Source of the DNA: Citreicoccus inhibens
GTDB lineage: Bacteria; Myxococcota; Myxococcia; Myxococcales; Myxococcaceae
Direction: 5' to 3'
Length of the DNA stretch: 64,000 nt
NCBI RefSeq assembly: GCF_019039035.1
Contig: NZ_JAHNZT010000008.1
Span: forward strand, 124,001 to 188,000
Positions 1 to 64,000 of the stretch are shown one piece after another (the stretch's first letter is position 1; every line of letters begins with the position of its first letter). Both the position numbers and the translations under genes were made by a program. Under the pieces are notes generated by a model. The model did no database searches, was not told where the DNA came from, and worked only from the letters and a program-made list of their open reading frames with translations.

Positions 1-486
1 TCGCCCATCGTCCGCGCCACCCCTGTAGGTACCGAGGCCAACGCCTTCCGCATCCGCCGCGCTCGCCGGGGGGATGCCGAGGCCATGGCGCTGCTGCTTC
101 GTGAGCTGGGCTATCCCCAGGGAACGGATCAACAGACGGTCCACTGGGTCATCAGCCATCCGGAGATTGAAATCTTCGTGGCCGGCGACGCGCAGGACCG
201 CCCCGTGGGCATGGTGTCGTTCTCTCACCGCCCGCAGCTGCGGCTGCGCGGGCGCGTGGCCACGGTGGACGAGTTGGTGGTGTCCGAGCCCTGGCGTCGT
301 CGGGGCGTGGGGCGGGCGCTGCTCGCGCAGGTGGTGGAGCGAGGCCGGGTGCTGAGCGTCAAGCAGCTCCAGCTCATCTCGCCGCTGGCCTCCACCCCGG
401 AGACGCGCCAGTTCTACCAGGCCTGCGGGTTCAGCGAGATGGACTCGGGCATCTTCCGCCACGCCGAGACGGAGACGCGCCGCTAG
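1..486 (+). CDS. GNAT-family N-acetyltransferase (5' end outside window)
   Basis: The reading frame is open to base 1, and residues before the first in-frame ATG (85) already look like a GNAT N-terminus (FRIRRARRGDAEAMALLLRE), so the gene starts upstream of the window. The acetyl-CoA pyrophosphate-binding motif is clear: VDELVVSEPWRRRGVGRALL contains the RxxGxG/A loop (RRRGVG). The C-terminal part, with FYQACGFSE, is the usual last strand and helix of the fold. Members transfer an acetyl group from acetyl-CoA to an amine; the substrate cannot be told from sequence. The protein ends at TAG 484-486. The family call is firm and the specificity unknown. Confidence 0.85.
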   Translation, partial: SPIVRATPVGTEANAFRIRRARRGDAEAMALLLRELGYPQGTDQQTVHWVISHPEIEIFVAGDAQDRPVGMVSFSHRPQLRLRGRVATVDELVVSEPWRRRGVGRALLAQVVERGRVLSVKQLQLISPLASTPETRQFYQACGFSEMDSGIFRHAETETRR

Positions 487-589
487 TCAGCCGCCCGCGT
501 GCCGGATCCGGGACGCACGCCGTACCACTCTCGGGAATCGCGGCCCCTCGCCGTGTTCAGCGGTTCCCGCGCGCCTGCGGGGTGGCACG

Positions 590-1909
590 ATGCGCGCCAC
601 CATGCATCGACTCGTCACGGCGCTCCTCGTCTGTGGTGTCCCGTCCCTGGTGCTCGCGCAGGCTCCCTCGACGGAGCGCTGGGTCGTCACCACGGACCTC
701 TGGGGCAACGCGCTCTACCAGGGGCTCACGTGGGAGCGCACGGGCAAGCGGCTCGGCGGCGAGCTCGATGGCGACGCGCTGGAAGGGGAACGCACCGGCA
801 ACGACGTGCGCTTCGTCGTCACGGACGCGCAGCACGCGCGCGCGACGTACACCGGCAAGGTGAGCGGCGACACGCTGCGCGGCACCGCGGACCTGCCCGA
901 CTCCAATCACCCGAACGTCCGCGTGAAGCACGCCTTCAGCGCGCGGCGGGTTCCCGAGCGCCCCGCCGGGCCTCCGCGCACGCACGACTTCAAGCCGACC
1001 ACCTACTCCAACGAGTTCTCCGCGAGCCGCGAGCCCGTCCTCACCCTCTGGGCAGGTGACACGCTGCATACGACGACGCTCGACTCGGGCGGCGTGGACG
1101 AGCACGGCGTCACGCAGGCGCTGTTCGGCAATCCGCAAACCGGGCCGTTCTTCATCGGGGACGCGCGCCCGGGGGACACGCTCGTCATCCACCTCAAGCG
1201 CCTGAAGCTCAACCGCCGCTTCGCGGACAGCCTGGACACCGTCGTCGGGCGGGCGCTCACGCCAGCGCTGGCCGCCAAGGCGGCGGACCTGGGCAAGCCC
1301 GTGCGATGGAAGCTGGACCTGGAGCGCGGCGTGGCGAGCCCCGAGACACCCACGGAGCGCCTCAAGGCCTTCACGGTGCCGCTGCGCCCCATGCTCGGCG
1401 GGCTCGCGGTGGCGCCGGGCTTCGGGCTGCCCGCGTTCTCCACCGGAGACACCAGCCGCTTCGGCGGGAACATGGACTTCAACGAGGTGGTGGAGGGCAA
1501 CACCGTCTACCTCCCCGTGTTCCAGCCCGGCGCGCTGCTCTACCTGGGCGATGGCCACGCCGCGCAGGGCGACGGCGAGACATCGCAGTACGCGCTGGAG
1601 ACCTCGATGGAGGTCGAGCTGACCGTGGACGTCGTGCACGGCAAGGCCGCCTCGATGCCGCGGGTGGAGTCGCCCACGCACCTCATGGTGCTGGGACAGG
1701 CGGGCTCGCTGGATGATGCCTTGCGCGCGGCGACCAGCGGCCTGACGCAGTGGCTGGAGCAGGACTACGGGCTGACGCTCTCGGAGAGCGCGCAGGTGCT
1801 GGGCAGCAGCGCGCAGTACGTCGTGGCCAACCTGGCGGGTCGCAGCGTGGGCGTGGTCGCGAAGCTCGACAAGGCGCGGCTCGCGACCCTCAAGCCCGTG
1901 GCGAAGTAG
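590..1909 (+). CDS. Exported acetamidase/formamidase-like protein
   Basis: A 439-aa protein. The first 24 residues form a Sec signal peptide (basic start, LVTALLVCGVPSLVLA, cut near AQA). Residues about 25-130 are a beta-rich extension not seen in cytoplasmic members. The rest matches the FmdA/AmdA family: WAGDTLHTTTLDSGGVDEHG, NPQTGPFFIGDARPGDTLVI, GGNMDFNEVVEGNTVYLPVF and YLGDGHAAQGDGE. Family enzymes hydrolyse formamide or short amides to acid plus ammonia. Here the protein should act in the periplasm or outside the cell. The start is ATG 590 behind GGGGTGG; ATG 602 is possible. It stands alone, convergent with the PilZ gene. Confidence 0.8.
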   Translation: MRATMHRLVTALLVCGVPSLVLAQAPSTERWVVTTDLWGNALYQGLTWERTGKRLGGELDGDALEGERTGNDVRFVVTDAQHARATYTGKVSGDTLRGTADLPDSNHPNVRVKHAFSARRVPERPAGPPRTHDFKPTTYSNEFSASREPVLTLWAGDTLHTTTLDSGGVDEHGVTQALFGNPQTGPFFIGDARPGDTLVIHLKRLKLNRRFADSLDTVVGRALTPALAAKAADLGKPVRWKLDLERGVASPETPTERLKAFTVPLRPMLGGLAVAPGFGLPAFSTGDTSRFGGNMDFNEVVEGNTVYLPVFQPGALLYLGDGHAAQGDGETSQYALETSMEVELTVDVVHGKAASMPRVESPTHLMVLGQAGSLDDALRAATSGLTQWLEQDYGLTLSESAQVLGSSAQYVVANLAGRSVGVVAKLDKARLATLKPVAK

Positions 1910-1933
1910 GGGCGCGCGGGCCGCCAGGGGTGT

Positions 1934-1953
1934 CCCGTCCAGGCGAGGACGGG
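1934..1953. terminator. Possible bidirectional terminator hairpin
   Basis: A 7-bp perfect stem (CCCGTCC / GGACGGG) with a 6-nt loop lies in the 57-bp space between the convergent acetamidase-like and PilZ genes. There is no T-tract, so it is a weak candidate supported mainly by position. Confidence 0.35.
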
Positions 1954-1966
1954 CCCCACCGAGCGC

Positions 1967-2332
1967 TCAGCGCTTGAAGGACTGCAGCACACGCGACAGC
2001 CGCGCGTGGTCCTCGTCGCTCAGGTCGGTGAAGCGCACGCCGATGGCCTCGGCCTCATCCCGCACCCACGCGATCACGCCGGTGAGGTTGAACTCCTCGC
2101 CACCAATCACCATCGCCAGCCGCACCTGCGCGCCCACGTCGTAGGCCTTGCGCGTGCGCAGGCACAGCCCTCCAGCCGACACGTTGAGCGAATAGGCACG
2201 CAGCGCGCGCGCGGCGTCCTGCATCTGTTCGAACCGCACCTCGAACCGAGCGGCCACCCGCTCATCCGTGCGTCGGTTCGCATACGGATTCGGCTCCCCC
2301 GCCGCGTCCGGTGCATCCGCCTTCGTAGTCAT
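1967..2332 (-). CDS. PilZ domain protein (c-di-GMP receptor type)
   Basis: A 121-aa single-domain protein. It has both c-di-GMP-binding motifs of the PilZ family: the N-terminal arginine motif (RRTDERVAARFEVRF) and the NVSAGGLCLR motif (D/NxSxxG) about 40 residues later, followed by beta strands of the barrel. The second messenger should bind between the two motifs. Myxobacteria use such proteins to tie c-di-GMP to motility, exopolysaccharide or development; the partner here is unknown. Start ATG 2332 is preferred with GCGGG six bases upstream; an in-frame GTG at 2338 would add two residues. It diverges from the Cys-rich lipoprotein gene. Confidence 0.9.
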   Translation of the reverse strand: MTTKADAPDAAGEPNPYANRRTDERVAARFEVRFEQMQDAARALRAYSLNVSAGGLCLRTRKAYDVGAQVRLAMVIGGEEFNLTGVIAWVRDEAEAIGVRFTDLSDEDHARLSRVLQSFKR

Positions 2333-2350
2333 GCGCACCCGCTACCCCCA

Positions 2351-2395
2351 CGGTTCAAGCGGCAAGTGTCCGCTGGTTCCCAGCCCCGGTTCAAG
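2351..2395. repeat. Direct repeat in divergent promoter region
   Basis: The 9-mer CGGTTCAAG occurs at 2351-2359 and again at 2387-2395, 36 bp apart, between the divergent PilZ and lipoprotein genes. Two copies in one intergenic region could be paired activator sites, but the match is short. Confidence 0.3.
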
Positions 2396-2457
2396 AGGCC
2401 CCGGCGAATGGATTTCGTCGTGTAAGTCCCATCGGACCTCCACGCCAGGAGTTCCGA

Positions 2458-3348
2458 ATGCGTGTGCATGCCGTGTTGTCGGGTGGTGCCCTCCTCGTGG
2501 CGCTCTGGGTGGCCGCGTGCACGGGAGAGGTGGGAAGACGTCCACCGGTGGACTCGGGCCAGCCCTCGGGCCCCGGGCGCGACGCGGGCGATGGCGGCTC
2601 GCCCCTCCCCGACGGCGGACTGAACACGACCCCCTCGGATTTCACGTGCAACGTGGCCAAGCAGGAAGGTTGTGGGGCCGGAACGACCTGCCTCTTCGCG
2701 CAGCTCGCGGATGGTGGCACCGGCAGCCGCTGCTTCGCGGGCGCGTGCGACGCCGTCCGGCAGGACTGTCCGGCGGGGCAGCGGTGCACCTACGCGACGA
2801 CGAGCGCCGGGGTGACGCAGCGCCAGTGCGTGGCGGAGGGCACAACGGACGAAGGCGGCGCGTGCACGATGTCACCGGACGTGTCCGGCCCCTCGTTCGA
2901 CACGTGCAAGAAGGGCTTGTTCTGCAAGGACGAGGCGCTGACGGACGGCGGCACGGGCTTCTTCTGCCGCAAGCTGTGCGACGCCAACACCCAGTGCAGC
3001 GCGGGCACCGAATGCAACACCGTGCTGCGCCTGCAAGGCACCCTGGAGCTGCCGCTGTTGTGCGGCCCGCCCGCCAGGCCCTGCGATGCCCTGGGCCAGG
3101 ACTGCGCCGCGCCCCTCGCCTGCTATCCGTCCACCCAGGGGCCCGTCTGCGCGAGCCGAGGCACGCTCTCTGAGGGCGCGGCCTGTGACTTCAGCAACCA
3201 GTGCGCCCCGGGCAGCACGTGTGTTCGCTCGGGAACGGAACTCCTGTGCCGCCCGCTGTGTCGTTTTCCCACCGGGAGTCCCGCGTGTGCCTCCGGCACC
3301 TGCCGTCCGGTGGACAACAATCCCAACGTGGGCGCGTGCGTTCCCTGA
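2458..3348 (+). CDS. Cysteine-rich lipoprotein of unknown function
   Basis: A 296-aa protein with a type II signal peptide: after about 20 residues the lipobox LWVAAC ends in Cys-21, the expected lipidated residue. A Gly/Asp/Pro linker follows (about 25-58), then a region with many evenly spaced cysteines in short units such as CNVAKQEGCGAGTTC and CDAVRQDCPAGQRC, which resembles the tandem disulfide-rich units common in myxobacterial surface lipoproteins. The start ATG is preceded by AGGAG at 2447-2451. No enzymatic motif is visible. Attachment to a membrane and a disulfide-stabilised ectodomain are the supported conclusions. Confidence 0.85.
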   Translation: MRVHAVLSGGALLVALWVAACTGEVGRRPPVDSGQPSGPGRDAGDGGSPLPDGGLNTTPSDFTCNVAKQEGCGAGTTCLFAQLADGGTGSRCFAGACDAVRQDCPAGQRCTYATTSAGVTQRQCVAEGTTDEGGACTMSPDVSGPSFDTCKKGLFCKDEALTDGGTGFFCRKLCDANTQCSAGTECNTVLRLQGTLELPLLCGPPARPCDALGQDCAAPLACYPSTQGPVCASRGTLSEGAACDFSNQCAPGSTCVRSGTELLCRPLCRFPTGSPACASGTCRPVDNNPNVGACVP

Positions 3349-3538
3349 CCTTCGCGCCTCGGCCTGGGAACACCGGCGACCTCGAGGGACAACGGGCTTC
3401 CCCGCGTGGGGAGCGCGGAGCCTCGCGCGCTCCCGTCTTCCGTCGGGAGGAGGAGACCTGAGTCGCTGGGCGGGGCCGCGCCGCGCCGCGCCGTCCTTGG
3501 CAGTCCGCGTGCAACGGGACGGGCCGGGAGGTGGCGAC

Positions 3539-4798
3539 ATGGCGTGGAGCGACAGGCTGCTGGGAGTCATGGGGACGCTCGGGCTGTTGGCGGCCTGCGG
3601 CCTGGGAGGCGACACCTCGCGCACGGAGTCCCTCGCGACGAGCCTCTCGTCGCGCACCGCGCAGGACGCGGCCCAGGCTCCGCTGGAGCCCACGCCCGTG
3701 TTGGACCTGCGCGATGACCGGCACACCACGCCTCGCCCACCGCCCGCCGCGAAGCCCACGTTCCAGCCAGGCTTCCATCAAGCCCTGCGCGGCTCCATCT
3801 CCACCGATGGACTGACAACGTTCCGCCTGCGCCTGCGCCTGGGGCGGGCGGGGGACCGCGTGCGCATCACGTTCCGCGCGGGCGACGGCGGACTCACGCT
3901 CCAGCGCGCCACCATCGCCCAGGCGGGCGATGACTCCGGCGCGCTCGCCTCGACGCCCGTCCCCATCGCCTTCCATGGCACGGCGGGCTTCTCCACCGAG
4001 GCGCGCACGCTGGTGACGTCGGACCCCGTCGCGTTCCCGGTGACGCTGTCCGACGAGGTGATCATCTCGTTCGAGGCCCAGGGCAACGTGGCCGCCAGCA
4101 TCATTGACGCCTTCCCGGGCAGCTTCTCGCGCGCGGGAGCGTTCGCGATGACGCAGGGCCCGATGGGCGGCGCGCCGTGGGAGAAGGCCGTGGGCGTGGC
4201 CACGGTGGACGTGGAGGGCCCCCCCGGCCGCGCCTTCGTGGCCATTGGAGACAGCATCACGGAGGGCTACATGAGCAGCCACAGCGACACGCGCAAGGCG
4301 TGGCCGTCGCTGGTGGAGCAGCAGCTCGGCATCCCCGTGGTCAACTCGGGCGTCTCCGGCGAGGGCTTCTGGGACGCCCAGCTCAACCTCCAGCAAGAGG
4401 TGCTGTCGCTGGAGGGCGTCACGGACTGCATCGTGCTCTTGGGCACCAACGACTTGAGCAGCGGCCTGAGCGTGGGGGAGCTCGAGGACCGGATGACGCG
4501 CCTGCTCGACAGCCTGGAGCCCTTCTGTCGGCTCTGGGTGGGCACGCTGCTTCCCAAGGAGAAGACGCACTACGGCGACTATGGGCAGGTGAAGGCCCAG
4601 CGCCACGCCCTCAATGCGTGGATCCGCCAGCTCACGCGTGCGACCGTCATCGACCTGGAGGCCGTGATGCGGCAGCCGAGCAACCCGGACCTGTTCCTCC
4701 CCGGGCTCTCGGTCGATGGCATCCACCCGAGCGAACAAGGCCACCAGGTGATGGCCGCCGAGGTGGTCCGCGTGCTGCGCGCCAAGGGCGGCCTGTAG
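3539..4798 (+). CDS. SGNH/GDSL-family esterase lipoprotein
   Basis: A 419-aa protein. The start at ATG 3539 follows GGGAGG and gives a lipoprotein signal with lipobox LLAAC, although the frame stays open further upstream. Residues about 70-225 form a beta-rich N-terminal domain of the type that precedes many bacterial SGNH hydrolases. The catalytic domain follows: block I AIGDSITEG (nucleophile Ser near residue 240), block III LGTNDLSSG, and block V DGIHPSEQGH carrying the Asp-His pair. These enzymes remove acetyl or acyl groups from polysaccharides or lipids. The gene is convergent with 4802-5512 with only three bases between stops. Confidence 0.88.
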   Translation: MAWSDRLLGVMGTLGLLAACGLGGDTSRTESLATSLSSRTAQDAAQAPLEPTPVLDLRDDRHTTPRPPPAAKPTFQPGFHQALRGSISTDGLTTFRLRLRLGRAGDRVRITFRAGDGGLTLQRATIAQAGDDSGALASTPVPIAFHGTAGFSTEARTLVTSDPVAFPVTLSDEVIISFEAQGNVAASIIDAFPGSFSRAGAFAMTQGPMGGAPWEKAVGVATVDVEGPPGRAFVAIGDSITEGYMSSHSDTRKAWPSLVEQQLGIPVVNSGVSGEGFWDAQLNLQQEVLSLEGVTDCIVLLGTNDLSSGLSVGELEDRMTRLLDSLEPFCRLWVGTLLPKEKTHYGDYGQVKAQRHALNAWIRQLTRATVIDLEAVMRQPSNPDLFLPGLSVDGIHPSEQGHQVMAAEVVRVLRAKGGL

Positions 4799-4801
4799 TC
4801 C

Positions 4802-5512
4802 TCAGCGCGCGCCAAGCACGCCGAACCGAGCGAGCACCCCCACCAGCGCGGGCGGCGCCAGCACCCAGTCCGTGCCCACGGCCAGCCAGCGCACGGGCGC
4901 ACCGTGCGCCTCCAAGCGCGCGTTCACCGCCGCGAGCAGCGGCGCGAAGGTGGGTCCCGGGGCCTCCCTGGAAGCCCGAGGCGCCTCGACCTCGACCGCG
5001 TCGGGCGCCACGCGGAACGCCGCCTTCCCCGCCACCGGATGCACCGCCAGCTCCGGCAGATGCGGGCGTGTCGCCGCCACCAACCGCTCCAGCAGCCCGG
5101 CGTCTTCGTAGGGGTGGGTGCCGCCCCGGTCCAGGAAGGTGGGGAGCTGCGTCAGCAGCGCATCCTCCAGCGGGTGCTCGCGGCTGTCGCGCCAGTGGTG
5201 CTCGGCGAGCGCCACCGCCTCGAAGGGCAGGTGCAGCGACCAGCGCTCCAGCAGCGCGAGCAGCTCGCCCATCCGCTCCACCTCCGCGTAGGGAACCGGC
5301 GCCTTGTGCACCCACGCCACCTCGGAGACGGTCCGCCCGCGGCGCAGGCCCTGGACCCGGTCTCCCACGCGAAGCTGTTGCAGCGAGGGGCCCCCGGCCT
5401 CCGAGTCCGGATACAGCGCGGTGGGGAGCGCATCCCCGCCCTCCTCCGGCCGCAGCAGCGCGAAGCCGTGCTTCGCGTTCAGCTCCACCACCGTGAACGT
5501 CCCTGACGCCAT
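4802..5512 (-). CDS. Hypothetical protein with cold-shock-like N-terminus
   Basis: A 236-aa protein. Residues 1-70 look like a cold-shock/OB domain: FTVVELNAKHGFALLRPEE resembles the KWFNxxKGFGFI strand pair and is followed by LRVGDRVQG. The remaining 165 residues are alpha/beta and not recognised. It may bind nucleic acid, but aromatic RNP residues are partly missing. Start ATG 5512 is used; an in-frame GTG at 5524 is possible. The gene sits 23 bp downstream of ppc on the same strand and is probably co-transcribed with it. Confidence 0.65.
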   Translation of the reverse strand: MASGTFTVVELNAKHGFALLRPEEGGDALPTALYPDSEAGGPSLQQLRVGDRVQGLRRGRTVSEVAWVHKAPVPYAEVERMGELLALLERWSLHLPFEAVALAEHHWRDSREHPLEDALLTQLPTFLDRGGTHPYEDAGLLERLVAATRPHLPELAVHPVAGKAAFRVAPDAVEVEAPRASREAPGPTFAPLLAAVNARLEAHGAPVRWLAVGTDWVLAPPALVGVLARFGVLGAR

Positions 5513-5535
5513 CCCGTCGTCCACTTTCCCGAGCG

Positions 5536-8205
5536 CTAGCCCGTGTTCCGCATGCCCGCGGCGATGCCATTGAGGGTCAACAGCAGCGGGCGATCCACGT
5601 CCCCGCTCCCCTCGCGCTTGCGCCGCAGCAGCTCCACTTGCAGGAAGGACATGGGGTCCACGTAGGGATTTCGCAACGAAATGCTGCGCTGGAGCTGCGG
5701 CATGTTGTCGAGCAGCCGCGCCTCGCCGGTCAGCCGCTTCACCTGCCGCCGGGTGCGCATGTACTCGGCGCGGATGGCGCGCCACAGCGGACGCGTGGCC
5801 GAGGGCGCCAACGCCGCGTAGCGCGAGGCGATGGCCATGTCCGCCTTGGCCAGCACCATGGTCACGTTGTCGATGACGGAGCGGAAGAAGGGCCACTCCC
5901 GGTACATGCGCTGGGACAGGGCCGCGCCGCCGGGCCGCGCCGCCAGGGCCTCCAGCGCGGTGCCCACCCCGTACCAGCCCGGGAGGATGGCGCGCGACTG
6001 CGTCCACGCGAAGCTCCAGGGGATGGCGCGCAGCGTCTCCAGGCCCCCCGCCTTGCGCTTGCTCGGGCGCGAGCCGATGGGCAGCGCGGCGATCTCCTCC
6101 ACGGGCGTGGCCGCCATGAAGAACGGGACGAAGCGCGGCTCGTCCCAGACCAGCGCCCGGTACGCGCGCCGCCCGTCCTCGGCCAGCGCATCGAACGCCG
6201 CGCGGTAGGTGGCCTCCTCCTCGGGCGGGGGCCGGGGCTGCGCATCGAGCGTGTGCAACAGCACGCCGCCCACCACCAACTCCAACGTGCGCCGCGCCAG
6301 CTCCGGCCGCGCGTACTTGTGGTCCATGGCCTCGCCCTGCTCCGTGGCCTTGTACGCTCCGGCCACCGTGCCGGGCGGCAGCGCGAGGATGGCCGTCTGA
6401 GCCGGTCCACCGCCGCGCGCCACGGTCTCGCCTCGGCCGTGGAACAGCCGCAGCGTCACGCCGTTCGCTCGCGCCACCTCGGTCAGCGCCACCTGCGCCC
6501 GGTACAGCGCGGCGCTCGCCGCCAGGAGCCCCACCTCCTTGCCCGAGTCGCTGTAGCCCACCATCACCTCCTGCACGCCTCGCGCGCGCAGGTGTCGGCG
6601 GTACACCGGGTTGGCGAAGAGCGCGCGCAGCACGTCCGGCCCCGCGTCCAGCGCCCCCAGCTGCTCGAACAGCGGGACCACGTCCACCGTGGCGCAGCCG
6701 CGCGCGTCGTCCCAGAGGCCCGCGCGGCGGGCGCACGCGAGCGCCGCCAGCACGTCCTCCGCGGTGCTGGCCATGCTGAGGATGAGCGTGCGGCACACCG
6801 CCTCGCTCCCCACCGCCTGCGCTTCCTTCAAGCGCTCCAGCACCGCCATCAAGCGCGCGCCCCCCTCGCTCGCGGGGGGGCCGCCCTCAGCGGCCCGCGT
6901 GGCGCTCACCGCGTCCTCGGCGGGCGCGCGGATCTCCAGCTCGGCCAGCCCCAGGCCCAGCGCGCGCACGCGCTCGTGCATGCGCCGCACCTCGCGCAGC
7001 CCCGCCTGGTCTCCCCGGGCCTCGGCCAGGGAGCGCTCCAGCACGCCCAGGTCCGCCATCAGCGCCTCGGGCGAGTGGTACGCCGCGTCCGGCAGCTTCG
7101 CGTCCACCCCCTGGCGCCGGGCTTCGACGAAGCGCAGGCCACGCAGGAGCCGCTCCTCCATGAAGCGCAGCTTGCGCCGCCAGGGTTCGCCCTCGGTCCG
7201 CGCGCCCTGGAGCTTCGCCACCTCGGGCAGCTCGCGCGCATCCTCCGCCAGGGAGCGCTCCAGTGCGTCACCCGGGGCCACGTGCCGCACCGACTGGGAC
7301 AGCATGCCGCCCAGCCGCGCCACCTCGCGCAACAGCAGCCGCAGGCCCCGCGCGTGGTGCGCGCGCAGCGTGTCCGCGAACACCTCGGGCGTCACCAGCG
7401 GGTTGCCGTCCATGTCCCCGCCCACCCACGAGTGCACCCGCACGGGCGTGGCCACCGGCCCGAGCGGCTCGCCATAGGCGCGCTCGAAGGCCCACGCCAG
7501 CGACTCGGGCACGCAGCCCACCTCGTCCGCCAGCATCTCCTCCACGTACCAGAGGACGTTCTTCACCTCGTCACCCACCGTGGGCCGCTCGCGCCGCAGC
7601 TCGTCCGTCTGCCAGAGCGCGGTGATCTCCTCGCGCATGGCGGCCAGGTTCTCCGCGCGCTCTCGCGGCGTGAGGCGGCAGCGGTCTCGCTCTTCCAAGA
7701 GTTGCGCCAGGCGGTACAGCTTCTCCAGCAGCGTGCGGCGCACCGCCTGCGTCGGGTGGGCCGTGAGCGTCAGCGTCACCCGCATGCCGTCCAGCGCCTC
7801 GCGCACCCGCGCCGGAGGCACGCCCGCGCGCTTCAGCTCGCGCATCGTCGCCTCCAGTGAGCCGCGCTGAGGGCGCGTCACGCCCTCGCTGGCGTGGGCC
7901 CGCGCGCGGCGGATCCGGTGGTGCTGCTCCGCCAGATTGACGAGCTGGAAGTACACCGCGAACGCCCGCAGCACCGGCTCCGCCTGGGACAAGGGCAGCC
8001 GCTGGAGCACCTGCGCCAGCTCCGCCGCCGCCGCCCGGCGCCCCTCCATGGGCCCTCGCCGCCGCTGGATGGCCAGGTGCCGCACCCGCTCCTCCAACTC
8101 GAACAGCGCGGGCCCCTCCTGCTCCACGAGCACTTCGCCCAACAGCCGGCCCAACAGCCGGACATCACGCCGCAACGGGGGATCCACAGGTCGGATGCGC
8201 GCCAT
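5536..8205 (-). CDS. ppc: Phosphoenolpyruvate carboxylase
   Basis: About 889 aa, the normal size for bacterial PEPC, which makes oxaloacetate from PEP and bicarbonate to refill the TCA cycle. Visible motifs in order: LTAHPTQAVRR, VMVGYSDSGKEVG (catalytic Lys), LFHGRGETVARGGGP (catalytic His and Arg residues), ATEQGEAMDHKY, ILPGWYGVGTAL, RNPYVDPMSFLQVELLR, and the C-terminal RNTG. The glycine-rich loop differs from the usual GRGGSIGRGG form. ATG 8205 is used; GTG 8217 is a good alternative because AAGGGGG lies just upstream of it. The gene diverges from the M6 protease across a dyad-rich region. Confidence 0.95.
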   Translation of the reverse strand: MARIRPVDPPLRRDVRLLGRLLGEVLVEQEGPALFELEERVRHLAIQRRRGPMEGRRAAAAELAQVLQRLPLSQAEPVLRAFAVYFQLVNLAEQHHRIRRARAHASEGVTRPQRGSLEATMRELKRAGVPPARVREALDGMRVTLTLTAHPTQAVRRTLLEKLYRLAQLLEERDRCRLTPRERAENLAAMREEITALWQTDELRRERPTVGDEVKNVLWYVEEMLADEVGCVPESLAWAFERAYGEPLGPVATPVRVHSWVGGDMDGNPLVTPEVFADTLRAHHARGLRLLLREVARLGGMLSQSVRHVAPGDALERSLAEDARELPEVAKLQGARTEGEPWRRKLRFMEERLLRGLRFVEARRQGVDAKLPDAAYHSPEALMADLGVLERSLAEARGDQAGLREVRRMHERVRALGLGLAELEIRAPAEDAVSATRAAEGGPPASEGGARLMAVLERLKEAQAVGSEAVCRTLILSMASTAEDVLAALACARRAGLWDDARGCATVDVVPLFEQLGALDAGPDVLRALFANPVYRRHLRARGVQEVMVGYSDSGKEVGLLAASAALYRAQVALTEVARANGVTLRLFHGRGETVARGGGPAQTAILALPPGTVAGAYKATEQGEAMDHKYARPELARRTLELVVGGVLLHTLDAQPRPPPEEEATYRAAFDALAEDGRRAYRALVWDEPRFVPFFMAATPVEEIAALPIGSRPSKRKAGGLETLRAIPWSFAWTQSRAILPGWYGVGTALEALAARPGGAALSQRMYREWPFFRSVIDNVTMVLAKADMAIASRYAALAPSATRPLWRAIRAEYMRTRRQVKRLTGEARLLDNMPQLQRSISLRNPYVDPMSFLQVELLRRKREGSGDVDRPLLLTLNGIAAGMRNTG

Positions 8206-8286
8206 ACCGCCGGGCACCGTACCCCCTTCCCTCGCGGCCTGTGTCGCCAAACACCCGCACCGACCACCGCTCGACGAAGCACCTCC

Positions 8287-8318
8287 TCCGACATTTCGCA
8301 CATCGAAGTCATGTCGGA
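8287..8318. promoter_or_regulatory. Inverted repeat 1 in ppc/protease intergenic region
   Basis: Perfect 8-bp arms TCCGACAT (8287-8294) and ATGTCGGA (8311-8318) with a 16-nt spacer. It is the first of three dyads in the same intergenic region and may be an operator. Confidence 0.4.
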
Positions 8319-8328
8319 CCTGACTGCT

Positions 8329-8358
8329 AATACGGCACTGTTTCACCTATGCCGTATT
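8329..8358. promoter_or_regulatory. Inverted repeat 2 in ppc/protease intergenic region
   Basis: Perfect 9-bp arms AATACGGCA (8329-8337) and TGCCGTATT (8350-8358) with a 12-nt spacer. The region is clearly more AT-rich than its surroundings and includes TAATAC, a possible -10 hexamer reading toward the protease. Confidence 0.45.
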
Positions 8359-8370
8359 TCCAACACCTCA

Positions 8371-8388
8371 TGTTTCGAATTAGAAACA
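8371..8388. promoter_or_regulatory. Inverted repeat 3 in ppc/protease intergenic region
   Basis: Perfect 6-bp arms TGTTTC and GAAACA around GAATTA. It sits 65 bp upstream of the protease start and could be an operator or a leader hairpin. Confidence 0.35.
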
Positions 8389-8453
8389 CGGATTACCCCC
8401 CGGACGGACATGGACATGAGGTCGCCTTCCCACCCACCGCAAGAGGAGCAGCA

Positions 8454-10802
8454 ATGAGGAAGCCCAATCCGTGGCTCGCATGGAGCCTGATGACGCTGGC
8501 GGCGCCGGCGGCGCTGGCCGAGCAGCCCTGGTACGAGAAGCCGGAGATGGAGGCCGAGGCCCAGACGCAGCTTCGGCGCGCCTCCCCGGAAGTGTCGGAT
8601 GACCTGCCGCACCCGCAGGGTGAGCGGCAGAAGGCCATGCGTCAGCGGGCCCTTCGCGAGCGGCTGCACGGTCAGGGCAACGGCAAGGTCCACAAGCTGG
8701 GCAAGGGCCAGTACGTGGAGCTGGGGCTCGAGCGCGAGGACAAGGTGTTCGTCATCCTCGTGGAGTTCGGCAACCAGGTGCACCCGGTCTACGGCAACCC
8801 CGCCACCAACCCGGGCGGTGACCTGCCCGGACCGCTGCACAATCAGATCGTCTCGCCGGACCGCACCAAGGACAACACGACCATCTGGCAGGCGGACTAC
8901 AGCCGCGAGCACTTCGAGAACCTCTACTTCTCGACCACGCCCGGCTACGACTCGGTGGCCAACTACTACCGGGCGGCCTCCTCGGGTCGCTACACCATCA
9001 ACGGCGTCGTGACGGACTGGGTGAAGGTCCCGTACAACGAGGCCCGCTACGGCCACGACCTGTGCGGTGGCAGCAACTGCTCCAGCGGCGTGTGGCCCCT
9101 CATCTCGGACGCCATCCACGTCTGGACGCAGAACCAGATCGCCGCGGGCAAGACGCCCGAGGAGATCTCCGCGTACCTGGCCACCTTCGACACGTGGGAC
9201 CGGTACGACTACGACGGCGACGGCGACTTCAACGAGCCGGACGGCTACATCGACCACTTCCAGATCGTCCACGCCGGCATGGGTGAGGAAGTCGGCGGCG
9301 GCGCGCAGGGTGCCAACGCCGTGTGGAGCCACCGCTGGTTCGCGTACTCGAACCGCGCCAGCGCGGACGGCCCCGGCCCCGCGTACAACCAGAAGGGCGG
9401 CACGCGGTTCGCGCCGAACGTGGACTTCTGGGTGGGCGACTACACCATGCAGCCAGAGAACGGCGGCCTGGGCGTGTTCGCGCACGAGTACGGCCACGAC
9501 CTGGGTCTGCCGGACCAGTACGACACGACGAACCTGGCGGACAACAGCACCGGCTTCTGGAGCATCATGTCCAGCGGCTCGTACCTGAACGACGGCACCA
9601 CGGACATCGGCTCGCGCCCGGGTGACTTCTTCGCCTGGGACAAGCTACAGCTGGGCTGGCTGAACTACGACGAGGCGTTCGCGGGCAAGCGCTCGAACCA
9701 CACCCTGGGCCCCGCGGAGTGGAACTCGCGCGCGGCGCAGGGCCTGCTGGTGCACCTGCCGCTCAAGCCCCGCCCCGAGCCCGTCGCCGCGCCCGTCACG
9801 GGCACGTACGCGTGGCAGGGCGGCCAGGGCAACAACCTGGACGTCGTGCTGGTGAAGACCGTCAAGCTGCCCAAGAAGCAGTCCGCGACGCTGTCGCTCC
9901 AGACGTGGTTCGACACGGAGGAGGACTGGGACTACGGCTATATCTCGTTGGCGGTGGATGACGGCGACTTCGTCAACCTGGCCTCGTCGGTGAGCAAGCA
10001 GACGAACCCCAACGGCAACAACCTGGGCAACGGCATGACGGGCGCATCCAATGGCTGGGTGCCGCTGAGCTTCGACCTCAGCGCCTACGCGGGCCACAGC
10101 GTCACCGTGAAGCTGCGCTACAAGACGGACCCCGCCTCGTTCGGCGCGGGCTTCCTCTTCGACGACGTGCGCGTCACCACCGACAAGAAGACGCTCTTCT
10201 TCGATGGCGCGGAGAGCGGCGCCGACGCGTGGGACCAGGCGACGTTCCGCCTCACGGACGGCCAGAGCACCTACTACGAGAACTACTACCTGGCCGAGTA
10301 CCGGAGCTACCTCGGCTACGACAAGACGCTGCAGACCGGCCCGTACAACTACGGCTTCTCCGCGGACGGCCTGCCCAAGTGGGCCGAGCGCTATGCGTAC
10401 AACGAGGGCCTGCTCGTCACGTACTGGGACACGTCCATGTCGGACAACAAGGTGTATGACCACCCGGGCGAGGGCCGCCTGCTGCCCGTCGACGCGCGCC
10501 CCATCCCGCTGCGCCGCGCCGATGGCCGCTACTGGTCCGGCCGCGTGCAGATCCACGACGCGACGTTCGGCGTTCAGCCCAGCCTCGGCCTGTCCATCAA
10601 GCCCAATGGCCAGCCGCGCGAGAACTACCCCTCGATGCCCGCCGAGCCCATCTTCAACGACCTGAACACCTTCTGGTACCCCGAGCAGCCGTACGCCGGA
10701 GTCAAGGTGCCCCACACCGGCACCATCATCGAGGTCGTCAAGGAGAAGCCGGCCGCGGACCTGATGAAGGTCCGCGTCTACCCGGCCTCCGAGCTGCACT
10801 AG
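8454..10802 (+). CDS. M6-family (immune inhibitor A type) secreted metalloprotease
   Basis: A 782-aa protein. The start at ATG 8454 follows a strong AAGAGGAG at 8441-8448 and gives a signal peptide (SLMTLAAPAALAEQ). A propeptide of about 100 residues precedes the peptidase. The zinc site HEYGHDLGLPD lies near residue 343, with two His ligands, the catalytic Glu and a downstream Asp, followed by the Met-turn GFWSIMSSG. After about residue 450 come beta-sandwich segments (LSLQTWFDTEEDWDYGY, GAGFLFDDVRV) typical of the InhA C-terminal regions. It should be exported and degrade proteins outside the cell, fitting a predatory or scavenging lifestyle. A terminator hairpin follows. Confidence 0.93.
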   Translation: MRKPNPWLAWSLMTLAAPAALAEQPWYEKPEMEAEAQTQLRRASPEVSDDLPHPQGERQKAMRQRALRERLHGQGNGKVHKLGKGQYVELGLEREDKVFVILVEFGNQVHPVYGNPATNPGGDLPGPLHNQIVSPDRTKDNTTIWQADYSREHFENLYFSTTPGYDSVANYYRAASSGRYTINGVVTDWVKVPYNEARYGHDLCGGSNCSSGVWPLISDAIHVWTQNQIAAGKTPEEISAYLATFDTWDRYDYDGDGDFNEPDGYIDHFQIVHAGMGEEVGGGAQGANAVWSHRWFAYSNRASADGPGPAYNQKGGTRFAPNVDFWVGDYTMQPENGGLGVFAHEYGHDLGLPDQYDTTNLADNSTGFWSIMSSGSYLNDGTTDIGSRPGDFFAWDKLQLGWLNYDEAFAGKRSNHTLGPAEWNSRAAQGLLVHLPLKPRPEPVAAPVTGTYAWQGGQGNNLDVVLVKTVKLPKKQSATLSLQTWFDTEEDWDYGYISLAVDDGDFVNLASSVSKQTNPNGNNLGNGMTGASNGWVPLSFDLSAYAGHSVTVKLRYKTDPASFGAGFLFDDVRVTTDKKTLFFDGAESGADAWDQATFRLTDGQSTYYENYYLAEYRSYLGYDKTLQTGPYNYGFSADGLPKWAERYAYNEGLLVTYWDTSMSDNKVYDHPGEGRLLPVDARPIPLRRADGRYWSGRVQIHDATFGVQPSLGLSIKPNGQPRENYPSMPAEPIFNDLNTFWYPEQPYAGVKVPHTGTIIEVVKEKPAADLMKVRVYPASELH

Positions 10803-10817
10803 CCCGCCGCGCCGACG

Positions 10818-10853
10818 GGCCGGGGCCGCGTCCTCCCTGACGCGGGCCCGGCC
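10818..10853 (+). terminator. Terminator-like hairpin after M6 protease
   Basis: A 13-bp stem with one mismatch (GGCCGGGGCCGCG / CGCGGGCCCGGCC) and a 10-nt loop starts 15 bp after the protease stop and is followed by a short TT. The very high GC stem suggests a terminator, although the T-tract is poor. Confidence 0.5.
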
Positions 10854-10911
10854 GTTGCAATCCACGGCTTCCGGGAGCGCCCGTCACGGTGCGCCCCCGG
10901 GAGCCGTGGCC

Positions 10912-11574
10912 ATGAAGACGACACATCGTCTGCTTTTCACCCTCACGTGCGGCTGGCTGGCCGCGACCTCCGCGGTCGCTGAGCCCCTGTCCGCCACCCC
11001 CGAGGATCCCGACGAGGCCGAGGCCCGGCTGAGGGATGCGGACGCCCTGCCCTGCCCCCTCGCACCGGGCGGCCGGGTGTGGCTGGAGCAGATCGACGCC
11101 TGCGGCGCCTCCGCCTGTGAGGCGCTCACGCGCGCGCACGTCGGCGCGTGGACCTTCGAGGACTCAGGCCTCCAGGTGCGCTGCACGCCCGAGCGCGTGG
11201 AGCTCATCGCCCCGGCGTGGGAGCTGGCGCTCGCCCCCACCGCCACCGGGAGGCTGCGCGTGGACGACGAGGCCGCGGTGGAGCTGGCGCGCAGAGCGAG
11301 CACCGAACCGCTCGATGAAGCCGCCCGGCGGCACCTGGCCCGGTTGTATGAGGGGCTGCGCGTCGCGGATGGCGCGCCCCCTTACGCGCCCCGCACGCTC
11401 CGGGCCGGGCTCGCGCTGCTGCGCGCCGAGCTGGCCGTGGGACAGTGGGCCCAGGCCCGCGCGCTGCGTGAGGACCTGGAGGCCCAGGTGCCCGCCTCGG
11501 ACATCGATGCCCGTGGCGAACTGTCCGCGCTCACCCCGCCCGCGCTCACGGAAACATCCGAGAGCCAGCTCTAG
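10912..11574 (+). CDS. Secreted hypothetical protein
   Basis: A 220-aa protein. ATG 10912 follows GGGAG and gives a clear signal peptide (LLFTLTCGWLAATSAVAEP). The mature part contains four early cysteines (CPLA, IDACGASACEAL), probably paired in the periplasm, then an Ala/Leu/Arg-rich helical region rich in short repeats that could be a degenerate TPR-like solenoid (AVGQWAQARALREDLEAQ). No family was recognised. It lies between the protease terminator and the endonuclease gene and seems to be its own transcription unit. Confidence 0.7.
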   Translation: MKTTHRLLFTLTCGWLAATSAVAEPLSATPEDPDEAEARLRDADALPCPLAPGGRVWLEQIDACGASACEALTRAHVGAWTFEDSGLQVRCTPERVELIAPAWELALAPTATGRLRVDDEAAVELARRASTEPLDEAARRHLARLYEGLRVADGAPPYAPRTLRAGLALLRAELAVGQWAQARALREDLEAQVPASDIDARGELSALTPPALTETSESQL

Positions 11575-11771
11575 CAGGCTCGCCTCCGAGGTGAACGCGC
11601 GCCCCCCGCGGCGCGCGTCACTCCAGGCTCACCCGGGGTGCGCTCCCGCCCCCACCCCGGGTTGGAAACCGGGGGGGACGTGCCGCGCGGGTGACAAAAC
11701 GCACATGGGACGCAACCCGCGCCACGCCGCGCCGAGAATGGGTCATCGCTCACCTTGCTGCGAGGCACCGC

Positions 11772-12536
11772 ATGGCCATCCTCCCGTCCCGCTCCACGAC
11801 CGCGCCCCGCGCCGCGACCCCCGCCGAGGCCCGCACGGCCCGGCCCTCGACGCAGGCCCCGGCGGCCGCCAAGAAGCCCCAGCGCCCGGTGGACGTGTTC
11901 ACCCCGGCCGGCAAGGACCCGCGCTACGACGGGCTGAAGGACCAGGCCCTCATCCGCGCGCTGCACGACGCGGTCTCCAAGCACAAGGACCTCGGCTACA
12001 ACCAGGCGCGCAAGGTCATCTTCACCGAGTTGGACAACCACGATGGCAAGGTGAAGTGCGTGTACACCGGCCGCGAGGTGACCACGAAGAAGATCCCCTC
12101 CAGCAGCGACATGAACGTGGAGCACACCTGGCCGCAGTCCAAGGGCGCCACGGGCGCGGCGAAGGCGGATCTGCACCACCTGTTCCCCACGGACAGCAAG
12201 GCGAACTCCATCCGGGGCAACTATCCGTTCGGCATCGTGAAGGACGTGAAGTGGAGCCAGAACGGCGCCAAGTTCGGCAAGGACGCCCAGGGCCGCACCG
12301 TCTTCGAGCCGCCCGATGAGCACAAGGGCAACGTCGCGCGCGCCCTCTTCTACTTCTCCACCGTCTACAGCAAGCACATCCCGCCCGAGGACGAGGCCAT
12401 CCTCAAGCAGTGGAACAAGGCGGACGCGGTGGACGCGGCGGAGGTGAGCCGCAATGACGCCATCGAGAAGTACCAGCAGAACCGCAACCCGTTCGTCGAC
12501 GACTCGACCCTGGCCGACCGCATCGCGGACTTCTAG
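11772..12536 (+). CDS. Endonuclease I family nuclease without a classical signal peptide
   Basis: A 254-aa protein matching the EndA/NucM (endonuclease I) family of metal-dependent non-specific DNases. Key motifs: NVEHTWPQSKGATG (catalytic His), ADLHHLFPTDSKANSIRGN, NYPFG and FEPPDEHKGNVARALFYFS (metal-binding Asn and Glu). Family members are normally exported. Here the N-terminus (MAILPSRSTTAPRAATPAEA) has no hydrophobic core but is a Ser/Thr/Ala/Pro-rich basic segment of about 40 residues, so export would need another route. The start ATG follows GAGG. A role in digesting prey or extracellular DNA is inferred. Confidence 0.88.
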   Translation: MAILPSRSTTAPRAATPAEARTARPSTQAPAAAKKPQRPVDVFTPAGKDPRYDGLKDQALIRALHDAVSKHKDLGYNQARKVIFTELDNHDGKVKCVYTGREVTTKKIPSSSDMNVEHTWPQSKGATGAAKADLHHLFPTDSKANSIRGNYPFGIVKDVKWSQNGAKFGKDAQGRTVFEPPDEHKGNVARALFYFSTVYSKHIPPEDEAILKQWNKADAVDAAEVSRNDAIEKYQQNRNPFVDDSTLADRIADF

Positions 12537-12550
12537 AGTCCCGAGGTTTC

Positions 12551-13198
12551 ATGTCCATGAACCTCGCGCCGCTGTGGGCGCTCATTCCTGGCCGCCCCGG
12601 CGTGCCGCTCGCCAAGGTGGGCGGCTTCCCCGAGCCCACGGGCCTGTTGAACTGGCCCGTGTGCGCGCAGTGCGGTGAGCCCCAGCAGTTCCTCTTCCAG
12701 CTCCCGCACACGCCCGGAAAGCTGGACCTGTCACCCTTCGGCAGCGTCCACGTCTTCCAGTGCCAGAACCCGGAGACGGTCTGCTTCCGCTGGGACGCGG
12801 ACTCGGGCGCCAACGCCACCGTGGCGGTGCGCCCGGGTGCGCCTCGCGTGGAGGGCGCGCCCTCGAAGCGCGTCCCCCAGGCCGAGTGGCCGCTGAACTT
12901 CGCGCCCGCCCAGGAGGACACCGCCGCCCTGTCCGTGGATGTCAACGAGGCCACTGACGCGCAGTTGGAGGCCCTGGACCGCGCGCTGGACGCCGCGCCC
13001 GAGAGCAAGGTCGGCGGCGTGCCCGGCTGGCTCAACGGCGACGCGGCCCCCATGTGCTGCGAGGAGCCCATGCGCTTCGTCGCCCAGCTCTCGGCCATGC
13101 CGTTTGGCCTGGAGTTCGGTGACGCGGGCCGGGGCTACCTCTTCCGCTGCACGCAGGCTTGCGAGCAGCCCTTCCGCTTCCTGACCCAGGGCGCCTGA
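12551..13198 (+). CDS. DUF1963-like (YwqG-type) protein
   Basis: A 215-aa protein starting 15 bp after the endonuclease stop, behind GAGG, so probably co-transcribed. It shows PLAKVGGFPEP near the N-terminus and KVGGVPGWLNG later, phrases typical of DUF1963 proteins, plus cysteine pairs CAQC, MCCEE and CTQAC that may bind a metal. Family function is unknown. It has no signal peptide. Physical linkage to the nuclease could mean an immunity or accessory role, but nothing in the sequence proves it. Confidence 0.65.
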   Translation: MSMNLAPLWALIPGRPGVPLAKVGGFPEPTGLLNWPVCAQCGEPQQFLFQLPHTPGKLDLSPFGSVHVFQCQNPETVCFRWDADSGANATVAVRPGAPRVEGAPSKRVPQAEWPLNFAPAQEDTAALSVDVNEATDAQLEALDRALDAAPESKVGGVPGWLNGDAAPMCCEEPMRFVAQLSAMPFGLEFGDAGRGYLFRCTQACEQPFRFLTQGA

Positions 13199-13211
13199 AG
13201 GCAGGTCCGCT

Positions 13212-13236
13212 CGCGGGGCGCCCGGTGCGCCCCGCG
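13212..13236. terminator. Bidirectional terminator hairpin
   Basis: A perfect 9-bp stem (CGCGGGGCG / CGCCCCGCG) with a 7-nt loop sits in the 55-bp gap between the convergent DUF1963-like and helicase genes. No T-tract, but position and stem strength support termination. Confidence 0.55.
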
Positions 13237-13253
13237 GTCCGGACTCCCGAAGC

Positions 13254-15818
13254 TCAGGTCCAGGCGGACACGCCGCCAATCCGCTTGAGCATCAGGATGG
13301 GGCCGTCATCCAGGCGGCGCCCGCGCAGGTCGATCTCACAGTCGAGGACCCAGTCGCCGTGGGACTCCGGATCGATGATGCGCTGCTGCGCCTCCCACTG
13401 GCGCTGCCCCGCCTCCTTGAGCTGCGTGTGCGCCGGCTTGCGCGCCTGCGGCGTGAGGAGCACCAGCTTGTGCTCCTCGAAGTAGGGCGCCATGGCCTGC
13501 TCCAGCTTGGGCGCGGTCCACTCGCCCAGCGCGTTGTCGAGCATGCCCAGCGCGTCCATGTAGCGGCGCTGTCCCAGCGCGCGCAGCAGGCGGTGCAGTT
13601 CCTCGCGCACGCGGGCGGCGAAGGCCTTGGGGTCCTCGGTGAGCTCCTTGGGCTTCAGGTCCACCACCGGCTTGGCCTCGATGACGGCCTCCGGGTTCTT
13701 CATCCGCTCCCACTCATCGATGAGGCTGGAGTCGACCTGACGCACGGTCGCGCGGAGGTGGTCGAGGATGTCCTCCACCTCCTCGTTGCGGAAGCGCTCC
13801 GGCACCGCCTGGAGCAGCGTCTTGTAGACGTCTCCCACGTAGCGCAGCAGCACGCCCTCGCTGCGCTGCAGGCCGTACTCGCGCACGTAGTCGTGGAAGG
13901 ACATGAAGCGCTCGAACATGTCGCGCACGATGGACTTGGGCCGGATGTTCTCCTGGCCCACCCACGGGTGCTTGCGCGCGAACGCGTTGAAGGTGCCGTA
14001 GATGAAGTCTCGATTGGGCTTGGGCCACTCGAGCTTCTCCAGCTCCTCCATCCGGTCGTCGTACTCCACGCCCTGCGCCTTCAGCTCCTGGATCTTCTCG
14101 CCCTTGAGCTGGTTGAGCTGCGCGTAGAGCACCACGTCTGGATTCTCCAGGATGGACTCCACCAGCGTCACGACGTCCAACGCGTACGTCTCCGTCGCGG
14201 GGTCGATCATCTCCAGCGTGTCCAGCAAGTAGAGCGACAGGGTGTGGTTGAGGCTGAAGTCGCGCTGGAGGTCCTCAGCCACCTTCACCGTGCCGCCCGA
14301 GCCGTCGTGGCCCTTCTCCACCTCGACGATGCCCGCCGCGCGCAGCGTGCGGAACTGCGAGGCGGCGGTGCGCAGGTGCTTGCGGCGCAGGTAGTCCGAG
14401 CCGTGCGAGCGCATCACCAGCTGCACCAGCCGCCGGTAGCCGCCGCTGCCCTCCGTCTTGTCGCTCTGGAGCAGGTTGAGCAACAGGCCGTGGCTCACCT
14501 CGAAGCGCGACTCCAGCGGCTCGGGCAGGCCCGTCTGGAGGCGCTCGAAGGTGCTGCGGTCGTACTGCACGAAGCCCTTCTGCGGCGGCTTGGCCTTGGG
14601 CGACTTCTTCTTGCCCGCGGCCTCCTTCGCGGACTGGCGGATGTTCTCGATCATGTACTCGGGCGCCTGGGCCACCACGCTGCCTTGCGTGTCGAACCCC
14701 TTGCGGCCCGCGCGGCCGGCGATCTGCTGGAAGTCGCGGACGCTCAACGTGGCGAGCTTCTCGCCGTTGAACTTGAAGAGCTGCGTGAAGAGCACGGTGC
14801 GGATGGGGATGTTCACGCCCACGCCCAGCGTGTCCGTGCCGCTGATGACCTTGAGCAGGCCATTCTGCGCCAGCTTCTCCACCAGCAGGCGGTACTTGGG
14901 CAGCAGGCCGGCGTGGTGCATGCCGATGCCGTGGCGCAGGTAGCGCTGGAAGTCCTTGCCGTAGGGCGTGTCGAACTGGGCGTCCAGCAGCGCCTGGCGG
15001 ATGGCCTCCTTCTCCTCCTTGGTGCAGAAGTCCACGCTCATCAGGTTCTGCGCCTGCTCGGCGGCGGCCCGCTGCGTGAAGTTCACCAGGTAGACAGGAT
15101 AGCGGCCCCGGCTCACCAGCTCCTGCAAGGTCTCGTGCAGGGGCGTCTCGCGGTAGTCGAAGTCGAGCGGCACCGGACGCTGCGCGCTGCGCACGGTCGC
15201 CACCTCGCGGCCGGTGAGCTTCTCCAGGCTCTGCTCGATGACGTGCGTGTCCCCCAGCGTGGCGGACATCAAGAGGAACGTCGTGTCCGGCAGCGCCAGG
15301 AGCGGAATCTGCCAGGCCACGCCGCGGTCGCGGTCCGAGTAGTAATGGAACTCGTCCATCACCACGTAGTCCACGCGCGCCTTCGCGTCGCGCATCGCCA
15401 GGTTGGCGAGGATCTCCGCCGTGCAGCAGAGGATGGGCGCGTCGCGGTTGATGCTCGCGTCGCCGGTCAGCATGCCCACGTTCTCCGGGCCGAACGCGTG
15501 CGAGAGCGCGAAGAACTTCTCGTTCACCAGCGCCTTGATGGGACAGGTGTAGAAGGACACCTTGCCCTCGGCCATGGCCTTGAAGTGCAGCGCCGTGGCG
15601 ACGAGCGACTTGCCCGAACCCGTCGGCGTCTTGAGGAACAGGTGCTTGCCCCCCAGCAACTCCAGGATGGCCTCCTCCTGCGCGGGATAGAGGCTCAGGC
15701 CATTCGTGGCCACGTAGCCCACGAAGCGGTTGAGGATTTCGTCGGCGTCCAGGGGGGGCTCCCCGCGCTGGGGAAGCAGGGCGGCGAGCGGGGCGCGGTT
15801 GTCGGATGGGGCCGTCAT
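13254..15818 (-). CDS. Ski2-like DEAD/DEAH-box helicase with DUF3516-type C-terminus
   Basis: An 854-aa superfamily 2 helicase. Motifs: Q/Walker A region with TPTGSGKS (about residue 66), PIKALVNEK (Ia), GDASINRDA (Ib), MDEFHYYSD (DEFH in place of DExH, motif II), LMSATLGD (III), then SGTDTLGVGVNIP (V) and QIAGRAGRKG (VI). The C-terminal 400 residues are helical and match the long DUF3516-type extension of bacterial Ski2-like proteins. It presumably unwinds RNA or DNA with ATP. Start ATG 15818 (MTAPSDNR) is chosen although no good ribosome-binding site is visible. It diverges from a Ser/Thr kinase gene. Confidence 0.88.
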   Translation of the reverse strand: MTAPSDNRAPLAALLPQRGEPPLDADEILNRFVGYVATNGLSLYPAQEEAILELLGGKHLFLKTPTGSGKSLVATALHFKAMAEGKVSFYTCPIKALVNEKFFALSHAFGPENVGMLTGDASINRDAPILCCTAEILANLAMRDAKARVDYVVMDEFHYYSDRDRGVAWQIPLLALPDTTFLLMSATLGDTHVIEQSLEKLTGREVATVRSAQRPVPLDFDYRETPLHETLQELVSRGRYPVYLVNFTQRAAAEQAQNLMSVDFCTKEEKEAIRQALLDAQFDTPYGKDFQRYLRHGIGMHHAGLLPKYRLLVEKLAQNGLLKVISGTDTLGVGVNIPIRTVLFTQLFKFNGEKLATLSVRDFQQIAGRAGRKGFDTQGSVVAQAPEYMIENIRQSAKEAAGKKKSPKAKPPQKGFVQYDRSTFERLQTGLPEPLESRFEVSHGLLLNLLQSDKTEGSGGYRRLVQLVMRSHGSDYLRRKHLRTAASQFRTLRAAGIVEVEKGHDGSGGTVKVAEDLQRDFSLNHTLSLYLLDTLEMIDPATETYALDVVTLVESILENPDVVLYAQLNQLKGEKIQELKAQGVEYDDRMEELEKLEWPKPNRDFIYGTFNAFARKHPWVGQENIRPKSIVRDMFERFMSFHDYVREYGLQRSEGVLLRYVGDVYKTLLQAVPERFRNEEVEDILDHLRATVRQVDSSLIDEWERMKNPEAVIEAKPVVDLKPKELTEDPKAFAARVREELHRLLRALGQRRYMDALGMLDNALGEWTAPKLEQAMAPYFEEHKLVLLTPQARKPAHTQLKEAGQRQWEAQQRIIDPESHGDWVLDCEIDLRGRRLDDGPILMLKRIGGVSAWT

Positions 15819-15876
15819 CAGAAGGAAAAGTGTAGGCGGGGACGCCCTGCCCCACCGGGAAAAACGCCTTCCGGAC

Positions 15877-15930
15877 ACCAGATGCCGCACGGTGGACGAA
15901 TGCCGGCCGGGCATGTCAGACGCATCTGGT
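15877..15930. promoter_or_regulatory. Nested inverted repeats between helicase and kinase genes
   Basis: Perfect 9-bp arms ACCAGATGC (15877-15885) and GCATCTGGT (15922-15930) enclose a second dyad, ATGCC-ggccg-GGCAT, at 15900-15914. The two are nearly co-centred within the 170-bp divergent promoter region and may be a compound operator. Confidence 0.4.
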
Positions 15931-15988
15931 CAAGCTGTGGGTCCCGAGTTAAGAGCGACCCAAGCTTTCGCAAGAATTCCGTTCTTCC

Positions 15989-17791
15989 ATGACTACATCG
16001 ACCGCTGACGATCTTCCTCGTGGAACGATTCTTCGACAGACCTACGAAATCGAGTCGGTGCTGGGGCGCGGCGGCATGGGCACCGTGCACCTGGCGCGGC
16101 ACCTGCGGCTGCCGGGCAAGCAGGTGGCCATCAAGGTTCTCCACCACTCGGCCTCATTGCCGGCGGACATCCCGGTGAGGTTCCGGCGCGAGGCGGAGAT
16201 TGCCTCGCGGCTGGCGCACCCGAACATCGTCGAGGTGCTGGACTTCGACACCCTGGAGGACGGCAGTCCCTTCATGGTGATGGAGTACCTGCGCGGGGAA
16301 AGCCTCTCGCGGCGGCTGCGCAAGCAGAAGCGCCTGCCTTTGCAGGACACGCTGGTGTTGGCGCGCGAGATGGGCTCGGCGCTCCAGGCCGCGCACCGGG
16401 CGGGCGTGGTCCACCGTGACCTCAAGCCGGGCAACGTGTTCCTCATCCCCACGGAGGCCGGGGGCCGGGTGACCGTGCAGGTGAAGCTGCTCGACTTTGG
16501 CATCTCCAAGATTCTCGACTCGCAGACGGTGCAGACGTTGGACGCGGTGCTGATGGGGACGCCGCAGTACATGGCTCCCGAGCAAGCCCTGGGTCACAAC
16601 AGCAGCGTGGACGCGCGCACGGACCTCTTCGCCTTCGGGTGCATCGTCTACGAGATGCTCGCCGGGCGAGGCCCCTTCGCGGGAGATTCCGTCGCGGAGC
16701 TGATGTACCAGATCGTGCACGAGCCGCCCGCGGACCTCTCCACGCTCGCGCCCGAGTTGCCCGAGTCCGTCGTCGCCGCGCTCCTGCACGCGCTGCAAAA
16801 GAAGCCCGAAGACCGCCCCGCGGACGCGAGCACCTTCATCGCGGAGCTGACGGGGACGCCGCTCGAGCTGCGAGCCCCCGCGTCTCCCGCGCTCCGGCCC
16901 GTCACCACGCCGCGCGCCGCGCCTCCGAGCGAGCCCGTCGCGCCCGCCGCTTCCCCCACGCCGGTCACTCGGGACGCGAGGCCCGCGGCCCCCAGCCCCG
17001 CCAGCGACCCCCCCTTGCTGCCGCCCGCCGACCGAGTCCGCGCCACTGCGCGACGCCGGGCCCTGCCCTGGGTCGCCGCCGGGGTGCTCGGGCTCATCGC
17101 GGCGGCGGCGTGGTTGCGCTCCCCCGTAGGGGACTCGGCGACCGCGGGAGAACCCCGCGTCGCACCGACGGCCCACGGCGCAGGCTCGCCTTCAACGCCC
17201 GCGGCTCCCACGCCAACGGGCGCGCGGGCAGGCCCGGGCGAGAACGCCCACGGCAACCCTGCTCAGCCACAGACGCTGCAGGAGAATCCCGCGCAGGTGG
17301 CGCTGCCGGGGCCCGGACAGAACGAAGCGCCGCAAGCCAATCCATCGCAGCCGCCACAGCCCGAAACCATCGAGCACGAAGCGCCTCCGGCCCATCCCTC
17401 GCAGGTCGCGCAGCCCGAACCCGGCACGACGAATGTCCCGACAGGCAATCCCTTGCAGGAGACACCCGGTGTCGCCACGCGAGTGGAAGCACCTCGCGTC
17501 TCCACCACGCCGAACAGCCGACCCGCGGCCGCAGAGCGAATCAGCGAACCCGTGCGCCAGGACCTCGCGGCGGCGGAGCAAGCCCTGGCCGCCGACGACA
17601 TCGAGGGAGCGCTGCGCCTCATTCGCATGAGTCAGCGCAAGCAGGTGACAGGCGCGTCCTACGCGTTGATTGCACGCGTGCACTGCCGCCAAGGTGACCT
17701 CGCCAACGCGAAGGCCCAGTGGTCGCGAATCCCCTCCTCCGAGCGGCCCCGCGTGAAGCAATACTGCCGTCGCTACCACATCGACCTGTGA
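15989..17791 (+). CDS. Membrane-anchored Ser/Thr protein kinase
   Basis: A 600-aa eukaryotic-like kinase. Residues about 18-285 carry GRGGMGTVHLAR (P-loop), VAIKVL (ATP Lys), VHRDLKPGNVFL (catalytic Asp), KLLDFGISK (DFG), GTPQYMAPEQA and DARTDLFAFGC. A Pro/Ala linker leads to one membrane helix at about 357-378 (LPWVAAGVLGLIAAAAWL). The outer part has about five degenerate NPxQ units (NPAQ, NPSQ, HPSQ, NPLQ) at about 425-490, then a helical C-terminal domain (ERISEPVRQDLAAAEQALAA) resembling one or two TPRs. The kinase faces the cytoplasm, and the repeat arm should lie in the periplasm and could act as sensor. Confidence 0.93.
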   Translation: MTTSTADDLPRGTILRQTYEIESVLGRGGMGTVHLARHLRLPGKQVAIKVLHHSASLPADIPVRFRREAEIASRLAHPNIVEVLDFDTLEDGSPFMVMEYLRGESLSRRLRKQKRLPLQDTLVLAREMGSALQAAHRAGVVHRDLKPGNVFLIPTEAGGRVTVQVKLLDFGISKILDSQTVQTLDAVLMGTPQYMAPEQALGHNSSVDARTDLFAFGCIVYEMLAGRGPFAGDSVAELMYQIVHEPPADLSTLAPELPESVVAALLHALQKKPEDRPADASTFIAELTGTPLELRAPASPALRPVTTPRAAPPSEPVAPAASPTPVTRDARPAAPSPASDPPLLPPADRVRATARRRALPWVAAGVLGLIAAAAWLRSPVGDSATAGEPRVAPTAHGAGSPSTPAAPTPTGARAGPGENAHGNPAQPQTLQENPAQVALPGPGQNEAPQANPSQPPQPETIEHEAPPAHPSQVAQPEPGTTNVPTGNPLQETPGVATRVEAPRVSTTPNSRPAAAERISEPVRQDLAAAEQALAADDIEGALRLIRMSQRKQVTGASYALIARVHCRQGDLANAKAQWSRIPSSERPRVKQYCRRYHIDL

Positions 17792-17889
17792 AGCCCGGGC
17801 TCGCAGCGGCCCTCGCGGCGAGCAGGGCCTGATGCTGGGGGACCGCTGTCGGCGACCGAATCGAGCTGTGCGGCGCGGACCCGCTGCGC

Positions 17890-20646
17890 TCACAGGACAA
17901 GCACCGCCTTGACCATGTCCGGTGCGAGTTCGTCGTGCGGGAGGATTTGAAACCCGAGCGCCTGACTGACCTGCTGCATCGCGTGGTTGCGCGCGAGGAT
18001 GTCCGCGACGATGCGCCGCAATCCCCAGTCGCGCCCGATGGCCACGAGCCGGCGCAGCATCTCTTGCCCCAAGCCCCGCCGCTGCACCGCATCGCTGAGG
18101 GTGATGGCGAACTCCGCGTCCTGCGTTCCACGCAACCGCGTCAGCCGCCCCACCCCCACGATGGGCCCGGCCTCTCGGAGCGACGGGCGCTGCTCCGCCA
18201 CGAGCGCCATCTCCCTCGCGTAGTCGATGAAGCAAATTCGCGCGAGCCGCTCGTGGGCCACGCGCTGACTGAGCTTCATGAGCCCCGCGTAGCGCAGGAA
18301 CACGGTCTGCTCGGACAGCGTCTGGTGGAACTTCACCATGCGCGGCTCGTCCTCGGGGCGGATGGGACGCAGGAGCAGGTCCTGTCCATCTCGCATTCGG
18401 AAGCGCCCCACGTACTGGAGCGGATAGGGCTCGATGACCAGCGGAGGGAGCGTGGCCTCATCGACCTCTGGGCCGTGCAGCACCACGCGCGCATCCAGCG
18501 CCACCAGCCGCTCTGACGACGCGAGCAGCGGATTGATGTCCAGCTCGCGAATGAGGCGCTGCTCGACGACCAACTGACTGAAGCGCACGAGCAACCGCTC
18601 CAGCGCCCCCAGGTCCACCGGCGCCGAGCCTCGCACGCCGCGCAGCGCCTCGTGAATTCGCGTCCGCTCCATCAGCCGGCGCGCCAGCGTGGTGTTCAAC
18701 GGTGGCAATCCGAGCGCCCGGTCCTTGAAGACCTCCACCCACGTGCCCCCTGCTCCGAACAACAGCACCGGCCCGAACTGCGCGTCCAGGCTGCTGCCCA
18801 CGATGAGCTCCACCCCGTCGCGCCGCACCATGGGCTGAACCGTGACGCCATCGAACGCGTCACCCAGGCCTCGCTGCGCCAGCGCTTCGCGAATGCCCAC
18901 GAACGCATCGCGCACGGCCCGCTCGTCCCACAGGTCCAGCTTCACGCCGCCCACGTCCGTCTTGTGCGTCACCGTGCGCGAGTGCAGCTTGAGCACCACG
19001 GGGAAACCCAGCGTACGGGCCTTCTCCACGGCCTCGTCCTCGTTGCTCGCCAGCCACGTCTCCACCGTGGGGATGCCGTAGGCCGCGAGCAGTTGCTTGG
19101 ACTCGTACTCCGTCAGCAGCACCCGGCCCGCGGCGCGGGCCTCGCGGACCAGCTCGCGCGCCACCGCCTGTCCACTGCCCGTGGGCTCCTCGGCCAGCGT
19201 GGGCGTCTCATAGAGGCCCGCGAGGTTGTCCGTGTACTTCCACATGTAATTGAAGATGCGCGCCGCCGTGTCCGGGAAGCCGAACGTCGGGATGCCCGCG
19301 TCGTTGAGGATGCGCTCACCCGCCGCGACCTCCGAGCCCCCCATCCAGCTCGCCAACACCGGGCGATCCGTGAGTCGCGCATAGGGCTTGAGTCGATCCG
19401 CGGTCTGGGTGGGCTCGGTCATGTCCTGCGGCGTGAGGATGACGAGCAGACCATCGCTGTTCGGATCCGAGCCGGCGACCTCCAGGGCCTTCGCGTACCG
19501 CTCGGGGTCCGCGTCGCCCAGGATGTCCACCGGGTTGCCTCGGCTCCACTGCGCGGGCAGGAACGCATCCAGCTTCGCGCGGGTGTCGTCGGACAGCACC
19601 GCCAGCTCCCCCCCACCGGACACGAGCGCGTCCGTGGCCAGCACGCCCGGCCCTCCCGCATTCGTGAGCAGCGTGAGCCGCCGCCCCGAGGGGCGGGGCT
19701 GCCGGGCCAGCACCTCGGCCATGTGGAAGAGGTCGTCGATGGACTCCACGCGCAGCACGCCCGCGCGGCGGAACGCGGCGGTGAGCACCTCGTCGCTGCC
19801 CGCCAGCGAGCCCGTGTGCGACGTGGCCGCCCGAGCCGCCTGCACCGTTCGCCCCGCCTTGATGACGATGATGGGCTTGGTGAGGGCCACCTCGCGCGCG
19901 GCGGAGAGGAACGCGCGCGCGTCCCCGATGGACTCCATGTAGAGCAGGATGGAGCGCGTCATCGGATCATCCGCGAGATAATCGATGAGGTCGCCCCACC
20001 CCACGTCCAGCATCGACCCCACCGAGACGAACGCGCTGAAGCCCACCGCCTCGCGCTGACTCCAATCCAAGATGGCGGTGAGCAGCGCGCCGCTCTGGCT
20101 GATGAAGGCCACGTTGCCCGGCCGCGCCATGCCCCGCGCGAACGTGGCGTTGAGCCCACCCGGTGGCCGCATGATGCCCAGACAGTTGGGCCCCAGGATG
20201 CGCAGCCGCGCCGACTGCGCGACCTGGAGGATGTCCCGCTCCAACCGCGCGCCCGCCTCGCCCGTCTCCTTGAAGCCCGCCGAGATGATGATGGCGCCCT
20301 GGACGCCCAGCTCGGCGCACTCGCGGACGATGTCCAACACCTGGGGCGCGGGGACGACGATGACCGCCAGGTCCACCTGCTCCGGCAACGCCCGCAGTGA
20401 GGGCCACGCCTTGATGCCCAGCACATGCGGGCGCTTGGGGTTGATGGGATAGACCGTGCCGCCGAACGGGCTGCTCACCAGGTTCCACAGGACCGTGCGC
20501 CCCACGCTCCCCGCGCGCTCGCTGGCGCCCACCACCGCCACGCTGCGCGGCGTGAAGAGCACATCCAGCGGGCGGCGGCTCCGCGCGTGCAGCAGGTCGA
20601 GCGACGGGTCCGTCTTCGAGGGCGAGGCAGGGCGCGTTTCGTCCAT
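17890..20646 (-). CDS. NDP-forming acyl-CoA synthetase fused to GNAT acetyltransferase (Pat-like)
   Basis: A 918-aa multidomain protein. Order: CoA-binding Rossmann domain (about 25-150, [16 protein letters not shown]), CoA-ligase domains (about 150-480), ATP-grasp (about 505-730, with [16 protein letters not shown] and [10 protein letters not shown]), and a C-terminal GNAT domain (about 745-918, with RRGLGQEML). This is the layout of bacterial protein lysine acetyltransferases (Pat/PatZ) that silence acyl-CoA synthetases. Unusually, the phosphohistidine motif [10 protein letters not shown] is intact (His-277), so the synthetase half may work. Start ATG 20646 follows AAGGGCGA; the open frame upstream is not used. 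Confidence 0.9.
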
Positions 20647-20732
20647 GGTCTCGCCCTTGTTCGCGGATGCCCCCGGACCGATGCAACGACCGGCGGTCTG
20701 CTTCGTACGCCAGTCGTCAGTCGCGCGCGCGT

Positions 20733-21629
20733 TCAGGCCGCCCGGGCAACCTTCTCCACCGCGGGCAGGAGCACCGTGCGCGCGAACTGAGCCAGCGTGG
20801 TGGGCGTGGTGGTGTCCTTCGAGCGAGGCTCGGCGGCGTCCAGGCGTCCCTCTCCCGCGGCGGTGTACAGCTCCACCATGGCGTCCGCGAGCCACGCGGG
20901 TGCCCCCACGCCCAGCAGCGCCTGGCGCAGGCCGTCGCCCGGAATCCGCACGTACTTCACCGGACGTCCCAGGGCGTCGGAGAGGATGTCCGCCACCTCG
21001 GGATACGACAGGTGCTCGGGCCCGTGCGCGCCGCCGTGGCGATGTCCGGTCCACGCGGAGTCTTGCAGCAGCTCCGCCGCCTTCGCCGCGATGTCCGCCA
21101 CCGTGACCAGGGGGAACTTCCGCTCCGGCGGCATCATGGTGAACAGCGAACCGGTGCGCGCAATCGCAGGCACATCGTGCAGCAGGTTCTCCATGAAGAC
21201 GCCCGCGCGCAGCGCGTAGACATGCGGAAGCTCCGCCTGGAACACCTTCTCCACCGGGAGCAAGGAGCTGACGGGCCCGATGCCCGAGCCGTTCTGCGCG
21301 CCCACGCTCGACAGCACCACGGCCCGGCCGATGCCATGCGCCCTGGCCGCGCGTGCCGCCTCACGGGCGACGCCCTCGGACCACGCCACGTAGTCCGGAC
21401 GGTTCGGCGGCGGGCTGAGCCAGAAGAGCGCCGTCGCGCCCTCGAAGGCCGCATCCAACACCGCGCGGTCCTCCATCGAACCCTCCACCCGCCGCGCGCC
21501 CGCCTTCACCAGATCCGCCACGGACTCCGGCTTGCGGCTGATGATGGTGACGCGCTTCCCGGCCTGAAGGAGCCGCTGCACGAGGGGACGACCGATGTTG
21601 CCGTTGGGCGTGTTGACGACGAATGACAT
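20733..21629 (-). CDS. NmrA-like NAD(P)-binding oxidoreductase
   Basis: A 298-aa atypical short-chain dehydrogenase. The N-terminal dinucleotide-binding loop reads [18 protein letters not shown] (GxxGxxG variant), followed by [11 protein letters not shown] where a basic residue suggests NADPH. Then come a [13 protein letters not shown] segment and the extended C-terminal lobe typical of NmrA or quinone-oxidoreductase-2 types. Such proteins act as NADPH-dependent reductases or redox sensors. It diverges from a LysR gene with about 50 bp between starts, the classical arrangement for regulator and target. Confidence 0.85.
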
Positions 21630-21680
21630 GACTGCCTCCGAGGAACGACGGGATGGCGGCAATCTGTCCCCGGGCTGCAC

Positions 21681-22745
21681 ATGAAGCCACTGCATGCTAC
21701 GCATGTGGACATGAGCCCCGTGCATGCCCGCGCGTCCACTGCACCTCGCCCCCGCGCCGCCCCCAAGAAGCCGCGCGAGTTGGATCTGACCGACATCGAC
21801 CTCAACCTGCTCGTGGCACTCGACGCACTGTTGGCCGAGGTCAACGTCACGCGGGCGGCCGAGCGATTGGGGCTCACCCAGTCCGCGATGAGCCACGCGC
21901 TGGCGCGCCTGCGCGAGCACCTGGGGGATCCGCTGCTCATCCGCGGACGAGGCGGCATGGTGCTCACTCCGAGGGCCTCGCAGCTGACCGCGCCCCTCCA
22001 TCACGGACTGATGGAGCTGCAACGCGCGCTGCGCGCCGAGCACGTCTTCGAGCCCGCCACCGCCGTGCGCAGCTTCACCGTGGCCACGCGGGACTACTTC
22101 GCCGCGGTGATGCTGCCGCCCGCCATGGCCCTGCTCGGCCACGAGGCGCCCCAAGTGGACCTGATGGTGCGGCACGTGGAGACGGCGAGCTACCCCAGCC
22201 TGCTGGAGACCGGCGAAGTGGACCTCGCCGTGGTGCCGTCCCACAACGAGGCGCCCGCGTTCTTGCGCCAGCAGAAGCTCTTCACCGAGGACTTCCTCTG
22301 CGCGGTGCGGCGCGGCCACCCCCTGGTGCGGCGCGGGCTGGACCTGGACACCTACCTGAAACTGTCCCACCTCCTCATCAGCCCGCAGGGACAGGGCCCC
22401 GGCATCGTGGACCTGGAGCTGGCCAAGCGCGGCCTGTCGCGCCGCATCGCCCTGCGCCTGCCGTACTTCCTCATCACCCCCGCCATCCTGGAGCGCACCG
22501 ACTGCGTCGTCACCGCGCCCCGGCGCATGGTGGAGGCCTTCTCGCACCACCACGCCCTCGACGTCTTCCCGCCGCCCATCCCCCTGCGCACCTTCGACGT
22601 CCGGCAGGTGTGGCACGAGCGGTTCGAGAACGACCCGGCCCACCGGTGGCTGCGCGGACTGGTGGCCCGCGCCGCGGGTGTGAATCCCGGTGTGTCCCGG
22701 ACGCCCCGAGCCTCACGCCCCGTCCGCATCCCGCAGTCTTCCTGA
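21681..22745 (+). CDS. LysR-family transcriptional regulator
   Basis: About 354 aa. After a basic tail of about 33 residues comes the winged helix-turn-helix (LNLLVALDALLAEVNVTRAA, ERLGLTQSAMSHALARLRE, then GDPLLIRGRGGMVLTPRA) and a periplasmic-binding-like effector domain (about 125-335). The family binds T-N11-A sites and responds to a small molecule. It probably controls itself and the divergent NmrA-type oxidoreductase. ATG 21681 is used (GGG six bases upstream); ATG 21711 would give a shorter tail and leave the palindrome at 21693-21705 outside the gene. Confidence 0.9.
   Translation: MKPLHATHVDMSPVHARASTAPRPRAAPKKPRELDLTDIDLNLLVALDALLAEVNVTRAAERLGLTQSAMSHALARLREHLGDPLLIRGRGGMVLTPRASQLTAPLHHGLMELQRALRAEHVFEPATAVRSFTVATRDYFAAVMLPPAMALLGHEAPQVDLMVRHVETASYPSLLETGEVDLAVVPSHNEAPAFLRQQKLFTEDFLCAVRRGHPLVRRGLDLDTYLKLSHLLISPQGQGPGIVDLELAKRGLSRRIALRLPYFLITPAILERTDCVVTAPRRMVEAFSHHHALDVFPPPIPLRTFDVRQVWHERFENDPAHRWLRGLVARAAGVNPGVSRTPRASRPVRIPQSS
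21693..21705. promoter_or_regulatory. Candidate LysR operator
   Basis: The palindrome CATGC-tac-GCATG is perfect over 5-bp arms and lies between the divergent lysR and oxidoreductase genes (just inside lysR if the first ATG is used). A LysR-type dyad here would fit autoregulation, but the arms are short. Confidence 0.3.
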
Positions 22746-22825
22746 CACTCTCATCCAGTGCCGCTGAACGGAAGTTCTCCGGTGGGGGCGCATCGCATGG
22801 GCGGCTCGGTGTAGGGTGGAGCGAT

Positions 22826-23443
22826 ATGAATCCAGAGAAGCTCGTTTTCGCCCAAACCGTGGAGGCGCTCTTTGTTCGCGCCCTCGAGAACCGCCTGACT
22901 CCCGCGTGTCGGGAGCACCTGCGGCGGGCGGGACTGGACCTCGATCAAAAGTTGGAGCGCGCCTACACGCTGGAACAGTGGCGCGAGTTCCTGCGCATCG
23001 CCGCGGGCCATGTCTACGGAGGCGTCCCCGCCGAGGCGGCGTACTACTCGCTCGGCGAGCGCTTCATGGACGCCTACTTCGGGACGTTCTTTGGCCGCGC
23101 CCTGCTCGGCGTCGTTCGCCTCGCGGGACCGCGCCGAGCCTTGCTGCGCTCGGGACTGGGCTTTCGTGCCGGCAATAACTTCAGTGAGGTCAAAATCGTT
23201 GAGCGGAGCCCCACGTCGCTAGAGCTGTGGATGAACGATGTGCTCGCGGATCAGCCCACGTTCGCCGCCGGCCTGCTGGCGCGCGCGGTGGAGCTATGCG
23301 GCGGGCAGCGCGTGGTGTCGCTCCCCGAGGAGTTCGATGGTACGTCCGCCACCTACCACGTGCGCTGGTCCGAGCTGCCCAGCGAGGCGGCCCTCAGCGC
23401 CACTGGGGGTGGCCCAGAAGGCGCGTCTCGACCTCGGGCGTGA
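22826..23443 (+). CDS. DUF2378 (Myxococcus-type TIGR02265) family protein
   Basis: A 205-aa protein. The sequence MNPEKLVFAQTVEALFVRAL and the following pattern (LEQWREFLRIAAGHVYGG, AYYSLGERFMDAYFGTFFGR) match the DUF2378 family, which is expanded in myxobacteria and whose function is unknown. It has no signal peptide or membrane helix. ATG 22826 lies behind AGGGTGGA. The 3' end runs 50 bp past the stop of the convergent methyltransferase gene, so the two coding regions overlap tail to tail. Confidence 0.85.
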   Translation: MNPEKLVFAQTVEALFVRALENRLTPACREHLRRAGLDLDQKLERAYTLEQWREFLRIAAGHVYGGVPAEAAYYSLGERFMDAYFGTFFGRALLGVVRLAGPRRALLRSGLGFRAGNNFSEVKIVERSPTSLELWMNDVLADQPTFAAGLLARAVELCGGQRVVSLPEEFDGTSATYHVRWSELPSEAALSATGGGPEGASRPRA

Positions 23444-24239
23444 GTTCAGCGCCGTGCGGGGCTCGGGAGGAGGAGCGCTTCCAACGCTCCAGCCACCGGG
23501 CCCCGAGGGGGGCTTCCAGGGATTCGAGCCGGGTGGAGGCCACCGTCGTCTCGCCCTTGGTTCCCGTGGCGGCCCCCGCACCCACGTAGAAACCCGCCAG
23601 GAGCAGCGTCACCCGCGTGGGGGTGGCCGCGCTGTAGGTCATCAAGAGGGCCCCCTCCCCCTCCTCGCGGCAGTGGCGGCGCACCTCGGCCAGCGCGTGC
23701 TCGGTCCACATGTCCGGGTTGGAGGCTGGTGAGAACGGATCGAAGAACACCAGGTCCGCCACCGGCAACACACCGCGCAGGTACGCCCGGGCCTCTCCGA
23801 GCTTCAGCTCCCAACGCAGTCCGTCCTCCTCCCAACGGCCGTCCCGGATGAGGGCCTCGGCGGCCTCGCGGAACGGTTGGAGGAAGGGAAAGCCCTGCGG
23901 ATCCGCCAGGGCGAGCCGCAACGGGGCGAGGTCCACCTCGAAGCTGACGACGTGCAGCTCCCGCCTCCGCTCGGAGCCCAGCTCGCGCGCGCGGGTGAGC
24001 GCGGCCACCGCGTTGGTGGCCGCCCCCAGCCCCACGTCCAGGATGACCAGGGGGGCTCCAGGCTGGCGAAGGCGGTCCGCCAGGCGTGGTGGATCCACAT
24101 AGAGGCCGAGCGCCTCCTTCCAGGGCCCCACCGAGGGGTGCATCACCTCGCCGTGCCCCAGGTGCCGCACGGCGCGGGAGCCATTCCTCAGGGTGACGAG
24201 CTCGAACTCACCGTCGCGGGGATTCTCGGACTCAGCCAT
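23394..24239 (-). CDS. MnmC-like SAM-dependent methyltransferase
   Basis: A 281-aa protein. It has the SAM-binding glycine motif VILDVGLGAATNAVAAL, an acidic ribose-binding strand (VVSFEVDLAPLRLAL), and the catalytic-site segment FFDPFSPASNPDMWTE that matches the methyltransferase half of MnmC (tRNA 5-aminomethyl-2-thiouridine methylase; DUF752). The FAD-dependent half of MnmC is absent, as in stand-alone MnmC2-type proteins. A tRNA wobble-base role is likely but the exact substrate is open. The N-terminal region HPSVGPWKEALGLYVDP is also typical. Confidence 0.8.
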   Translation of the reverse strand: MAESENPRDGEFELVTLRNGSRAVRHLGHGEVMHPSVGPWKEALGLYVDPPRLADRLRQPGAPLVILDVGLGAATNAVAALTRARELGSERRRELHVVSFEVDLAPLRLALADPQGFPFLQPFREAAEALIRDGRWEEDGLRWELKLGEARAYLRGVLPVADLVFFDPFSPASNPDMWTEHALAEVRRHCREEGEGALLMTYSAATPTRVTLLLAGFYVGAGAATGTKGETTVASTRLESLEAPLGARWLERWKRSSSRAPHGAELTPEVETRLLGHPQWR

Positions 24240-24342
24240 GACGCAGGGCCACCTGGGCCGGGCCCGCGCTGCACCCTCCCCAGCGAGGAGGGCTCGACTT
24301 CGAAGGAAACATGTCGCGCCATTCTACGGGCGCGCGGGCCGC

Positions 24343-25203
24343 TCAGGTGATCTTCCCGTAGCCCTTGATGACCGGATCCGTCGCCAGGTAGGTCTTGCGG
24401 CGCACCTGGTCGCTCGAGTTCCCCTCGATGGTCTGGACGTACGTCTTGCCGCCCTTGGTGTAGACCTTCTCCACGAGGCCCACGTGGTCGGCATGGCCGT
24501 TCTTGCCCTGCCAATCGAAGGTGATGGCGTCCCCCGGCTGCGGGTTGTTGCGGCCCTTCCAGTTGCCCTTCTTCGCGATGGCGTCCTGCACGCCCTGGGC
24601 GGACGCCGTGTTCATGTGCAGACCCGCCTTCGTGGCCGCGTAGCTCACGAAGTCCGCGCACCACGCCTCGCCCGGGCGCCCGAAGAACTTGGAGAACGGG
24701 TTGGCGTTGCCCGCGCCCTCGTGGAACCCGATGTGCTTGGCCGCCTCGGCCAGCATCTTCTGCACCTTCTCGCTCTGCGGCGCGTTCGAGGGCTGCGTGA
24801 CGCCCCCCGCGCCCTGGCTGCCGCCCGTGCTCCCGCCCGCACCGTGGCTGCCGCCCGTGGAGCCCCCCGCGCCCTGGCTGCCGCCCGGCTTCGGGTGTGC
24901 AGGGTCGAACCGGTCGCCCTTCAGGGCCCCCCACGTCTTGGGCCCCACGATGCCGTCCTGCGTCAAGCGGTGGGCTTTCTGGAAACCCACCACGGCCGCC
25001 TTCGTCTTCGGCCCGAACTTGCCGTCCAGCGGCCCCGGGTTGAAGCCCGCCGCCTTCAATTCCTTCTGGAGTTCCAACACCTTGGCGCCGTGACTGCCCG
25101 ACTTGAGCAGCGGAGAGGTCGCCGTCTTGTTGGCCACGGCCGGGGTCTTGCCCAACGTGGTGGTCGTCTTGGTCTGAACTCGGGAAGCGGAAGTAACCGA
25201 CAT
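24343..25203 (-). CDS. CHAP-domain peptidoglycan hydrolase with PG-binding domain
   Basis: A 286-aa protein. Residues about 35-95 are a peptidoglycan-binding type 1 domain (LQKELKAAGFNPGPLDGKFG, GFQKAHRLTQDGIVGPKTW). A Gly/Ser linker repeats GGSxGAGGSTG units. The CHAP domain (about 150-286) shows WCADFVSYAATKAG (catalytic Cys) and GHADHVGLVEKV (catalytic His), an amidase or endopeptidase fold that cuts peptide stems or cross-links. There is no classical signal peptide; the first 35 residues are a Thr/Lys-rich basic tail. AGGAGGGG lies directly upstream of the start. Attack on prey cell walls or self remodelling are both possible. Confidence 0.9.
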   Translation of the reverse strand: MSVTSASRVQTKTTTTLGKTPAVANKTATSPLLKSGSHGAKVLELQKELKAAGFNPGPLDGKFGPKTKAAVVGFQKAHRLTQDGIVGPKTWGALKGDRFDPAHPKPGGSQGAGGSTGGSHGAGGSTGGSQGAGGVTQPSNAPQSEKVQKMLAEAAKHIGFHEGAGNANPFSKFFGRPGEAWCADFVSYAATKAGLHMNTASAQGVQDAIAKKGNWKGRNNPQPGDAITFDWQGKNGHADHVGLVEKVYTKGGKTYVQTIEGNSSDQVRRKTYLATDPVIKGYGKIT

Positions 25204-25219
25204 GACTACCCCTCCTGGA

Positions 25220-25243
25220 AAACGGGAAATGACTCTCCCGTTT
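25220..25243 (-). terminator. Hairpin between tgt and CHAP gene, abutting the SD
   Basis: Perfect 8-bp stem (AAACGGGA / TCCCGTTT) with an 8-nt loop. Read on the minus strand, the second arm ends in TTTT and runs into AGGAGGGG of the CHAP gene. It may end tgt transcripts, or control access to the ribosome-binding site. Confidence 0.5.
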
Positions 25244-25292
25244 ATCGGAACTTGAGAGGCGATCGTTGCCGGTTATTTTGGATATGCGACTT

Positions 25293-26462
25293 TTAGCCGA
25301 CTTCCTTGAGTGTCACATTTGCAACACTCGCCTCGTCCTTGAGGTCCTTGGGAGTGGCGATGGCGGCCTTCAGCTCGCGGGCGACCTCGGCATAGGTGCC
25401 CTGGAGGATGCCGGCGCGCAGCCGGGCCATGAGCATCTGGTAGTGCCGGACGTTGTGGACCGACAGCATGCGCGAGCCCAGGTGGTGCTTGCCGCGCATG
25501 AGGTGCTGGAGATAGCCGCGCGTGTACCCCTTGCAGACGTAGCAGTCGCACGTCGCGTCGAGCGGCTCGTCCGAGAGCTGGAACACGGAGCGGGTGATGC
25601 GCACCAGGCCCTGGAACGTGTAGGCGTAGCCCTGCTGGGCCATCTTGGTGGGGATGATGCAGTCGAACATGTCCACCCCGCGCAGCACCGCCTCGATGAG
25701 GTCGGTGGGGGTGCCCACGCCCATGAGGTAGCGGGGCTTGTCGCGCGGGAGGGACTCGGTGGCGCGCGCCGTCATCGTCTCGCGCTCGGCCTTCGTCTCG
25801 CCCACCGCGAGCCCGCCGATGGCGAACCCGTCGAAAGGAAGCTTCGTGAGGAACGCGGCGCTCTCGTCGCGCAGGTTCGGGAAGACGCCGCCCTGGACGA
25901 TGCCGAAGAGGGCCTGGCCGGTGTCCACCTTGGATTTGGCCTCCAGGCTGCGCACCGCCCAGCGGTGGGTGCGCTCCATGGCCTCGCGCGTGCCCGCCTC
26001 GTCCGTGCGCGAGTCGATGCACACGTCCAGCACCATCATGATCTCCGAGTTGATCGCCTGCTGCATGGCGATGCTCGACTCAGGGCTGAGGAGCTGGCGG
26101 CTGTTGTCGTGGAAGCTGCGGAAGTGGGCGCCCTTCTCCGTGATGAGCCGGTCCTCCGGCAGGGAGAAAATCTGGAAGCCGCCCGAGTCGGTCAGCACCC
26201 CGCCCTGCCAGCCCATGAAGGGATGGATGCCCCCGAAGCGCTTGAACACCTGGGCACCCGGCCGGAGCATCAGGTGGTAGGTGTTCGCCAGGAGGATCAT
26301 CGCGCCCGCCTCCTTGGCCTCCTCCATGGACAGGTGGCGGAAGCCGGCGTGCGTGGCCACCGGCATGAACATGGGCGTGGGGAACGAGCCCCTCCGGGTG
26401 TGGAGGATGCCCGCGCGGGCGCCGGTGGGGTCGGTGGAGAGCAGTTCGAAGCGGACGGCCAT
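25293..26462 (-). CDS. tgt: Queuine/preQ1 tRNA-ribosyltransferase (variant)
   Basis: A 389-aa protein of normal Tgt length. It exchanges guanine-34 of GUN-anticodon tRNAs for preQ1. Visible: VLTDSGGFQIFSL (active-site Asp), FGIVQGG, FAIGGLAVGE, RYLMGVGTP, GVDMFDC (nucleophile Asp) and the zinc site CDCYVC with a downstream His (YLQHL). Deviations: the loop usually PTRNARNG reads PTKMAQQG, losing both arginines known in the Zymomonas enzyme to read the anticodon, and DECTPYPA reads DVCIDSRT. AAGG precedes the start. No other queuosine gene is nearby. Confidence 0.88.
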   Translation of the reverse strand: MAVRFELLSTDPTGARAGILHTRRGSFPTPMFMPVATHAGFRHLSMEEAKEAGAMILLANTYHLMLRPGAQVFKRFGGIHPFMGWQGGVLTDSGGFQIFSLPEDRLITEKGAHFRSFHDNSRQLLSPESSIAMQQAINSEIMMVLDVCIDSRTDEAGTREAMERTHRWAVRSLEAKSKVDTGQALFGIVQGGVFPNLRDESAAFLTKLPFDGFAIGGLAVGETKAERETMTARATESLPRDKPRYLMGVGTPTDLIEAVLRGVDMFDCIIPTKMAQQGYAYTFQGLVRITRSVFQLSDEPLDATCDCYVCKGYTRGYLQHLMRGKHHLGSRMLSVHNVRHYQMLMARLRAGILQGTYAEVARELKAAIATPKDLKDEASVANVTLKEVG

Positions 26463-26624
26463 TGCCGCGCCTTATACCTGCCCCTGCCCGTCAGACACCC
26501 GCTTCCTGTCATCCGCCTCCCTGTCCGCCCCCCGGCGCGGCGCCCGGCCGGCATTTTCCAGCCCCTCCGGGAGGTTACAGGCAGTCCACCGGCATCTTGT
26601 CGGTGACGCTCTCACCGCGCGCCG

Positions 26625-26652
26625 TTGATCGCCGCGCCATTTCCGCTACAAC
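26625..26652 (+). promoter_or_regulatory. Candidate sigma-70 promoter for ABC-F gene
   Basis: TTGATC (26625-26630) and TACAAC (26647-26652) are separated by 16 bp. Transcription would start about 3-5 bases before the ATG at 26662, which agrees with the lack of any Shine-Dalgarno sequence. Confidence 0.4.
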
Positions 26653-26661
26653 GCCGCCGCC

Positions 26662-28260
26662 ATGTTCAACGTCATCAACGTCTCCAAGGCCTTTGGGCCC
26701 AAGAAGCTCTTCGAGGAGGTCAACGTCACCTTCTCGCCGGGGCGCCGCTACGGCCTCACCGGTCCGAACGGGGCCGGCAAGTCCACCTTCATGAAGATCC
26801 TCGCCGGAGACGAGGAAGCGGACATGGGCAACATCATCCGCCCCCGCAAGCTGGGCATCCTCCGGCAGGACCACTTCCGCTACGAGAACGACCGCGTGCT
26901 GGACGTCGTGCTCATGGGCAACCAGGGCCTGTGGGCCGCGATGCACGAGAAGAACCAGCTGCTCGCCAAGTCCGACATCACCGAGGAGGACGGCAATCGG
27001 CTGGGTGAGCTGGAGGGCGTCATCGCCGAGGAGGACGGTTACTCGGCAGAGAGCGACGCGGCCACGCTGCTGGCGGGCCTGGGCATCGAGGAGTCCTTCC
27101 ACGAAGGCCCCATGCGCCAGCTCACTGGCGGCCTGAAGCTGCGCGTGCTGCTCGCGCAGGCGCTGTTCGGCAAGCCCGAGGGGCTGCTGCTCGACGAGCC
27201 CACGAACAACCTGGACATCGACTCCATCCGCTGGCTGGAGACGTTCCTCCACGAGTACGAGGGCGTGCTCATCACCATCAGCCACGACCGGCACTTCCTC
27301 AACTCCATCTGCACGCACATCGCAGACATCGATTACGAGGCCATCATCCAGTACACGGGTGGCTACGACGACATGGTCCGGCAGAAGGCGCAGCTGCGCA
27401 CGCGCGTCGAGTCCGAGACGGCCGAGAAGAAGAAGAAGATCGCCCAGCTCCAGGACTTCGTCGCCCGCTTCCACGCCGGCACGCGCGCCTCGCAGGTGCA
27501 GAGCCGCATCAAGCAGATCGACAAGCTGAAGACGGAGGACTTGAAGCGCTCCAACATCGCGCGCCCATTCATCCGGTTCGATCAGAAGGTCGTGAGCGGC
27601 AAGCAGACGCTGATGATCGAAGGCATCAGCAAGAGCTTCGACGGCACGCCCGTCATCCGCCCCTTCAACGCGCTCGTGTGCAAGGGCGAGAAGATCTGCG
27701 TCATCGGCCGCAACGGCGTGGGCAAGTCCACGCTGGTGAAGATGATCGCCGGCCAGCTCGAGTCCGACACCGGCAAGCTCACCTGGGGCCACATGGCCTC
27801 CGTGGGCTACCTGCCGCAGGACCACCACGGCGTCGTGCGCAAGGGCACCACCTGCTTCGGCTGGCTGCGCGACCTGCACGACAAGCTCACCAACGAGGAG
27901 ATCTCCGGCGTGCTGGGCCGCATGCTCTTCTCCGGTGAGGAGCGCATGAAGAACACGGACACCCTCTCCGGTGGCGAGACGGTGCGCCTGTTGTTGTCCA
28001 AGCTGATGATCATGCAGGACAACGTGCTCGTGCTGGACGAGCCCACCAACCACCTGGACCTGGAGTCCATCGCCGCCCTGGCCGAGGGCCTCCAGAAGTA
28101 CGAGGGCACGGTCATCGTCGTCACGCACGACCAGGAGCTCATCTCCGAGGTGGCCACCCGCGTGTGGAGCCTCGAGACGGGCAAGGAAGTGCTCGACTTC
28201 AACGGCCCCTACTCCGAGTTCCGCGAGAAGCACGCGGACGCGGCGCTCAAGCGCCGGTAG
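26662..28260 (+). CDS. ABC-F family ATPase (YbiT-like)
   Basis: A 532-aa cytoplasmic protein with two ABC domains and no membrane part. Domain 1: GPNGAGKSTFMKIL, signature TGGLKLRVLL, LLLDEPTNNLDID, ISHDRHFL. A charged helical linker follows (about 235-300, ETAEKKKKIAQLQDF). Domain 2: GRNGVGKSTLVKM, LSGGETVRLL, LVLDEPTNHLDLE, VTHDQELI. The segments IRWLETFLHEYEG and MGNQGLWAAMHEKNQLL point to the YbiT subgroup. ABC-F proteins bind the ribosomal E site and relieve stalled translation or confer antibiotic protection. The gene diverges from tgt and its mRNA may be nearly leaderless. Confidence 0.92.
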   Translation: MFNVINVSKAFGPKKLFEEVNVTFSPGRRYGLTGPNGAGKSTFMKILAGDEEADMGNIIRPRKLGILRQDHFRYENDRVLDVVLMGNQGLWAAMHEKNQLLAKSDITEEDGNRLGELEGVIAEEDGYSAESDAATLLAGLGIEESFHEGPMRQLTGGLKLRVLLAQALFGKPEGLLLDEPTNNLDIDSIRWLETFLHEYEGVLITISHDRHFLNSICTHIADIDYEAIIQYTGGYDDMVRQKAQLRTRVESETAEKKKKIAQLQDFVARFHAGTRASQVQSRIKQIDKLKTEDLKRSNIARPFIRFDQKVVSGKQTLMIEGISKSFDGTPVIRPFNALVCKGEKICVIGRNGVGKSTLVKMIAGQLESDTGKLTWGHMASVGYLPQDHHGVVRKGTTCFGWLRDLHDKLTNEEISGVLGRMLFSGEERMKNTDTLSGGETVRLLLSKLMIMQDNVLVLDEPTNHLDLESIAALAEGLQKYEGTVIVVTHDQELISEVATRVWSLETGKEVLDFNGPYSEFREKHADAALKRR

Positions 28261-28285
28261 TCAGCCGGCGCACCAGTGCCGCGAG

Positions 28286-28316
28286 GCTGGGCCCGCGAGA
28301 CCATCGCGGGCCCGGC
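28286..28316. terminator. Bidirectional terminator hairpin
   Basis: A 10-bp perfect stem GGGCCCGCGA / TCGCGGGCCC (28289-28298, 28304-28313) with a 5-nt loop extends to 13 pairs through one G-U wobble. It lies between the convergent ABC-F gene and the repeat lipoprotein gene. Confidence 0.65.
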
Positions 28317-28318
28317 GC

Positions 28319-31300
28319 TCAGAAGCTCTCGAACCCGAGCGTGCTCGGCCCGACGAACCAATCCGAAGCCGTGCTGTGGTCGGCGAGCGCTGCCGGGGAC
28401 TGGAACGTATACGCGGCGTAGCTCGGCATCGAGGAGATGCCCCAATCCGCTGACACGTTGAACGCGCTCGGCGCGGAGCCGTAGGTGCAAGGCAGGCCCG
28501 CGCAATCGGCCGGGAGCCAGAGCCCCTGGGCCTGCGCGTCCTGGAGGAACCCGAGATAGGGCGCGTACTGCGTGCCCCCGCTCACCACCGCGAGCGCGTC
28601 CTGCGTGACGCCTTGAGGGTCATTGACGCGGAACAGATGGTTGCCTGGGTAGGCGATGTTGATGGGCCCGCCCAGGAAGTCCCAAGCGGTGTCGTAGTTG
28701 TCGGGGTAGTGCGCCAAGGCGAACTCCTGCGGACTCAGGAGCTCCGAGCGCGGGGGATCATTGGCCGCCGGCGTTCCGGGAAGCATGTGGATGACGATGA
28801 CGTCCCCCGCCTGGACGTAGGCGCCCGGCAAGGTGGCGAGCGTGCTGCTCCCATCGACCAGGGTCATCCCATCCACGCTGCCCGCGCTCACGACGAAGAG
28901 CTCGAAGAGGTCGCGACCGCCATACAGATTGGGCGCCACCTCCGTCAGCCGCAGCTGGGCCGGAGGGCCGGAGCCCAGGAAGCCCGTGCTGCCGTCCTGG
29001 TCCATTGGCGTGCCCCGCGTGTCGCGAACGGTTCGAGTCGCCCAGAGGGTGTAGTGCGTCGTCGGGGAATGCTCGCCCGTGGTCAGCTTCACGTCCCGGC
29101 CGTTCACCGTGGCGGAGGTCACCGTGACGCCCGCCGGCGCCAGGGAGAACTGGCTGCCAGCCGCATCCACGCTGTCGGGCGCAATCGCGCGACTGAAGCG
29201 CACCGTCACCTCGCCCTGGCTCGTGGCCCGTGCCGACACCACGCGCGGGGCAGGACACGTGACCGACGACACGGCCGAGGAGTCCCAGGCCGAGGGCTGG
29301 ACCATCACCGAACCGGCAGGGGGCGAATAGAGCCACAGCGGAGCCTGGACGGAGACCATGCACCCCGTCCCAAGGGCTTGCGCGGACTGGACGGACGCGA
29401 GCATCCGCAAGTGCAGGTTGGCGCTCGACGCGGGGCCCTGCGGCGTCCCGGCCGTGGAGAGGGTGGCCTGCACGAAGCCCGGCCCCGCGCCGCTGAAGTC
29501 TTCGGTGAGCGCCCCTCGCACATGGATGAGCTTCGCCTCGTAATTGGCCGCTGAACCCACGAGGTCCACCGCGCTCACGTCCTGAACGAGCGACACCAGG
29601 GGTTGGTTGCGCGCGAAGACTTGGAGGTCGGCGATCGCCACCGCGCGCTGCATCCCGTTGACGACCGCCTTCGCGGTGACCGTCAGGCCCACGAGGTCTC
29701 CCACGGCCAGGGGCGGCGAGAGGGTGGTGGGGTCCACCGCGACGAAGATTGCCGAGCCCCCCTGGCTTGCCTGGAGAAAGAAGCCCGCGGGATCGTTGAG
29801 CGCGTTGCCCCCCTGCGGCGTCACGCCCGTGACGAAGGCGCCCCCGATGGGCAGCTTCAAATCCGTGCCAGGGGTCGAGGTCCGGACCGCGGCGATCTGC
29901 GTGGAGACGGCGCCCGGCGAGTCGAGAACCGTATAGGACTGCGAGCCCGCGGACTCGACGTTGCCCAGCTTGTCCACCGAGGCATACCGGAGCTGCACCT
30001 TTCCGCGGAGCGAGATGGGATTCGCATAGACCAGCGCGGTGGAGCTGGTGTTCGGATCCGAGCCATCCAGCGTGTAGCGCGTCGTGGCGCAGCCGCTGCC
30101 CACGGCGTCATCGCAGCCGAGCGCGACGAAGAGGGGCGCCACGTAGGTGCCACCTCCGGGGTTCGCCTGGGTCGTCGGCGGGAGGCGATCGAACGCGTAG
30201 TGCTCGCTCCGGACCGCCTCCACGTTGCCCACCACATCCACCGAGTAGAAGCGCAGCGTGGTCTCTTCGGTCAGGTGCAGCGGCTCGGTGTAGCGCGGCG
30301 ACGTCGTCGTCGGGATGCTGCCATCCCGCGTGACGTAGGTCGCATGACAGCCGTTGGCGTCCGTGCAGAGGAGCTTCACGTCCACCGGGTCCCGATACAT
30401 CGCGCCCGCGGGGCTGGCCTGCGTGACGGGACTCACCGTGTCCAGGCTGTACATCTCGCTCACCACGGCGCCCGCCTTGCCGGTGGTGCCCACCGCGAGG
30501 AACCGCAGCTGCGTGCTGCTCGTGAGCTGGATGGGCGCGGTGTAGCGCGTGGAGGCCGGCGTGGGCACCGCGCCATCCACGGTGTAATGAATGGACGCGC
30601 AGGGCCCCAGGCCCGGTCCATCCACGCACGTGAGCGCCACCTGCGGCCCGTCCTTGAACACCCCGCCCCGAGGACTCGCCGCGGCCTCCGGCAAGGGCGG
30701 CTCCCACACGTACACTTCCGTCACCGGCGCCGAGGCGTTGCCCGCCAGGTCCACCGCGAAGAAGCGCACCGTGGTGGTCGCTGACAGGGAGAGCGGCGCG
30801 GTGTAGCGCTCGGAGGACGTGGTCGGCGTGGAGCCATCGCGCGTGAAGTAGAGGTCCTTGCATCCGGAGCCCTGGCCGTCATCGCAGGACAGCGCCAGGG
30901 ACAGCGTGCCCTGGAACTTCCCACCGGGGCGTGCCGCGGACACCGAGGGCGCCTGGGTGTCGATGACATACGCCTCCGTCTTCACCTGCTCCACATTGCC
31001 GGCCTGATCCACGGAGAAGAACCGCACCTGCATGGACTGACCGACGATGAGCGGCGCGGTGTACCGAGGCGACTGCTTCGTCGGTGTCGAGCCATCGACC
31101 GTGTAGTACGTGGCCGCGCACCCCAACCCCAGGTCACGACACTCGAGCGACACGAAGCGAGAGCTGTTGAAGGCGCCCCCCGCGGGCGACGCGCTCGTCT
31201 CGGGCGCCACCGTGTCCACGGGCTTCTGCACGATGACGTACTGCTCCTGACGCGGAGCCTCGGCGTTGCCGGCCTTGTCCACCGAGAAGAAGCGCAGGGT

Positions 31301-31600
31301 CGTGTCCGCGCGCACCACGATGGCCGACTGATACAGGGAGGACTGCGTCGTGGGCGTCGAGCCATCGCGCGTGAAGTACGTGGCCGAGCACCCGCTGCCG
31401 CTGCCATCGTTGCACGTCAGTTCGACCGAGACCTGGTTCGAGTACGTGCCGGCCGTTGGGTTGGCGTGCGTGCTCGGCGCGCTCGTATCGGAGGACTGGG
31501 ACGAAGGAGGTGGCTCGCTCTTGCCACCACATCCCCCCAGACACAGGAGCGCCAGCGGAGCCCAGATGGGCAGGAGTCGAACGGCGAACGGGCGAGGCAT
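28319..31600 (-). CDS. Giant lipoprotein with six CHB_HEX_C-like repeats and lamin-tail domain
   Basis: A 1093-aa lipoprotein. The start at ATG 31600 follows GGAG; the signal ends in lipobox LCLGGC. Residues about 41-556 hold six repeats of about 85 aa, each with a Cys pair (LTCNDGSGSGC), DGSTPT or a variant, and RFFSVDxxGN, like the C-terminal Ig-like domain of chitobiases. Next come an OB-like region (about 560-770), an SbsA-type Ig domain (PRVVSARATSQGEVTVRFSR) and a lamin-tail-like domain (LRLTEVAPNLYGGRDLFELF). No catalytic centre is seen. It is probably a surface adhesin or scaffold. The earlier in-frame start at 31654 would break the signal. Confidence 0.88.
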   Translation of the reverse strand: MPRPFAVRLLPIWAPLALLCLGGCGGKSEPPPSSQSSDTSAPSTHANPTAGTYSNQVSVELTCNDGSGSGCSATYFTRDGSTPTTQSSLYQSAIVVRADTTLRFFSVDKAGNAEAPRQEQYVIVQKPVDTVAPETSASPAGGAFNSSRFVSLECRDLGLGCAATYYTVDGSTPTKQSPRYTAPLIVGQSMQVRFFSVDQAGNVEQVKTEAYVIDTQAPSVSAARPGGKFQGTLSLALSCDDGQGSGCKDLYFTRDGSTPTTSSERYTAPLSLSATTTVRFFAVDLAGNASAPVTEVYVWEPPLPEAAASPRGGVFKDGPQVALTCVDGPGLGPCASIHYTVDGAVPTPASTRYTAPIQLTSSTQLRFLAVGTTGKAGAVVSEMYSLDTVSPVTQASPAGAMYRDPVDVKLLCTDANGCHATYVTRDGSIPTTTSPRYTEPLHLTEETTLRFYSVDVVGNVEAVRSEHYAFDRLPPTTQANPGGGTYVAPLFVALGCDDAVGSGCATTRYTLDGSDPNTSSTALVYANPISLRGKVQLRYASVDKLGNVESAGSQSYTVLDSPGAVSTQIAAVRTSTPGTDLKLPIGGAFVTGVTPQGGNALNDPAGFFLQASQGGSAIFVAVDPTTLSPPLAVGDLVGLTVTAKAVVNGMQRAVAIADLQVFARNQPLVSLVQDVSAVDLVGSAANYEAKLIHVRGALTEDFSGAGPGFVQATLSTAGTPQGPASSANLHLRMLASVQSAQALGTGCMVSVQAPLWLYSPPAGSVMVQPSAWDSSAVSSVTCPAPRVVSARATSQGEVTVRFSRAIAPDSVDAAGSQFSLAPAGVTVTSATVNGRDVKLTTGEHSPTTHYTLWATRTVRDTRGTPMDQDGSTGFLGSGPPAQLRLTEVAPNLYGGRDLFELFVVSAGSVDGMTLVDGSSTLATLPGAYVQAGDVIVIHMLPGTPAANDPPRSELLSPQEFALAHYPDNYDTAWDFLGGPINIAYPGNHLFRVNDPQGVTQDALAVVSGGTQYAPYLGFLQDAQAQGLWLPADCAGLPCTYGSAPSAFNVSADWGISSMPSYAAYTFQSPAALADHSTASDWFVGPSTLGFESF
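29931..31480 (-). repeat. Six tandem in-frame repeats (about 255 bp each)
   Basis: Six copies of an Ig-like module of about 85 residues are encoded back to back. Each copy has a Cys pair before the DG(S/A)xP motif and ends with an (V/A)D/GxxGN-type strand then a Glu-x-Tyr. Copies differ enough at protein level that they are old duplications. Confidence 0.8.
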
Positions 31601-31736
31601 CACATCTCCGGGAGAGCAGTTTGCTTCGCCCCAGCCCAGCGCAACGCCTTGCATGCTCCGCGCGCCAGACAGGGACGCGCCAGCCTCTCACCGAACCCCG
31701 TCAACGCTCAACACCTTGGATTGCAGGCCACTCTCG

Positions 31737-32747
31737 TCAGCGGCTCTCTCCCCGCCGGAACAGGAACAGCCCCACCCCCAGACCCGCCACCCACTTCGCC
31801 GCCGCGGCCAAGGGCGTGCGCGCGAGGGCCACGGGTTGCGCCTCGGGCTCATCCGGAACGCCGTCCTGGGTCTGCTCCGTGACGGACATCCGAGGATGCG
31901 CGCGAGGGGCGGCGGGACTCCCAGGCTCCCGCGACCGACGTCCGAGGATGGCGTTGATCTCCGCGCCCAGCAGGATGACCTGCGCGGAGATCCACATCCA
32001 CAACAGCAACACGATGACGCCTCCAATGGCGCCATAGTTCACGTCGTACTTGCCAAAGTTGGCCACGTACGTGGAGAAGCCCCACGAGGCGACGAGCCAG
32101 ATGAGGACACCCACGACCGAGCCCGGGGTGATGAACCGGAAGCGCTGCGCCACGTCCGGCAGCACGTAGTACAGCACCGCCCACAGGAACATCATCATCA
32201 AGCCGGCGACCGGGAGGCGCAGCCACAGCAGCACGGCTTGGGCGTGCGCGCCCAGCTTGCCCGCGACGGCGGGCGTCGCCACGGCCACCACCGCCGCCAG
32301 GATGGCCACCAGCGCGGTGACCAGCGTGGTCGCCACCGCGATGCCGCGCGTCTTCCACAAGGGCCGCGTCTCCTGGACGCCGTAGGCCGTGTTCAGCGCC
32401 GTCATCAACGCGGAGATGCCGCCGGACGCCGCCCACACCGCGCCCACGCCACCTACCGTCAAGAGCCCCACCGGCCTGCTGTCCGCGAGCGCCTGGATGC
32501 GCTGACTCAGGATGGCCGTCACCTCCTTGGGCGCCACCCGTGACAGCTCATGAATGAGTGTCTGGGCTTGATGCGGGTCAATGAGCACCCCCGCCAGCGA
32601 GACAAGGAACAGGAGGAACGGAAAGAGGGCCAGGATGCCGCGGAACGTCAGAGAGCCCGCGACGTCGCTGACATTGTCCCGTGTCCACTCGTTCTTGAGC
32701 TCCACGAGGAATGTCTTCCACCCTATTCCCTTGCCGGGCAGGACCAT
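31737..32747 (-). CDS. YihY/virulence factor BrkB family membrane protein
   Basis: A 336-aa inner-membrane protein with about six helices. Family signatures: DNVSDVAGSLTFRGILALFP near the N-terminus, ASGGISALMTALNTAYGV, ITPGSVVGVLIWLVASWGFS and LLLWMWISAQVILLGAEINA. The family was once called RNase BN, but that activity belongs to another protein; YihY proteins have no proven function and are suspected transporters or envelope factors. ATG 32747 has an excellent GGAGGAGG. The C-terminal tail is charged, then has one further hydrophobic stretch (KWVAGLGVGLFLF). Confidence 0.9.
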   Translation of the reverse strand: MVLPGKGIGWKTFLVELKNEWTRDNVSDVAGSLTFRGILALFPFLLFLVSLAGVLIDPHQAQTLIHELSRVAPKEVTAILSQRIQALADSRPVGLLTVGGVGAVWAASGGISALMTALNTAYGVQETRPLWKTRGIAVATTLVTALVAILAAVVAVATPAVAGKLGAHAQAVLLWLRLPVAGLMMMFLWAVLYYVLPDVAQRFRFITPGSVVGVLIWLVASWGFSTYVANFGKYDVNYGAIGGVIVLLLWMWISAQVILLGAEINAILGRRSREPGSPAAPRAHPRMSVTEQTQDGVPDEPEAQPVALARTPLAAAAKWVAGLGVGLFLFRRGESR

Positions 32748-32893
32748 GGGGCCTCCTCCGGGAGACGACCTGCGAGTGACCTGGAAGAGCATGGGCATCA
32801 CCCGCCGCGCAGGCCGCCCCCTCGGCCCCGAGCCCCCGGCCGCCCGGTCGCCGGCCCACCGTGCCACCCGCAAAGCAAAACATGTTATCCCTC

Positions 32894-32941
32894 CCAGGCA
32901 GGTGCCATGCGCACGGTGCTCCCCTAGGCAGGGTGCCGTGC
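32894..32941. repeat. Imperfect direct repeat in divergent promoter region
   Basis: CCAGGCAGGTGCCATGC (32894-32910) is nearly repeated as CTAGGCAGGGTGCCGTGC (32924-32941) about 30 bp later in the 276-bp gap between the yihY and PEGA genes. The rest of the gap shows nothing I can identify. Confidence 0.3.
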
Positions 32942-33023
32942 TTGGACGTTAGACCCTGGTGGGGGGGACGGTGGCCTGGGGCGCGATGCCTCCCTGTCTG
33001 AAGTGTCTTCTGAAGAGGACGCC

Positions 33024-34553
33024 ATGTTCGTCTCATGCCTCCTGACTGTCAGCCTGGCGCTCGCCGCGGGCGCCACGCCCGCCGAGCCCGCCACGGTGTG
33101 GCTCGTGCAACCGCTCTACCCCGGACAGGACGCGCTCGTGCAGCGCACCGAATCGGGCATCGCGGCCCTGCTCCCGCCCGAAACGCGCGACGCGCAGCGC
33201 GTGGGCCGCGACGCGCTCACCGCCTGGCTCAAGGGACGACGCGGCGATCTGCGCTGCGTCTCCGGGACAGCCAGCTGCCGTGAGCCCTTGGAGAGCTATG
33301 TCGCCTCGCTCGGCATCGAGCGCGTGGTGCTGGTGCAAGGCGGACAGGATGACGCGGGCTATCGCTTCCGCGCCGTCAGCGTGCGCACGGACACGGGCGC
33401 GCGCACGCAAGCGGAGGCCGCCAATCCGGTCTTCGAGAAGGCGCTCGCGGGCGCGCTGGTGAAGTTCCTCTCCATCAACGCCACGGTGGAAGCGGTGAGC
33501 CAGCCCTCGGGCGCCACGGTCTTCATCGACGGCGTGAAGATGGGCACCAGTCCCTTCACCGCCGAGTTGCTCCCAGGCGAGCACACGTTTCGCTTCGAGC
33601 TCGCGTCGCACCTGCCCTGGGAAGTCACCCGGCAGGTGGGCTCGCGCGAGAAGGTGAAGGTCGAGCGCGCGTTGGAGAAAGTGCCCGCGCGGCTGGTGGT
33701 GAAGGCCGCGCCCGTGGGCACTGAGATCCTCGTGGACGGGCAGCGCGTGGGCATCAACGCGGTGGACCAGGGCATCCAGCCGGGGACGCATGTGCTCACG
33801 CTGACGCAGGAAGGCTATCTGCCCCACGAAGTCCAAGCGGTCATCCAGCCGGGAGAGACCTTCACGCTGGAGCAGGCCTTGAAGCCCACCGGGTTGCAGT
33901 CCTTCAAACTCGCCATGCGCGCGCGGCAGGAGGCCACGTATGACTTGAAGAGCTACCTGGAGGTCTCCATCGAGTCGAACCGCCTCACCGGGTCCTCCGT
34001 GGAGACGCGCCCCGTCAACTCGCCGGATCCGCTCCAGGCCTTCCGCACGCAGGACGTGCGCGCTCCCGGCCGGCAGCGCGTTCAAGGGTTCGGGCTCGAA
34101 TACGGGCGCTACGGCAAGTTCTTCGGCGTGATGTTGGTGGGCGGCAGCTACTACACCACCGGCGACACCTGGACGCTGGGCGTCACGGTGCCGGACGAGG
34201 CCGCTGGAGAGAGCGTGGACGCGGTGAAGAGCCGCGGCTCGCTCGACGTGAAGGCGCAGTTCCTGCGCGTGCGCGCGCTCCAGCCGCAGCTGCGATGGGT
34301 GGTCGGCCCCGTGGCCCTGGCCGCGCAAGCGGGGCTGGAGCTGCAAGGCGTGCTGCTCAAGGAGCGCGGCGAAGGACAGCTCTTCTCCGATGGCCTCTAC
34401 ACGTTGGACGTACACGCCATGGGGCAGGCCACCTTGCGCGTGTTCCTCTACGAAGGGCTCTACGCCTCGGCCGCGTACCAGCACAGCTTCTCGCTGACGA
34501 AGAACATCTCGGGCACCAGCAACTTCCGCGGAGGATTCGGCTATGCGTTCTGA
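33024..34553 (+). CDS. PEGA-domain outer-membrane protein
   Basis: A 509-aa protein. ATG 33024 lies behind GAAGAGGA and begins a signal peptide (VSCLLTVSLALAAGATPA). Residues about 30-150 are a globular N-domain. Two PEGA repeats follow: SQPSGATVFIDGVKMGTSPF with LLPGEHTFRFE (about 155-205), and AAPVGTEILVDGQRVGI with IQPGTHVLTLTQEGYL (about 225-285). The C-terminal 200 residues have alternating aromatic strands and end in GGFGYAF, the terminal Phe of an outer-membrane beta-barrel. It is first in a three-gene operon and overlaps the next gene by 11 bp. Confidence 0.85.
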   Translation: MFVSCLLTVSLALAAGATPAEPATVWLVQPLYPGQDALVQRTESGIAALLPPETRDAQRVGRDALTAWLKGRRGDLRCVSGTASCREPLESYVASLGIERVVLVQGGQDDAGYRFRAVSVRTDTGARTQAEAANPVFEKALAGALVKFLSINATVEAVSQPSGATVFIDGVKMGTSPFTAELLPGEHTFRFELASHLPWEVTRQVGSREKVKVERALEKVPARLVVKAAPVGTEILVDGQRVGINAVDQGIQPGTHVLTLTQEGYLPHEVQAVIQPGETFTLEQALKPTGLQSFKLAMRARQEATYDLKSYLEVSIESNRLTGSSVETRPVNSPDPLQAFRTQDVRAPGRQRVQGFGLEYGRYGKFFGVMLVGGSYYTTGDTWTLGVTVPDEAAGESVDAVKSRGSLDVKAQFLRVRALQPQLRWVVGPVALAAQAGLELQGVLLKERGEGQLFSDGLYTLDVHAMGQATLRVFLYEGLYASAAYQHSFSLTKNISGTSNFRGGFGYAF

Positions 34554-35532
34554 CCTGCGCCGCGTGTGTCTCCTTGCCGTCCTCGCGCTGTCCACCGCGA
34601 GCCTGGCGGAGCCGCTGGTGGGCCCCTCGGTGGGCAACGGCGACGGGCTCGTGGCCGAGGGCCAGCGCCTCTACAACAAGAAGAAGTATGCGGAGTCCTC
34701 GCGCCTGTTCCTCCAGGCCACCCGCGCCAGCCCCACCACGCTGCCCGCGTATCTGGGATTGGCGCGCTCGCGGCTCGGGGCGAAGGACGTTGCGGGCGCG
34801 TGCGTCGCGTACCGCGCCTATCTGCGCAGCGCGCCGGACATCCAGGACCGCGGCAAGGCCAAGCGCGAACTGGAGCTGTGCGAGCGGCAGTTCAAGGCGG
34901 CGTACCGCAGGAAGAAGGCACCGGTCGACCTCACCGCGCGCCATGTGGAGCTGAAGTCCGCGTTCTTCGCCGCGCTGGAAGCGGGCAAGCTCGTGGGGCC
35001 GGGCTCGGCCGGAGACGTGCTGGCCACGCTCGTGTCGCAGGGATACCTGGGCGTGGACCTCGGGGGAATGGGGACTCGGTTGAGCGCGGCGTGTCGCGCG
35101 GCCACCGAGACGCTCCATGGCAACGCGCTCTCCGGTGAGGCCGTGGAGCCGGAGCGGCTGCGCGAGTCTCGCGCCTTGTTCGACCTCGCGCGCGACACGG
35201 GCGAGCCCGCGGCCCAGGCCGCCTCGCAGCTCCCGTTCCTGGAGGGTCAGGCGGCGCTGCGCTCGGGCGATGCGCGCAAGGCCCAGGCCCTGTTCGCGCA
35301 GGCCGCCGCGGCGGCTCCCGCGCGTCCCGAGTACCGCGTCTGGCGCGCATCCGCGCTCCAACAGGCGGGAGATCTCCCGGGCGCGCTCGCGGTGATGGAA
35401 GCGGAGCTGCCCCAGGACTCGCGCACCGACGTGCTTCGCGCGGCCACGGCGCAATCACAGTCTCCCGAAGCCGGTGCGCGCGAGTTGGAGCGGCTGCTCT
35501 TCCAACGCTACGCCGCCACCTCCACCCGCTGA
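34543..35532 (+). CDS. Secreted TPR-repeat protein
   Basis: A 329-aa protein with a signal peptide (VCLLAVLALSTASLAEP). TPR units are visible at about 40-105 (EGQRLYNKKKYAESSRLFLQ, AYLGLARSRLGAKDVAGACV) and about 235-310 (EGQAALRSGDARKAQALFAQ, WRASALQQAGDLPGALAVME), so it is probably a periplasmic protein-protein adaptor. The start overlaps the upstream PEGA gene by 11 bp and the stop is 18 bp before the kinase gene, so the three should be translated together from one mRNA. Confidence 0.85.
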   Translation: MRSDLRRVCLLAVLALSTASLAEPLVGPSVGNGDGLVAEGQRLYNKKKYAESSRLFLQATRASPTTLPAYLGLARSRLGAKDVAGACVAYRAYLRSAPDIQDRGKAKRELELCERQFKAAYRRKKAPVDLTARHVELKSAFFAALEAGKLVGPGSAGDVLATLVSQGYLGVDLGGMGTRLSAACRAATETLHGNALSGEAVEPERLRESRALFDLARDTGEPAAQAASQLPFLEGQAALRSGDARKAQALFAQAAAAAPARPEYRVWRASALQQAGDLPGALAVMEAELPQDSRTDVLRAATAQSQSPEAGARELERLLFQRYAATSTR

Positions 35533-35550
35533 CGAGGCGCGTCCGGACCT

Positions 35551-37626
35551 ATGCCCATCCACATCTGCCAGCGCTGCGAGGCCCAGCACGACACCTGGAA
35601 TGGCGCCTGCCCCGCGTGCGGCGGCACCCACTTGCTCACGCTCGCGCCCACCGAGGACCGGATGTTGGGCCGCGTGGTGGCCGGGCGCTACCGCATCCTG
35701 CGGCGGTTGGGTCAGGGCGGCATGGGCTCTGTCTATCTGGCCGAGCAGGTGGGCATTGGCCAACAGGTGGCGCTCAAGTTCCTCAACAGCGGCTTGTCCA
35801 TGGATCCAGACGTCGCGCGGCGCTTCCTCAACGAGGCGAAGAGCTACGCGCGCGTGGCGCACCCCAACGCGGTGATGCTGCACGACTTCGGGCAGGACGA
35901 GGAAGGCGGCCTCTACATTTCCATGGAGTATGTGGAGGGAGACGACCTCAAGCGCGTGCTGCACGCGGCTGGGCGCCGGCCACCCCATGAGGCGGGCGAC
36001 ATCATGCTCCAGGTCGCGGACGTGCTCGCGTACGCGCATGCACGACAGGTCATCCACCGCGACCTCAAGCCTGAGAACATCATGGTCCGGCAGGGCCTGC
36101 GCGGCTTCCACGTGAAGGTGCTCGACTTCGGCATCGCGCGCATCGCGGACGGCGCGCCTCGCCTCACGGTGCAAGGCGCGGTGGCGGGGACGCCTCGCTA
36201 CATGGCGCCGGAGCAGGTGCTGGGGTTGGACGCCGACGCGCGCGCGGACGTGTATGCCGTGGGCATCGTCCTGTTCGAGATGCTCACGGGCCGCCAGCCC
36301 TTCGACGGGACCACCATCCCGGAGATCATGCAGAAGCAGGTGCACCAGCCCATGCCCCGGCTGGCGGAGCTCTGCCCGGATCTCCAACTGCCCGCGCTCG
36401 ACGCGGTCATCCAGAAGGCCACCGCGAAGAACCGCGTCGAGCGCTACGCGACGATGGAGGCCTTCGCCTCGGACTTGAGCAACGCGCTGCCCACGTTGAC
36501 GGGGCGCTCGGCGCTCAGCCTCACCCCGGTGCCAGGAGGCGCGCCCGGTGCGCCTCAGACGCCCGGCACCCTGCTCTACGGCGATGGCACCGAAGCCACC
36601 CTCATTCGAGGCGCCACGCCCGCCGCGGCCATGCCCGCGGTGCCCATTCAACTCACGCAGCCCGCGCCCGGTGCAACGCCCACGTCGGCGCCGTCCGGCG
36701 CGCGCGCGCCATCCGCGACAGGCACCACGCCCGACGCCGCGAGGAAGGCAGGGCCTCCGTCCCTCGGACAGCCCGCCCAGGGTGCCACGCCCACCTCCGC
36801 AATGCCCATCTCCCGTCCCATGTCCGACGGGCTGGACAAGACCGCCCTCCCCGCGTCGCCTTACGCCCCCCCCGCGAACCGGCGAGGCGGCCTGCTGAGC
36901 GCCATCGTGGTGGGCGGCATCATGATGGCCGCGGGCCTGGGCATCGTGCACCTGCGCACCATGTCTCCCGCGGGGCCTTCGACCCAGGTGGCTGCGCGGC
37001 CCGCGCTCGACCCCGCGGCGGGGACGGCTCCAGCGCCAGGCGCGGCTACCGCAGACGGCACGTCAGCCCCCACGCGCGAGCCCCATGAGGAAGGCGCTGC
37101 GCGGCCCGCCCCCGGAACCGAACCAGCCACGGCAGCGCCGACGACGGTCGGAGGCGAGGCGGCGACGGGCGCGACGCCCCATGGCCGCACGGTGACGCCC
37201 TCAACCGACACCGTGCCCGCCATCACGGCACCCACGGGCGGACCGGGCGCAGACTCCGCGCCATCCACGGCGGACGCGGTGCCTCGCCCTTCAGGCCCCG
37301 CGACGCCCGATGAACAGCGTCAGGCGCGCGAGCTGCTCTTCCGCGCCAACCTCGAACTGGCCACGGGCAAGCTGGGAGATGCCCAGGCCATCCTCGACAG
37401 CGCGCCAGAGCTGGCGGCGGCCGAGCCGCGCCTGGAGGAGCTGCGCACGAACGTCTCGAAGGCCACCGCGCTGATGAATCGCGGCAACACCCAGGCCCGC
37501 GATGGCGCCTGCGAGTCCGCCATCCGCACGTATCGCGAGGTCCTGAAACTGTTCCCCAAGGCGCGCGATGCCCAGTCCGCCATCGCGCGATGCCGCGCCG
37601 ACCTGCCGCCCGAGATCGCCCCCTGA
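35551..37626 (+). CDS. Zinc-ribbon Ser/Thr protein kinase, membrane anchored
   Basis: A 691-aa protein. The first 25 residues hold a zinc ribbon (CQRC ... CPAC). Kinase domain about 45-305: GQGGMGSVYLAEQ, VALKFL, VIHRDLKPENIMV, KVLDFGIAR, GTPRYMAPEQVLG and DARADVYAVGIV. A long Pro/Ala/Thr-rich linker precedes a single membrane helix near 449-470 (LLSAIVVGGIMMAAGLGIVHL). A second low-complexity stretch leads to a periplasmic TPR-like end (about 585-690, RELLFRANLELATGKLGDAQ, CESAIRTYREVLKLFPKARD). As the last gene of the PEGA-TPR-kinase operon it may sense the state of the other two through its TPR tail. Confidence 0.93.
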   Translation: MPIHICQRCEAQHDTWNGACPACGGTHLLTLAPTEDRMLGRVVAGRYRILRRLGQGGMGSVYLAEQVGIGQQVALKFLNSGLSMDPDVARRFLNEAKSYARVAHPNAVMLHDFGQDEEGGLYISMEYVEGDDLKRVLHAAGRRPPHEAGDIMLQVADVLAYAHARQVIHRDLKPENIMVRQGLRGFHVKVLDFGIARIADGAPRLTVQGAVAGTPRYMAPEQVLGLDADARADVYAVGIVLFEMLTGRQPFDGTTIPEIMQKQVHQPMPRLAELCPDLQLPALDAVIQKATAKNRVERYATMEAFASDLSNALPTLTGRSALSLTPVPGGAPGAPQTPGTLLYGDGTEATLIRGATPAAAMPAVPIQLTQPAPGATPTSAPSGARAPSATGTTPDAARKAGPPSLGQPAQGATPTSAMPISRPMSDGLDKTALPASPYAPPANRRGGLLSAIVVGGIMMAAGLGIVHLRTMSPAGPSTQVAARPALDPAAGTAPAPGAATADGTSAPTREPHEEGAARPAPGTEPATAAPTTVGGEAATGATPHGRTVTPSTDTVPAITAPTGGPGADSAPSTADAVPRPSGPATPDEQRQARELLFRANLELATGKLGDAQAILDSAPELAAAEPRLEELRTNVSKATALMNRGNTQARDGACESAIRTYREVLKLFPKARDAQSAIARCRADLPPEIAP

Positions 37627-37636
37627 GGGCCGTCCC

Positions 37637-38188
37637 TCACCCAGCGAACACGGGCAGCACGGGAGCATCCTTGAGCCGAGGCGCCCGAGCATCCTTGGGC
37701 GACAGGAGCGGCGGATTCACGGGCCAGGGAATGCCCAGGTCGGGATCATTCCACGCGATGCCGTGCTCGCAGTTCGGCGCGTACAGCTCCGTGCACTTGT
37801 ATGAGAAGTCCGCCGAGTCGCTGAGCACGCAGAAGCCGTGCGCGAAGCCCGGAGGCACCCAGAGCTGACGCTTGTTGTCCGCCGACAGCTCCACCGCCAT
37901 CCACTGACCGAAGTGCGGCGACCCGCGGCGGATGTCCACCGCCACGTCCCACACCGCGCCCGCGAGGACCTGCACGAGCTTCCCCTGCGCCTGCGGCTCC
38001 TGGAAGTGCAGCCCGCGCAGCGTGCCCTTCACCGAGCGCGACAGGTTGTCCTGCACGAAGGGCCCAGGGATGCCCACGTCCGCATAGCGGCCCGCATGGA
38101 ACGTCTCCAGGAAGAAGCCCCGGTCATCTCCGAACACCTTCGGCTCCAGGAGCAGCACTCCGGGAAGCTCGGTGGGAATCACCTTCAC
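37637..38188 (-). CDS. rfbC: dTDP-4-dehydrorhamnose 3,5-epimerase
   Basis: A 183-aa protein, normal RmlC length. It epimerises C3 and C5 of dTDP-4-keto-6-deoxyglucose, step three of dTDP-L-rhamnose synthesis. Motifs: [40 protein letters not shown] (active-site His), [31 protein letters not shown] and [10 protein letters not shown]. The start is GTG 38188, sharing GTGA with the rfbA stop, so translation is coupled. It is the last gene of the rfbBDAC cluster, and its stop is 10 bp from the convergent kinase gene. Confidence 0.96.
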
Positions 38189-39066
38189 GACACCGCTCCT
38201 CGATTCTCGCTGAGCGCCAGCAGGTACTGGCCGTACTCGTTCTTGCGCATGGGCTCGGCCAGACGGGAGAGCTGCACCGCGTCGATGTACCCCATGCGAA
38301 AGGCAATCTCTTCCAGGCACGCCACCTTCAGGCCCTGCCGCTGCTCGATGATCTGGATGAAGTTGGACGCCTGCATGAGCGACTCGTGCGTACCCGTGTC
38401 CAGCCACGCATACCCGCGCCCCATCAACTCCACGGTGAGCTGCCCCCGACGCATGTACTCCGCGTTCACGTCGGTGATCTCCAGTTCGCCCCGGCGGCTC
38501 GGCTTCAGGTCGCGGGCGATCTCCACCACCTGGTTGTCGTAGAAGTACAAGCCCGTGACGGCGTAGTTCGACTTGGGCCGCGCCGGCTTCTCCTCGATGC
38601 TCAGGGCGCGCTGCTGGGCGTCCAGCTCCACCACGCCGTAGCGCTCCGGATCCTTCACGTAGTAACCGAACACGGTCGCGCCCGAGTCCCGCCGCGCCGC
38701 GCGCTGCACCTGCTCGCTCAATCCGTGCCCGTAGAAGATGTTGTCGCCCAGGATGAGCGACACCGGATCCTTTCCGACGAAGTCGCGCCCAATCACGAAC
38801 GCCTGCGCCAGCCCTTCGGGTCGCGGCTGCTCGGCGTACTGGAAGGACACGCCCCACTGGGAGCCATCGCCCAAGAGTTCGCGGAAGCGCGGCAGATCCT
38901 GCGGCGTGGAGATGATGAGCAACTCTCGGATGCCCGCCAGCATCAGCGTGGACACCGGGTAGTAGATCATCGGCTTGTCGTGCACGGGCAGCAGCTGCTT
39001 GCTCACCACGCGCGTCAGCGGGTACAGGCGCGTGCCCGAGCCTCCCGCCAGGACGATTCCCTTCAT
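38185..39066 (-). CDS. rfbA: Glucose-1-phosphate thymidylyltransferase
   Basis: A 293-aa nucleotidyltransferase making dTDP-glucose from dTTP and glucose-1-phosphate, the first step to dTDP-L-rhamnose. Motifs: [20 protein letters not shown] (nucleotide loop), [31 protein letters not shown] (metal Asp), [20 protein letters not shown] and [18 protein letters not shown] 39066 overlaps the rfbD stop by four bases (ATGA), and its own stop overlaps rfbC. Confidence 0.97.
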
Positions 39067-39971
39067 GGCCGCACCTCGCGCGCCGCCTTCCATGCCGCGT
39101 GGAAGCGCGACAGGGAATCGCCGAGCGCCATCGGTCGCTGCGTCAACTGGGCCCGCGCCTTGTCCGTCTTCAGGCCACTGCGCAGCGGCCTCGGCGCGGG
39201 GAGCTTCAGGTCCGCCATCCGAGTCGGGACGATCAGCGCCGGGTCAAAGCCAAACACCGCGCACACCGCGCGCCCGAAGGCCACGCGGTCCAACACCTCG
39301 GCGCCGCACGTGTTCCACACGCCGCCCAGACGCCGCGTGCCCAACTCCACCAGCATGGCCGCCACGTTGTCCGCGAGGCTCGGGGACACCACCTGGTCCT
39401 CGAAGAGCTTCACCGGCTGGCCCTTCTCCAGCGCGCCCACCAGCCACGCCCCGAAGTTCACCCGCCCCTCCACCGCGGGCCAGCCATACACCACCGCCGT
39501 ACGCGCAATCGCACAGCCCGGCGCGAGCACCCGCGCGGCCTGCTCGCCCATGTGCTTGGTGATGGCATACACGCCCCGAGGGTTCGGCACCGCCGCCTCG
39601 TCATACGGCCCCGCGTCTCCATCGAAGACGTAGTCCGTGGACACATGCACCAGATGCGCGCCCGCCTTCTGCGCGGCCCGCGCCACGAAGGCCGTCGCGG
39701 ACACGTTGCCGGCATACGCCGCCTCGGGGTCCTTCTCGCACGCGTCCACTTCGGTCATGGAGGCGCAGTGGATGACGACCTCGGGTGAAGCCGCCTGGAA
39801 GGCCTCCACCACCTCTGCCTCGCGCGTCAGGTCCACCGACGCGTAGCGGAAGTCGCCGGGGGCTCGGCGCGGGCCTCGGCCCAGGCCCACCACTTCGTGT
39901 CCCTCCTGGGCCAGCAGCGCGCACGCCCGCCGCCCCACCAGTCCGTTCGAACCCGTGACGAGAAAGCGCAT
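39063..39971 (-). CDS. rfbD: dTDP-4-dehydrorhamnose reductase
   Basis: A 302-aa extended SDR that reduces the 4-keto sugar to dTDP-L-rhamnose with NAD(P)H. Visible: [18 protein letters not shown] (GxxGxxG), [30 protein letters not shown], the YxxxK pair in [12 protein letters not shown], and RTAVVYGW. It is sandwiched between rfbB (7 bp upstream) and rfbA (4-bp overlap). The sequence is slightly more divergent than the other three Rml enzymes, which is usual for RmlD. Confidence 0.93.
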
Positions 39972-39978
39972 GGTGGCC

Positions 39979-41007
39979 TCAGGCTCCCCGGCCGTGGAGC
40001 CGCGTCTGGTATTGCGTGTCGAAGTACTGCCGATACGCGCCGCTCATCACGCGCTCCCACCAGGCCGCGTTGTCGACGTACCAACGCACCGTCTGCTCCA
40101 GGCCCTGCTCAAAGGTGTGCGCCGCCTTCCAGCCCAGCTCCGCGCGAATCTTCGACGGGTCAATGGCATAGCGCCGGTCATGTCCCGGCCGGTCGGTCAC
40201 GAAGCGGATGAGGGACTCGGGCTTGCCCAGGAGCGCCAGGATGTTCCGGACGATCTCCAGGTTGCGGCGCTCGGCGCCCCCGCCAATGTTATACACCTCG
40301 CCCGCCCGCCCCTTCTCCAGCGCGAGCAGCAACGCCTGACAGTGGTCCTCCACGTGCAGCCAGTCGCGCACGTTGCCGCCATCGCCATACACAGGCAGCG
40401 GCTTGTCATGCAGCGCATTGACGACCATCAGGGGAATCAGCTTCTCGGGGAACTGGTAGCGCCCGTAGTTGTTCGAGCAGCGCGTCACCACCACGTCGAG
40501 CTGGAACGTATGGTGGTACGCGAGCGCCACCAGGTCCGAGCTCGTCTTCGAGGCCGAGTAGGGGCTGGAGGGCTGCAGCGGCGAGGACTCGGTGAAGGCG
40601 CCCGTGGGGCCAAGCGAGCCATAGACCTCGTCGGTCGACACCATGAGGAAGCGACGCACGCCGCGCGCGCGAGACGCCTCCAGGAGCTGCTGGGTGCCCA
40701 GCACGTTCGTGGTGATGAACACCTCGGGCCCGAGGATGGAGCGGTCCACGTGGCTCTCGGCCGCCAGATGCATCACCGCGTCGATGGCGTGCTGGGCCAT
40801 CAGGTGCTCCACCAACTCGCGGTTGCCGATGTCTCCGCGCACGAAGACGTGGCCTGGGTCACCCTCCAGGTCCGCGAGCGTCTCCAGGTTGCCCGCGTAG
40901 GTGAGCCGGTCCAGGTTGACGACCTTCCAGTCCGGTCGCTCGCGGCGCAGGTACTTCACGAGGTTGGAGCCGATGAAGCCACAGCCGCCTGTCACCAGAA
41001 CGTTCAT
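39979..41007 (-). CDS. rfbB: dTDP-glucose 4,6-dehydratase
   Basis: A 342-aa extended SDR with tightly held NAD. Motifs: VLVTGGCGFIGSNLVKYL, HLAAESHVDRSI, STDEVYGSL (catalytic Asp-Glu pair with the Thr), YSASKTSSDLV (YxxxK), RCSNNYGRYQFPEKLIPLM and VYGDGGNVRDWLHVEDHC. It converts dTDP-glucose to the 4-keto-6-deoxy form, the shared precursor of rhamnose and other deoxysugars. It leads the rfbBDAC operon; the promoter should lie in the 116-bp gap shared with the divergent GT4 gene. Confidence 0.97.
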   Translation of the reverse strand: MNVLVTGGCGFIGSNLVKYLRRERPDWKVVNLDRLTYAGNLETLADLEGDPGHVFVRGDIGNRELVEHLMAQHAIDAVMHLAAESHVDRSILGPEVFITTNVLGTQQLLEASRARGVRRFLMVSTDEVYGSLGPTGAFTESSPLQPSSPYSASKTSSDLVALAYHHTFQLDVVVTRCSNNYGRYQFPEKLIPLMVVNALHDKPLPVYGDGGNVRDWLHVEDHCQALLLALEKGRAGEVYNIGGGAERRNLEIVRNILALLGKPESLIRFVTDRPGHDRRYAIDPSKIRAELGWKAAHTFEQGLEQTVRWYVDNAAWWERVMSGAYRQYFDTQYQTRLHGRGA

Positions 41008-41123
41008 TCCCAATTCCCGAGGGCCCGCCACGTGAGAAGACGAGCCTGCGTACTGGAGGGGGTCCCCCCCGTCAAGGCACCGCGCGAGGCGCCCCTGTAC
41101 GTCGGGACAGGAGGATTGTAAGG

Positions 41124-42767
41124 GTGCCGCCCGTGAAGACTCGGCCAGAGGCGGCGGGGACCAACGGGCCCCGGCACATCCACCAGTTCGTTGCCCGGTT
41201 GGCCTGGGGAGATGCGGTCGGCAACCAGGTCCGCTACCTGCAAAGCCTGCTGCGCTCGTGGGGCCATGTCTCGGAGATCTACGCGGAGCAATGGGACGAC
41301 TCGTGCCGGGAGCAGGTCCGCCCCGCGCGAGATTACCCCCGCGAGGCCTCGCGAGACTCGGTGCTCATCGTCCACCACAGCTTCGAGTCGCGCATGGTGC
41401 CGATGATTGCCCGGTCGCCTGGCCGCAAGCTGCTCGTGTACCACAACGTCACGCCCGCCCGACTCTTCGAGGGTTTCGAGCGCAAGGTGGCGATCGCCTG
41501 CGACGCGGCCCGCGCGGAGCTGCTCGCCATGCGCGAGCACATGGACGCGGCCTTCGCCTACTCGCGCTTCAGCGCCGAGGAGCTGGCTGCCGCCGGATAC
41601 CGCCACGTCGCAGTGCTGCCCTTCGCCATTGACTGGAGCTGCTTCGACACGCCCCCGGACGCCACGCTCCAGGCCGAGCTGGACGACGGCTGCGCCAACA
41701 TCCTCTTCGTCGGCCGCGCCGTGCCCAGCAAGCGCATGGATGACGTGCTGCGCGTCTTCACCGCGTACCAGCGCCTGTACCAGCCCCGAAGCCGCCTGCT
41801 CATCGCGGGCGCGCTCAACCGCGACTCGCCCTACGGCGCATTCCTCCTGGGCCTCAAGGACCTGCTGGGCCCCGAGCGCGTCCACTTCCTCGGCCGCGTG
41901 AGCGCCGCGCAGCTCTCCGCGTGCTTCTCGGTGGCCACGGCCTACCTGTCCATGAGCCGCCATGAAGGCTTCGGCGTGCCTTTGCTGGAGGCCATGTACC
42001 GAGGCGTCCCCGTCGTGGCCCACGCCGCGGCCGCCGTGCCCGAGACGATGGCCGGCGCGGGCATCGCCACCCTCTCGCGAGATCCAATGGAGGTCGCGCA
42101 GCTCCTCGCCGTGCTGGAGCGCTCGGCCCCCCTCCGCACGCAAGTCATCGACGCGCAGCGGGCCCGCGTGGCCGCGTTCTCCCAGGACCTCGTCGCCGAG
42201 CAGGTGCGCGAGGCCTTGTCCGCCTGCTTCGAGGGGCGCATGCCCGCCCTTCCCGCGCCCCCGGAGCCCGCCCGCGTCGAGCTCATCTGCCCGGGCTACT
42301 CACTGCGCCCGGACGCGCCCATGTCCCGGCTGACGCGTGCGCTGGCTTCGCGCGTGCCCGGAGCGCGCGTGCTGGCCCTGCGCCCACGCACCCTCGCGCC
42401 GCGCGCTGCCCCAGGCCCCGAGCACATCGACGGCCCGCCCGTGTGGCACTTCACGGCGGATCAACCCGTGGGACTTCCCGCGGAGCCCTTGCCTGGCTCG
42501 TCCGCGATGGAGACCGCCGCGCGCGCATCGTCCGCGCCCCATGTCTACTTGGGCGTGGACACCGAGGTCGCGGCCACGCTTTTGCCCCTTGCCTCCGCGC
42601 CGGCCTGGGGCGCGCGCTCCGCCACCGAGGCACGCGCGGAGGGCGACGCATCCCAGCGACTGGGAGCACGCCTGTTCGAGCTTGCGCCCGACAGCCTCGA
42701 CGCCACGGTCGAAGCCTTGCTCCAATCCCTCTCTTCCCGAGGCGGCCCCCTGCATGAACGCGGATGA
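41124..42767 (+). CDS. GT4-type glycosyltransferase
   Basis: A 547-aa protein. GTG 41124 has a perfect AGGAGG at 41109-41114. Residues about 15-370 are a GT-B enzyme: acceptor half with RYLQSLLRSWGHVSEIYAEQ and LLVYHNVTPARLF, donor half with NILFVGRAVPSKRMDDVLRV, SMSRHEGFGVPLLEAMYRGV (E-x7-E) and VPETMAGAGI. The C-terminal part (about 385-547) is Ala/Pro-rich with no clear fold and ends with short helices. It adds one sugar to the nascent surface glycan. The next gene starts inside its last codons. Confidence 0.88.
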   Translation: MPPVKTRPEAAGTNGPRHIHQFVARLAWGDAVGNQVRYLQSLLRSWGHVSEIYAEQWDDSCREQVRPARDYPREASRDSVLIVHHSFESRMVPMIARSPGRKLLVYHNVTPARLFEGFERKVAIACDAARAELLAMREHMDAAFAYSRFSAEELAAAGYRHVAVLPFAIDWSCFDTPPDATLQAELDDGCANILFVGRAVPSKRMDDVLRVFTAYQRLYQPRSRLLIAGALNRDSPYGAFLLGLKDLLGPERVHFLGRVSAAQLSACFSVATAYLSMSRHEGFGVPLLEAMYRGVPVVAHAAAAVPETMAGAGIATLSRDPMEVAQLLAVLERSAPLRTQVIDAQRARVAAFSQDLVAEQVREALSACFEGRMPALPAPPEPARVELICPGYSLRPDAPMSRLTRALASRVPGARVLALRPRTLAPRAAPGPEHIDGPPVWHFTADQPVGLPAEPLPGSSAMETAARASSAPHVYLGVDTEVAATLLPLASAPAWGARSATEARAEGDASQRLGARLFELAPDSLDATVEALLQSLSSRGGPLHERG

Positions 42768-43215
42768 TCTGCTGACCCAGTCGCCCACGGCCGAGGCCGT
42801 CGCCGCGCACACCCGTCAGCTCCCCGAGCCCGACCCGAAGGCGCAGCAGGCCCTGCGCGAGGCACTGGAGTCCTCCACGCGGACCCCCGTGGCCGCCGAG
42901 TGGCCAACCCTGCTCCAGGAAGCGCGCGGGAAGATGGACTCGCGCCATGCCGAGCCCGCCACGTCCCACCGTCCCGGCGTGGGCCCGGTGCTGGTGGCCG
43001 TCAAGCGCGCCTTCCGCTTCACGTTCCAGCCCTTCATCAACGAGATGCTGCGGCGTCAGGTGGAGTTCAACGAGTCCATCCTCGACGCCCTTGCCACCGT
43101 CATCGAGAACCAGCGCGAGCATGCGCGCACGCAGGCGCAGTGGCGACGGGACGTGGAGGCACGCCTCGCTCGCCTCGAACCGGGCCCCAAGGGGCGCGGC
43201 GCAACGAAGCGCTGA
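42754..43215 (+). CDS. Small helical protein with SHR-KR-QxxFN module
   Basis: A 153-aa soluble, mostly helical protein overlapping the GT4 gene by 14 bp, so translation is coupled. Residues 71-116 contain SHRPGVGPVLVAVKRAFRF then PFINEMLRRQVEFNESILDA. The same pattern (SHR, KR, P, E-x-LRxQ, FN) occurs three times in the N-terminus of WbgA (51086-54883). From general knowledge, similar stretches appear next to methyltransferases and glycosyltransferases of O-antigen clusters. The C-terminal 40 residues form a charged helix (ENQREHARTQAQWRRDVEA), possibly a coiled coil. A docking or assembly role with the GT4 enzyme is inferred, not shown. Confidence 0.75.
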   Translation: MNADDLLTQSPTAEAVAAHTRQLPEPDPKAQQALREALESSTRTPVAAEWPTLLQEARGKMDSRHAEPATSHRPGVGPVLVAVKRAFRFTFQPFINEMLRRQVEFNESILDALATVIENQREHARTQAQWRRDVEARLARLEPGPKGRGATKR

Positions 43216-43221
43216 CTCGCG

Positions 43222-44328
43222 TCACTCCGTGGGGACGGAGGCCGGGCTGGCTTGCGGCATTGAGCGCAGGCGCAGCCCCAGGAGCGCGGACGCGACCTTC
43301 GTCATGAAGCGCAGGCTCTTGATGCCGCTGAGGCTGGACGTTCCCGTCGTGCGAGGGCTCATCACCACGGCGGTCTCCTCCACGCGCAGTCCGTTCAAGG
43401 CCACCAGCGCGATGGACTCGGGCTCCGGGTACTCGTCCGGCATCCAGCGAAGCAGCGTGGCCATGGCGCGCGGCGAGTAGACGCGGAAGCCCGACGTGGG
43501 ATCCGACACGCGCGCACCGCGACCAAAGAGGCCCAGCAGCGTGCTGACGACAATGCCGCCCGCGCGGCGCATCCGCGTGGTGCTCGCCAGCGTGTCCTTG
43601 CCCTCGGCGCCCCCCCCCGCGAACCGCGAGCCGATGAGCAGATCCACGGAGCGCTCACGGGCCACACGCACCACATCCGGGATGGACTCGATGGGGTGCT
43701 GGCCATCCGAGTCACACTGCACCGCGAAGTGCGCGCCTGTCCGCTGCGCGATGAGGAAGCCCGTGCGCAGGCCGCCCGCCACGCCGATGTTCGTGTGGTG
43801 CGTCACGTGCTGGTGGGGCGCCAGGCGCCGCAGCACCGCGGGCGTCGCATCCACCGAGCCGTCGTTGACGATGCAGAAGTCCAGGTCCAACTCAGGCGTC
43901 GCGCGCTGGAGCGCCGTGAGGCGCGGCACGAGCACCGGGAGGCTCTCCGACTCGTTGTAGCAGGGCAGCACCACGAGCACCCGAGTCCGCGGGTCCGAGG
44001 CCTCACGCTCACGGGCCGGGAACGTGTCCGCCGCCAGTGAAGACACCATGCGCACCATCTGCCGGCGCAGGCCGTTGTTCTCCGCGTACTGCTCCAGCAT
44101 CTGCACGAACAGGAACATGGTCAGGCCCGCGAGGACCATGTTGCTGACCAAGGTGATGCCCAACAGATGCGCCACCGGCAACAGCCAATCCGGACGAATG
44201 GCCGCCACCAGGATGAAGCCGCTGACCAGGTACCAGGTGACGGCATGCCGCGCCGCCAGCCACGAACCGAACTGGGAGAAGATCCACCCAAAGAAGGCCA
44301 CGGCCACGCAAATGAATAGCAGCGACAC
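43222..44328 (-). CDS. DUF2304-GT2 fusion glycosyltransferase
   Basis: A 368-aa protein starting at GTG 44328 behind GGAGGA. Residues 1-100 have three membrane helices (SLLFICVAVAFFGWIFS, TWYLVSGFILVAAI, LGITLVSNMVLAGLTMFLFV) and match DUF2304, normally a separate small protein encoded beside a GT2. Residues about 115-335 are a polyprenyl-phosphate sugar synthase-like GT2: VLVVLPCYNESESLPVLVP, FCIVNDGSVDATP, AVQCDSDGQHP (DxD-like) and GSRFAGG. It probably loads a sugar onto the lipid carrier on the inner membrane. It diverges from 44440-46614. Confidence 0.88.
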   Translation of the reverse strand: MSLLFICVAVAFFGWIFSQFGSWLAARHAVTWYLVSGFILVAAIRPDWLLPVAHLLGITLVSNMVLAGLTMFLFVQMLEQYAENNGLRRQMVRMVSSLAADTFPAREREASDPRTRVLVVLPCYNESESLPVLVPRLTALQRATPELDLDFCIVNDGSVDATPAVLRRLAPHQHVTHHTNIGVAGGLRTGFLIAQRTGAHFAVQCDSDGQHPIESIPDVVRVARERSVDLLIGSRFAGGGAEGKDTLASTTRMRRAGGIVVSTLLGLFGRGARVSDPTSGFRVYSPRAMATLLRWMPDEYPEPESIALVALNGLRVEETAVVMSPRTTGTSSLSGIKSLRFMTKVASALLGLRLRSMPQASPASVPTE

Positions 44329-44378
44329 GATGGAGTCCTCCCCGCCCTTCGGTCCGGCCCCGTAGGCGTGCGTGCAAG

Positions 44379-44402
44379 CGGGAGATGCACCGCATCCTCC
44401 CG
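44379..44402. promoter_or_regulatory. Bulged dyad in divergent promoter region
   Basis: CGGGAGATGC and GCATCCTCCCG pair over ten bases with one bulge and a 3-nt loop. It is followed on the plus strand by an AT-rich TTTGAATTCAAGC stretch, the likely promoter area, so it may be an operator for one or both divergent genes. Confidence 0.35.
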
Positions 44403-44439
44403 TTTGAATTCAAGCTTCCTTACGGTACGAAGCCCTGCG

Positions 44440-46614
44440 ATGCAATCCCCCGCGCCCTCGGCTCCCACACCTGTTTCGCTCGCGCATTCTCGGCCATCCG
44501 CATGGCAGGGCCCGCTGAGTCTTCTGTTGTCTGGCGCGGTGCTGTGGACCTTCGCCGTGCATGCCTGGCCGCGGCGCGGCCCGGCAGGCGCCCTCGAGGG
44601 GGGAGCGTTCCTCGTCATCGGGCTGACACTCGCGTACCTGCTGCATCGCTTCGCCCTGCCCTTCATCGCGGCGCAGCTCACCACGCGTCCCCCCCGGCTC
44701 CGGCTGGTGTGGTGCGTCACCTGCGCGGTGATGTCGTTCGGCTTGCTGCGCGCCCTTCCTCTGCACTTCATCCGGTCTCCGGATGCGATGACCTTGGAGG
44801 TCACTGCGACGCAGGAGCACGCGCCGTCCACGGGCCACAGCCAGGTCTGGGTCAAGGCGTTGAGACGCGCCGATGGGAGCACGGTGGAGCCCAACGAATG
44901 GCGCCCCGAGAAGGCAGACAGCTGGGAGCTTCGCGACGACGGCGTCTGGGTCTCAACGCCACAGCAACCCACGAAGCTCCAGTGGCATGGATTGGTGTCC
45001 GGCGCGATGACGCTCGTGCTCCAGGCTCCCCCCCACTCAAGCGTCACCGAGTACACATGGAACAACCGCACCGAGCGGGTGGACCTGCACGAGGGCGAGC
45101 CCTCGGAGCGGATGGTGCCGTTGGCTGTGCCCCCCAGCAGCACATTGGACCGACTGTGCTTCCACGCCGCGCATGTGCTCGCCCTCAGCGCCCTGCTGCT
45201 CTTCCTGGGGCTGTGGCTGTCGAGCCGCCCGAGTTGGGAGCCGCGCCTCACCACGCCCGCGAGCTGGCAAGACGCGGCGCACGCTGTGCCCCTGGTCGCG
45301 GTTGCTTGCCTGTGGCTTCTCGCGGTGTACCCCGGCGTGCTGACCTCGGATTCGGCGGACCAGTGGAACCAGGCGAACTGGGGGTCCATGAACGATGCGC
45401 ACCCCGTCTTCCACACCTTCATGCTGCACTGGCTCTTTGTGTTGTGGCGAACGCCCGCCATCGCGGTGCTCGCGCAGATTCTCACCGCAGGCGGGCTCCT
45501 CGCGTGGGGCACCCTCCTGTTGAAGCGAGCTGGCGCGCCCCGGTGGGCGCTTCTGCTCACCGCCGCGGTGATGGCGCTCTCGCCGGTCAATGGCGTGATG
45601 CTCTCGACCTTGTGGAAGGACATTCCCTTCAGCCTGGCGATGCTCGCGCTCAGTCTCCTGGTGTTTCGCGCCGCGACTCGCACCGAAACGCCAGGGCTTG
45701 GATTCTGGGCCGGCGTGATCATCACCGGAGCCCTCACCCTCCTCACCCGGCACAATGGCGCTCCCGCGGTGCTCGGCACGGCCCTCGCGTTGATCGCGCT
45801 TCGCCCGCGCGAGTGGAGGCTCGCGGTCTTGGTGCTCGTCACCACCTTCGCACTCAGCGCGGGGAGCCGCGCGCTCATCTTCCGCGTCTATGACGCGGTC
45901 CCCGGCCCCGCGGGCACCACCCTGCTCGGATACCTGGGCGCCCATGTCGCGAGCGGCACGACCGTGACCCCCGAGGAGGCCGCCATCCTCGACGACATCC
46001 GTCCGCGCGCGGACAGGTGGAACTACCACTGCTTCAGCAACGTCTTCACGCTGTTCGACGGGCACATCAACGTGGAGGCACTCCGCCGCCACGCGCCAGA
46101 GCTCCCAGCCCTGCTGGGGCGCCTCACGCTGCGCGATCCAAAGCCCGTGATGAACCACTTCGCGTGTGCCAGCTCTGTCCTTTGGCGAATCCACCAAGGA
46201 GCCGACTGGATGAACACCAACCCGGCATGGAGGGACTCGACAGGCCAGTTCACGACCATGCCCGTCGGAATGGCCGCGGAGCTACACGAGCTGCACCCCG
46301 CCCCCATCCTGCCGGCGCTGGGCCAACGCCTGTTGACAGGTGTGGAGGCCTCACTGAACCCAGACGTGTCGTGGGTGCTGTGGCGCCCCGCGGTGCCGCT
46401 CTACCTCGCGCTCCTTGCGTGCATCGTGGTCTGCGTCCGGCAACGGACGTGGCGACAAGCCACCGTCCTCATCCCGCTGCTGCTGCACACCGCGGGACTT
46501 GCCCTGTTCATCCCATCGCCGGACATGCGCTACCAATATCCAGCATTCCTCATCGCGATGATGTTCGTCCCCGCGTGGCTCGCGGGCGGCCGGAACGGCA
46601 CGGCCCGGACCTGA
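44440..46614 (+). CDS. Large polytopic membrane protein, GT-C-like (DUF6020 type)
   Basis: A 724-aa protein with about 12-13 hydrophobic segments. After two to three helices there is a beta-rich outer loop of about 110 residues (about 110-220), then LWLLAVYPGVLTSDSADQWN, an acidic outer-loop motif typical of GT-C enzymes, LSPVNGVMLSTLWKDIPFSL and LLTRHNGAPAVLGTAL. These phrases resemble the DUF6020 family of integral membrane proteins. Such proteins use lipid-linked sugars outside the membrane; the neighbouring DUF2304-GT2 could supply the donor. Start ATG 44440 is chosen, and its ribosome-binding site is weak. Confidence 0.7.
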   Translation: MQSPAPSAPTPVSLAHSRPSAWQGPLSLLLSGAVLWTFAVHAWPRRGPAGALEGGAFLVIGLTLAYLLHRFALPFIAAQLTTRPPRLRLVWCVTCAVMSFGLLRALPLHFIRSPDAMTLEVTATQEHAPSTGHSQVWVKALRRADGSTVEPNEWRPEKADSWELRDDGVWVSTPQQPTKLQWHGLVSGAMTLVLQAPPHSSVTEYTWNNRTERVDLHEGEPSERMVPLAVPPSSTLDRLCFHAAHVLALSALLLFLGLWLSSRPSWEPRLTTPASWQDAAHAVPLVAVACLWLLAVYPGVLTSDSADQWNQANWGSMNDAHPVFHTFMLHWLFVLWRTPAIAVLAQILTAGGLLAWGTLLLKRAGAPRWALLLTAAVMALSPVNGVMLSTLWKDIPFSLAMLALSLLVFRAATRTETPGLGFWAGVIITGALTLLTRHNGAPAVLGTALALIALRPREWRLAVLVLVTTFALSAGSRALIFRVYDAVPGPAGTTLLGYLGAHVASGTTVTPEEAAILDDIRPRADRWNYHCFSNVFTLFDGHINVEALRRHAPELPALLGRLTLRDPKPVMNHFACASSVLWRIHQGADWMNTNPAWRDSTGQFTTMPVGMAAELHELHPAPILPALGQRLLTGVEASLNPDVSWVLWRPAVPLYLALLACIVVCVRQRTWRQATVLIPLLLHTAGLALFIPSPDMRYQYPAFLIAMMFVPAWLAGGRNGTART

Positions 46615-46627
46615 GGTCTCCACGAGG

Positions 46628-46648
46628 GCGGGGCTCCGTGAGCCCCGC
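46628..46648. terminator. Bidirectional terminator hairpin
   Basis: A perfect 8-bp stem GCGGGGCT / AGCCCCGC with a 5-nt loop (CCGTG) lies between the convergent genes ending at 46614 and 46654. Confidence 0.5.
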
Positions 46649-46653
46649 GCGCG

Positions 46654-48957
46654 TCACGGCTCGTCGTGGCCAGCGACCTTCTTCAGCCTGCGGTGCAAGA
46701 AGGGCACGCGCTTGAGCGTGGTGTTCACCCGATCCACCACCGAGTAGCGCAGCGGCACGCTCTCGGAGCCTTCTCGGTTCGTCAGCCCCACCACCTGTTT
46801 CAGCATGGGGTGCACCAGCGGCACCTGCTTGATGGCGGAGTTCATCATGTCCACCACGTTGTAGCGCAGGGGCCGAGCCTCGACTCCCACGCTCGGAGGC
46901 ACCAACGCGGGCGCGGGCACGGCGTCCCCTCCAGCGGCGGGGTGCAACGCCCCAAAGGGGTCCGTCATCGCGTCGCGCGAATGCGACAGCAGCGCGAACA
47001 GACGCACCGAAGGATGCAAAGGGCCGGTCAGCCCTTCGTACATGCTCACCAGCAGTTGGAAGTGCTGCCGCCGGTCCATCGGCGAGCGCATCGAGCCAGG
47101 GCGACGCCGGTGGAAGAAGTGCACCTGGTTCGTCACCAGCAAGCGGTGGCCCCCCTGCACGAGCCGCAGGAACAGGTCCCAATCCTCGTAGGTGTGGAGC
47201 GACTCGTTGTAGCGGTACTGCTCGAAGACCGAGCGTCGCAGGAGCGCCGTGGCGCACGACATGCGGTTCATCACCAGGGAGTACGTCGGGCAGTCCCCCA
47301 GGAAGGTGATGAAGTCCACGAACTGCCGCGCCGCCAGCTCCTCGTCCGAGTGGAAGGAACCCGCCGTGGGCACCACGCCCGAGAAGTCCTGACGTGCCTC
47401 CAGCGCCGCCACCGCGTGCGCGAGGAACTCCGGCCCGATGCAGTCGTCGGCATCCAACGGGAGGACGTACTCGCCACGCGCGGCCCGCAGGCCCAGGTTG
47501 CGCGCCCCCGGCAGTCCCCGATTGATGGGCGAGCGGAGCACTCGAACCCCCGCGTCGCCCGCGCGCTCCAGCCGCGACAGCACGTGCGCGTCGAAGGGGT
47601 CCGTCGAGCCGTCGTCCACGACGATGACCTCGACCTCCGGATAGGTGCTGGCCGCGACGCTGCGGATCGCCTCGGGCAGATAGCGGCCCAGGTTGTAGTT
47701 CGTGATGACCACGCTCACGAGCGGCGTGCGCGCGGGCGCCTTCACGGGCGTGGGCTTGCGCGTCTCCCAGAAGGGCCGCGCCACGCTCCATGCCACCGGC
47801 GGCAGCAGGGGCCCCTCCAGCGCGCGCCGCATCGCCTCGGCCAGACCATCCAAGCCGCCGTCGTACTTCTGGCAGTTGACGCCATCGACGAACGGGCTGT
47901 CGTCTCCGAAGGCCAGGCACTTCCCGTTGAGGACCACCTGACTGCCCGCCGCGGACGCCTCGTAGGCCGTCAGGTTGAGCGACTCGAAGTCGGAGGTGAT
48001 GACCACCACCCCCGAGCGCATCAGCGCCTCGCGGTCCGGCCCCGGCTTGGTGAAGACGAAGCGAGCGCGGAGATCCGCCGGGACCAGGGACTTGATGTAC
48101 GTCAGGTAGTCCGGCTCGAAGCAGTGGCAGGCCAACACGGCCAGGCCCTCATAGGCCTTCCACGTTCGCATCAGCAGCACCGCGGCTCGCACGAACATGT
48201 CCGGCCGCTTCACCTGCTGAATCTTGGTGATGAACAGCAGGTTGCGCTTGTGCGGCGGCACCCGAGCCAGCGCGTCCCCGGGCGGTGGCGCGTCCACGAC
48301 CACCGGAGGGAACTCCACCGTCACCTTGCGCATCCACGACGCATCGAAGCCGTAGTAGCTCCGATTGAACTCCGCGATGCAGCCCAGGTGCGCCACCACG
48401 TGGTCCGCGTCGAGCAGCGACTTGCGCTCGATCTCGAACCGGCCCACGTTCTCCACCTCCAGGGTGTTGGGCTCCTGGTTCATCAGCACGCCGTAGCTGG
48501 TGTGCAGCCGCACGGCGATGGTGGTGTCCCGGAACGCCAGCCCCAGGTGCTTCTCCTGCAGCGAGCAGAAGGCCCACCCGTGGAAGTCGGGAAACTCAAT
48601 GACATCGAAGCGCAAGCCCTCGGCCTCGCGGGCCTTGAGGAAGCGCATGAACTCCAGTGACTCGCCATGCCAGCGCGCGTGCCGGAACGCCGCGAGGGGT
48701 GGGTACGTGCCATCCGCGTCAGCGGTGCGCTGGTGCGGCGGCCGATAGCGAACGACGTGCGCCTTCACCCGGCCGCCAAAGAACAGCTCCACCCGCTCCG
48801 GCTGGATGCCCACCGAGTCCGGGAGGAGGACGTGGAACTCCACGTCCGGGGCGTGCTGGAGCGAGTCCTGGATGAGGTTGTGATTGATGCGGCCGATGCC
48901 GCCAGCGGTGAAGGGGTACAGCTCGTCAGTGACGAGGCAGACGCGCGTGACGCTCAT
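46654..48957 (-). CDS. Bimodular GT4-GT2 glycosyltransferase
   Basis: A 767-aa protein with two enzymes. Residues 1-390 are GT-B (GT4): CLVTDELYPFTAGGIGRINH, NLLFITKIQQVKRPDMFVRA and SDFESLNLTAYEASAAGSQV. Residues about 410-650 are GT-A (GT2): LVSVVITNYNLGRYLPEAIR, VIVVDDGSTDPFD, LPLDADDCIGPEF (DxD) and YEDWDLFLRL (ED catalytic pair). The last 70 residues carry two copies of a 29-aa repeat starting PLRYxVVD. It should add two linkages to the O-antigen chain. It is the last gene of the wzm operon, and its start overlaps the previous stop by four bases. Confidence 0.9.
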   Translation of the reverse strand: MSVTRVCLVTDELYPFTAGGIGRINHNLIQDSLQHAPDVEFHVLLPDSVGIQPERVELFFGGRVKAHVVRYRPPHQRTADADGTYPPLAAFRHARWHGESLEFMRFLKAREAEGLRFDVIEFPDFHGWAFCSLQEKHLGLAFRDTTIAVRLHTSYGVLMNQEPNTLEVENVGRFEIERKSLLDADHVVAHLGCIAEFNRSYYGFDASWMRKVTVEFPPVVVDAPPPGDALARVPPHKRNLLFITKIQQVKRPDMFVRAAVLLMRTWKAYEGLAVLACHCFEPDYLTYIKSLVPADLRARFVFTKPGPDREALMRSGVVVITSDFESLNLTAYEASAAGSQVVLNGKCLAFGDDSPFVDGVNCQKYDGGLDGLAEAMRRALEGPLLPPVAWSVARPFWETRKPTPVKAPARTPLVSVVITNYNLGRYLPEAIRSVAASTYPEVEVIVVDDGSTDPFDAHVLSRLERAGDAGVRVLRSPINRGLPGARNLGLRAARGEYVLPLDADDCIGPEFLAHAVAALEARQDFSGVVPTAGSFHSDEELAARQFVDFITFLGDCPTYSLVMNRMSCATALLRRSVFEQYRYNESLHTYEDWDLFLRLVQGGHRLLVTNQVHFFHRRRPGSMRSPMDRRQHFQLLVSMYEGLTGPLHPSVRLFALLSHSRDAMTDPFGALHPAAGGDAVPAPALVPPSVGVEARPLRYNVVDMMNSAIKQVPLVHPMLKQVVGLTNREGSESVPLRYSVVDRVNTTLKRVPFLHRRLKKVAGHDEP
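46669..46872 (-). repeat. 29-residue tandem repeat at glycosyltransferase C-terminus
   Basis: Residues 696-724 and 735-763 share 16 of 29 positions in the pattern PLRYxVVDxxN, KxVPxxH, LKxVxG, with a 10-residue linker. Each unit looks like a basic amphipathic helix pair. Confidence 0.7.
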
Positions 48958-51029
48958 GGCTGCGTGAACTCGAGATAGCGGTGGACGGCCTCGGAGCAGA
49001 GGACGCGGATATAGTCGTCGAGCGTCTGTGCATATTCATCGGGCGAGCGCTCGCGGAGCACCAGGAGCCGCTCCAAGGCCGTGCTCATCTCTCCGAGCGA
49101 GCCGGTCCCCGTCACCTGAACCAGCCGCTGATACGGATGGGAATCCAAGGCGCCCAGCGACAGGGGCCCCGTGAGGCACGCCACGCCGTGCGCCAGTCCC
49201 TCCAGCGCGGTCATCGGCTGGCACTCCGTCAACGTGACGTTGAAGAGCACATCCACCTCGCCAATGAGGCGGAACAGCGCGGCGCGATCCAACCGCCCCG
49301 CGTTCACCACCGAGGCGCGCACCGGCATCACCGGGTTCGAGTGGAAGGGGTTGGTGACGAAGACCGTGTCCAGCCTCGACGACGTCGCCGCGACGAAGAC
49401 GTTGGTGAAGAAGTTCTTCCACCAGTTGGCCGGCGTGGGCACGAAGGCCGCGCGCGTGGACGGCGTCCGGTACCGCCGCGCTTCGGGCGCGATGCGGGGC
49501 GGCAGGTTGAGCAGCGTCCGCGGATGGATGAGCGGCGAGAGCAGGCTCATCTCCGGCTTGACGCACGCCAGCCCGTCCAGCGTCCCGTCCGCCCGCAACT
49601 CCAGGAGCTGCGAGAACGTCTTCACCTCCACGTCGAAGTGGAACTGCGTCGTGGAGCCATGCCACGCGCAGTACAGCCGCACCGCATGGCCAAACACGTG
49701 GCGCAGCATCCGCGCCACTTCCAGCGCATTGGGCGAGAAGCCGTGGAAGAGGACCGCGCGCGAGCCGAACCGCTCACAGGCCTCCGCCACGCGGCGCAGG
49801 TCCGACTCCGTCAGGGGGCGATCCGCGGTGATGGCCACCTTGCGACCGGGCGCGTATCCCGCGGCCGCGCGGATGCCATGCCATTCCTGATGGAAGACAT
49901 GCACCAGGCGGGACAGGCGCGGCTCCGCATGGGCCCACTGCGTGTCCATGAGGGCATCGATGACGACGCCGTCCTGCGTGGGTGCATGCGCCGGCGCGGG
50001 GGGCTCGGCCGGGGTCAATCGGGTGGGCGCCTCGGCGACTTCGGTGCGCACCCGAACCAGCGCATCCGCCAGCGTGGACATCCGCTGGCGTCGCGCGGTG
50101 CGCTCGCGCTCCTGGGCAAGCTGGGCGCGCAGTCCCGCCGTCGCGGTCTCCGGCCCCGCGCCACGCAATCCCTGCTCGGCGCGCTCGGCCCACACGCGCA
50201 GCCGCGGCAGGGCCTGCGCCTGCAGCGCCTCCGCCGTCACCGGCAGGCCCTCGTCGGACGCGCGCTCGGGCGAGAGGAACTGGAAGAAGCGCCGAGGTCG
50301 CTCGCCATTGCGGCGGAACACATAGACGTCGCGCCCCGCGAGCAAGCCGACGCCGTGGTGGACATCCCATCCGCTCGGCATCGCGTCCGCCAAGGGATGC
50401 AACCACGCATCCGGCGCGCCCTGCTCCCAGACCGGGAACGGCACGTGCTCGTTCTCAATCAGACACAGGGAGCCCTCGGGGCTCACCCACTCCGCCAGCG
50501 ACTCCAACAGCGCCGGAATGCGCGCGGGCGGCTCATGCCGAAGAACAGACACGGTGAAGACGACGTCGAAGCGCTTGCCCTTCAGCGCGGCGCGAGCGTC
50601 CGGCCCGCAGAACAGACGCGCGTCCAGCGGCCGAGGCGCCTCGGGCGCGGCCTTGCGCAGCGACGCCACGAGCGACTCCGCCACGTCGTAGCCGTGGTAG
50701 CGCAAGAGCGGCAGGGACTCGAACAGCGTCGCGTGGTGCCCCGCGCCGCAGCCAAACTCGAGCACGTCGAGTGGCTGGCCGCGCCGCCGCAGCTCGGCGT
50801 TGAGCACCCCGAGCAGGACACGCTCCTGCTGGGGATCGACCTGACCGTCGCGAAGCGCCCGAGCCTGGACCCATTCCGGGACAGCGGTGCCGCGCTCCGT
50901 CGAACGGTCGTGGATGTGGAGAAGAGGAAGCGGAGCCGGCTCCCCCTCTGGACCCGGGCTCGGAATGGAATCGGACATGTCTTGATCGCTCGCCACGGGA
51001 TTGGCACGAGCCCTCGCAGTGTCGGGCAT
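48954..51029 (-). CDS. Bimodular methyltransferase-glycosyltransferase
   Basis: A 691-aa protein. ATG 51029 follows GGGAG at ideal spacing; a TTG 18 bp upstream is unlikely. Residues about 75-230 are a SAM methyltransferase: VLEFGCGAGHHATLF (motif I), YHGYDVAESLVASL, FDVVFTVSVLRHEP. A helical linker with RAQLAQERERTARRQRMSTL leads to a GT-B-type region (about 400-690) with GRKVAITADRPLTESDLRRV, LYCAWHGSTTQFHFDVEVKT and FNVTLTECQPMTALEGLAHG (ExxxxxE-like donor site). Such fusions methylate and extend or cap O-polysaccharide chains. The upstream gene is wbgA. Confidence 0.85.
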   Translation of the reverse strand: MPDTARARANPVASDQDMSDSIPSPGPEGEPAPLPLLHIHDRSTERGTAVPEWVQARALRDGQVDPQQERVLLGVLNAELRRRGQPLDVLEFGCGAGHHATLFESLPLLRYHGYDVAESLVASLRKAAPEAPRPLDARLFCGPDARAALKGKRFDVVFTVSVLRHEPPARIPALLESLAEWVSPEGSLCLIENEHVPFPVWEQGAPDAWLHPLADAMPSGWDVHHGVGLLAGRDVYVFRRNGERPRRFFQFLSPERASDEGLPVTAEALQAQALPRLRVWAERAEQGLRGAGPETATAGLRAQLAQERERTARRQRMSTLADALVRVRTEVAEAPTRLTPAEPPAPAHAPTQDGVVIDALMDTQWAHAEPRLSRLVHVFHQEWHGIRAAAGYAPGRKVAITADRPLTESDLRRVAEACERFGSRAVLFHGFSPNALEVARMLRHVFGHAVRLYCAWHGSTTQFHFDVEVKTFSQLLELRADGTLDGLACVKPEMSLLSPLIHPRTLLNLPPRIAPEARRYRTPSTRAAFVPTPANWWKNFFTNVFVAATSSRLDTVFVTNPFHSNPVMPVRASVVNAGRLDRAALFRLIGEVDVLFNVTLTECQPMTALEGLAHGVACLTGPLSLGALDSHPYQRLVQVTGTGSLGEMSTALERLLVLRERSPDEYAQTLDDYIRVLCSEAVHRYLEFTQP

Positions 51030-51085
51030 CCAGTCTCCCGGGGTCAATATCGACGCGCGCCCCCAGGTCCTGATGCGAGCAGACC

Positions 51086-54000
51086 CTATGCCTGCCGGAC
51101 CGTGCGCCCGAGAAGATGGTCCATCATCCGATCCGCCTCTGACTCCCAGGTCGTGCGACGCACGCGCTCGGCGGCGCTCACGCCCAATCTCTGACGCAGC
51201 GAGGAATCACTCACCGCGCGCCGCAACTGACTGAGCACCGAGCTCGCGGTGGGCGCGGCCAGCAGGCAGTTCTCCCCGTCCTGCAGCAACCAATGATTGG
51301 CGGGATTGTCATTGGTCACCACGCAGACGCCGCACGCCATCATCTCCAGGGGCAGATAGGACGGGTGCTTCGTGAACATGAAGCACAGGCCCACGTCGCA
51401 CTCGCGATAGAGCGCGGCGGTGCGCTCCGCGGGCAGCACGCCCAGGTTCGTCACCAGCCCTCGGACGCCGTAGGACTCGGGGTTCCACTCCGCCCCCGCC
51501 GTGACGATGTCCACGGCCGAGCCCAGCTCGAGCTTGAGCCGTGCCAGCGCCGCGAGCCCCAGCTCGAACCCATTCCGCTCGTTCCCGGGGCGCCCGTAGA
51601 AGAACACGCGCACGGGCCCCGAGCGGGCCGGGCGCCGCGCATGGAACACGTCGCCCTCCACCGCGGGCTCGAAGGCGAAGCCGCCCATTCCGTGCTGCGC
51701 GGCCACGTGGTCACGCAGGCCCGGCGTGTTGAAGAGGCCCTGGAAGCCCAAGAGGTACGTCTGCTCGGCCAACGCCCACTGGGTCCCCGCGGCGAAGAAC
51801 ATCGGCTCGTAGTCCTGCACGAAGTACGCGCGCACGGCCGCGCGCGGGTGCCGGAGGACCTGATAGGCGGACGTCCAATACGTGGCGACCGCCAGGTCGC
51901 ACGCGGGCAGCGAGGCCAGCTCCGCGGGGCCAGACAGCACGCGGAACGCCCCCGCGACGGAGGGGAACGTCGCGGCCACGCGAGCCTCGAAGTCCCCCGG
52001 ACGCGCGCCCGGCCGATCGTAGATGACGAAGTCGTTGCGCACGCCATGGCGCCGATTCATCAAGTCCGCGAAGCGGAAGAGGGTCTGAACGCCCGCGTAC
52101 ACATGGCCGAACGCGGGCACGAACCACGTCGCCGTTTCGACCCGGCCGCGCGAGCGCAGCGAGGCCAGGGCCCTGGGCGCCTCGTCGCGAGAGCGGCGCG
52201 CCTCCTCCGGAGTGAAGTCCAACTCGCTCAGGTGCTCCACCAGGTGCCGCTGCTGGCGGGCGCGTTCCTCCAACGCGGGATCCTGAGCGCTCGGCACGTC
52301 GCGGCCGAGGGTGCGCACCGCGAACGCCTCACCGTCCTCCTCGTGCTCGCGCAGCACGCAGTCCGTGCCGCGCAGCGTGAGGTTGGGGTTGTAGAACGGG
52401 TCTCCGCGCGGGCCCAACCACGGCCGGTAGGCCACGAAGGACCACCAGTAGTCGGACTCGGGAATGGCATCCGCGCGGCGGCTGGCGGACTCATGGTGGA
52501 TGAGGCGCGCGTGCGGCGTGTACACCACGCGCAGCCCCTGGCGGTTGAGCCGCAACCCCAGCTCCACGTCGCTGCCGCAGACCTGGAAGCGCTCGTCGAA
52601 GCCGCCCAGCTCCTCCCAGACGGCCCGGCGCACCATCACGCAGGCGCTGGTGACGGACAGCCAGTTGCGCGTCCACTGCGCATGGCCAAAGGGCGTGGCC
52701 ACGGGCGCGTCCGGAAGCCGCCAGAACGGGTGGCCCGCGAAGCCCGTGAGCCCCACGACGCAGCCCGCGTGCTGCACCGTCCCCTCGGGGAAGAGCAGCT
52801 TGCAGCCCACCGCGCCCACCTCGGGGCGCTGGGCCTGGGACACCAGTTCCTCCAACCAGCCAGGGTCCACCACCTCCATGTCATTGTTGAGGAAGAGGAG
52901 CAGCTCCCCCGTCGCCTGCTTCGCCGCCCAGTTGTTGATGGCCGGGTAGTTGAAGGGGTGGTCCCACGTGAGCTTCACGAGCCGTGGATCCGTGAGGCGC
53001 TCCAGCAGCGCGAACGTCTCCGGCTTCGTGCTGTTGTTGGAGACGAGCAGCACCTCGTAGTTCGGATACGCGGTGAGCCCGAGCAGCGACGTCACCAGCG
53101 TGTCGAGCAGGTCCGGCCGGTCCTTGAACGGAACGACGATGGAGACCTTGGGTGCGCCACGCACGGGGTACCGAACCCGATACTGCGTGGGCGCGGGGCT
53201 CGACACCTCGGCGGCCTCACCGGTGCGCGCCAGGTGCTCACGCAGCGCGCGCGCCCCCGCGTCCGAGGCCCGCGTCAGCCCCGCGGACTGACTGGAGAAC
53301 GAGGAGGGATGGGCGCGCCAGTGGTACAGCAACCGAGGCACATGGCCGATGCCCCGCGTGGCCTCGCTCAGGCGCAGCACCAGCTCGTAGTCCTGGGAGC
53401 CGTCGAAGCCCTCGCGCAGCCCGCCCACCTTCTCCAGGAGGCCGCGGCGCGCCACCACGAAGTGGCAGATGTAATTGACCGAGCGCAGCAGGTCCGGCGA
53501 CCAGTCCGGCTTGAAAAAGGGCGCGGTGCGCCGCCCCTCGGAGTCGAGCCGATCCTCATCGCTGTAGACGACGTCCAGCGACGGCTCCACCGAGAAGGCG
53601 AGCACGGCCTCCGCCAACGCATGCGGCGCCAGCGTGTCGTCATGGTCGAGGAAGCCCACGAACTCGCCCCGCGCGGCGGCGAGCCCCGCGTTGGTGGCCC
53701 GGGCGATTCCGCCGTTGCGCTCCAGCGACACCACGCGAATGCGCGAGTCGCTCGCGGCGGCCTCACGCAGCATCCGCGCGACGTGCGGCGCCGGGCTCGC
53801 GTCATCGACGAGCACCCACTCCCACTCGCCATAGAGCTGCGCCCGGACGGACGCGAGGCACTCGCGGAAGAACGGCTCGGGCGTGTCGTAGACCGGGGTG
53901 ACAATCGAGACGAGCGGCCGGCGCTCCAACTGGGCCACGGCGTCGCGCGCGGCGGCAATCTCCCCCGGCTCACGTCGGGCGCACCACCCCGCGAAGTCTC

Positions 54001-54883
54001 CCAGCTCCGGAGGCTGGGGCGCGGGCGTGCGCGTCCCCAACACCCCCGCCAGGGCCAGCACGACCTGTTCGTTGAAGCGCGACTGACGGCGCAGCAGCTC
54101 TCCCCACAGGGGAGAGGCGGCCCGTAGGACCTTGGGGAGCGCATCCGCGCGCAGCGGATCCACCTGGCCACACAGCTCCGCGATGAGCCGCGCCGCAGTG
54201 GCCTCATCTGGAGGCACGGGCCCCGCCGCGGTGACCAGGGCCTCCACCAGCGCGGTGTTCCAACCCCGCTGACGTTCGAGCAACGCCTCCAGCACCGGCC
54301 CCACCGCGGAGAGGTACGAGCGCTTCGCGGCCTGGACCACCGAGCCCAACGCACCGCCTCGGTGCGAGCGCACCACCTGCCAGCGCGTGGGGTCGGCCTT
54401 CGCCTCCAACTGCTGGCGGACCCACGGCGCCAACGTCTCGCGCAGGCCCAGCCCGCGGTGCACTGACAGGTGCTCCAACACGCGAACCGCGGCCTTGTTG
54501 AAGTCCGCCTGAGGCCGCAGCGCCTCCACGTGGAGCGGACGAAGCCCATCGACGAAGGCACGCTTGGTGGCGGTCACCACCCGCCCGAAGCGCGCCCGAT
54601 GGGACGCGGGCACTTCGAACTCGTGCGGCACCGAGAGGCGCGCGGCCTCTTGAAGCGGCGACAGCGGAAGAGAACCCGAGGGCCGAGCCTGGTGCAGCGC
54701 CTGGGTGAGCAGGCGCAGCGTGGCCTCCAGGGCCGTGATCTCCTCACACCGCTCGGAGGCGCACGGCCGGCGCTCGTCGAGCAGCCGCCGCACCACGGCC
54801 ACCATCCGCGCCAGGTCCCCCGCGTCCGGCGCCGCGTCCGGCGCCGCTGGCTCCCCGGCCAGCCTCTCCAGAATCGTCTTCAC
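51086..54883 (-). CDS. wbgA: Trimodular O-antigen glycosyltransferase (WbgA-like)
   Basis: A 1265-aa protein, close in size and gene order to M. xanthus WbgA (formerly RfbC, about 1276 aa). GTG 54883 lies behind GGGGAGGG. Residues 93-282 hold three copies of an SHR/KR/QxxFN helical module. GT2 domain A (about 322-540): LVSIVTPVYDTPEPFFREC, WVLVDDASP, FLDHDDTLAP. GT2 domain B (about 585-810): KVSIVVPFKDRPDLLDTLV, LFLNNDMEVVDPGWLEEL. GT4-like domain (about 920-1265): ETATWFVPAFGHVYAGVQTL, FMFTKHPSYLPLEMMACGVC, resembling rhamnosyltransferases such as WsaF. It likely makes several linkages of the O-antigen repeat, fitting the rhamnose genes nearby. Confidence 0.9.
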   Translation of the reverse strand: MKTILERLAGEPAAPDAAPDAGDLARMVAVVRRLLDERRPCASERCEEITALEATLRLLTQALHQARPSGSLPLSPLQEAARLSVPHEFEVPASHRARFGRVVTATKRAFVDGLRPLHVEALRPQADFNKAAVRVLEHLSVHRGLGLRETLAPWVRQQLEAKADPTRWQVVRSHRGGALGSVVQAAKRSYLSAVGPVLEALLERQRGWNTALVEALVTAAGPVPPDEATAARLIAELCGQVDPLRADALPKVLRAASPLWGELLRRQSRFNEQVVLALAGVLGTRTPAPQPPELGDFAGWCARREPGEIAAARDAVAQLERRPLVSIVTPVYDTPEPFFRECLASVRAQLYGEWEWVLVDDASPAPHVARMLREAAASDSRIRVVSLERNGGIARATNAGLAAARGEFVGFLDHDDTLAPHALAEAVLAFSVEPSLDVVYSDEDRLDSEGRRTAPFFKPDWSPDLLRSVNYICHFVVARRGLLEKVGGLREGFDGSQDYELVLRLSEATRGIGHVPRLLYHWRAHPSSFSSQSAGLTRASDAGARALREHLARTGEAAEVSSPAPTQYRVRYPVRGAPKVSIVVPFKDRPDLLDTLVTSLLGLTAYPNYEVLLVSNNSTKPETFALLERLTDPRLVKLTWDHPFNYPAINNWAAKQATGELLLFLNNDMEVVDPGWLEELVSQAQRPEVGAVGCKLLFPEGTVQHAGCVVGLTGFAGHPFWRLPDAPVATPFGHAQWTRNWLSVTSACVMVRRAVWEELGGFDERFQVCGSDVELGLRLNRQGLRVVYTPHARLIHHESASRRADAIPESDYWWSFVAYRPWLGPRGDPFYNPNLTLRGTDCVLREHEEDGEAFAVRTLGRDVPSAQDPALEERARQQRHLVEHLSELDFTPEEARRSRDEAPRALASLRSRGRVETATWFVPAFGHVYAGVQTLFRFADLMNRRHGVRNDFVIYDRPGARPGDFEARVAATFPSVAGAFRVLSGPAELASLPACDLAVATYWTSAYQVLRHPRAAVRAYFVQDYEPMFFAAGTQWALAEQTYLLGFQGLFNTPGLRDHVAAQHGMGGFAFEPAVEGDVFHARRPARSGPVRVFFYGRPGNERNGFELGLAALARLKLELGSAVDIVTAGAEWNPESYGVRGLVTNLGVLPAERTAALYRECDVGLCFMFTKHPSYLPLEMMACGVCVVTNDNPANHWLLQDGENCLLAAPTASSVLSQLRRAVSDSSLRQRLGVSAAERVRRTTWESEADRMMDHLLGRTVRQA

Positions 54884-54914
54884 CGCGCCCTCCCCTGCTA
54901 CGGCCGCCCCGGAC

Positions 54915-56252
54915 CTACGAGGCCACGCTGTTGGCCTGCGTCGAGGCCGGGCGATTCGCCGCGGCCGCGTCCTCCACCACCCACCGATGCACGGGCCGGA
55001 ACACACCGCGATCCACCTGCGGCGCGGACACCTGGAACGTGCGGCGCTCCACCACCGTGGAGCCCGCGCATCGCGCCGTCACGCGCAGCACGTACTCGCC
55101 CGCGAGCAACCCCACCCGCTCCATCACGAAGCGAAGGCGCCCCTCGGGCGGCAGGTGCTGGGGGAGCGCCACGGACTCCATCCGCGTGCTCGTCTCATAG
55201 AGCGTGCGGCCATCCGAGGACAGCAGCGACAGCTCGAACTCGGCGTCCGAGCACCCCGCGTCCGCCGCGTACTCGACGCAGACTTCCGCGCCCTGCTCGG
55301 GCGTCAGCGCCTCCACGAGCTCGCCGGTCGTGCCCTTCCAGCATACGCCGGTGATGCGCACCGGCGACGGCGCGGCCACGGGAGCGGGCTCCGGCGTCAC
55401 GTTCACCTGAGGCAGGGCGCCGCCCCCCTCGGTCAGCGCGGGCGGCGTGAAGACCACCGACTGAGCCTCGGCCAGGGCGATGGCCTGCTTGTACTCCTTG
55501 GTGATCTCCGCCGGCGGGCCCACGCGGCGCATGTAGCCACCGTCGATCCACGCGACCAGGTCACACCAGCGATCCACCGTGCCCAGGTCATGGGTCACCA
55601 GGACGATGGTCTTTCCCTGCGCCTTGAACTCGGTCATCTTCGCGAGGCTCTTCTTGGCGAAGTGCTCGTCGCCCACCGCGAGGATCTCGTCGATGATGAG
55701 GATGTCCGGGTCCACGTGCGTGGCCACCGAGAACGCCAGGCGCATGTACATGCCGCTGGAGTAGGTGCGCACCGGCTCGTCGATGAACTCGCCCAGTTCG
55801 CTGAAGGCGATGATCTCATCCATGCGCGCCCGAACTTCCGCGCGCGACATCCCCAGGATGATGCCGTTGATGAGGATGTTCTCGCGGCCGGAGAAGTCCG
55901 GGTGGAACCCCGCGCCCAGGTCCAACAGCGCGGAGATGCGACCGTTGATCTGCATCTCTCCGGACGTGGGGGCGTAGATGCCGGTGATGAGCTTGAGCAG
56001 CGTGCTCTTCCCCGAGCCATTGCGGCCGATGATGCCGACCGTCTTCCCCCGGGGGATGACGAGGTTGATGCCCCGCAGCGCGGTGATGAGCCCCTTCTCC
56101 TTGGGCAAGCGCTGGCCGCGCAACCACCGCAGCAGCTCGGACTTGAAGGTCGTGTACTCGCCCCGGATGGTGCGCTTCTTGAAGCTCTTGACGACATCGC
56201 GCAGGACGATGGCGTCGTCGGATGGCAGCGTCTGCATGGCGGGGGGACTCAA
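54915..56252 (-). CDS. wzt: O-antigen ABC exporter ATP-binding protein
   Basis: A 445-aa protein. Residues about 10-260 are the ATPase: GIIGRNGSGKSTLLKLITG, GAGFHPDFSGRENI, TYSSGMYMRLAFSVATH (signature), ILIIDEILAVGDEHF and VTHDLGTVDRWCD. Residues about 280-430 are a beta-sandwich carbohydrate-binding domain that in Wzt proteins reads the chain-end of the O-polysaccharide. The start is taken as TTG 56252, which shares TTGA with the wzm stop and has GGAG five bases upstream; ATG 56237 has no ribosome-binding site. It powers export of lipid-linked O-antigen with Wzm. Confidence 0.95.
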   Translation of the reverse strand: MSPPAMQTLPSDDAIVLRDVVKSFKKRTIRGEYTTFKSELLRWLRGQRLPKEKGLITALRGINLVIPRGKTVGIIGRNGSGKSTLLKLITGIYAPTSGEMQINGRISALLDLGAGFHPDFSGRENILINGIILGMSRAEVRARMDEIIAFSELGEFIDEPVRTYSSGMYMRLAFSVATHVDPDILIIDEILAVGDEHFAKKSLAKMTEFKAQGKTIVLVTHDLGTVDRWCDLVAWIDGGYMRRVGPPAEITKEYKQAIALAEAQSVVFTPPALTEGGGALPQVNVTPEPAPVAAPSPVRITGVCWKGTTGELVEALTPEQGAEVCVEYAADAGCSDAEFELSLLSSDGRTLYETSTRMESVALPQHLPPEGRLRFVMERVGLLAGEYVLRVTARCAGSTVVERRTFQVSAPQVDRGVFRPVHRWVVEDAAAANRPASTQANSVAS

Positions 56253-57046
56253 ATCGACTCCGCGAACTCCTCGCGGCGGGCTTCGAAGATGGAGGAAGAG
56301 GCCCAGAGGAGCGCGACCGAGCACACGGCCAGGATCAACAAGGGCTCACCATCCGGCAGGCGGTGCTCGTAGAACATGGCCTGGTAGGACGTGATGATGA
56401 TGGACATCGGGTTGACCAGGCCCACCAGCATCCGCATCCTCTCGCTGTGAATCGTGGAGAGCTGGAACAACACCGGCGTGGCGAAGAACCACAGCGTCAT
56501 GAGGTTCATGACGATGTGCTGGAGGTCCCGGAACGTCACGTTCACCGCGGCCAGGATGTACGTCAGCGCCGTGGTGAAGCAGAGCTGGATGAGGACCACC
56601 GCCGGGAAGGCGATGATGTGCCACGTGGGCCACTGGCCGTAGAGCGCCCCCATCAGGAACATCAGGGGCAGCGACAGCACGTAGTTGCACAGGTTGGTGA
56701 CCACCACGGTGGTCGGCAGGACCTGGGCCGGGAAGCGGACCTTGGTCATCAAGTCCCGGCGGTCACTGATGGCGCTCGCGCCGCCACCAATGGAGCTGCT
56801 GAACCAGATCCACGGCAACAGGCCCACGAACATGAAGTAGGCGTAGTTGGGCGTGTTGTTGCGCATCACGACGGTGAACAGCAGCGCGTACACCATCATG
56901 TGCAGCATGGGGTTCAGGAACGTCCACAAGAACCCTAGGAACGAGCCACGGTAGCGCGCCTTCAGCTCGCGCTGGACGAGGCTGAGCAGCAGGCCCCGGT
57001 ACTGGTACAGCTCACGGACGAGGCGGATCATGAGAGCGGCCTTCAT
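56249..57046 (-). CDS. wzm: O-antigen ABC exporter permease
   Basis: A 265-aa ABC-2 type permease with six membrane helices (for example PMLHMMVYALLFTVVM, YFMFVGLLPWIWFSSSI, NYVLSLPLMFLMGALYG, IQLCFTTALTYILAAVNV). The amphipathic N-terminal segment LVQRELKARYRGSFLGFLWT is the family signature. With Wzt it moves finished O-polysaccharide across the inner membrane. ATG 57046 is used, ATG 57031 is possible. It heads the wzm-wzt-wbgA operon, which in M. xanthus is needed for O-antigen. The 230 bp between it and the tRNA gene contain no other feature I can see. Confidence 0.95.
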   Translation of the reverse strand: MKAALMIRLVRELYQYRGLLLSLVQRELKARYRGSFLGFLWTFLNPMLHMMVYALLFTVVMRNNTPNYAYFMFVGLLPWIWFSSSIGGGASAISDRRDLMTKVRFPAQVLPTTVVVTNLCNYVLSLPLMFLMGALYGQWPTWHIIAFPAVVLIQLCFTTALTYILAAVNVTFRDLQHIVMNLMTLWFFATPVLFQLSTIHSERMRMLVGLVNPMSIIITSYQAMFYEHRLPDGEPLLILAVCSVALLWASSSIFEARREEFAESI

Positions 57047-57243
57047 ATAGCAGGGCGAAGCCAGGATGCGAGGCAACAGGGGACCCCGCGCTGCGCCCTT
57101 CCCGCTGGGGACCGGCCCGTCTCCCCAGGAACCACGCAGGCCACCGAACCCCGCGTCGCCTGCTTCGCTTCCCTGCCACACCTTGTGAGTTCGGAGACGG
57201 GCTCGCCCGACCTGCGGCGGCGGCCCGGCCCCCGGAAAACAAA

Positions 57244-57271
57244 AAGGCCCCCTGGTTTCCCAGGGGGCCTT
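57244..57271 (-). terminator. Rho-independent terminator of tRNA-Gly
   Basis: A perfect 12-bp stem AAGGCCCCCTGG / CCAGGGGGCCTT with a 4-nt loop. On the minus strand it is followed by TTTTTG, and it starts six bases after the tRNA CCA end. This is the clearest intrinsic terminator in the window. Confidence 0.9.
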
Positions 57272-57276
57272 CGTTT

Positions 57277-57351
57277 TGGAGCGGGAAAAGGGATTTGAAC
57301 CCTCGACCCTCGCCTTGGCAAGGCGATGCTCTACCGCTGAGCTATTCCCGC
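57277..57351 (-). tRNA. tRNA-Gly (anticodon GCC)
   Basis: A 75-nt cloverleaf read on the minus strand. Acceptor stem GCGGGAA / TTCCCGC, D-arm GCTC...GAGC, anticodon arm TCGCC-TTGCCAA-GGCGA with anticodon GCC, T-arm GAGGG-TTCAAAT-CCCTT, discriminator T, and an encoded CCA. It reads GGC and GGU codons; GGC is a main glycine codon in such GC-rich genomes. It lies between pgsA and wzm. Confidence 0.97.
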
Positions 57352-57438
57352 ATCAGGTACTGCGTTGCTGCCCGCCGCTTCCGCTCGGCAGCGCCGCGCC
57401 GGAAGTGAGATGGGGTATACAGAGCTGCTTCCGACACG

Positions 57439-58125
57439 TCAAACACTTTTCGCATCCGCCGCCGCCCCGCCACGGCGGGCGAGCATGGCGAGGAACGCAC
57501 GGAAGTAGACGACTGCGCTCCAGAGTGAAAACGCGCCCGAGAGATACACGAGCACCTTCCCCACCTGGTTGTAGTCGACAGGCACGGTGCGGAACCCCAG
57601 GTCCAAGGGGTGCACGTAATGGACGCACAGTGAAATGATGCCGACGAGTTGGAGGGACGTCTTCCACTTCCCCTCCTGCCCCGCCGCGATGACCATGCCC
57701 TCGCTGGCCGCGATGGTGCGCAGGCCGCTGACGATGAACTCGCGGGCCAGCAGGACGATGACGACCCACGCGGCGATTCGTCCCAGCCGGACCATCATCA
57801 CCAGGGCCGCCATGGCGATGAGCTTGTCGGCCAGGGGATCCATGAACTTGCCGACCACGGTGATGAGGTTCCACCGGCGGGCCAGGTAGCCATCGATGAC
57901 GTCGGTGATGGAGGCCACGGCGAACACGGCGGCGGCGGCCAGCGAGTGGAGCGGATCCGCGTCGTAGGTCAGCCAGACGAAGACCGGGATGAGGAGGATG
58001 CGCCCCAGGGTCAGCATGTTGGGCAGGTTCCAGAACTCCTGCACCAGCACGCTGGGACGGCGCTCCGCGCGCCGCCGGGCCCGCTCTTCCCTGCGCTGCT
58101 TCCGGGTCGCTCGGTCTATGGCCAT
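57439..58125 (-). CDS. pgsA: CDP-diacylglycerol-glycerol-3-phosphate 3-phosphatidyltransferase
   Basis: A 228-aa inner-membrane enzyme making phosphatidylglycerol phosphate. The CDP-alcohol phosphotransferase signature is complete: DVIDGYLARRWNLITVVGKF then MDPLADK (DGxxAR-x8-GxxxDxxxD). The start of the domain, LPNMLTLGRILLIPVFVW, is also typical. There are about five to six membrane helices and a basic N-terminal tail of about 25 residues, longer than in E. coli. It starts 9 bp after the TPR-AIM24 gene and is likely in the same transcript. Confidence 0.95.
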   Translation of the reverse strand: MAIDRATRKQRREERARRRAERRPSVLVQEFWNLPNMLTLGRILLIPVFVWLTYDADPLHSLAAAAVFAVASITDVIDGYLARRWNLITVVGKFMDPLADKLIAMAALVMMVRLGRIAAWVVIVLLAREFIVSGLRTIAASEGMVIAAGQEGKWKTSLQLVGIISLCVHYVHPLDLGFRTVPVDYNQVGKVLVYLSGAFSLWSAVVYFRAFLAMLARRGGAAADAKSV

Positions 58126-58134
58126 GGGCGCCTT

Positions 58135-59697
58135 CTAGCGAACACCGAGCGCGATGAGGGCAAAACCTTCACCGCTCAACTCCACCGCCGTCCGCAGCGT
58201 CTCCCCCGAGGGGGACTTGAGCAGCGGCACGATGCGCGGCGTGAGGTTGCCCTGCCAGCCCACCAGGTGCGACAGCGGCACCGCCACCGCCGCCTCCTGT
58301 CGCACGGGGACCGAGCGCAAGGGACCGCCCAGGCTCAACAGCACGCGGCCCTGCCCGCGCAGGTGCACCAGGTCCAGGTCCGGCGCGATGTCCGACGGGA
58401 CGCGCCCGTTCTCGAACATCACCGGCTCCTCGAAGGCGAACACGCACTCGTCGCGGAAGTAGGCGGACTCCTCGCCCAGGTCCACCGCGAGGAACGTCCG
58501 ATGCGGCGCCGGCTCGATGAAGAGGACGCCCTGGCCGCTGGCGCGCACCATCCGGGAGGGTCCCTCGCCGAACGGCTTGTCGGTGGCCCGGCCGCGGAAG
58601 CGCTTCACCTCAGGCTGGAACGCGAGCGTCCCTCGCCAGGCGATGAGCCCCTCCAGTCGGGTGAGCAGCTCCCCTTCCACCCGCACGGAGAACCCATGCG
58701 AGCCGAGGACGAACGGGTCCCCCGCCTCGCCTTCCTCGAGGGCGACCTGGGGGGCCAGTTCGGCCAGGACCATCGCCGGCCCCGGAACCGCTGGCGGCGA
58801 AACCGCGTCCACGGCGGGCGGCGCCACGGGAGGCTCGGGCGAAGCAAGCGCCTCACTGCCTCCGAGCGCCGCGGAGGTCTCCTCGAAGGTGACGTCCGGC
58901 CCCTGCTCGTCATCGGACACCGAGACATCCTCGGCGGGCCCCAGGGCGTCCATCGGCGCGTCCGGCGCGCTGTCGGTCTCCGCGAGGGCACTGGGCCCCT
59001 CGTCCTCGGCGAAGCGGATCTCCTCCTCCACCGGGGCGGACGCGGCGCCGGAAGAGGCCCGCTCGTCCAGGCCGAACTGGGCGCCCCAGTCGCTCTCGCC
59101 CGCTCCACCTCCCGCGGCACCGCGTGGGGCGGGGGCCGGAGCGGAGGGCTCGATGGGCGCGGGCGTCGGACGGGAGCGGACAGGCGCGGGGGTGGGCGCC
59201 CGGGCATAGGCCTCCCCCGCGATGGCGCGCGTCATCTTCTCCGCCATGGCATCGCTGCCGGACAGGAGGAAGTGCTCGCGGGCACGGCCGTACTCGCCCA
59301 TCTGCGCGAGCGTCAGGCCCATGTAGTTGTGGGCCTTCTGGTGGTCCGGCGCCAGGTCCGTGGCCGTCTCGAACTCGCGCGCGGCGCGCTGGAGCGCGTT
59401 CGTCTTCAGGTACACGAGCCCCAGGTTGACCCGCAGCGTGGGGTCCACCGGGTTGTCGCGCACGAGCATCTCGTAGAGCTCGGCCGCGCGGTCAAACAGG
59501 CCCAGCTTGAAGTACGTCAGGCCCAGCAGGTTCTGCGCCTTCTCGTTGCGGGGCTGGAGCTGGTGGGCTCGCTCCAGGAACGCCTTCGCCTCGATGACCT
59601 TGTTGGCGGCGAGCAGCTCGCCCCCTCGGTGCATCTGCTGGAGGAACTCGTCTTCAGCGGGGCTCGTCTCCCCCCGTCCCTTCGCGCGCGTCGTCAT
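58135..59697 (-). CDS. TPR protein with C-terminal AIM24-type domain
   Basis: A 520-aa soluble protein. Residues about 15-150 contain four TPRs (FLQQMHRGGELLAANKVIEA, NLLGLTYFKLGLFDRAAELY, NLGLVYLKTNALQRAAREFE, NYMGLTLAQMGEYGRAREHF). A Pro/Ala/acidic linker of about 170 residues follows. The C-terminal 200 residues (FSVRVEGELLTRLEGLIAWR, MVRASGQGVLFIEP, VHLRGQGRVLLSLGG) match the AIM24 (DUF124) beta-prism family, whose role is unknown in bacteria. Start ATG 59697 lies inside the upstream lytic transglycosylase gene, overlapping it by 44 bp. Confidence 0.85.
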   Translation of the reverse strand: MTTRAKGRGETSPAEDEFLQQMHRGGELLAANKVIEAKAFLERAHQLQPRNEKAQNLLGLTYFKLGLFDRAAELYEMLVRDNPVDPTLRVNLGLVYLKTNALQRAAREFETATDLAPDHQKAHNYMGLTLAQMGEYGRAREHFLLSGSDAMAEKMTRAIAGEAYARAPTPAPVRSRPTPAPIEPSAPAPAPRGAAGGGAGESDWGAQFGLDERASSGAASAPVEEEIRFAEDEGPSALAETDSAPDAPMDALGPAEDVSVSDDEQGPDVTFEETSAALGGSEALASPEPPVAPPAVDAVSPPAVPGPAMVLAELAPQVALEEGEAGDPFVLGSHGFSVRVEGELLTRLEGLIAWRGTLAFQPEVKRFRGRATDKPFGEGPSRMVRASGQGVLFIEPAPHRTFLAVDLGEESAYFRDECVFAFEEPVMFENGRVPSDIAPDLDLVHLRGQGRVLLSLGGPLRSVPVRQEAAVAVPLSHLVGWQGNLTPRIVPLLKSPSGETLRTAVELSGEGFALIALGVR

Positions 59698-60340
59698 TCT
59701 CGGATGTGAGCTCGCGGCCCCCGGCCTGCGCGGGCCGCTCGCGCTCCTTGTAGTGGTAATAGAGCTGGAGCACCTTGCGCACGTACTCCTGCGTCTCGGT
59801 GTACGGGGGCACCTTCCCGCCATACTTGCGCACGGCGTCCGGGCCCGCGTTGTACGCGGCAATCATCTTCACCATGTCCCCGTCGAACATGTTCGCGAGC
59901 ACGCGCAGGTAGCGCACGCCGCCCTCGATGTTGTCCTTCGAGTCGAAGATGTCCTTCACGTACATGTCCGACGCGGTCGCCGGCATGAGCTGCATCAACC
60001 CGCTGGCGCCCTTGGAGCTCAGCGCGTTCGGGTTGTAGTTGCTCTCGGTGTGCATGATGGCGCGCACGAGCGCCGTGGGAATGCGATAGCGCAGGGCCGC
60101 CGCGGCGATGTGCGGATCCAACTCCGGCGGGGTCTTCGACCGGGCCTGCACCGGCGCGCTCTTGGAGGGCGCGGGAGCGAATGCGCCCTGCATCCGCCGA
60201 GCCTTGCGCCCACTGGCGGGCGGGACGTTCGTATAGACGATGGTCCCGTCCTTCTCGACGTAGCGGTAGATGGACTCCGCCCCCGACGCGACAGGCGCGA
60301 CGAAGAGGACCGTGGCGATGAGCGCGGAGATGGCACGCAT
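59654..60340 (-). CDS. Lytic transglycosylase (SLT) with DUF4124-like N-terminus
   Basis: A 228-aa exported protein. Signal peptide (ISALIATVLFVAPVASGAE), then a short DUF4124-type segment (SIYRYVEKDGTIVYTNVPP), a linker, and a family 1 lytic transglycosylase domain (about 75-195): IMHTESNYNPNALSSKGASG with the catalytic Glu, GLMQLMPATA, and AYNAGPDAVRKYGG. It cleaves the glycan strand of peptidoglycan between MurNAc and GlcNAc. It is first of a probable operon with the TPR-AIM24 gene and pgsA, and diverges from nadB. Confidence 0.93.
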   Translation of the reverse strand: MRAISALIATVLFVAPVASGAESIYRYVEKDGTIVYTNVPPASGRKARRMQGAFAPAPSKSAPVQARSKTPPELDPHIAAAALRYRIPTALVRAIMHTESNYNPNALSSKGASGLMQLMPATASDMYVKDIFDSKDNIEGGVRYLRVLANMFDGDMVKMIAAYNAGPDAVRKYGGKVPPYTETQEYVRKVLQLYYHYKERERPAQAGGRELTSENDDAREGTGGDEPR

Positions 60341-60427
60341 GGCAGCGCCGGAACCTTAGACAAGGGCCGGAAAGTCCTCAAGAAAACGCCTTGTTTCCAG
60401 CACTTACCACCATTAAGGCTGTCGTCC

Positions 60428-62017
60428 ATGCCTCATCGCTTCGACTTCCTGGTCCTGGGTGGTGGTGTTGCTGGACTCTCGTTCGCCCTGCAGGCGGCCC
60501 GGCACGGGACGGTCGCGGTGCTCACCAAGCGAGCGCGCGGCGAGGGCAACACGGTTCACGCCCAGGGAGGCATCGCCAGCGTGCTCGCGCCGTCGGACTC
60601 GTTCGACGCGCACATCGAGGACACGCTCGTGGCGGGCGCCGGGCTGTGCCACCGCGACGCGGTGGAAGTGACGGTGCGCGAGGGGCCGGACCGGGTGAAG
60701 GAGCTGGTGGCGCTCGGCGCGGAGTTCAACCGGCACACCGGCGGCGAGTTCGACCTCACCCGTGAGGGCGGCCACTCCGCCCGGCGCATCATCCACTCGG
60801 GGGACATCACCGGCCGCGAGGTGGAGCGCGCCCTTCTGGCCGCGTGCGACGAGCAGCCCAACATCACCTTCTTCCCCCACACGGCGGCCATCGACCTCAT
60901 CCTGGACCCGCGCTCGTCGTCGCACGGACGCAGCCGCTGCCTCGGGGTGTACGCGCTGTTGGAGAGCGGCGTCATCGAGCGCTTCCTGGCGCGCGTGACG
61001 GTGCTGGCCACGGGCGGCGCGGGCAAGGTGTACCTGTACACGACGAACCCGGACGTGGCGACGGGCGACGGCGTGGCCATGGCGTACCGGGCCGGGGCGC
61101 AGGTGGCGAACATGGAGTTCTACCAGTTCCACCCCACCTGCCTGTATCACCCCGAGGCCAAGAGCTTCCTCATCAGCGAGGCCCTGCGCGGCGAGGGCGG
61201 CAAGCTGCGGCTCAAGGGCGGCCAGACGTTCATGGAGCGCTACCACGCCATGGGGGCGCTCGCCCCGCGCGACGTGGTGGCGCGCGCCATCGACGCGGAG
61301 CTCAAGCGCACCGGTGATGAGTGCGTCTACCTGGACATGACGCACCTGGGGCGGGCGTTCCTCACCGAGCGCTTCCCCAACATCTACGCCACGTGCAAGG
61401 CCTTCAACATCGACATGGCCTCGCAGCCCATTCCCGTCGTGCCCGCGGCCCACTATCAGTGCGGTGGCGTGGTGACGGACCTCACTGGGCGGACCTCGGT
61501 GCCGGGGCTGTATGCCGTGGGCGAGGTGGCCAGCACGGGATTGCATGGCGCCAACCGCCTCGCCTCCAACTCGCTCCTGGAGGGGTTGGTGTTCGGCCAC
61601 CGCGCGGTGCGCGCCGCGTCGGAGGAGCTCGCCTCCCTGCCCCACCCGAAGGAGGAGCCGCCGCCCTGGGATGCGGGCAGCGCGGTGGACTCGGACGAGA
61701 GCGTCGTGGTGAGCCACAATTGGGACGAGATTCGCCGGTTGATGTGGAACTACGTCGGCATCGTTCGCACGGACAAGCGGCTCATGCGCGCGCGCCGGCG
61801 CCTGGAGCTGTTGCGCGAGGAGATTCGCGACTACTACTGGCGCTTCAAGGTCACCCGCGACGTCATCGAGCTGCGCAACATCGCCGAGGTGGCGCACCTC
61901 ATCGTCGACTGCGCCAGTCGCCGCAAGGAGAGCCGCGGCCTGCACTTCACCCTCGACTATCCCCACTCGGACGACCACCTCGGACAGCGGGACACCGTCC
62001 TGTCCCGAGGGCTGTGA
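60428..62017 (+). CDS. nadB: L-aspartate oxidase
   Basis: A 529-aa flavoprotein that oxidises L-aspartate to iminoaspartate, the first step of de novo NAD synthesis. Motifs: FLVLGGGVAGLSFALQAA (FAD), GNTVHAQGGIASVL, REGGHSARRIIHSGDITGRE (catalytic Arg/His region), FYQFHPTCLYHP, LYAVGEVASTGLHGANRLAS and NSLLEGLVFG. The C-terminal helical domain (MWNYVGIVRTDKRL, RGLHFTLDYP) is present, so it is full length. Its partners nadA and nadC are not in the window. ATG 60428 follows AAGG. The rhomboid gene starts 7 bp later. Confidence 0.96.
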   Translation: MPHRFDFLVLGGGVAGLSFALQAARHGTVAVLTKRARGEGNTVHAQGGIASVLAPSDSFDAHIEDTLVAGAGLCHRDAVEVTVREGPDRVKELVALGAEFNRHTGGEFDLTREGGHSARRIIHSGDITGREVERALLAACDEQPNITFFPHTAAIDLILDPRSSSHGRSRCLGVYALLESGVIERFLARVTVLATGGAGKVYLYTTNPDVATGDGVAMAYRAGAQVANMEFYQFHPTCLYHPEAKSFLISEALRGEGGKLRLKGGQTFMERYHAMGALAPRDVVARAIDAELKRTGDECVYLDMTHLGRAFLTERFPNIYATCKAFNIDMASQPIPVVPAAHYQCGGVVTDLTGRTSVPGLYAVGEVASTGLHGANRLASNSLLEGLVFGHRAVRAASEELASLPHPKEEPPPWDAGSAVDSDESVVVSHNWDEIRRLMWNYVGIVRTDKRLMRARRRLELLREEIRDYYWRFKVTRDVIELRNIAEVAHLIVDCASRRKESRGLHFTLDYPHSDDHLGQRDTVLSRGL

Positions 62018-62023
62018 GCGCCC

Positions 62024-62743
62024 ATGTCGCGCCCGCGCCGCATCCTCGATGAGCCCGGTGGTGCCTCGGGCGAGCCGCCGCCGCCGGAACCGCGTCCCGG
62101 TCCCCGGCCTCGCCCCTGGGTGTGCTACGGCATCATCGCGGGCGCGGTGGCGATGTTCGTGTTGGACCGCTCCCTGGCCCGGCCTCTCGTGGATGCGAAC
62201 GGGACGACGGTGGGCTCGCTCGCCCCGCTGGCGCTCTTTGGCCCGCTGGTCCAGCGGGGCGAGTACTGGCGGATGCTCGGGGCCGTGTTCGAGCACGGCG
62301 GCGCCATGCACCTGCTGTTCAACATGTCGGTGGTGGTGACGCTGGGCTTCACCCTGGAGCGCGGCATCGGGAGCCTGCGCTTCCTCGGGCTGTCGCTCGT
62401 CACCGCGCTGGGGGCCGCCGCGTCGTCCCTCTACTTCAACTTCAACGTCGTGACGGTGGGCGCCTCGGGGATGATTCTCGGGTGGGGCGGCGCCATGCTG
62501 CCGGTGGCCACCCGCCAGGGGCGGCGCGAGCTGGGCTTCTGGCTGGCGCAGGTGGCCGTCATCAGCCTGCTGCCCGGCGTGAGCTGGGCCGGACACCTGG
62601 GCGGCTTCCTCTTCGGGCTCCCCTGCGGCCTGGCGCTGCGCATGGGCCCGCGCGTGTACGCCCGCGCGCTGCCGCTCATCCTGTTCATCACCGCGGTGGT
62701 GGCGCTCCTGGCGGCCCACCCCGAGCGACGAGGCATTCCGTGA
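62024..62743 (+). CDS. Rhomboid-family intramembrane serine protease
   Basis: A 239-aa protein with about six membrane helices after a 30-residue Pro-rich cytoplasmic tail. Motifs: [20 protein letters not shown] with HxxxN (HLLFN), [12 protein letters not shown] (GxSG with catalytic Ser) and [12 protein letters not shown] (catalytic His). Rhomboids cut transmembrane helices of substrate proteins. It lies between nadB and a LOG gene, with which it shares a GTGA overlap, but no functional link to NAD synthesis is obvious. Confidence 0.92.
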
Positions 62744-63351
62744 CGAAGTCCGTGGGTGAAAACGTCCGCAGCGTCTGCGTCTTCTGTGGCTCGCGGCCAG
62801 GGGCACGGCCTGAGTTCCTCGAGGCCGCCACGGCGCTGGGCCAGGAGCTGGCCCGCCGGGGCCTGACGCTCGTCTACGGCGGCGCGCGCGTGGGGCTGAT
62901 GGGCGCCGTGGCCGATGGCGTGCTGAAGGCAGGCGGCCACGTGGTGGGCGTACTGCCGCGCTTCATGCGCGAGAAGGAGCTGGCGCACAGCAACCTGGGC
63001 GAGCTCATCTTCGTGGAGTCGATGCACGAGCGGAAGGCGCTGATGGCCGAGCGCTCCGACGCCTTCATCGCGATGCCCGGCGGCTTCGGGACGCTGGACG
63101 AGCTGTTTGAAATCACCACCTGGGCCCAGCTCGGCCTGCACCAGAAGCCCATGGGGCTCTTGGACGTGGGCGGCTACTTCCAGCCCCTGCTGGCCATGGT
63201 GCGCGGCATGGTGGACGCGGGCTTCGTCCCCGAGGCGCAGTCCATCCCCTACGCGGTGAGCCCGGAGGCCCATTCGCTGGTGGAGCGGCTGCTCCAGGGG
63301 CCTACCTTGCCCCGAGTGGAGAAGTGGCTGCGGCGGCCGGAGCAGACCTGA
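62740..63351 (+). CDS. LOG-family nucleoside 5'-monophosphate phosphoribohydrolase
   Basis: A 203-aa protein starting at GTG 62740 inside the rhomboid stop. It has [39 protein letters not shown] and the LOG motif [13 protein letters not shown] (PGGxGTxxE, with an upstream Arg from ERKALM). Family enzymes release the base from AMP or cytokinin-like nucleotides. In bacteria they are often annotated TIGR00730 or lysine decarboxylase-like by mistake. It is third in the nadB operon and convergent with the lipoprotein gene. Confidence 0.93.
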
Positions 63352-63367
63352 GGGCGAGCACCGCGCC

Positions 63368-63994
63368 TCAACGCGCGGAGACCTTCAGCTCGGCCTGTCC
63401 CAGCGTGGACGCCACGCGGAGCATGACGTGCTCGGTGCCGGGCGGAATCACCGGCTGGCCGTTGGCGAACGTGGTGGGGAAGCGCACGCGGTAGCCCACC
63501 CAGAACACGCTGGTGTACGGATAGTACGCCCGGAGGTTGAGGTCGGCGCGGCCTACACGGCGCACCTCCACCGGAGTCACTTCCCCCGAAGGCGTCACCA
63601 GCGCCAACCGCCAGATGGAGCGCTTCTGCGCGAAGTCGTCGTAGCGGTAGTCGTTGACGTGAACGCCGAGGAAGAACTCGTGGAACCTGGCCGCTTCCGA
63701 CAGCTCGTCCGCGAGCAGTGACTCCACCTTCGCGGCGGGCAGCACCTGAAAGAGCCCCTGGCGGCGCACGCGCGCCTCGCGGAAGGCCGGGGTCAGGAGC
63801 GTCGCGCCCGTGAAGATGCGCGTGTCGAAGCCATCGTAGATTTCGTCGCGCGCGGAGTAGCGATCCAACACCGTGCGGTAGGCCGCCTCGGCCTTGGGGT
63901 CATCCAGCGTGGGGGCGGGCTCACCGACGAGCGGCGGCGTGCTGGCACAAGCCCCCGACAGCACCACCAGCACCGCGACGAGCAGCCTTCTCAC
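63368..63994 (-). CDS. Lipoprotein of unknown function
   Basis: A 208-aa protein starting at GTG 63994, only six bases from the window end. The signal is a lipoprotein type (LLVAVLVVLSGAC, lipidated Cys near residue 16). The mature part has many aromatic and arginine residues (YSARDEIYDGFDTRIFTGAT, FFLGVHVNDYRYDDFA, YYPYTSVFWVGYRVRFP) and appears beta-rich in its second half. No family is recognised with certainty. The upstream control region lies outside the window. Confidence 0.8.
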   Translation of the reverse strand: MRRLLVAVLVVLSGACASTPPLVGEPAPTLDDPKAEAAYRTVLDRYSARDEIYDGFDTRIFTGATLLTPAFREARVRRQGLFQVLPAAKVESLLADELSEAARFHEFFLGVHVNDYRYDDFAQKRSIWRLALVTPSGEVTPVEVRRVGRADLNLRAYYPYTSVFWVGYRVRFPTTFANGQPVIPPGTEHVMLRVASTLGQAELKVSAR

Positions 63995-64000
63995 GGAATG

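Follow-up and report, generated by a model that had tools for sequence, protein, structure and literature searches.

A helical module common to WbgA, a small GT4-paired protein and methyltransferases of other phyla, and its possible role as an adapter of glycan enzymes

The three N-terminal repeats of WbgA from Citreicoccus inhibens and a segment of a separate 153-aa protein, encoded in the same window (the whole stretch of 64,000 nucleotides that we analyzed), are homologues, judging from sequence comparisons in which their similarity goes beyond chance. We propose, with a probability of roughly 0.55, that the module they share is an adapter that sits on the surface of the inner membrane, oligomerises and recruits glycan enzymes there. 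It would be a portable part, serving enzymes for the assembly or modification of polyprenol-linked glycans. The conserved SHR loop would cap one long helix, the first 17 or so residues of which would form a cationic amphipathic stretch lying on or in the cytoplasmic membrane surface, and the second half, from Q..FN onward, would run into a coiled coil joining copies. WbgA and methyltransferases would have gained the module by fusion, the GT4 enzyme would gain it by binding a small protein encoded by a neighbouring, often overlapping gene, and the three copies in the single chain of WbgA would constitute a ready-made helical bundle. Enzymes bearing the module could then assemble into one complex beside Wzm/Wzt.

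Results

WbgA, an RfbC-like protein of 1265 aa (51086-54883, minus strand), carries three modules followed by two GT2 domains and a WsaF_C/GT4-type domain. Residues 93-282, encoded by positions 54038-54607, hold the repeats, which were delimited by HMM and AlphaFold: copy 1 (aa 93-137, 54473-54607) has the full form SHR-G-KR-P-Q-FN, copy 2 (aa 173-216, 54236-54367) the full form with WN, and copy 3 (aa 250-282, 54038-54136) is a half-module, P-LW-E-LRRQ-FN, all on the minus strand. Directly upstream of WbgA lies Wzt, the O-antigen ABC exporter ATPase (54915-56324, minus strand; weak Wzt_C match), with the exporter permease Wzm at 56249-57181 on the same strand; WbgA thus has the features of an RfbC/WbgA protein: it is large, contains several GT domains, lies immediately behind wzm-wzt and has the N-terminal modules. 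A protein with an N-terminal methyltransferase and without the module is encoded downstream of it (48954-51047, minus strand). The stand-alone module protein of 153 aa (42754-43215, plus strand) has its module core at aa 68-114 by HMM (42955-43095), with SHR at 71, KR at 84 and FN at 105. Upstream of it lies a GT4 glycosyltransferase gene (41124-42767, plus strand), the end of which overlaps the start of the small-protein gene by 14 bp, in agreement with the overlap reported by the sequence-only reading. The cluster also contains a second repeated helix, unrelated to the SHR-KR-Q-FN module: the GT767 protein (46654-48957, minus strand) has a duplicated ~29-aa basic helix, LRYNVVDMMNSAIKQVPLVHPMLKQV / LRYSVVDRVNTTLKRVPFLHRRLKKV, at its end, within the C-terminal ~90 aa. 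Weak relatives of this helix occur in G010 and, in the present genome, in a GT4 protein of 745 aa (G000:C71).

The module family was defined by an SHR loop, a G that follows after 3-4 residues, KR and, after a further 16 residues, Q..F/W-N; this pattern is complete in the small protein and in the first two copies of WbgA, and copy 3 matches its second half only. When 80 aa of the small protein were searched against the whole 9.05-Mb genome, WbgA copies 1, 2 and 3 were returned at E-values of 3e-4, 9e-3 and 0.2, together with the small protein itself and one unlinked gene; a match on contig C123 from this search, where no convincing gene is found, and another in the genome on C11 (E 0.29) were taken as chance. 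An HMM built from non-myxobacterial stand-alone proteins recognized the three copies at E 1.1e-7, 5.6e-7 and 0.006, and WbgA and the 153-aa protein were the only matches below E 1 among the 639 ORFs of the window. The same two proteins were singled out from these 639 ORFs by an HMM made from methyltransferase-fused proteins of other phyla. The triplication of WbgA 93-282 and the common pattern in the 153-aa protein, both put forward from the sequence alone, are therefore borne out at the coordinates given, as HMM and genome search recover the copies, and 56 of 98 relatives match as well.

AlphaFold models of the small protein and of WbgA (pLDDT 82.9 and 80.7, from 44 and 18 aligned sequences) predict the full copies as an SHR loop followed by a single long unbroken helix (aa 76-141 of the small protein, 100-144 and 178-219 of WbgA), and the half-module copy 3 as a helix at aa 258-282. 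The four segments thus fold alike in the predicted models, as the sequence-only reading would expect, with a helix in each and the SHR loop first in the full copies. The WbgA model has a pTM of 0.71 and aligns best to helical bundles, which suggests that its helices may pack together. Foldseek and VIA-align returned generic helical bundles only, with best Z values of 9.3 and 8.5 for WbgA that are common for long helices, an outcome that does not point to a new fold among these models; the comparison of the predicted models with viral structure models gave no match.

The composition of the helix predicts an amphipathic character that is strong in other phyla and weaker in WbgA. Outside Myxococcota, 89% of the helices exceed the lipid-binding score D of 1.34, compared with 3.5% of background 18-mers, and the first helix half has a mean hydrophobic moment of 0.45-0.52 and a net charge of about +3.6. 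On a helical wheel, the K/R columns 17, 18, 21 and 25 stand opposite the hydrophobic columns 12, 15, 16, 19, 20, 23, 26 and 27. These features point to a membrane-surface anchor in addition to protein docking. The mean D is 1.27 for the small myxobacterial forms, and 1.04 and 0.98 for WbgA copies 1 and 2, values at which the WbgA helices may merely pack on each other. One could ask whether the module acts by protein-protein docking only, WbgA, the small protein and their partners packing through their module helices in the cytoplasm with no membrane part. The compact bundle predicted for WbgA, the strict conservation of the polar Q and N within the helix and the lower amphipathicity of the WbgA copies would all suit such a role. 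However, most copies in other phyla are strongly cationic and amphipathic, and most genomes outside Myxococcaceae encode a single module protein, which often leaves it without another module as a docking partner. Docking without a membrane part is rather unlikely.

WbgA orthologues of other genera have the same three-copy layout, as do those of an outgroup family (L034/L053). Myxococcus xanthus rfbABC is a wzm-wzt-wbgA operon needed for O-antigen, and the WbgA/RfbC orthologue of M. xanthus AM003 (L144, 1276 aa) carries the same three modules; no role is assigned to these N-terminal repeats in Pfam, NCBIfam or the literature searched. Between species, identity is 0.68, 0.44 and 0.58 for copies 1, 2 and 3 and 0.37-0.39 for the linkers, so that the copies are better conserved than the linkers, copy 2 by a small margin. 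Within one WbgA, copies 1 and 2 share an identity of 0.30, lower than the 0.68 and 0.44 that each keeps between species, which indicates that the copies diverged long ago. The third copy had been described as having lost SHR and KR. Both are indeed absent, but simple loss does not describe the case: in WbgA orthologues copy 3 is always a half-module that keeps P-LW-E-RRQ-FN, an old truncated form whose conservation led us to reject decay. Some relatives depart from the common layout. In Hyalangium versicolor (L087), a 1500-aa open frame has two successive module sets with six matches, equivalent to two WbgA-like N-termini, and in some Corallococcus relatives of WbgA (L129, L155) variable tandem repeats of ~17 aa, EGAQGFGGGSSPEVAQTR, lie between modules 1 and 2.

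Beyond WbgA-like proteins, in which repeated modules precede GT2-GT2-GT4, the module occurs in two other forms, a methyltransferase fusion and a small GT4-adjacent protein. The presence of the module beside chain-building enzymes, seen at first in this cluster, thus extends far beyond it, through fusions and gene pairing involving both GT4 enzymes and methyltransferases. The gene of the small form adjoins or overlaps that of a GT4 in several phyla and in both gene orders. At myxobacterial loci, 183-228 bp separate the GT4 stop from the start of the module, with the exception of L070, where the nearest GT4 lies at a distance of 7.7 kb; in Aminicenantes, Nitrospinae, Paenibacillus and Sumerlaeota, the small form comes first and the GT4 gene downstream overlaps or abuts it. 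In an HMM-drawn sample of Acidobacteriota, a module protein is either fused to a methyltransferase or small and next to a GT4, and each small form that was read has an adjoining same-strand GT4 match, although the overlap at L230 is so large that it is not reliable. PF00534 has only 34 matches in the present genome, and both stand-alone module genes adjoin one of them. The second of these genes, unlinked to the window (C54:17040), lies 3' of a fused GT4-GT4 protein, the halves of which are related to the two kinds of GT4 that Paenibacillus, Nitrospinae and Sumerlaeota encode separately next to their module genes; by the gene-fusion argument, these GT4s and the module protein would form one functional unit. 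In a Sumerlaeaceae locus (L114:641-1597), the gene immediately before that of the small module protein encodes a polyprenyl synthetase (PF00348), which may connect the module with the lipid carrier.

The polysaccharide setting is not universal. At six loci (L081, L116, L124, L153, L154, L175) the small form is paired with a Peripla_BP_2-like (BtuF-like) protein of ~311 aa and not with a glycosyltransferase, as identified by Pfam in three of them and by a similar protein or a gene of equal size in the other three. At many Thermoanaerobaculia-type Acidobacteriota loci (L140, L122, L160, L162 and others), a module-methyltransferase gene lies immediately behind rplI, which encodes ribosomal protein L9, and close to an H+-pyrophosphatase gene. 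Because of these two settings, we rejected a restriction of the module to glycan clusters.

In the methyltransferase form, the module is followed by a heptad-like spacer and then by the SAM methyltransferase, which belongs to one of two unrelated families, the Methyltransf_23/MetW-like type or FkbM, the latter fusion being seen in Paenibacillus. The spacers measure 121-199 aa and most have a heptad-like periodicity. At L111 and L180, the fused gene comes directly after a Wzt with a Wzt_C domain, and module genes of Bacillota have Wzm/Wzt neighbours too. This arrangement could suggest a chain-length ruler made of an amphipathic helix, a coiled-coil spacer and a terminator methyltransferase, in reversed order with respect to WbdD, of which the stand-alone forms would be stubs. 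Having the module, the spacer and the methyltransferase on one chain, two such genes directly behind Wzt, and WbdD as a precedent (PMC3482155, PMC11231755) speaks for this idea. It leaves unexplained, however, the small proteins linked to GT4 and the triplication in a WbgA that has no methyltransferase, and the spacers of most members cluster around 121-148 aa. We consider a ruler improbable.

The spread of the module was assessed by scanning about 85,000 species genomes with the DNA pattern S/T-H-R-x3-G-x6-K-R-x16-Q-x2-F-N. The scan gave 104 stretches, nearly all of which the myxobacterial profile recognizes; they belong to Myxococcota, Acidobacteriota (Thermoanaerobaculia, Aminicenantes, Holophagales), Sumerlaeota, Nitrospinae, Dadabacteria, Bacillota and others. 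Since the pattern itself requires SHR, KR and Q..FN, the apparent invariance of these residues is inflated in this set, and conservation was re-read on matches found by the profile only, which was itself trained on pattern matches and is thus not fully independent: G is kept in 34/35, Q in 34/35, F in 35/35 and N in 34/35, and the KR positions are each basic in 94%. When genomes were drawn evenly, 5 of 299 Bacillota, 31 of 199 Acidobacteriota and, at E 1e-4, none of 398 Pseudomonadota had the module, the last being a phylum for which there was no positive control. The window proteins and 44 relatives matched no Pfam or NCBIfam family with their modules above the curated cut-offs, a profile search of solved structures in the PDB found no relative (one chance match, E 0.85), the pattern had no match in viral contigs and tblastn against plasmids gave a single insignificant match. 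Finally, long helices easily resemble each other and module proteins do give scattered coiled-coil Pfam matches, but a convergent low-complexity likeness with neither common ancestry nor common role is highly improbable and already contradicted, given that just two window proteins match with all copies in register, that no Pseudomonadota genome of the draw does, and that the K-R-16-Q spacing is fixed across phyla.

Discussion

The idea of a docking or scaffolding helix bundle, raised by the sequence-only reading, agrees with the homology, the like predicted folds and the fusions and pairing with GT4 enzymes and methyltransferases; the physical interaction is the part that we infer. To speak of a new system would be too strong, as scaffolds with a coiled coil and an amphipathic helix are already known from WbdD (PMC11231755, PMC3482155). 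What is new here is the sequence family, and the type of scaffold is already known.

In the adapter reading, the module would work in the manner of the non-homologous C-terminal region of WbdD from E. coli O9a and Klebsiella O3, which comprises a coiled-coil ruler, a membrane-associated amphipathic helix and a site that recruits WbdA (PMC11231755, PMC3482155). WbdD joins a non-catalytic amphipathic helix and a coiled coil to a methyltransferase in ABC-transporter-dependent glycan assembly, and this region organises or recruits glycosyltransferases (PMC11231755, PMC3482155). The methyltransferase-fused forms of the module would share this build, with a helix predicted from its composition to be amphipathic; for the module, the pairing with GT4 genes is suggestive of recruitment of a polymerase glycosyltransferase. 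Unlike that region, the module lies at the N-terminus and shows a signature of its own, SHR-KR-Q-FN; it also exists as a separate GT4-paired small protein and as a tandem triplicate, has no sequence match to WbdD and is absent from the Pseudomonadota sample. A methyltransferase on the coiled-coil chain is found only in the fused relatives of other phyla. As WbgA and the small protein have neither a methyltransferase nor a sequence match to WbdD, they are not members of the WbdD family. The methyltransferase/kinase-coiled-coil-GT proteins of the Klebsiella O7 ORF6 type are similar in that catalytic modules on a coiled coil make a membrane-associated scaffold, but they are described with N-terminal catalytic domains that precede the coiled coil (PMC11231755).

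Within the adapter reading that we favor, the module could also be a general plug: the helices of the small GT4 partner, of the methyltransferase and of WbgA would co-assemble in a mixed membrane bundle, and the WbgA triplicate would be the single-chain version of this oligomer. This extension is speculative and we regard it as rather doubtful. If it were true, polymerising and terminating enzymes would be wired together by one shared unnamed family in many phyla.

To our knowledge, the way in which bacteria bring soluble glycosyltransferases and tailoring enzymes together at the membrane for the synthesis of long glycans is understood only for a few enterobacterial examples. The module marks what appears to be a scaffold of this kind in Myxococcota, Acidobacteriota, Bacillota and Sumerlaeota, phyla that have no such models. 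Its profile lets annotators label many unannotated proteins, and it predicts partner pairs, each made of a module protein and the overlapping GT4, that are testable in Myxococcus.
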